IMG/VR virus record: IMGVR_UViG_3300014050_000018
Coordinates: 52,293 to 76,922 of that record
From: a virus
Direction: 5' to 3' (one strand)
Length of the DNA: 24,630 nt
Shown: in pieces, positions 1 to 24,630 of the stretch
Position numbering within the stretch: position 1 is the first letter of the stretch
Layout of the letters: every line of letters begins with the position of its first letter
Notes under the pieces: generated by a model
The model's database searches: none
What the model was told of the DNA's origin: nothing
Seen by the model: only the letters and a program-made list of their open reading frames with translations
Position numbers and translations under genes: made by a program

Positions 1-1362
1 ATCTCCCTACCTCCACGCACCGGAAAGTCATTGCTCATCTCTAAAATCTTCCCAGCGTGGCAGATGGGCCGGAGTCCTACAGCGCAGTTTATCATGAGCT
101 CCTACGCTCTTCAGCTGACAAACGAGAACTCGCGTGCCGTCATCGAGTACATCTCCCACGAGCAGTTCAAGTGGCTCTTTCCGGAGTGCGAGATCGATCG
201 GGATAAGTGCAACCTGAGTGCCATACGCAACAACAATGGCGGGCTGATTAAGATCGCCTCGGCTGGTGGTAGCGTGACGGGTTTCGGTTTTGGAGTGATC
301 AGCGACGACGACCTACCAGGAGTCGGCATTCTGGACGACCTTCTGGCGGACGGTAACTCCGCCACCATCATGGAGACGACCTTTGCCTGGACTCAGGCCC
401 AGTTCCTCACTCGTGGCCTACCCAACCACGCCATCATCTCCATGGGCACGAGGTTTCACGTCGATGATGTGATCGGCCGGTTGCTTAAGGCCGACCCTGA
501 GGGCTGGAGGGAGCTTAACGTTCCGGCTCTGTGCGTCGACGAGGACAATGATGTTCTAGAGCGGAAGCTTGGGGAATCGCATTGGCCCGAGTTCTTTCCC
601 GTTGAGAACCTAGAAGCGGTTAAGAAATCCATCGGTGATCGCGACTTCAACTCCCTGTACCAGGGCAGGCCAGCGGGCGAGCAGGGCGCGATCTTTAAGG
701 AGGTGTGGTTCGACTACCACGGCAAGAATCTAGGCAAGTACGCTTTCATCTACGCCACCATCGACACGGCGTACAAAGCGGATAGAATGAACGACTACAC
801 GGCAATATGCATCTGGGGCTACGATAGGGCTCATACCAAGCTTCACCTCATCCACTACATACTAGAGCGGCTGGAGTTTCCGGACCTGGAGAAGATCTTT
901 CCCAACCTCATTAAGCAGTGGAAGATCCGGTGCATTTACATCGAGGGCCGGGCGCAGGGGGTCCCGCTTATCCAGACTCTGAAGCGTACTGTTAACATCT
1001 CCATCAAAGAGCTGGTGCCAAACAAAGACAAGGTGCTGCGTGCCAATGCTATCGCCCCCATCATCGAGGATGGCGCGGTGTCCCTCTACGAGAACTTGCC
1101 CAACCTGGCCGATAGGATCTCCGAGCTTACCTCCTTCCCGTTTATCAAGAACGATGACTTTGTCGACGCTTTTGTCTACGGCGTCACAGTTTATAGAGAT
1201 GAGATAATGGGTGGCCGAACTGTTCACGGAGGGGACAGGGGGCGCCTGCCTCGTCTAGTCCACGATCCTTTCTTCCAGGGAGGAAGCAGAAGGATCTCGA
1301 GCGATATAGGCATGGTAGGAGCCAATCGAGGCTACACAGGAAGTACTACAAAGTACCTATAG
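1..1362 (+). CDS. terL: Terminase large subunit, 5'-truncated by window edge
   Basis: This is the DNA-packaging motor ATPase and nuclease of a tailed phage. The reading frame is open from base 1 (453 residues visible), so the N-terminus lies outside the window; a TTG at 31 is internal and not a start. Seen: Walker A PPRTGKS at visible residues 4-10, an acidic Walker B-like run VISDDD near 99-104, and the coupling segment SMGTRFHVDD near 147-156. The C-terminal RNase H-like nuclease shows an Asp in IDTAYK (about 254), a Glu in YIEGRAQG (about 315) and paired Asp in NDDFVDAF (about 385-389). This pattern fits the family whose C-terminal domain is TIGR01630/Terminase_6C rather than T4 gp17 proper (family knowledge). 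No small terminase subunit is visible; it could lie further left. It is followed by a 53-bp gap with a promoter-like element. Confidence 0.93.
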   Translation: MSLPPRTGKSLLISKIFPAWQMGRSPTAQFIMSSYALQLTNENSRAVIEYISHEQFKWLFPECEIDRDKCNLSAIRNNNGGLIKIASAGGSVTGFGFGVISDDDLPGVGILDDLLADGNSATIMETTFAWTQAQFLTRGLPNHAIISMGTRFHVDDVIGRLLKADPEGWRELNVPALCVDEDNDVLERKLGESHWPEFFPVENLEAVKKSIGDRDFNSLYQGRPAGEQGAIFKEVWFDYHGKNLGKYAFIYATIDTAYKADRMNDYTAICIWGYDRAHTKLHLIHYILERLEFPDLEKIFPNLIKQWKIRCIYIEGRAQGVPLIQTLKRTVNISIKELVPNKDKVLRANAIAPIIEDGAVSLYENLPNLADRISELTSFPFIKNDDFVDAFVYGVTVYRDEIMGGRTVHGGDRGRLPRLVHDPFFQGGSRRISSDIGMVGANRGYTGSTTKYL

Positions 1363-1373
1363 ACATTACAATA

Positions 1374-1385
1374 TGGTATAATACG
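1374..1385 (+). promoter_or_regulatory. Extended -10 promoter-like element before thioredoxin
   Basis: The gap between terminase and thioredoxin contains TGGTATAATACG, a perfect TATAAT preceded by TGn, the extended -10 arrangement. No convincing -35 hexamer sits 16-18 bp upstream. A start of transcription near 1390 would leave a leader of about 26 bases before the thioredoxin ATG. The same 12-base string, with one difference, forms the -10 region of the kinase promoter at 8920-8909 on the other strand. Confidence 0.6.
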
Positions 1386-1395
1386 TACCGTATTA
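1379..1395. repeat. Short inverted repeat overlapping the -10 element
   Basis: TAATACG-TAC-CGTATTA is a 7-bp perfect inverted repeat with a 3-base centre. It overlaps the second half of the TATAAT element and the predicted start of transcription. It could be an operator or a small 5' RNA hairpin. It has no following T-run, so it is not a standard terminator. Confidence 0.5.
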
Positions 1396-1415
1396 CTTGC
1401 AAGTATACAGAACTT

Positions 1416-1736
1416 ATGACAGATCAACAATTCAAGTACAGAGTTGTTTTCTTCCAACAACCAGGATGCGTGGCCTGCAATACCATGAAGCCGGTGTGGG
1501 TCGACGCCGCTAACGAACTCTCCGAAGAGTACCCTCACTACTCCATCGGGTTTGGTGAGTGGGACGTTACGTCAGACAACTGGGCGTTCTGCGACCAGAT
1601 CGAATGCGACGGCACTCCGAACTTTGCCGTGTTCGATGACGAAGCTGAGCTCCTAGGTATAAATACCGATGGGATTCTTGCGAAAACCCAGCTCAAGGAC
1701 TTCATCATCGGCGCCATAGAAGAAGCCAAAGAATGA
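1416..1736 (+). CDS. Thioredoxin-like protein
   Basis: A 106-residue thioredoxin-fold disulfide reductase, about the family's usual length. The redox motif is C18-V-A-C21 followed by NTMKP, matching the CxxC...KP helix start of thioredoxins. The cis-proline loop appears as GTP at 66-68, followed by the strand NFAVF. The usual WCGPC is replaced by GCVAC, so redox potential and partners may differ from host thioredoxin. Two further cysteines (59 and 64) precede the cis-Pro loop. No signal peptide is seen, so it should act in the cytoplasm. Phage thioredoxins may support ribonucleotide reductase or act as polymerase factors; nothing here decides between these. No good Shine-Dalgarno sequence precedes the ATG. 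Its TGA overlaps the ATG of the sigma gene (ATGA), which suggests translational coupling. Confidence 0.85.
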   Translation: MTDQQFKYRVVFFQQPGCVACNTMKPVWVDAANELSEEYPHYSIGFGEWDVTSDNWAFCDQIECDGTPNFAVFDDEAELLGINTDGILAKTQLKDFIIGAIEEAKE

Positions 1737-2485
1737 CAGCGAACTACACGACCAAGCCTAGAAGAGGCTCTTGCCGTGAGACGGAGCGGGACAAGCAGAT
1801 CATCTCGCAGATGTGGAAGGCCAATCAGGTGGCTAGGAAGATCTCCAGCTTTACCGGGTTGCCATACGAAGAGCTTAGGGACGCCGCGCTCGAGTACATT
1901 GTGCGTATCTACGATTCCTGGGACCAGAGTAAGGGCGCCAACTTCTCCACATGGGTGAATAGGTGCTTGCAGTTCCACATGCTGAACTATCTTCGCGACA
2001 ACTCCCGCCTCGTGAAGATCCCACGTTCCTACTCCGATCTCTACCTGAAGATCCGCAAGTACATAATAGAAAATCCTGACATCACCGACGACCAGATTGC
2101 GGAGAAAGTGCAGGTCTCGGTGAAGAAGATCCGGGCTGTACGCCAGGCCTTCTCGATGAGCTTCTCGCAGATCACGGAGTACTCCAACGTGATCGAGCCG
2201 GACTACGAAACCGAGCTCACAATGGGTGATCTGATGACCTCCCATAAGGACCTACTGCATAAGATCACAGACCTCGAGCCTGATGACGAGACTTTTCTCA
2301 CGGACTACCTCGTGAAGAAGAGGAGCGTCTCCACCCTGCTTCGTAAGAACCCCCACCTTCGTAACGCGGAAGACATCAGACGCTACTCGGAGCAGCTTAT
2401 AGAATTCATCCTATGCGACACTCCGTATCCATCCAAGATCATACCTACACCAAAAGCGGTTTCGAGAAAAAGTGGAGCGAAGTAA
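1733..2485 (+). CDS. Phage sigma-70 family RNA polymerase sigma factor
   Basis: A 250-residue sigma factor that should bind host core RNA polymerase and direct it to phage promoters. Sigma region 2 spans about residues 27-100. It includes GLPYEELRDAALEYI, the WDQSKGANFSTWV segment (2.3-like, aromatic and basic) and YLRDNSRLVKIPR at 86-98, which closely resembles the end of region 2 and start of region 3 in SigF/SigB-type factors. Region 3 follows, with ITDDQIAEKVQVSVKKIR at 117-134. The C-terminal part (about 175-230) has no clear region 4 helix-turn-helix for -35 recognition and is either divergent or replaced. The ATG overlaps the thioredoxin stop by 4 bases. The last 73 bases overlap the next gene in another frame. 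It could be the late-transcription sigma of this phage, analogous to T4 gp55; that role is inferred. Confidence 0.82.
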   Translation: MTANYTTKPRRGSCRETERDKQIISQMWKANQVARKISSFTGLPYEELRDAALEYIVRIYDSWDQSKGANFSTWVNRCLQFHMLNYLRDNSRLVKIPRSYSDLYLKIRKYIIENPDITDDQIAEKVQVSVKKIRAVRQAFSMSFSQITEYSNVIEPDYETELTMGDLMTSHKDLLHKITDLEPDDETFLTDYLVKKRSVSTLLRKNPHLRNAEDIRRYSEQLIEFILCDTPYPSKIIPTPKAVSRKSGAK

Positions 2486-3111
2486 CCTCGGCGACGGAGT
2501 GTAACTACTTCGTCAAAGGCGATGACGAGGTGTTTCTTAACGCTGTGATCGATCTCGTGCCCAAGTGGAAGACGATCAAGGATCGTGGTCCGGTACGTTA
2601 CAAGATCCGCAATAAGAAGTTCCAGGGCAGGCCTGTGAAAGGGATCGTTATGATCACTTCCAGGTCGAAGAGAGAGGTGTGGCTGGGTAAGGGCCAGGTG
2701 GTAGGAACGTTATTCCCGCGCGCTGTAGAGGTTCCGGAGTACAAGCAGAACAAGAAAGACGCTCTTGTGGCCATGAGGCAGATCATTGATCCTCAGATCA
2801 AAACATTCAGAACCAGCGTTCTCCGCCAGCTCAAAAAGAAGCCGATGCGGTGTCCCGTAAAAGGTGACTTTATCGAGGCTGCGGAGTTTCACATTGATCA
2901 CAAGTATCCGTTCAAAAACCTTGTAGAGGAGTGGTGCAGGGACGAAAAGGTAGATCTGGAGCGGGTTGATGTGTACTGCAGGGGAACAAAGTGTTACTTC
3001 AAGGACACCGATCTTGCCGAGAGATGGTTCGACTACCATATGATGAACGCGCAGCTCCAGGTACTCAGCGCCAAAGCCAATCTGGAGAAGGGCTCTAAGT
3101 ACTTTGGTTAG
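2413..3111 (+). CDS. DUF3223 (DCL)-like protein with HNH-type nuclease motif
   Basis: A 232-residue protein. The N-terminal half (about 6-105) has the layout I associate with the DCL/DUF3223 family: a short TYTKSGFEKKW opening, then FLNAVIDLVPKW and a strand-rich middle. The C-terminal half has MRQIIDPQIKTF (121-132), FHIDHKYPFKNLVEEW (159-174) and SAKANLEKG (219-227). The HIDH plus a later ANxxKG resembles an HNH metal-binding nuclease core, though only one Cys (147) lies where zinc-type HNH proteins often have a pair. The function in phage is unknown; a homing or recombination nuclease is possible. The start at 2413 overlaps the sigma gene by 73 bases, but residues 5-20 match the family's opening, which favours it. 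Its TAG interlocks with the stop of the convergent downstream gene. Confidence 0.6.
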   Translation: MRHSVSIQDHTYTKSGFEKKWSEVTSATECNYFVKGDDEVFLNAVIDLVPKWKTIKDRGPVRYKIRNKKFQGRPVKGIVMITSRSKREVWLGKGQVVGTLFPRAVEVPEYKQNKKDALVAMRQIIDPQIKTFRTSVLRQLKKKPMRCPVKGDFIEAAEFHIDHKYPFKNLVEEWCRDEKVDLERVDVYCRGTKCYFKDTDLAERWFDYHMMNAQLQVLSAKANLEKGSKYFG

Positions 3112-3803
3112 CGTTTACGCTTCTTCTTCTTGCTGCTCTTAGGAGCAGATCTGGCGGGAGCAAAACCACCACCCCCGGATCTCTCGGCTATCTCATCACC
3201 CACACCGGTGAACTTCAGGTTGGCGACTTCGGAGCTCAGATCGACATCATCGAACATCACATTGAATATCTCCAACGCCGCGTCAGCCAGCATATTCTCC
3301 AAGCCCTGAGTTGTCTTCGCCCCAGTCAACCAGGGCTTTCTCCTATCCACGCTCGCCGCGTAGCCCATGGTATTAAGCACCTCGTAGACTCCCTGGCTCC
3401 TACGGTTTACAAGGTGGGCGCCGTAGAGCCTTCCGGTGATGATCCGTACGCCCTCCTCCTTGTACCTTCTCTTGAGGAATTGAATAACTGCGCCGTCGGG
3501 GTTCTGGGCCTCCAGATACCCCTCGAGTTCCTTGATAGCGCTCTCTGCGCGCATAACGAGCGCTTCGCCGGGACGGCCTTTGTACTCCACTTCGACGTTG
3601 GCCTCGCCCAGGGCCCTGATGTACTGCGAGAAGTTATACTCTACCTCCTCGGTGTATTTTTCCGCAACGTGGGCGAGCATGGCTTTCCTCACACCCTCCA
3701 TCTGAGTCTGGAGGATCTGGGATTTGGCGGTCTCCATGATCTGCTTCTTCGAGCTGGAGAGCACCGAGCCCATGATGGCTGAGGCTAGGGCCCGATAGAT
3801 CAT
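3108..3803 (-). CDS. Hypothetical protein with strongly basic C-terminus
   Basis: A 231-residue protein I do not recognise. The first 100 residues are mostly helical and charged (KKQIMETAKSQILQTQ, VRKAMLAHVAEKYTEE). The middle holds EGVRIITGRLYGAHLVNRRSQGVYEVL. The C-terminus is Gly/Ser-rich and ends SSKKKKRKR, a highly basic tail that could bind nucleic acid or polymerised acidic protein. No signal peptide or membrane segment is apparent. Its ATG overlaps the TGA of the 1238-aa hub/hydrolase gene (ATGA), so the two are probably translated together; a tail or virion assembly role is inferred from this. It is the last gene of the leftward block, and its TAA lies inside the stop region of the convergent gene. 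Confidence 0.8.
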   Translation of the reverse strand: MIYRALASAIMGSVLSSSKKQIMETAKSQILQTQMEGVRKAMLAHVAEKYTEEVEYNFSQYIRALGEANVEVEYKGRPGEALVMRAESAIKELEGYLEAQNPDGAVIQFLKRRYKEEGVRIITGRLYGAHLVNRRSQGVYEVLNTMGYAASVDRRKPWLTGAKTTQGLENMLADAALEIFNVMFDDVDLSSEVANLKFTGVGDEIAERSGGGGFAPARSAPKSSKKKKRKR

Positions 3804-6800
3804 GACGGTTTATCGCATTTTATCTGCTTTACGACCTGCTCGGCCAAAGCCGCTCTGTTTGCCGCGTCCAGCGCCTGAGGTCGTTCAAACTCTCTTCTGA
3901 AAATAATCGCTGCGTCTCCAGCGCTCTTAGCCTGGTTCATTCGCGATATCATACCGCCGTACCCTTTTAACTCTGAGACTAGAAAACTGAGCTGCTGCTG
4001 GAGGGAGCAGTTTCTGCCGCACTTGTAGTTGTTCGCTAGGTCGTCCGCTCTACTTCCACACCACTGAGCAAGACCATAACCAACGGTCCCCAGGACTCTA
4101 GATGGCGTGCTTCCGCACCCAGCCCCTGGACTCGCGCCGTTATGCACATTGAAGTTTATCCCGCTCTCCTTCTGGAAGTTGCCAAGCACCCCCGCAAACG
4201 CGTTCGGAGTGTTAAACCCCGCGGAATAGAGGGCGTTGATCACGGAATCCTTTGTCCCGTCCCCTGTTTTGCAGTTTGCCTGGGGAAAGGACGTGGAGGT
4301 ATCGCTTGGAGACGTGGAGTCACTGCCCTGGCTGAGGAAGGTGCTGAGCGCTTGGGCCTCGGGGCAACGTTCCTCGGTTGAGTCCTTGCCACTCTCGGTT
4401 ATCCAGTTCAGTCCGCCTATCGACCGGATGTAGTCGTAGTAGTTGGACGAGATCTTGGCGTCTCCGCTTTCCCGCATGCTCTTCAGGTAATTTTGGAAGG
4501 TAGGTACTGTGGTTTTTATTGTTCCCCAGGCTGTGACTCCCTCGATCTGAACTCTCAGATCTCCATCTCGCCACCTGTATTCGCACTCACTCACGAACCA
4601 GTTCTTGAAGCGGTTAGCAATCCAGACGCCCGGATCTCTGCTGGCCGGTCTGCCCTCTTCCACCCACGCATCGTAGTCGGTGATGAAGGAGAGGATGGTG
4701 CGGCCAGGGATGATACGCAGGGCTCTGGGCACTCCTTTGAAGCTCGTCTCGACCATAAGGCCGGAGGTTGTTGGTGAGCCCTGTATGGTCGGGTTATTCT
4801 TACCCCCTCCGGAGGAGGTAGAGAGACCTGCGATGTTTGGCGGAATAGACTTATCCTGTAGGTGCGCGAGGATCATCTCCTTGCCATCGGGACGTTTTAT
4901 GATTACGGCGTTCCCGTATCCTCTCCAGTTTTCTTTGGTTTCCACGATCGTCGCCCCTCCAGTAACAAAGACTGGCTGACCGTTTATCTTCTCGCCGCCG
5001 GGTCCGGGTCCGGAGAAGTCTATACCGTAATGCATTCCCCCAGTTCTAGGACCGTAGGGTGAGTAAACGCCCCAAGCGCTGGCCGGTTTGCCCGCGATAA
5101 GAACATACGGATCAACATCGGCTGCGGTAATAGGTTGCCCCCGGCCTCCGGGTTGAGTAAATGGGCCAAACTCGGCGTGAAGGTGGGGACCACTGGACTC
5201 CCCGGTAGATCCTACTCTGCCAACATTGATCGAAGACGCCGCGGACGCAGACGCGGAAGAAGCAGCACCAGCAGCAGTAGTTCCAGTCCGAGCCTTTTCG
5301 GCGGCGATGGCCCGCATTACCGGATCGCCTAATTGAGCATACAACTTCTCTCTCGTGGCTGGGTCAGAGGACCTAGACGCCGTTAACGTGGCGCTGTCCA
5401 TCCTACCCAACTCTACGATCGTAACTCCCCTATCACCGGCACCAAGACACCCGGAGTGGTTCTTACCAAATGCTCCATATGAGGAGGCCAGAGTGTCATC
5501 TAGAACTCCGATGTTATTAGCGTACCTACCGCACGGAGGTATGACACCGGAGCTTCCACTCGCTTGGTCCATGTGCAGATCGATGGCTTTACCACCCGCA
5601 TCAACAACTTTTTTACCCTGAGTCCAAAGTGCGTTGGGATTATTAACGTCTGAGATATTTGTTGTTGAAGATGGTATGTTAAACTCTACGTACCCCTGAA
5701 GACCGTACTTGGATACATTTCTCTGCATCCAAAGCGCTACCTCCCTCACCAGAGCCTTCTCCCCAGCGGCACCGGTCTGACCTGTGGTGATGTCTCCGTG
5801 GCCGGGGGTAATCAGTACCTTATTAGGTTTCTGGGTGTTATTAGCGCTCCAGTCCTTAAGATTCGCTTTCGGGGCTGCGGGTACCACCGCACCGACCGGA
5901 GATGTCGTAGGAGCGTTACTGGTAACAGAGGGAGAAGGAGCGGGTGGTATCTCGGTCTCGGGGAACGCCCAGTCCCATACGATCTTAGGGTTCAAGGTCG
6001 TTACCTGGCCGCTGTGCCCAACAATATAGAACCGGACAAACTCTTTCTTCTCGGAGGTGGATGTACCGATCTCCTGATTGATCTCGACTTTGTCCTTAGC
6101 CTTCACCTTCACCGTGGTGAGACCTGTGGACTCCTGGAGGATGGGTCTGTAGAAGCACTTCTTACTCCCCTCCTTCTCGCAGATATGCAGGGAGAAGTTG
6201 GTCTTGATGAGAATGCGACCGTCGGCCTGGCTTGCCTCCTGTACATCACCGCTCAGAAACGAGATGGAAGTGGTGCCGTTGGGAGCAACACCGAACAGAT
6301 TCAGGCCATCCTTGCTTATTTTTGTGGCCTCCTCGTTGATGACTTGGATGCCTTTGGTGTTGGCGGAAGCTGCCTGCTGATCGCGCCACACGTACCCGGT
6401 GGCTGTAGGGGCCCCTTTAACGTTCTTTGGTACCTTCTCGAATAGCCCTGGAAAGGCGATCTTCTTCACCTTCTCCATTGCCTTCTTTCTCTTTTGAGGC
6501 GTTACATCGCTGATGAAGTAGGTGCTGGCTTTGAAAGCGTCGGAGACGTACGGGTCTTTATTGTTTATATTAGAGGAAAATTCGGCGTTAAGAGCTAATG
6601 CGGTTAGCTCCGGCTGGCCAGAGATCTCATAGCCCTCGTAGAGTCCTTTGCCGAGATAGAATACAGAGCATCCCTGATTGACCTCACCGCGCGTGCACAT
6701 CGAGATCTTATTGGCGTACTCGCGGATGGGCAGGGAGAGCGAATTGCCGTTGACGGAGTCAAGAACTTTTTTGATAGCTTCGCCGGTGGTTATACCGGTG

Positions 6801-7516
6801 TAACGCACAGTGCGTGGGAGTATTCTCTTTCTCTCCGGCTCAGAGTTTGAGTTGGCGCAGAACGACACGGAGTAGCCAAGGCTCTCGGCGAGCTTCTTGA
6901 GCGCCTGCTCGATCTCGACTCCCTCGTCGAGAGTCATATTCACGAGGGACTGGTTGAATATCACGGACCTTGCTTCCACTCCGCGGATGGTGACGCTGGG
7001 GTACTTGGTCCCGTGGGAGACCGAAAATCCACTCACGCGGAAGTAGAAGTCGGTGCCGAAAGACGTTCCCTTCACATCGTACCACAACGACACGAGGAGG
7101 AACGGGAAGTTCTTGATCCCGAGTCCTGAGGAGTCCTCGCCTTCCACCGCGGTGTCTACGTACTTGAAGCACTTATCAACGTACGGGTCCTGGCCTTCCT
7201 CGCAGGGTGGCAGGAGAATGTTATTCGCCGCGGCCACGTTGGCCTGAGTGTACAGCTGTGCGGCGTCAAACAGGGCCGGCCATGCCAACCCGGTTAGGTA
7301 CGGATCGGAGATGGTTACCGAGCAAGTCGACTGTGAGAGAGCGTTGGTGGCCGCGGTGGCAGGTGTTGAAGCGTCCGCGCTAGCAAAAGCTAGATTGGGT
7401 TGCCACTTTAGTTTTACGCTCAACTCCTGAACCTGCCTCTCATCAAAGACGATGAGCTGCTCCGACCCGTAAGGCCTATAACCTACACGTGCTCTGCAGC
7501 GATACAGACTCGACAC
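3800..7516 (-). CDS. Baseplate hub-like protein with amidase, permuted M23 peptidase and tail lysozyme domains
   Basis: A 1238-residue, probably tail-tip protein that carries three cell-wall hydrolase modules. Residues 1-520 look like a tail-hub/gpD-type region, for example EQALKKLAESLGYSV (203-217) and TTGEAIKKVLDSVNG (243-257). A Pro/Ser/Thr linker covers 522-548. An N-acetylmuramoyl-L-alanine amidase (Amidase_3) spans about 565-740, with ITPGHGD (H573), E586, DLHMD (H648) and VELG (E702). An Ala/Ser linker covers 747-762. A peptidase M23 domain spans about 763-890, with HLH at 778-780, HYGID at 829-833 and AHL at 884-886, in permuted order. Residues 918-1000 (GVPRALRIIPGRTI, SECEYRWRDGDLRV) look like a second hub module. 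A phage tail lysozyme domain spans about 1088-1234, with GNFQKESG (likely catalytic E1117) and GYGLAQW. The start is GTG; in-frame TGA and TAA stops lie just upstream, so no longer start exists. Confidence 0.85.
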   Translation of the reverse strand: MSSLYRCRARVGYRPYGSEQLIVFDERQVQELSVKLKWQPNLAFASADASTPATAATNALSQSTCSVTISDPYLTGLAWPALFDAAQLYTQANVAAANNILLPPCEEGQDPYVDKCFKYVDTAVEGEDSSGLGIKNFPFLLVSLWYDVKGTSFGTDFYFRVSGFSVSHGTKYPSVTIRGVEARSVIFNQSLVNMTLDEGVEIEQALKKLAESLGYSVSFCANSNSEPERKRILPRTVRYTGITTGEAIKKVLDSVNGNSLSLPIREYANKISMCTRGEVNQGCSVFYLGKGLYEGYEISGQPELTALALNAEFSSNINNKDPYVSDAFKASTYFISDVTPQKRKKAMEKVKKIAFPGLFEKVPKNVKGAPTATGYVWRDQQAASANTKGIQVINEEATKISKDGLNLFGVAPNGTTSISFLSGDVQEASQADGRILIKTNFSLHICEKEGSKKCFYRPILQESTGLTTVKVKAKDKVEINQEIGTSTSEKKEFVRFYIVGHSGQVTTLNPKIVWDWAFPETEIPPAPSPSVTSNAPTTSPVGAVVPAAPKANLKDWSANNTQKPNKVLITPGHGDITTGQTGAAGEKALVREVALWMQRNVSKYGLQGYVEFNIPSSTTNISDVNNPNALWTQGKKVVDAGGKAIDLHMDQASGSSGVIPPCGRYANNIGVLDDTLASSYGAFGKNHSGCLGAGDRGVTIVELGRMDSATLTASRSSDPATREKLYAQLGDPVMRAIAAEKARTGTTAAGAASSASASAASSINVGRVGSTGESSGPHLHAEFGPFTQPGGRGQPITAADVDPYVLIAGKPASAWGVYSPYGPRTGGMHYGIDFSGPGPGGEKINGQPVFVTGGATIVETKENWRGYGNAVIIKRPDGKEMILAHLQDKSIPPNIAGLSTSSGGGKNNPTIQGSPTTSGLMVETSFKGVPRALRIIPGRTILSFITDYDAWVEEGRPASRDPGVWIANRFKNWFVSECEYRWRDGDLRVQIEGVTAWGTIKTTVPTFQNYLKSMRESGDAKISSNYYDYIRSIGGLNWITESGKDSTEERCPEAQALSTFLSQGSDSTSPSDTSTSFPQANCKTGDGTKDSVINALYSAGFNTPNAFAGVLGNFQKESGINFNVHNGASPGAGCGSTPSRVLGTVGYGLAQWCGSRADDLANNYKCGRNCSLQQQLSFLVSELKGYGGMISRMNQAKSAGDAAIIFRREFERPQALDAANRAALAEQVVKQIKCDKPS

Positions 7517-7528
7517 ATCTTGCTCTTA

Positions 7529-8260
7529 TCAGGCGACGGCAACGACCGTGGCCAGAGCCGCGGTCTTCTGAGTAGCGCCGGTGGAGACGGTGGTGTTGAC
7601 ATTGAGAGCGACAACCTGACCGACCTTGAACCCACCACCGGCTGTGGTGATGGATCCGATCGCGGTGATCTTGCCCGCTGTGAGGGTGGCGGTGGCCACA
7701 CCGAAAGCGTAACCGGCGGGATTGGTCGTCTCGGTCGACTCGATCTTGATCGACACTGTGCCAGTGGTCGTGGTACCATTTGTAGTGTAGCCGCTTCCCT
7801 GCTTCTCGAGTGTGAGGGTTACCAGGCCACCAACAGGGGCTTGAGGGGCGGGAACAACTTCGGCGATAATCGCGGAGATGACTTCGGCTAGGTTGAATGT
7901 AGCGACCATGAAGTGAAAATCCTCCTCGCCTTCCATGCCCACGTAGCGGGTAACGTTGACGAGCAAGTCGTTGATCGCGGTCTTGTCAGTGGCGGGGACA
8001 TCAGCGTTGGCGTTGAGGGCCTCGCAGATATACTCGAGAAGGCCGTAAGCGGCTTTCTTCGCCTCGAAGCCCATTGTAGGCCCAGCCTTGACAAACGAGT
8101 TGTAGAGCGCGAGGCGGTTGGCGGCTGTGTTCGATCCGTTGGAGTAGGATGAGACGAGGGCGTCTGTACGGGCCTCGTCCAGAAATTCCTGAAGCTTGAT
8201 CTTGTACTCGAATTGGATTCCGAGTGTGCGATATAGACCTTGGTTTAGAATAGTAGCCAT
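7529..8260 (-). CDS. Putative virion protein, Gly/Thr-rich C-terminus
   Basis: A 243-residue protein not assigned to a family. Residues 1-135 are mainly helical (FEYKIKLQEFLDEARTDALV, AKKAAYGLLEYICEALN). A short Pro-rich hinge VVPAPQAPVGG (135-145) leads to a beta-type half rich in Thr, Val, Ala and Gly. That half includes GSGYTTNG and ITTAGGGFKVGQVV, which resemble the GxGY repeat units of phage tail and fibre proteins. A virion role (tube, decoration or tail component) is inferred from composition and position. It lies 12 bp upstream of the hub/hydrolase gene on the same strand and 54 bp downstream of the kinase gene. The gap before it holds a GTTTAAAG motif and an AT-rich -10-like stretch, so it may have its own promoter. 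No strong Shine-Dalgarno sequence is visible; GGAAG lies about 13 bases before the ATG. Confidence 0.75.
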   Translation of the reverse strand: MATILNQGLYRTLGIQFEYKIKLQEFLDEARTDALVSSYSNGSNTAANRLALYNSFVKAGPTMGFEAKKAAYGLLEYICEALNANADVPATDKTAINDLLVNVTRYVGMEGEEDFHFMVATFNLAEVISAIIAEVVPAPQAPVGGLVTLTLEKQGSGYTTNGTTTTGTVSIKIESTETTNPAGYAFGVATATLTAGKITAIGSITTAGGGFKVGQVVALNVNTTVSTGATQKTAALATVVAVA

Positions 8261-8304
8261 GGTGGAGTAATACTTCCGGATCCCTTCTATCGTGAGGGTG
8301 TAGT

Positions 8305-8320
8305 CGATATATCTTTAAAC
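8305..8320 (-). promoter_or_regulatory. GTTTAAAG plus GATATATCG element before the 243-aa gene
   Basis: Read on the minus strand, GTTTAAAG (8320-8313) runs directly into ATATATCG. Its TAA is the stop codon of the kinase gene. The same octamer precedes an A/T-rich stretch ending in CG at 9029-9048 and 10286-10304. The role as promoter is inferred from that recurrence and from its place 45-60 bases before the ATG at 8260. Confidence 0.4.
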
Positions 8321-8902
8321 AGAGATAAGACGATCGAGCAGATCGAAATCCCGGTCGGTGTCGCGAAGGACGGTATGCGGGAGAAGGGAGTAGTGGTTGA
8401 GGTAGTTATGCATGTAATCGTAGTAGGCGTAGTGCTCGGCCTCACGCGCCTTCATCTTATTCTTGATCCACCAGGCCGTGGCGTCCGGGTACTCCTCTCG
8501 TACCTCGATGAGATGGTGGGGCTGGCTCCATTCCCACTCCCGCTCGAGAAGGAACACTTTCACGTCCGAACTACGCTCCAGGAAGTAAGACTCAGCGGCT
8601 TGGGCCCACTCGTGGGAGATAGAGATCCGCCTACGAAACTCGTCGTAGAAACAGACTTCAGAGAACCCACGATCGCACAGGATGAACTCCGGCATCGTCT
8701 CCAAGACGGAGTCGAAGGGCCCGATGTACTGCCCGATGGGACTGGAGTGGCAGGGCTTGGGGCCGGAGAAGTGCAAGGCGGTGGCGTCAATGTCCCGACG
8801 CCGGAATCGCTCGAGGGTATTCTCGATGATGGTGGATTTGCCGACTCTATCAGCTCCTAGCAGAACGACTGTAACGGGTTTGAACATCGGAAGTGAGATC
8901 AT
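8315..8902 (-). CDS. P-loop nucleoside/nucleotide kinase-like protein
   Basis: A 195-residue P-loop protein, in the size range of thymidylate and deoxynucleoside kinases. Walker A is GADRVGKST at 16-24, directly after the strand VTVVLLG. EFILCDRGFSEVCFYDEF at 72-89 fits the DRx motif and following helix of the dTMP/deoxynucleoside kinase family. KVFLLERE (115-122) is the next core strand. It would act in the cytoplasm on deoxynucleotide supply; the substrate cannot be fixed from sequence, and a polynucleotide kinase or other adenylate-kinase-like role is possible. ATG 8902 lies only about 3 bases from the start of transcription predicted by the strong upstream promoter, so the mRNA may be leaderless or the true start may be ATG 8887 (190 residues, beginning MFKPVTVVLLG). 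It is the first gene of the leftward block. Confidence 0.72.
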   Translation of the reverse strand: MISLPMFKPVTVVLLGADRVGKSTIIENTLERFRRRDIDATALHFSGPKPCHSSPIGQYIGPFDSVLETMPEFILCDRGFSEVCFYDEFRRRISISHEWAQAAESYFLERSSDVKVFLLEREWEWSQPHHLIEVREEYPDATAWWIKNKMKAREAEHYAYYDYMHNYLNHYSLLPHTVLRDTDRDFDLLDRLISV

Positions 8903-8911
8903 AGTAGTCGT

Positions 8912-8941
8912 ATTATATCATGGATTTTGGCTCGTGGTCAA
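8912..8941 (-). promoter_or_regulatory. Strong sigma70-type promoter for the kinase block
   Basis: On the minus strand, TTGACC (8941-8936) is followed by an 18-bp spacer and TATAAT (8917-8912). A TGn directly before the -10 gives TGATATAATACG. The -35 matches consensus at five of six positions and the -10 at all six. This is the best host-type promoter in the window and should fire leftward into the kinase, 243-aa, hub and basic-protein genes. Predicted start of transcription is near 8905. Confidence 0.8.
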
Positions 8942-8943
8942 GA

Positions 8944-8959
8944 GCGCGCGCTGGCGCGC
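8944..8959. repeat. GC-rich palindromic element upstream of kinase promoter
   Basis: GCGCGCGCTGGCGCGC contains the inverted repeat GCGCGC-TG-GCGCGC. It lies two bases upstream of the kinase -35 box, inside an otherwise AT-rich gap of 166 bp. It may be an operator or a barrier between the divergent promoters. The function is unknown. Confidence 0.5.
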
Positions 8960-8992
8960 AAACGCCCGTAGCCCAGTGCATAGTAACTTTTT

Positions 8993-9026
8993 TACTATTA
9001 CTTTTTACTAACGTACTAAAATACTA
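8993..9026. repeat. Four TACTA repeats in the divergent intergenic region
   Basis: TACTA begins at 8993, 9006, 9014 and 9022, the last three at an 8-base period, with an inverted TAGTA at 8981. The repeats fill the AT-rich stretch just before the GTTTAAAG element of the rightward gene. They could be a binding site for a phage or host regulator; low complexity of the AT-rich spacer is the alternative. Confidence 0.4.
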
Positions 9027-9028
9027 AA

Positions 9029-9048
9029 GTTTAAAGTAGAGATATACG
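9029..9048 (+). promoter_or_regulatory. Candidate phage promoter before the 113-aa gene
   Basis: GTTTAAAG (9029-9036) is followed by TAGAGATATACG. The arrangement closely matches the element at 10286-10304, where GTTTAAAGTA is followed 3 bases later by TATACG (4 bases here). No host-type -35 is seen. The ATG at 9069 is preceded by an AGGA Shine-Dalgarno at 9063-9066, leaving room for a short leader. Confidence 0.45.
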
Positions 9049-9068
9049 ATTTTGTACAGAGCAGGAAC

Positions 9069-9410
9069 ATGCCCGCTACTCCGCAACCTCCTTACCACCG
9101 CTGGGGGGTAAGATTCACAGCCGATCCCACACACAACCTGGCCTACCTTCAAACTGAGCACGACGAGGATGCCTCCTTCGTTTACAGAGGCGAACTCTTT
9201 CTCAATGAGGCACTCGACCAGGCGTACTACGTCGACAGCACCGGAGTGGCGAGAAAGCTCGGCGGCAGGGACCCAGTTCCCTTCTCGCAGATCGATTTTA
9301 CAGGATTACGTAACTTCACCGACGATGCCGCCGCGGCAGCCGCGTCACCCGCCGTCCCAGTTGGTGGAATGTACAGGACCGGAAGCGCGCTCAAGGTCCG
9401 AGTGGTTTAA
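9069..9410 (+). CDS. Small hypothetical protein, possible virion component
   Basis: A 113-residue protein with a good Shine-Dalgarno (AGGA) five bases from the ATG. The first 25 residues are Pro-rich (MPATPQPPYHRWGVRF). The middle has YRGELFLNEALDQAYYVDSTGVARKL. The end carries an acidic/Ala run, DDAAAAAASPAVPVGGMYR, then TGSALKVRVV. A 'D-A-rich, VGG-Y-R, alternating VRV' ending is one I associate with small phage structural or fibre-associated proteins, but I cannot name the family. It sits alone between a candidate promoter and a rho-independent terminator, so it may be a single-gene transcript. Its TAA is inside a GTTTAAAG motif. Confidence 0.72.
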   Translation: MPATPQPPYHRWGVRFTADPTHNLAYLQTEHDEDASFVYRGELFLNEALDQAYYVDSTGVARKLGGRDPVPFSQIDFTGLRNFTDDAAAAAASPAVPVGGMYRTGSALKVRVV

Positions 9411-9412
9411 AG
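9405..9412 (+). promoter_or_regulatory. GTTTAAAG motif over the 113-aa stop codon
   Basis: A fourth exact copy of the octamer found at 8320-8313, 9029-9036 and 10286-10293. Here it is followed by ATTGTCAGG, with no clear -10 sequence, so it is the weakest promoter candidate. It may simply be the end of the gene. Confidence 0.25.
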
Positions 9413-9464
9413 ATTGTCAGGATGTGAAAACACTTCTACATGTCCCATAAGCATGGATTAGAGT

Positions 9465-9506
9465 GACCCGAAGGCCCGAGGAGTTAGTAACTCCCGGGTC
9501 TTTTTT
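9465..9506 (+). terminator. Rho-independent terminator after the 113-aa gene
   Basis: CCCG-A-GGAGTT-AGT-AACTCC-CGGG forms a stem of ten pairs with one bulged A and a 3-base loop, followed by TC and six Ts (9501-9506). An outer GACCCG at 9465 can compete for pairing with CGGGTC. The hairpin plus T-run reads rightward and ends transcription from the 113-aa gene about 95 bases past its stop. The T-run ends 25 bases before the PhoH start codon. Confidence 0.85.
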
Positions 9507-9531
9507 CGCACCTGCACTAGATGTAAATCTC

Positions 9532-10278
9532 ATGGCCAGAAAATCAACACGGAAACAGCGCCAGCTCGAGGATAACAATCTGCTCTCGTCGGAAAGCACA
9601 GCTCCGCAGCCTAAGTTCCAAGAAAATCGTGTTATTATGCCTCGCAATCCCAACCAGGTGGACGCGATGAGATACCTGCGCACGAAAACTCTAACCCTTC
9701 TCTCAGGGCCCCCGGGCACCGCTAAAACCCTCCTTGCTACGTACATTGCCTGCGAAAAGTTACAGAAACGTGAGATCGACAAGATCTACTACGTGAAACC
9801 GGTTGTCAATGTCCCAGGCGAGCAGGGCCTAGGCTTCCTGCCAGGCAACCTCGACGAGAAGATTGCGCCCCATATCAGCCCGATCCGCGACTCGTTGGAG
9901 GTGTTCATGCCTAAGGGCAAGGCCGAGTACCTCCTCTCGAAGAAGCACATCGAGTTTCTCCCCATCGAGCACCTCAGAGGACGTTCGCTGCACCGCTGCA
10001 TGATCATCGCCGACGAGATGCAGAACGCCACCACGCATAGCGTCATGACGATTCTCACCCGCCTCGGGGACGGATCGAGCGTGGCGGTACTGGGAGACGT
10101 AGTCCAGCGCGACCTGGCCAACCGGTTCGGTGGAGATGGCCTATCCGACGCTCTCAATCGCCTTCGCTTCCTCCCGGATGTGGGGCATGTTGAGTTCGGG
10201 TTTGATGACATTGTCCGCTCGGAATTTGTTCAGTCCGTCATCAGAGCGTACGCCGATCTGTATACCTCCTCAAAGTAA
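9532..10278 (+). CDS. phoH: PhoH-like ATPase
   Basis: A 248-residue cytoplasmic P-loop ATPase of the PhoH family, near the usual length for phage copies. Seen: NQVDAMRYLRTKTLTLLSG (41-59) leading into Walker A GPPGTAKT (59-66); YVKPVVNVPGEQGLGFLPG (87-105), a family hallmark; IEHLRGRSL (145-153); Walker B MIIADEMQN (157-165); TRLGDGSSVAVLGDVVQRD (176-194); and FGFDDIVRSEFV (222-233). I chose ATG 9532. A GTG at 9463 would add 23 residues, but those codons lie across the terminator hairpin and carry no family sequence. No Shine-Dalgarno is evident. PhoH is widespread in phages, especially marine ones; its function in infection is unsettled, with links proposed to phosphate stress or RNA metabolism. 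Confidence 0.92.
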   Translation: MARKSTRKQRQLEDNNLLSSESTAPQPKFQENRVIMPRNPNQVDAMRYLRTKTLTLLSGPPGTAKTLLATYIACEKLQKREIDKIYYVKPVVNVPGEQGLGFLPGNLDEKIAPHISPIRDSLEVFMPKGKAEYLLSKKHIEFLPIEHLRGRSLHRCMIIADEMQNATTHSVMTILTRLGDGSSVAVLGDVVQRDLANRFGGDGLSDALNRLRFLPDVGHVEFGFDDIVRSEFVQSVIRAYADLYTSSK

Positions 10279-10285
10279 CGAGAGG

Positions 10286-10304
10286 GTTTAAAGTATACTA
10301 TACG
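10286..10304 (+). promoter_or_regulatory. Candidate phage promoter before the 1179-aa virion gene
   Basis: GTTTAAAG (10286-10293) is followed by TATACTATACG, in the 41-bp gap between PhoH and the 1179-aa gene. It shares GTTTAAAGTA and a downstream TATACG with the element at 9029-9048. Transcription from here would begin about 10 bases before the ATG at 10320. Confidence 0.45.
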
Positions 10305-10319
10305 TAGTGCCCTGAGAAG

Positions 10320-13300
10320 ATGCCCAAGTCAAAAAGCGGCGGAAGACTGAGAACCTCCAGAACCCAACCGATTCCTTTCTCCCAGAGAGACAGCGCCGGG
10401 ACCGAAGTCAAGTACTTTGGTCTCAAGCGCGACGAAGCTCTCAGCGACCTAGAGTCTAATGACAAGGCACTGGCCGAGGTTCTAAGGGACATCCAGGATC
10501 CGGCCGAGGCCGCCACTCTTGGGCAGTTCGGTCCGTCCGACCTGCAGATCCTCGACGGTGTTGTTAGATTCGACCTGAAGAAAGAGGACTTCGAGATCCT
10601 AGAGGGCTCCTCCATCAACGCCGAAGACAGCCAGGGAGTATCAGCGCCCCTCGTCAATCCGCGTCAGCGTATCGCGGATCGCATCGCGCAATCCGAAAGA
10701 TTCGCCGGGCGCGGAACAAACTACCAGGGCCAGGGCACCGTCCTCTACAAGTACTACGTTCCGGAAACCCAACCAGTCGGCTCCTCGAATAAGTACTCGC
10801 ATACCAACTTACCTCCGTTCTTCACCGAGGCGATCACCTCCACCGTGGAGAACTCCGCGGACTTCGTCCCCACTACCTCAACGCAGATCTCCAACACCCA
10901 CCGTATAGGCTACATCGAGAACGGCGTGTTCGTACCCGAGTCCGAAGTCGAGTACTGGTGGAGCGGTGAGTACGACCACTACATGAACGACGTCTCCGAG
11001 TACGGAGGACAGACTCAGTCGGCTCTAACTAACCCCAAGTTCCCTATTGTTCGGGACGGGAACATGAGATTCGATCAGCTCGCGCCTCGCGGGATCAACA
11101 CTCGGTATAACTGGGGACTAAGATTTGACGCCTGGTTCAGGAGGGGGGACTTTACGCCAGGCTCTACAATGATGAGGTGGGCGGCGCAGGTAAACGGGCA
11201 CCTTCGCATTGACTACTTTGAAAAGACAGGATATAACTCGACAACGGGCGCCATTGAGGGAGTCTGGAGAACCGCGCTTAACACCGCGGATGCCGCAACC
11301 CACTACACCCAATTATCCAAAGAAAGCGCCTCACCCAACGCTTTGGGCGGCCGCCTGTACTACGTTCAGGGTGGGCCTACGACCCCGCTGGGCACCGGTA
11401 CAGGAACCCTGGCTTCCCAGCGTTCGTTAGCCAATGGCGGGGCCTTAGATCTCGCCGACACCTACCTCGATAGGGAGGGGAATACCATCAACACCTTTAA
11501 TGGGGACTACGTTCCCGTAGTGATCCGTTTCTGGTATGGCCAGCCCTCTACTGACCCCACGCAGACAAATATCGCAACAAAGCAGCCTTTGGGCCCCGCA
11601 GCATTCTTCATCCAGATGCTGGATACCAATCTATCTACAGCGGATCTGGCCAAGTGGAACGACTACTCCTCCCAGCTCAAGCTAACGTGGAGTTCGGCGC
11701 AGAGCGCTTGGTCCGTTGATACCTCGGCGGGCGGTAGCGCCGCTGGAGAGGCGAATTTTGCGAACTACAATCAGAACTTCGAGGTTGTCGCATACACTCC
11801 GATCGGTTCAGCAAAACCGTCAGCTTTGACTGGGTACACCGTTCCGGCAACTGTGATCATCGGCGCTAAGGGCACCCCGGTGAGCGGAGTCACGTACACG
11901 ACCTTTAGCATCTCCGGCCTCAACCCCACCAACGGTCAGACTATTTGGGTCGTTGCGAGAAACAGGCCATTTAACGTGGTCCCGGGTTCATCCACGACTC
12001 GCTACGTCACCTCGATGTGGCAGAAGTACCTATTCAACCCGTCGCCTACGGACCGGTACCGGAACGTGTACGACCTACTCGAGAACGTGGGAAGCAACTA
12101 CGCGGAGCCAAATCCGGCGAAGATTCCGTTCGAGGAGAACCTGGATCTGTACAAGGCTACGTACGGAAGCCTTCCTACCCTAAATACGTACACGTCGTCG
12201 CGGTACGATGGTATGGTTCCTAACTCTCTCACCACATCCAACACTCAGAGAGACTACGACTATAACCATTCCAAGCTCCTGATGATCGGACGGCAGAAGA
12301 AGGGAACGGTGTCGGAGATTGGCACCACCGCCCCTTACTCCGGTAAGAATCTGGTGGCTGGTGAGGTTCGTAAGAAGGGACAGAATTATACCTTCATCGA
12401 GGTGGTGGAGAACGCTGCGGGATTCGGTGGGAACGTAACAATTAACGCGTATCCATCCAACGACCTGGGTGTCATAGACACGGCGTCATTGACGACTTAC
12501 GGGAAAATGCTTCACATGATGGATAATAAGAAAACTTTTTCTTCGTCCACAAGGCAGAATATCTCCTCGGTGCAGCTTAACAAGCTTCCCTCCGACGCCA
12601 ACTTTGCGTCCACCTCGCGCGTACTCTACGAGGAGGTTGACGGAGTGGGACGTCTGAGCACCGGAACTTGGAACGGTTCCGCTTTCACCTACGACAGCAC
12701 CGGCATTATCGCCCAACTGGTGATGGGGGCAACGACAAGGAACCACGCGTCCAAATCCATGTTCCTCGTGGCCTTTACTAAAGGCTCCACGGACTACAGC
12801 TTCTACGGACTGATCGGAGCTCAGCGTACCTCATTCCAGGGCGTGACTCTAACGGTGAACTCCGGCGGAACTACAATCACATCCGCCTCGGGTGTGTTTG
12901 TTCCGGACTCATCAAATTCCAACAACAACCAGTACATAGGTTCGGAGATCTACTTCCCCGGTGATGCTACAGTGCGAAGGGTGACTTCGTACAACGCTTC
13001 CACCGGCGTGGTTACTTTCTCCCCGTCGAAAACGGCAGGGCAGTATACCGGGTGTGATGTCTGGTACAATCACTTCCAGCTCGGAGGCGTACTACCTTCG
13101 AACATTGTTAACTCCTCCGGTGGTAAGGTATCCAGGACTAGCGTTATTCCCACTCCGAGCGGGGGAAATATATCCGACCGACTTGTTCAGATTCGCTACG
13201 TTTTTAACTCAGCGTACCAGTTCCTCAGAGCAGACAGCGGCGCCGGGCTTAGCTTCGGCGAGACGCTGTACGTAAAAGCTTCCACATCCCCGACTCAGGC

Positions 13301-13859
13301 CCAGCCATTCACATCCGATACAGAGCTTCCCGCTCCACCGGCCGATATCGTTGTTCCGTTCGGCTACGATAATACGACAGGGGCGTCCGACCCGGGCCTC
13401 GGCGGCCTATGCTATCCTCCCTACTCGATACAGAACATCGAGCTTCAGGGCCTTGCTAGAACCGACTCATCGCTGTACGCGGCTACGGAGGGAAACTTCG
13501 ACGTGTGGTGGGGCGGGAGAATCGGTAATCCCTCCGACTTGGCCCAGAGGTACCTGTACGTAACTGACAAGTTGATGTTCGACTTCTCGGCGTCGGAGAG
13601 AACGAATCTTCTGACATCTCTGACAACCGCTCAAAAGCCCGTGTTTACAGGTTCGGAGTACACCCATAAGCTGGAGGTGGAACTTAATGTTGGCCTGCCT
13701 ACAAACTCCTCAACGGCAGTAAATGCGAATATCTACAACGACGCTCGCCTGCACTCCAATAACAAACCCGTCAAGGACAAGTACTACCTATTTATCAAAA
13801 GGCAAAGTGGGGGCAATCAGCTGAGTGTTCTCTCAGCCAACAACCCCTCCTGGACTTAA
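10320..13859 (+). CDS. Large virion structural protein, likely tail fibre or baseplate
   Basis: A 1179-residue protein without a family assignment I can make firmly. The first 130 residues are charged and mostly helical (VKYFGLKRDEALSDLESNDK). From about 130 it becomes beta-rich, with many Tyr, Asn, Ser, Thr and Gly residues, as in phage fibres and baseplate proteins. A segment near 262-320 (NWGLRFDAWFRRGDF, MRWAAQVNGHLRIDYFEK) resembles a PA14/lectin-like sandwich, which would suggest glycan contact; this is tentative. NGQTIWVVARNRPF near 540-553 looks like a fibronectin-type strand end. Residues about 840-920 contain DATVRRVTSYNASTGVVTFSP, a beta segment like those I recall from other phage structural proteins. 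It is the only giant virion gene here on the + strand. Its TAA interlocks with the stop of the convergent 790-aa gene. GAGAAG just before the ATG is a weak Shine-Dalgarno. Confidence 0.72.
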   Translation: MPKSKSGGRLRTSRTQPIPFSQRDSAGTEVKYFGLKRDEALSDLESNDKALAEVLRDIQDPAEAATLGQFGPSDLQILDGVVRFDLKKEDFEILEGSSINAEDSQGVSAPLVNPRQRIADRIAQSERFAGRGTNYQGQGTVLYKYYVPETQPVGSSNKYSHTNLPPFFTEAITSTVENSADFVPTTSTQISNTHRIGYIENGVFVPESEVEYWWSGEYDHYMNDVSEYGGQTQSALTNPKFPIVRDGNMRFDQLAPRGINTRYNWGLRFDAWFRRGDFTPGSTMMRWAAQVNGHLRIDYFEKTGYNSTTGAIEGVWRTALNTADAATHYTQLSKESASPNALGGRLYYVQGGPTTPLGTGTGTLASQRSLANGGALDLADTYLDREGNTINTFNGDYVPVVIRFWYGQPSTDPTQTNIATKQPLGPAAFFIQMLDTNLSTADLAKWNDYSSQLKLTWSSAQSAWSVDTSAGGSAAGEANFANYNQNFEVVAYTPIGSAKPSALTGYTVPATVIIGAKGTPVSGVTYTTFSISGLNPTNGQTIWVVARNRPFNVVPGSSTTRYVTSMWQKYLFNPSPTDRYRNVYDLLENVGSNYAEPNPAKIPFEENLDLYKATYGSLPTLNTYTSSRYDGMVPNSLTTSNTQRDYDYNHSKLLMIGRQKKGTVSEIGTTAPYSGKNLVAGEVRKKGQNYTFIEVVENAAGFGGNVTINAYPSNDLGVIDTASLTTYGKMLHMMDNKKTFSSSTRQNISSVQLNKLPSDANFASTSRVLYEEVDGVGRLSTGTWNGSAFTYDSTGIIAQLVMGATTRNHASKSMFLVAFTKGSTDYSFYGLIGAQRTSFQGVTLTVNSGGTTITSASGVFVPDSSNSNNNQYIGSEIYFPGDATVRRVTSYNASTGVVTFSPSKTAGQYTGCDVWYNHFQLGGVLPSNIVNSSGGKVSRTSVIPTPSGGNISDRLVQIRYVFNSAYQFLRADSGAGLSFGETLYVKASTSPTQAQPFTSDTELPAPPADIVVPFGYDNTTGASDPGLGGLCYPPYSIQNIELQGLARTDSSLYAATEGNFDVWWGGRIGNPSDLAQRYLYVTDKLMFDFSASERTNLLTSLTTAQKPVFTGSEYTHKLEVELNVGLPTNSSTAVNANIYNDARLHSNNKPVKDKYYLFIKRQSGGNQLSVLSANNPSWT

Positions 13860-16228
13860 GAGGCTAACGTGAACATCGGGGCGGCGTAGATCGTAGCGTC
13901 CACGCCGTTCTTTGTCACCGTGATGTTGCTCACCGCAGGAGCACTCTGCTTATGAAAGTAGAAGGCGCCATCTCTGCCGTTGGTATGGATTCTCTGCGCC
14001 AGCTCTGAGATCGTCGTGCTGTACGAGTACCAGTTTGTGGTGGCCGGATTGGTTGATGTGAGGGTGCCTTCGGCTGACAGTGCGCCAAAGCTCTGACCCA
14101 CAAAGCTCGCGCCGCTTCCGCTGATGGTCGGATTGGCAAATGCGCTTGCTCCGACTGAATCGACGATCTGCTGGAAAAAGGGCTTATCAACCGTTGAGAA
14201 GGCTCTGCGGTACACGCTGCCCACCTTGATAAACAGGCCGGGTACCCGGATCTGGAAGTTGGGATCGGGAATTATCAGGTTGAGGATTCCTGTGCTAGCA
14301 GTTGTGGAACTTACCTGGATAGAGAAAGAAGAAGCGTTGATGTACGTTGCGGTGTAGGATCCTTCAGAAAATCCGGTTCCAGTCGTAACTGAGATATTCG
14401 ATACTTGTACAGTATCTCCAGTCTGCACCGAATGCCCGCTAAGCGAGATGGTGGCGATGCCAGCAGTAGTAGAAGACCACGAAACGAGCGGTCCCATAAC
14501 AAACTCAGAAACAGACGTTCTGAGTCTATCACCCGTAATCGCTCCTGATCCCAGAGTGGTATCAGAGGGATCGATAACATAATCCTGGTCCCTAAGAACC
14601 ACTCTCTGCCACATCACAACGTCCCGGCCAGCAAAGGAGTTATAGGTGTAGCCTAGGATGTTCTCCTCTGAAGTCGCCGGTGTCGGTCTCTTGGTGTTCT
14701 GGATGGCGAGTCTGGAGCTGAATTTCAGCTCAGAAGCGGCATTGCTTATATTGTTAATTGCTCCGGATATAGAACTACCCATGGCAAACACTTCACCGGT
14801 GTAGTTGCGCAGGTAAATGGGGGACTGAGCAAACTTAAACTGCAGAATGTTGTTCACAGTAACGCCATCGAATCTGCGAAGCTGGATTCCCTGCAGGGAA
14901 GTTAGACCGTCCGCTGGCGTATTCTTATCCAGAAAAACGTACTTCTCCTTCTCCTCGTCGTAGAGAAAGAACCCCTCGTTCGTGGCGTTCTTGACGGTGT
15001 AGGTGAAGACTTTTGTCCTGATGATTTCGGGCATGCCTTCGAAGAACACGCCCCGTTGCTTACGTACCTTAATCACCCGGCCGGTATTGCTGTCGTTAAA
15101 TGTACCTTCCACCACCTCGAGTTCTTCGGGAATGACGTAGTTGTCGCCTGGGTTTGTTATGGCGATGGACTTTACAAAGTACCTGGAGCCGTTGCTGGGA
15201 GAGAACCTGGTCAGCTCGTCAAGATAGCACACTTCGCAATTCTGGTTGGTGTTGGCGGATGAGGCGGGAAGTACGACGTTAAAAGTATTAGCTCCGGTTG
15301 TTGTTACCGATCCGACAAATCCACTTTGCACCGTGCCGGACTTAATCCGGATGTAAACGCTGTCGCCCATCGACAGGCCATGATTGGCCAGGGTAACCGT
15401 TATAGCCGCGCTGTTGCCCAGCTCCAATCCAAATTCCGTATTGGAGTATGTAGCGGCAACGCCGGGCAGGTAGTCAAAACTCTGCTTACCGAAGGTTACG
15501 TTGGCGCGAAGTGAGGTGCCTCCACTAGTCTTACCACGAAGCTGGACGTTGGATAACCTGACGTCGGAACTGGAGACTAGGGCGTTTCCAGACCCGGTTA
15601 TAACTCCTCCGATGTTGGAGATCGTAAAAGTATTGGTGGTGATGCTAAGCACCACGTACTCACCGTACGTAGCATTAGTACCTCCTCCGGAGTTATTGAA
15701 GCGGACTCTTAGGCCCTGGCCAACAGCGAATCCGTGGGAATTAAGTGTTACGGTGATTGTAGAACTGGCACTTGCAGTCCATGCCGCACTAAAATTCTCC
15801 AGGTTAGCGATCTGATTCTGGGAGTCGAGGAAGTAGAATCCGCCACCTCCAGATACGAGCCGTACATCGGGAACAGAACCCGATCTGGAGAAGCGCGGTT
15901 CTTCGGCGTCGGTGTCGTTTCCCACTCCGGCATTGTACTCCGTGAAGAAGATCTGGTTCTCGTCGGTGAAGGTGAAGTATCTTGTGCTGAATTTGGTACG
16001 CTTAACGACATCTCCGGTAAGAGTGCTCAGCCTCTCGGTCGTAAGCCTGAAGATCTGCGAATCTTCGTTGTTTGCTAAGCCGGAGAAGCAGATCGATTCT
16101 ACGGAGGATGAGAGGGAGTAGAGTTCTATGTCATCCTCGATACCGGGAGCGTACAGCTTCTGTAAAGCCGTTTTGAGGTTGAGGTTAGATTCGGATAGAT
16201 TCTTAGACCTAGTTAGACCGATTGCCAT
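13856..16228 (-). CDS. Virion structural protein with three HG-type beta repeats
   Basis: A 790-residue, beta-rich protein. Three diverged copies of a roughly 50-residue unit are visible at about 157-206 (ITVTLNSHGFAVGQGLRV), 276-320 (ITVTLANHGLSMGDSVYI) and 588-640 (ATISLSGHSVQTGDTVQV). Each continues through a Gly/Tyr turn to an FxI-type strand (NTFTISN, NTFNVVL, SSFSIQV). Such 'HG..xGD.V' modules are common in phage tail and fibre proteins (family knowledge) and probably form small beta domains. The rest is not recognised; SGGGGFYFLDSQNQI (126-140) and GVFFEGMPEIIRTKVFTYTV near 385-404 stand out. AGGAG lies 10 bases before the ATG, in a 21-bp gap after the LRR gene. It is last in the leftward virion block. 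Confidence 0.75.
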   Translation of the reverse strand: MAIGLTRSKNLSESNLNLKTALQKLYAPGIEDDIELYSLSSSVESICFSGLANNEDSQIFRLTTERLSTLTGDVVKRTKFSTRYFTFTDENQIFFTEYNAGVGNDTDAEEPRFSRSGSVPDVRLVSGGGGFYFLDSQNQIANLENFSAAWTASASSTITVTLNSHGFAVGQGLRVRFNNSGGGTNATYGEYVVLSITTNTFTISNIGGVITGSGNALVSSSDVRLSNVQLRGKTSGGTSLRANVTFGKQSFDYLPGVAATYSNTEFGLELGNSAAITVTLANHGLSMGDSVYIRIKSGTVQSGFVGSVTTTGANTFNVVLPASSANTNQNCEVCYLDELTRFSPSNGSRYFVKSIAITNPGDNYVIPEELEVVEGTFNDSNTGRVIKVRKQRGVFFEGMPEIIRTKVFTYTVKNATNEGFFLYDEEKEKYVFLDKNTPADGLTSLQGIQLRRFDGVTVNNILQFKFAQSPIYLRNYTGEVFAMGSSISGAINNISNAASELKFSSRLAIQNTKRPTPATSEENILGYTYNSFAGRDVVMWQRVVLRDQDYVIDPSDTTLGSGAITGDRLRTSVSEFVMGPLVSWSSTTAGIATISLSGHSVQTGDTVQVSNISVTTGTGFSEGSYTATYINASSFSIQVSSTTASTGILNLIIPDPNFQIRVPGLFIKVGSVYRRAFSTVDKPFFQQIVDSVGASAFANPTISGSGASFVGQSFGALSAEGTLTSTNPATTNWYSYSTTISELAQRIHTNGRDGAFYFHKQSAPAVSNITVTKNGVDATIYAAPMFTLAS

Positions 16229-16249
16229 TTTCTAGAGCGCTCCTGGTAA

Positions 16250-19200
16250 TTAGAATAGTTGGATGATTATGCCGGAATAAGTATTGCCGGTGCCAAGCTG
16301 GTTAAACTTAGTCTCCAGCGGATCCGGAATCGTGACCGTTTCGCCGGCGGCGTTGACGGTTGTGGAGGACTGGTCGAAAATCTCGGCTCTTGTCCAGTTC
16401 TGGTACTCCTTGTTTGCCGAGTCGTACTTAGTGGCGTAAAGTCCTACCACAAAGCTAGGGCTTATATTCCTCGAGCGGAAGTACACCGCGATATCATGCG
16501 CATCGTTGATGATGTTTTTGATAGACTGCTTGGTGAGAGCATTGTTCTCTAGGAAGAACCTCCTCAGCCCGGGGGTAGAATTAGCGCCGGCTGACATACC
16601 AGTTATGTTCTTGAGGGTACCCGACTGGTACGTTGTGAGAAGGTTGTTATTCAAGTAGACGTATCTCAGGTTCCTACAATTCGTGAATAGAGGTACCGAT
16701 CCGGTGGCACGGACGGTCTGCAGGTAGATCTGATCGATCACGGAGTGGTTGTTGAAGAACTGGCTGATGTTCTGTCCGGCTCTGCGGAATTTGAGAGTCG
16801 CGGAACTTAGAGAGACCTCGGTGTCCAGGAAGATGAACTGGTTTCCTCTGTCGATCTGAGTCACTCTTCCGATCTCCGTCGAGCCACTGAAGACGATATC
16901 TCCGACCATGACCTGGGAATCGATCTGGAAGCCTCCGGCATTGCTCTGGTAGAGTTTTTCGGATACAGCGTTGGAGGTGTTATCGTTGTTTCTGGAAGTC
17001 CACGACACCGACGGAGTCGTCTCCTCGATGCTTCCCGAGATGAGCGGGGCGATCAGCTTCCCTCTGTCGGCGACTACCGTCCAGTTGCCTGGGTACCTTG
17101 ACGAGAGAGTGCCGTCGAGGTTCACGTAGCTCAGAGTTCCGTTGCTGGACGTCGTGCTAAAGTTCGGGAGAAGTGATCCACCCACTCCGGTTCCGTTCGA
17201 CGGACCGTAGATGCTGGATACCCTGCTCGTCTGAGTGGAGCCGAGGGCTGATAGGTCTCTGAAGCGGCAGTTGTGGAACCAGGTGTTGAAGTTCACGCCA
17301 TTGGTGTTCTGGGCGGTGTAGATTGTTGGGAACTTGCCAACAAAGTAGGAGTCGCCAATGTAGAAGGTGGAGATCCTAGGAAGGTTTTTAAGGTCGTCCT
17401 GCTTGAACTCCAGGTTTCTATTTGAGCCGTTGAATATATTGTGCAGATAGATCGCGTTTAGATTACTGTACGAGGTGGCCGTGGCTTCCGCGGCAAAGTT
17501 GGACGGAAGGATATACTGTCTGCCGTCGGAGGTTACGTAGCCCTCCCAGTTATTCGCTCCAAACATGGCATAAGACAGGTTAGGAGCGTTTGCAATAGAG
17601 AATAGTTTTCCGTACCACCCGGCATGCCAAGCGTCAATGGCTCCAAGCTGGGGAGCCTGAAGAATATCATTAGAGGCCAGTGTGCCGGCTCCGACGGACG
17701 CATTATAGCGAACTTTATTCGATGTCTCCCAGACCCCACAATAGGTGCAGTTTACGTTACCAAGTTTATTCCAAGTCAGATTGTTTCCGGAAGCGATCCT
17801 GAGAGCGATATCTCTATTGTACACGCCAAGGTACTGGGTCTCAGCCAACCAACCGCTCCAGGCGTCAGCGGCTGTGCCAGTAGCAACAAAACTATACTTG
17901 GGAAGCCCATCGACGGTGGTTGAGGGAAGGCTAACTCCTACCTCAGCGTTCGTGGTGCAGATGCCACCAAACCACCCACCACCTCCGTCATTGTTGATGT
18001 CGAACGCCGAGAATTTAAACTGACCGATAAACTGCTGTTTTGTTCCAGAGGAATCAGCAGAATTCCATGTCGTAGTACCGCCGAGATACCTGATGGATCC
18101 GCCAACGTTTCCCGTATGACCACCAAGAGCCACAGACATCAAAGCGCCGTTATTGCGCATTTTTGGAATCAATCCGAAGAGAGTTCGTGGAAAATTATTT
18201 CCAGAAGCGTCCAAAACAAGCGTTTTAAGGTTAGGAAACAGAGCGCTGAAGTCCGGATTAGCCAATCTCACTGTGGGGCCTAGATTCAGCTCCTCAAGCT
18301 GGGTAAAAGGCCTGAAGCCGTTGGCAATATCTACCGTCGGAGAAGTACCTCCATTGATCGCGATATTTCTGAGATTTCTGTACAATCGGCCGAGCGCATC
18401 CTGAGCAGTAGCGTAAGTTCCGTCGTAAGCTGTGATAGGACCGGAGTTGGTCCAGCCACTGTACCCCAGGACTTGAGCAAGAGTCACAACAGGCCTTCCA
18501 TCTCCACTGCTTGCTCCAGTAATCCCGGTAGGTGGTTCCTGCCAGTCAAAGTAGGAGACGATCCCATTGTTCCAGAAAGCATTGTTTCTGATATTTAGCT
18601 TTTTAAGCGTTCCGTGCAGAGTCTTAAGCCACACTGGCAGAGTGGATAGGTTGTTATTGGATATATCCAGCTCCTGCAGCGAATTGAATCCGATCAGTCC
18701 GATATCCTTTCCGGCCTGCTCTGTTAACCCCAGGCCAGTTAAGCTGGCGCTAGTGACAACAGTCGGGTCGAGATAGATATACAGAAGACTATCCACTCCA
18801 TTGCAGATGGTTCCGGAGACGTTGATACTCAGATTGACCGTGTTCACAGCTCCGGAGGACGACACAGTTGCAGTCCGCGCTGTCTGCAGATCCGACCGCC
18901 TCTTGATCTCCCACCCGTACACAAACGCCGGGGAGCTGGAGTTGGCGTTGAGTCTTGAGAAAGACAGGGAAGCGGAGCCATAAATCCTCACCGGAAGTAT
19001 CAGTGGAGAGTTTTTGGTGGCATAGCATTCCAGATTGACGACTGACGGCGAGCTATTTGCCGTAGTTCTCATGTATGTGGGGATCTTGAGCGTGTCGGTA
19101 GGTGACTCGATGATAGACCCCTTCTCGATGAGCAATTTCGGAGCGAGGCGTAGCTCGTGGAGGTGCGAGCGTCTTCTGATTCTGAAGAGGCTGGGATACG

Positions 19201-19696
19201 ACGCTGAGGTGTACTCTCCCGAAGCGTTCTTCGACGAGTTAAACAGACTCTCTCTTGAGGTCGGTACGGTTGTGGTTCTTACCTCGCCGTTCTCATCCAA
19301 AAAGTTATATTCGATCTTCTTAGCGGCCAGCCCACCCTGAAATACGATCGTATTATCGGAAAGGTCATTGACGGAGAAGGAATGCTTCCCGGGTTCGCCG
19401 ATAGCCTTATCAGTTGTGATCTGCTGGCTCAGGGAGTAACTAACATTAGACAGAGTCCACTCGGAGATGCCTAGGGAGTGGATGACAGGACGCTCTAGGC
19501 CTCCCATCGTTCTAACGTCCTCCTTGGTAAGCCCACCTCTGGAGAGGCCGTAGATCTGATCCAGGCCGTCCGGATTGAGAAGGAGATTGGTTAGTGCTAA
19601 ACGCTCGTCGGAATCGTAGATCTCGCTCAAGTCAAATCTATCGACCAGACCGATATCAGGACGATTCTGCTGAAGGAATTTGAAAAATTCTGCCAT
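16250..19696 (-). CDS. Virion protein with leucine-rich repeats
   Basis: A 1148-residue protein, by position a tail, fibre or baseplate component. Leucine-rich repeat units are clear near residues 332-375: FNSLQELDISNNNLSTLPVW then GTLKKLNIRNNAFW. More diverged units follow at about 460-510 (FTQLEELNLG, FPNLKTLVLDASGNNF), near 690-800 (NLSYAMFGANNW, SNLNAIYLHNIF) and again near 1005-1060 (CRNLRYVYLNNNLL, LRRFFLENNALT). The repeats thus appear spread over some 700 residues, with longer loops and insertions between them. The N-terminal 330 residues are beta-rich, without a named domain. LRRs usually make protein or glycan contacts, so host-receptor binding is plausible but inferred. Its ATG shares one base with the upstream stop (TAATG), and AAGGA lies 6 bases before the ATG. 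Confidence 0.78.
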   Translation of the reverse strand: MAEFFKFLQQNRPDIGLVDRFDLSEIYDSDERLALTNLLLNPDGLDQIYGLSRGGLTKEDVRTMGGLERPVIHSLGISEWTLSNVSYSLSQQITTDKAIGEPGKHSFSVNDLSDNTIVFQGGLAAKKIEYNFLDENGEVRTTTVPTSRESLFNSSKNASGEYTSASYPSLFRIRRRSHLHELRLAPKLLIEKGSIIESPTDTLKIPTYMRTTANSSPSVVNLECYATKNSPLILPVRIYGSASLSFSRLNANSSSPAFVYGWEIKRRSDLQTARTATVSSSGAVNTVNLSINVSGTICNGVDSLLYIYLDPTVVTSASLTGLGLTEQAGKDIGLIGFNSLQELDISNNNLSTLPVWLKTLHGTLKKLNIRNNAFWNNGIVSYFDWQEPPTGITGASSGDGRPVVTLAQVLGYSGWTNSGPITAYDGTYATAQDALGRLYRNLRNIAINGGTSPTVDIANGFRPFTQLEELNLGPTVRLANPDFSALFPNLKTLVLDASGNNFPRTLFGLIPKMRNNGALMSVALGGHTGNVGGSIRYLGGTTTWNSADSSGTKQQFIGQFKFSAFDINNDGGGGWFGGICTTNAEVGVSLPSTTVDGLPKYSFVATGTAADAWSGWLAETQYLGVYNRDIALRIASGNNLTWNKLGNVNCTYCGVWETSNKVRYNASVGAGTLASNDILQAPQLGAIDAWHAGWYGKLFSIANAPNLSYAMFGANNWEGYVTSDGRQYILPSNFAAEATATSYSNLNAIYLHNIFNGSNRNLEFKQDDLKNLPRISTFYIGDSYFVGKFPTIYTAQNTNGVNFNTWFHNCRFRDLSALGSTQTSRVSSIYGPSNGTGVGGSLLPNFSTTSSNGTLSYVNLDGTLSSRYPGNWTVVADRGKLIAPLISGSIEETTPSVSWTSRNNDNTSNAVSEKLYQSNAGGFQIDSQVMVGDIVFSGSTEIGRVTQIDRGNQFIFLDTEVSLSSATLKFRRAGQNISQFFNNHSVIDQIYLQTVRATGSVPLFTNCRNLRYVYLNNNLLTTYQSGTLKNITGMSAGANSTPGLRRFFLENNALTKQSIKNIINDAHDIAVYFRSRNISPSFVVGLYATKYDSANKEYQNWTRAEIFDQSSTTVNAAGETVTIPDPLETKFNQLGTGNTYSGIIIQLF

Positions 19697-22600
19697 TACT
19701 GTTCCTTATAGTTGAGCGTTACGGACATTGTTCCATTGACTCCCGCGGATAGGTTCCTGGCGATCATAAAGAGCGCTTTATTACTCCAGAAGCTGGGTCC
19801 CACGGACTCGGTGTTGATATTGAAGATATCGGAGAGGTCAATTTCCGTCGGCTTATTTGCTGACACAAAGAACGACGCTATAGGATCTCCTGATTCTTTA
19901 AACTCCAACCAGCGGATCGGATAATCCCCGACTCCGGAGAACCCGGCGCCAGAGAGGATGTTATTGCTGATGAAGCTAGGGCACTTCTTCCTGCGATCGA
20001 GGCCTGTGGACCCACTTACATCGTAGTAGGAGTACTCCGCCGGAGTTAGAGTTCCGGGGTGGCTGTAGGCGATCATGGACTTCTTCGCGGAGTTGGTGTC
20101 GTCCGAGGACCCCCCGTCGTGAAGGTCGGGCTGTCCGTTTGTGTTGTTAACGCTTAGCGTGCACCCGTGCGGAGTGAACGGGGTCTGGATCACGCCGTTG
20201 GGAGTAACCTGGCCCACGGTCATGCCTCCGATCTTCGCTCCCTCCCTCATCCTCACAAAGAATCTGATCGGGAAGAGGTTCTGGCCGACGATTTTCTGGG
20301 TTAGAAGACGGGCGTCAGGGCGAAGTAGGTCGGGGATGTAGAGGGCGATCGCTCGGTACTTGGCGGTTATCTGCGTATCGTTGCTAAAAGCCGAACCACT
20401 GATAACAACAACTGGGAGAAGGAAGAGGCGAACGCTGGTTCCGGCGGGGGTGTAGGACTGCTGGGCGGTGCCGGCGGTAGTTCTTACTGTGATGCTCGCG
20501 CCGTCGGAGTCCCTCTCCACAAAAATCGTGTTGGAGGCCGCCCAGAGATCCTGGGGCCATGGGGACGTTTTTGAGAGGTAGTAAACCCCGGCCGCTAAGG
20601 CTCCATCAACTCCAACAGCGGTGAAAGTGGACAGCTCCTTAATCTCCCCGGCTTTGCCGTAGAAAGCGTGGCAGCTTCCACCTTCAGTCCCAGGAACTCC
20701 TGGAAGCTGATCGTCGATGATTCCCACGGAATCGAACAGTCCTTCTCCGAGTTCAAGTCCGCCATCTCCGACGTTGAGCCAAGCGGACTGATTAACCGCG
20801 AGGACATTGTCCTTAACCGCGTCGGAATCGAGGTTGATGGGTAGGCCCTCGTAGTAGCGGTAGCTGGAGCTGTTAGGCACCGTTTTGTCTACTACGTAGT
20901 AATTTCCGGAATCCTCAAGGATTCTGACATCAAAACTGTCGGAGCTCAGGCCGGCTCTGTCGGAAGCGTCTTTGGGATTGATGATGCCAAAGTTAGAACC
21001 AACTCTGCCCCTAGAGACTATGGAGTTGGGATAGGTGTAGGAGGCTGGATTTTCCTGGGGCCAGACAATGCCGATCTGCATCTCGCCGAAGTGATTGCCA
21101 TCGCAGCCGAAGTCGGCGTTGGATACACCGCATGTAAGCGAGTAGGAGTCAGTTGACTGCGGAGTGATCCTATTGAAAAGCAGGTAGAACTCGTCGGTCG
21201 TGATATCCACTGTCGACAACAGAGTCGTATCCCGGCGATATCGCGACAGCTTCAAGGAGACGTTCTCATTAAACCTGAATAGAAGCTCGGCGCTGGACCA
21301 TGGGCGATTCTTACTCTGACCGATATACGATCCCGAACCGATATCGCGTTGGAGAATGATCTCCGGGCCACTAATACCGCTGGGGGAGCCCGAGTGCTCC
21401 TGAGTCGGATTAACGTAGCTTACGTAAACTCTGTCACCGACGAGGTGCGATCCCATCAGAGAGTTGCGATACGCTCCCCAGCCAATAAACGACCCGCCAC
21501 TTCTGAGGTTATCGGAGGCGGATGGGAAGGCCGTGTCGGGTCCCACGTAGGTTAGCGTAGGCACCGGGGAGTCCTTATCCCGCCCAAGGGCCACAAGTGT
21601 CGACTCGTTTTTCTGCAGTCTGTTGATGCTGAACACGCCCCTCAGCCTTTGCTCTTCCGGAAGGACGCATGTGTAACCTTCCTGGAAGGTGTAAGCGTTC
21701 TCCCTGCATCCGTACTGATTGACGAACTTCACCTCGACGTCAGTGGTAGAAGTTACTGACATCGACACTGGAAACACCTCCTTCTTATTCGGAAAAGAGC
21801 TCCCCTCAGTGTTCACAATGTACTGCTTGGGTTTTAGTCCGAGAACGCTGGACCAGTCATAGATGGGAACGTCGACCGAATCCGACGAGATAGCTGGAAT
21901 GGAGCGGTTGGTAGCCTTGCCACTAGAAAGGGCTATCGTACCCTCATCTCCTCCGTCGATGTAGTACGAAGCTCCGTACTTCTCCACGAATTGAGGTAGG
22001 CGAATGCGGCTTGGGCTGTCCACGTACGCTCTGTACTTAAAGAAGAAGAATGGGTCCTCAAGGCAGGGCTGACCGAGCTGGTTCTCGATAACGAGAGTGT
22101 GCACCGTAACCCATCTCGATCCACCGTTGCCGGTAGGGATGTACATGTAGAACCTAGCTCCGATGGCACCGTACCATCCGAACTCGATCTTGTACATGGT
22201 AACCGTGTCGGGGTTGAAGATATAACCGCTCTCTCCCTGACCGTTGAGCCCATCACCATTCATCTGGTTCTGCTGGATCGCCGTCTCGTAGACCTTAGTG
22301 ACTCTGCCAGCGCGAACCCCTTCCTCCAGCTGCAGCACTTCGGAGTCGGAGAGAAGGTCCTTGTACTTAACAACTCCAGTCAACTGGGAGATGTAGGCCT
22401 CGCGCTCCCGATACTGGGCCTCAATAAAGAGGTCGGTCTGCCCCAGGGGCACGGTGGATCTTCTTACGACAGAGAAGTCAGTTCCGTCCTGTAGTCTGAA
22501 GAAGTAGCCGTCGGTGTAGTTTTCAACGCCCCACTCCAGAAGCGAGCCAGGGCCAGCCCCTTCCTCGGAGATTCGCACACCGTAAGTAAATCCGCTTATC

Positions 22601-23922
22601 CGACCCGGCTGGTAGCGAAAGGCTCTGATGGAGGTTAGCGTGATGACCGCGTAGTTGGACTCTCTACCACCAATAAGGTTGCCATCGGCCAGTGGGTTGG
22701 AGATCTGCGGAACGGTTACGTCAGAGAAGCTCTGCGGCCAGCTCTGGCCGAAGATCAGCGACTGAGCCGGAGTGAGCGACGTGATCAGGAAGTAGGGAAG
22801 CTTGTAGTCAATAACGTACTGAGGAACCTGGCTCTGAGACGCGTATACCTGAAACTCCCAGTTCTTAAGATCTGTGGGAAGCGAGTCGTAATCTATTCCC
22901 CAGTACTCCGACCATACGTCGGGGTTGGAGTTTGTGGCGATTCTGTAGTGGCCCTGATCGGGCTCCCTCCAGGTATACCGAGTTGTAGCAAAGAAGAACT
23001 TATTGAAGTTTACGCTAACGCTCGCCTCCTCGGCTGGAAGGTTGGCGCTGAACAGCGATACCAGATTAATGGTGTCTTCGCCGGTTGCTGGGGCAAAATT
23101 AACCAATGTGCCCTGGGGGATAATGGGAATATTTCCGGCAGACTCAAAACGACCTTGATTGATATCCAGCCAGATCTGATCCCAGTAGAGCCGGTTGAAT
23201 TTCCCGTCGGGGGTCTTAGGATACTTCTTCTCAAGGAAGTTCAACCTGAAAGCGTTTTTCTGCTCCTGAGAAAAGTTGTTTACCATGTACTCGACAATGT
23301 ACATGGCAACTAGGGACTGGATGTACCGTCCCCATCCGGGTCCAGGATTGTCCACAACTCCTCTTATTTTGTTATAGACAGGAGGGTTACCAGGATCTGT
23401 GTAGGGCGCTGGATAGGAGTCGAGTACAATAGACGATCCCTCGGAATAATCACGGTCTCTAACAGCGATGTGTGGTCCGGCGGGAGAGTTTTTGCTGTCC
23501 CAGTAGTCACTTTGTCTCCACTCAGTCCAACTGGAGTAAACCACCCAGTCCTTTCTATCAAGGCCGTAGGAGCTTACGTCGTCGAAAAGTCCCTGCTGAG
23601 TCTCACCTCGATCGATGCCAAGCAACGAGCGGCTAACAGCGCTCTGCTCGGCGAACTGCTCGATAACAGGAAGGGCCGCTGGGCGACCCTTGCTGTAGAT
23701 GTTGCGAGTGGAAAGGCCATCTGTCCGATATGAATCCGAATCGGCCACCACGGCCACTGATCCCTTGGAAAGGTAGTCGGGTGGGTAGTATACGTCCTTC
23801 TTAGAGATCAGCGTGTTGCCTTCGTCGGAGAAGAGCGAGCTTCCCCGATAGCTGATCATCTGTAACTCTTTTTCGTAAGTCCTAACACCCGTCTTCTGGG
23901 CTTTAATGCGGTACTGAGCCAT
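19696..23922 (-). CDS. Giant virion structural protein with WYGAIG module
   Basis: At 1408 residues this is the longest protein in the window. It is beta-rich, with many aromatic residues and no signal peptide. A stretch near 572-625 (TMYKIEFGWYGAIGARFYMY, TGNGGSRWVTVHTL) is a module I associate with virion structural proteins of marine T4-like cyanophages, followed by PFFFFKYRAYVDSP. Other recognisable pieces are RAFRYQPGRISGFTYGVR near 435-452, where 'R.F.YQPGR..G.TYG' also recalls phage structural proteins, and HPGTLTPAEYSYYDVSGS near 1298. Cysteines are few and scattered. A role as baseplate or fibre-anchoring protein is inferred. GGAGGAG lies about 12 bases before the ATG. The spacing to the upstream gene is 6 bp, and its stop overlaps the LRR start by one base, so the block looks co-translated. 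Confidence 0.75.
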   Translation of the reverse strand: MAQYRIKAQKTGVRTYEKELQMISYRGSSLFSDEGNTLISKKDVYYPPDYLSKGSVAVVADSDSYRTDGLSTRNIYSKGRPAALPVIEQFAEQSAVSRSLLGIDRGETQQGLFDDVSSYGLDRKDWVVYSSWTEWRQSDYWDSKNSPAGPHIAVRDRDYSEGSSIVLDSYPAPYTDPGNPPVYNKIRGVVDNPGPGWGRYIQSLVAMYIVEYMVNNFSQEQKNAFRLNFLEKKYPKTPDGKFNRLYWDQIWLDINQGRFESAGNIPIIPQGTLVNFAPATGEDTINLVSLFSANLPAEEASVSVNFNKFFFATTRYTWREPDQGHYRIATNSNPDVWSEYWGIDYDSLPTDLKNWEFQVYASQSQVPQYVIDYKLPYFLITSLTPAQSLIFGQSWPQSFSDVTVPQISNPLADGNLIGGRESNYAVITLTSIRAFRYQPGRISGFTYGVRISEEGAGPGSLLEWGVENYTDGYFFRLQDGTDFSVVRRSTVPLGQTDLFIEAQYREREAYISQLTGVVKYKDLLSDSEVLQLEEGVRAGRVTKVYETAIQQNQMNGDGLNGQGESGYIFNPDTVTMYKIEFGWYGAIGARFYMYIPTGNGGSRWVTVHTLVIENQLGQPCLEDPFFFFKYRAYVDSPSRIRLPQFVEKYGASYYIDGGDEGTIALSSGKATNRSIPAISSDSVDVPIYDWSSVLGLKPKQYIVNTEGSSFPNKKEVFPVSMSVTSTTDVEVKFVNQYGCRENAYTFQEGYTCVLPEEQRLRGVFSINRLQKNESTLVALGRDKDSPVPTLTYVGPDTAFPSASDNLRSGGSFIGWGAYRNSLMGSHLVGDRVYVSYVNPTQEHSGSPSGISGPEIILQRDIGSGSYIGQSKNRPWSSAELLFRFNENVSLKLSRYRRDTTLLSTVDITTDEFYLLFNRITPQSTDSYSLTCGVSNADFGCDGNHFGEMQIGIVWPQENPASYTYPNSIVSRGRVGSNFGIINPKDASDRAGLSSDSFDVRILEDSGNYYVVDKTVPNSSSYRYYEGLPINLDSDAVKDNVLAVNQSAWLNVGDGGLELGEGLFDSVGIIDDQLPGVPGTEGGSCHAFYGKAGEIKELSTFTAVGVDGALAAGVYYLSKTSPWPQDLWAASNTIFVERDSDGASITVRTTAGTAQQSYTPAGTSVRLFLLPVVVISGSAFSNDTQITAKYRAIALYIPDLLRPDARLLTQKIVGQNLFPIRFFVRMREGAKIGGMTVGQVTPNGVIQTPFTPHGCTLSVNNTNGQPDLHDGGSSDDTNSAKKSMIAYSHPGTLTPAEYSYYDVSGSTGLDRRKKCPSFISNNILSGAGFSGVGDYPIRWLEFKESGDPIASFFVSANKPTEIDLSDIFNINTESVGPSFWSNKALFMIARNLSAGVNGTMSVTLNYKEQ

Positions 23923-23928
23923 GAGGAA

Positions 23929-24630
23929 TCACTGCTCCTCCCAGGTCAGGGCGTTGTTGACTTTGAACGGAGCGGAGCCGGGAGTCCCGGAGCCTAGGGC
24001 CTGGGCGGAAATGTCGTAATGACCCTGGAGGTTGATGATGTCCACCTCGTCTGTGAGAGGGAACGACAGGTATTCCTTATTGTACGCAAAGTAGTCCTGG
24101 AGGTCGAACTGATAACCACCGGCGTTGGCGTAGTAGGATAGGATCTCGTTGCCGGTATCGGCGATTGGTGTGAGGCTAAGGTCCTGGGCAATCTGCACTC
24201 CGGAAAGGCGGGGGATGTCCTCCCAAGTGGCCACGCCGTCGGTCTGGAGGCGATTCCACTTTGTCTGGTCGGTGGAGGCTGAGGAGCCAAGAACTCCGCT
24301 GCCACTGCTCAGGACAAACTCCGAGAACACTCCGGCCGAGCTTAGCGTAAGGTGACGCTCGGGGATGAAGAGTCCGACGATGTAGATGTCCTCTGGGTAG
24401 GAGAAGGCTTTCTCGAAGAAGTAGCCTGTGGAAGTTCTGAAGAGCTTACCCAGGATCGGTGTGTAAGCGGAAGGTGATGTGGTGCCGACCGTCCAGCCGG
24501 TAGACGCCGTGGACTGAGAAGTTGTGCCTAGGAAGTAGCCGTAACGGTACTTGCCGATATCGATCGCGGGTGGAGTGGCGAAGCCCACCTGCACCGGAAG
24601 AGTCGAGTTCTTAGTATTAACGTACTGGTT
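23929..24630 (-). CDS. Virion-like protein, 5'-truncated by window edge
   Basis: The frame is open to the right edge: 12 codons lie upstream of a GTG at 24594, with no stop. So 233 C-terminal residues are visible and the start lies outside the window. The sequence is beta-rich with many Gly, Ser and Thr (YRYGYFLGTTSQSTASTG, SSGSGVLGSSASTDQTKW). It then has more ordered parts, such as KAFSYPEDIYIVGLFIPERH and YQFDLQDYFAYNKEYLSFPL, and ends NNALTWEEQ. I do not recognise the family. Its position 6 bp before the 1408-aa gene on the same strand suggests a related tail, baseplate or fibre component. Confidence 0.7.
   Translation of the reverse strand, partial: NQYVNTKNSTLPVQVGFATPPAIDIGKYRYGYFLGTTSQSTASTGWTVGTTSPSAYTPILGKLFRTSTGYFFEKAFSYPEDIYIVGLFIPERHLTLSSAGVFSEFVLSSGSGVLGSSASTDQTKWNRLQTDGVATWEDIPRLSGVQIAQDLSLTPIADTGNEILSYYANAGGYQFDLQDYFAYNKEYLSFPLTDEVDIINLQGHYDISAQALGSGTPGSAPFKVNNALTWEEQ

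Follow-up and report, generated by a model that had tools for sequence, protein, structure and literature searches.

The locus considered here raises the question of what a short word, the octamer GTTTAAAG, does at the borders of neighbouring genes, where the initial annotation took it for a phage promoter of a class distinct from the TATAATACG type read by host sigma-70. The whole stretch of DNA analysed (the window, 24,630 nt) comprises bases 52,293-76,922 of a 76,922-base virus record related to cyanophage S-TIM5, and the best matches among annotated phages are to S-TIM5 and its isolated kin (primase 60%, sigma 65-66% identity), whose hosts are marine Synechococcus. The record carries terminase, thioredoxin, PhoH, ribonucleotide reductase, thymidylate synthase, baseplate and tail genes, and is likely a fragment of a genome, since a relative with a 98%-identical PhoH measures 138,862 bases. 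A phage collection searched with the window DNA for near matches returned nothing.

Five exact copies of GTTTAAAG occur in the window against 0.51 expected, a number reached in 0 of 100 shuffles. With one mismatch allowed the count is 15 against 13.6 expected, which is chance level, so the exact octamer is the unit. Four of the copies stand at gene borders, each directed toward the next gene, and in two of them the octamer includes the stop codon of the gene before it (TAA, at 8317-8315 and at 9408-9410), all as the initial annotation had it.

8313-8320, minus strand: octamer GTTTAAAG, with the start of gene 7529-8260 (minus strand) 52 nt further on; holds the stop codon of gene 8315-8902
9029-9036, plus strand: octamer GTTTAAAG, 32 nt before gene 9069-9410
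9405-9412, plus strand: octamer GTTTAAAG, 119 nt before phoH (ATG at 9532), with a terminator-like structured stretch between; holds the stop codon of gene 9069-9410
10286-10293, plus strand: octamer GTTTAAAG, 26 nt before gene 10320-13859

Three copies had been described as running into A/T-rich tails that end in CG; the tails are as quoted, but the CG ending is local and not general in the rest of the record or in S-TIM5. The fifth copy (19896-19903, minus strand) does lie inside a coding region, in the frame ..SLKNQE.., and is explained by protein coding, since S-TIM5 has the same word at an apparently matching place (93152, SLKTQE). The genes that follow the border copies, and a promoter of a contrasting class beside them, are these.

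7529-8260, minus strand: gene that follows the octamer at 8313; the S-TIM5 gene matching it in place and start sequence (105232-105987) carries a virion structural annotation
9069-9410, plus strand: 113-aa gene that follows the octamer at 9029
9532-10278, plus strand: phoH (PF02562, E 9e-55)
10320-13859, plus strand: 1179-aa gene that follows the octamer at 10286; in S-TIM5 the gene adjoining phoH (98911-103089) is annotated virion structural
8912-8941, minus strand: sigma-70-type promoter of gene 8315-8902, TTGACC-18-TATAAT(ACG), 11/12 matches

A TATAAT-like sequence is found at the matching place in many orthologues of the divergent gene 8315-8902, and GTTTAAAG stands within 150 nt upstream in 0 of 49 of them. 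The structured terminator-like stretch occupies 9413-9510 (plus strand), between the octamer at 9405 and phoH; an Rfam search of the window gave no match.

The distribution seen in the window extends to whole genomes. The complete record has 13 copies of GTTTAAAG against one of a reversed-motif control; 12 of the 13 precede a gene in the same direction, the copy at 28442 being counted among the 12 although the reading frame behind it has no gene call. For nine of the 13 a called start follows within 60 nt (binomial p = 2.6e-11). Equally close to a start are 25 of 36 copies in S-TIM5, where about 4% of positions are so placed, and 24 of 34 octamers in a related record, G009. Genes were taken from a simple in-house caller for the record itself and from the deposited annotation for S-TIM5. 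Against 3-4% of positions these fractions run counter to copies falling in genes as often as between them, the outcome that would have spoken against a promoter. Among 560 8-mers of the same composition GTTTAAAG is the commonest, both in the record and in S-TIM5, and GTTCAAAG and GTTAAAAG show no enrichment before genes in any of nine records. The placement of the octamers near starts, together with the sigma-70-type promoter and the octamer-free upstream regions of the orthologues of gene 8315-8902, is best accounted for by a phage promoter class distinct from the TATAATACG type.

Two sister clades of this lineage differ genome-wide at one letter of the octamer, the fourth base, which gives GTTTAAAG in one and GTTGAAAG in the other. 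Among 34 informative related records GTTTAAAG is the more numerous in 18 (the T clade) and GTTGAAAG in 16 (the G clade), and the form follows the clade in all 34; G034, with one GTTTAAAG and no GTTGAAAG, was left out as uninformative. Record G025 has 11 GTTTAAAG besides its 23 GTTGAAAG, and just 2 of these GTTTAAAG copies have a start within 60 nt. The top upstream 8-mer is one or other form in S-TIM5, G000, G009, G026, G025, G031 and G021, and the octamer is tied for top in the small fragments G032 and G016. Copies of the clade's own octamer lie near starts in 32/39 cases in G026, 16/23 in G025, 21/28 in G031, 22/27 in G021, 4/8 in G016 and 4/10 in G032 (all gene-called records), and near-start binomial p values range across records from 6.1e-5 to 1.3e-41. 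The individual sites are conserved as well. When octamers within 150 nt upstream of orthologues are counted (gene 9069-9410 being left out), the 48 loci of gene 7529-8260 include 26 with GTTTAAAG and 20 with GTTGAAAG, phoH has GTTTAAAG in 29 and GTTGAAAG in 14 of 52, and gene 10320-13859 has GTTTAAAG in 20, GTTTAAGG in 6 and GTTGAAAG in 4 of 30.

In S-TIM5 the octamer favours genes of the virion. Of 212 coding sequences in S-TIM5, 17 of the 47 virion genes have GTTTAAAG within 60 nt upstream, against 8 of the 165 others (Fisher p = 1.6e-7). Where the upstream gap is at least 20 nt the octamer is present before 16 of 27 virion genes and 8 of 87 others; of the 11 gapped virion genes without it, one has an octamer at 84 nt. 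Among virion genes with a gap below 20 nt it is present in 1 of 20, which argues that it is not a per-gene translation signal.

In a set of 71 GTTTAAAG and 60 GTTGAAAG non-redundant sites, the columns upstream of the octamer hold little information, conservation at -35 is absent, and about 12 positions following the octamer are A/T-rich. The G-clade site extends to GTTGAAAGC (C in 80/84), with a pyrimidine in 85% at +6 and a purine in 95% at +7, as at an initiator; of 84 near-start copies 38 have TAR at exactly +6, and of 16 copies inside genes none does. In the T clade TAR is at +6 in 6 of 65; the downstream element is weak there, and A/T bias alone follows the octamer. An A is usual at the second place of the bacterial -10 element, and the octamer is without that A. 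Median distances from octamer to start codon are 20-27.5 nt across records, and nearly all start codons are at least 18 nt past the octamer. In four G-clade records a gene with an alike N-terminus begins 6-9 nt past the octamer, as does one T-clade gene (in G016), which is consistent with a transcription start at +6 to +8.

Known late promoters offer a calibration for these figures. The T4 late promoter is described (PMC2988020) as a box of 8 bp that precedes the start by about one turn, at the -10 position, A/T-rich below and without a -35 element; PMC2984593 gives NATAAATA as the late promoter of marine T4-like cyanophages. The same pipeline returns TATAAATA on T4 (21/32 near starts, median 25 nt, against 27 nt in S-TIM5) and ATAAATAA on Syn9 (14/19 near starts), and the distances here are not different from those of T4 (KS p 0.17 for S-TIM5, 0.78 for the G clade). 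Phage PSS2 gives no dominant octamer, its top upstream 8-mer preceding 5 of 116 genes. The system in the window resembles that of T4 (TATAAATA, gp55/gp33/gp45) in having a single 8-bp element before virion genes at a similar distance, A/T-rich sequence below, no -35 element and a phage-coded sigma; it differs in the octamer itself, in a sigma that, as modelled, looks three-domain rather than gp55-like, and in that no gp33 was detected. The NATAAATA promoter of S-PM2 and Syn9 likewise serves late genes of cyanomyoviruses at a similar distance, but with a different octamer and, in Syn9, a gp55-type sigma plus gp33. In Synechococcus phage S-CBWM1 the octamer is GGGTAAAA, equally far from starts (median 27 nt), and for 26 of its 34 copies a start follows within 60 nt; the phage has two sigma factors, one of them homologous to the window sigma yet distant (E 3e-7, about 24-27% identical). 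The host sigma-70 promoter, present in the window at 8912-8941, differs by its -35 element and by standing before other genes. On the best reading of these sequences, the octamer would act in the manner of a T4 late promoter, with a sequence that is not that of one.

The proposed reader of the octamer is encoded in the window.

1733-2485, plus strand: phage sigma factor of 250 aa, with region 2, a probable region 3 and a C-terminal part that looks sigma-4-like

Homologues of this protein are present in 33 of 35 related records searched, that of S-TIM5, F417_gp108, being 65% identical. It exceeds the cut-off for PF04542 (region 2); in its family region 2 is found in 25 of 25 rows, region 3 in 4 of 25 and the Pfam region 4 in none, and the family matches cyanobacterial SigA over regions 2-3. 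A structure model of low confidence in domain arrangement (mean pLDDT 76, pTM 0.34) aligned with sigma factors through region 4, with E. coli sigma-70 over 357-604 (Z about 10-11, rmsd about 20). BLASTP found no match of the window sigma to T4 gp55, and short weak ones to that of Syn9. Of 7 related or own records, among them S-CBWM1, none gave a hit for the co-activator gp33 (PF16805), which was found in T4 and Syn9; the gp45 clamp profile (PF02916) matched in T4 alone and not even in Syn9, so that model may be too narrow. On a sigma tree of 39 rows the T-to-G switch falls on a single branch. Rows from counted records carry T or G labels from whole-record counts and the remaining rows were labelled by sigma closeness, so the tree's single change is partly circular and the 34 counted records are the independent basis. 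A switch on one branch is one event, which would accompany any gene of the lineage. The sigma residues that distinguish the clades seemed to gather at 75-82, but their number in region 2.3-2.4 does not exceed chance (4/13, permutation p = 0.21). A second search, aimed at remoter sigma lineages whose octamers might differ, yielded 89 relatives again.

The reading favoured here, with a probability of roughly 0.72, is that GTTTAAAG is the core of a T4-like single-element phage late promoter, recognised at about -10 by host RNA polymerase that carries a sigma of the phage. What the sequences show is where the octamer stands and which way it points, the class of the genes behind it, its conservation, its one-base switch between lineages and the recurrence of the sigma in related records. 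By analogy with the place of TATAAATA in T4, the octamer would lie at about -13 to -6 without a -35 element, followed by the A/T-rich stretch, with initiation predicted 6-8 nt past it. Late timing and the role of the sigma at 1733-2485 as reader are inferred: the sigma would probably be made earlier, and host RNA polymerase carrying it would read the octamer and turn on virion genes late. Some observations sit uneasily with this reading, namely that a -10-only promoter has no need of a sigma-4-like part, that the octamer is without the A usual at the second place of a -10, that the switch is one event on one branch, that the clade-separating sigma residues show no clustering beyond chance, that a terminator-like hairpin lies between phoH and its octamer, that the 11 of 27 gapped virion genes of S-TIM5 have no octamer within 60 nt, and that the T-clade downstream element is weak.

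Among other explanations, the one that places the octamer at about -23 to -16, where sigma region 3 or a phage activator would read it, and takes the A/T stretch 4-9 nt further on (in the G clade, TATARA) for the -10 element, was the initial reading of this analysis. It draws on the fixed TAR of near-start G-clade copies and on start codons that nearly all lie just beyond its predicted start site (about +16). The genes of four G-clade records and of G016 that begin 6-9 nt past the octamer would then start upstream of that site, the T clade has no fixed TATARA, and TATAAATA of T4 has a similar distance profile, so that distance alone needs no two-part model; those starts close to the octamer and the T4 calibration led to its demotion, and it is now considered unlikely. 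Moving the octamer still further upstream, so that it becomes the -35 element for a group-3-like sigma and the -10 follows some 17 bp later, would suit the sigma-4-like part of the phage sigma and the resemblance of the word to GTTTAA, which sigma-B recognises. The median distances would then put the transcription start inside or beyond most start codons, and no conserved hexamer is found at +14 to +22; this placement was dropped on distance grounds and is very improbable.

Rather than a core promoter, the octamer might be the binding site of a phage activator or repressor, as its palindromic TTTAAA core and some octamers set back to back (0-1 bp apart) could suggest; its direction toward genes, distances like those of T4 late promoters and the lack of a conserved sigma-70 promoter between octamer and gene make this improbable. 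A single directional motif before late genes, and one T7-like copy (GACTCAGTATAG at record position 20068), had suggested promoters of a T7-like single-subunit RNA polymerase, an idea dropped as barely credible because PF00940 is matched in 0 of 10 related records, complete S-TIM5 among them, with the T7 control found. Equally hard to credit is a translation signal in the leader RNA: the narrow distance to the start codon is what it would predict, but against it stand the near absence of the octamer before virion genes with short gaps, the phoH site 119 nt away, and Shine-Dalgarno-like words that are not significantly rarer in octamer genes (24/146 against 178/769, p = 0.08).

If the late-promoter reading is right, the octamer is an element of an ordinary kind, in a form not found described and with a clean lineage-wide one-base switch. 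In the portions of the literature available on S-TIM5, TIM5-like cyanophages, the octamer and cyanophage late promoters, PMC10452541, PMC5780444, PMC7156551 and PMC3037559 among them, no description of it was found; the S-TIM5 paper of Sabehi and others (2012) may contain one. Lineage, late-gene bias, likely recogniser and sister-clade switch are what the present analysis adds to the initial annotation. A wider and more tentative proposal is that TIM5-like cyanophages may carry out late transcription with a full three-domain sigma, without gp33, from one-octamer promoters, and that a change in the part of the sigma that reads DNA may have accompanied the rewriting of some 20-40 promoters; GTTTAAAG and GTTGAAAG would then represent two natural sigma-promoter pairs, and S-CBWM1, with GGGTAAAA, a third member. 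With the octamer, likely late transcription units can be mapped genome-wide across the whole lineage, including many uncultured fragments, and the sister-clade switch provides a natural test of a joint change in a sigma and dozens of promoters, and of the residue that reads the fourth base.

Between the octamer (the 8-nt gene-border word proposed as the late promoter of TIM5-like cyanophages) at 9405 and phoH lies a structured stretch:

9413-9510, + strand, structured stretch upstream of phoH

A terminator-like hairpin in it is followed by a T-run, and this T-run together with the bases beyond it forms pairs with GGATGTGAAAA in the 5′ part of the stretch. Among 12 T-clade sequences (11 distinct), the pairing holds in 98.9% of cells, both-sided changes are found at 4 of the 16 pairs, and none of 500 shuffles reached as high. 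A hairpin with a T-run is likewise present at the place before phoH in loci of the G clade, the sister group whose octamer differs in one base, and an Rfam search of the window returned no match. The stretch is possibly a late-made small RNA or an attenuator of phoH.

Octamers are also encountered in divergent orientation, back to back with a spacing of 0-11 bp, in two related records and the annotated cyanophage S-TIM5 (record coordinates):

22805-22820 and 39694-39709, G025 (in L137), back-to-back octamers
92342, G026, back-to-back octamers
57041 and 122783, S-TIM5, back-to-back octamers

At two G025 places the pairs make the perfect palindrome CTTTCAACGTTGAAAG, and such pairs are apparent two-way promoters. 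In G026, G025, G031 and G021, for a gene whose N-termini are alike (about LRDFS.FGRDTQE), the start codon lies 6-9 nt after the octamer, a distance from which a nearly leaderless mRNA would be predicted.

In Synechococcus phage S-CBWM1 (NC_048106.1, whole record), which has a distant homologue of the window's sigma factor, the commonest upstream 8-mer is GGGTAAAA. Of its 34 copies, 26 stand no farther than 60 nt from a start, and the median distance is 27 nt; the word is likely a promoter class of that phage.

The ten bases immediately before the window's first base, within the terminase gene, are a run of ten N, an assembly gap, in the G000 record. Further into the window lies:

1376-1386, + strand, TATAATACG-type sequence

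Because this sequence shortly precedes the thioredoxin-sigma gene pair, the phage sigma gene may itself be expressed from a host-type promoter.
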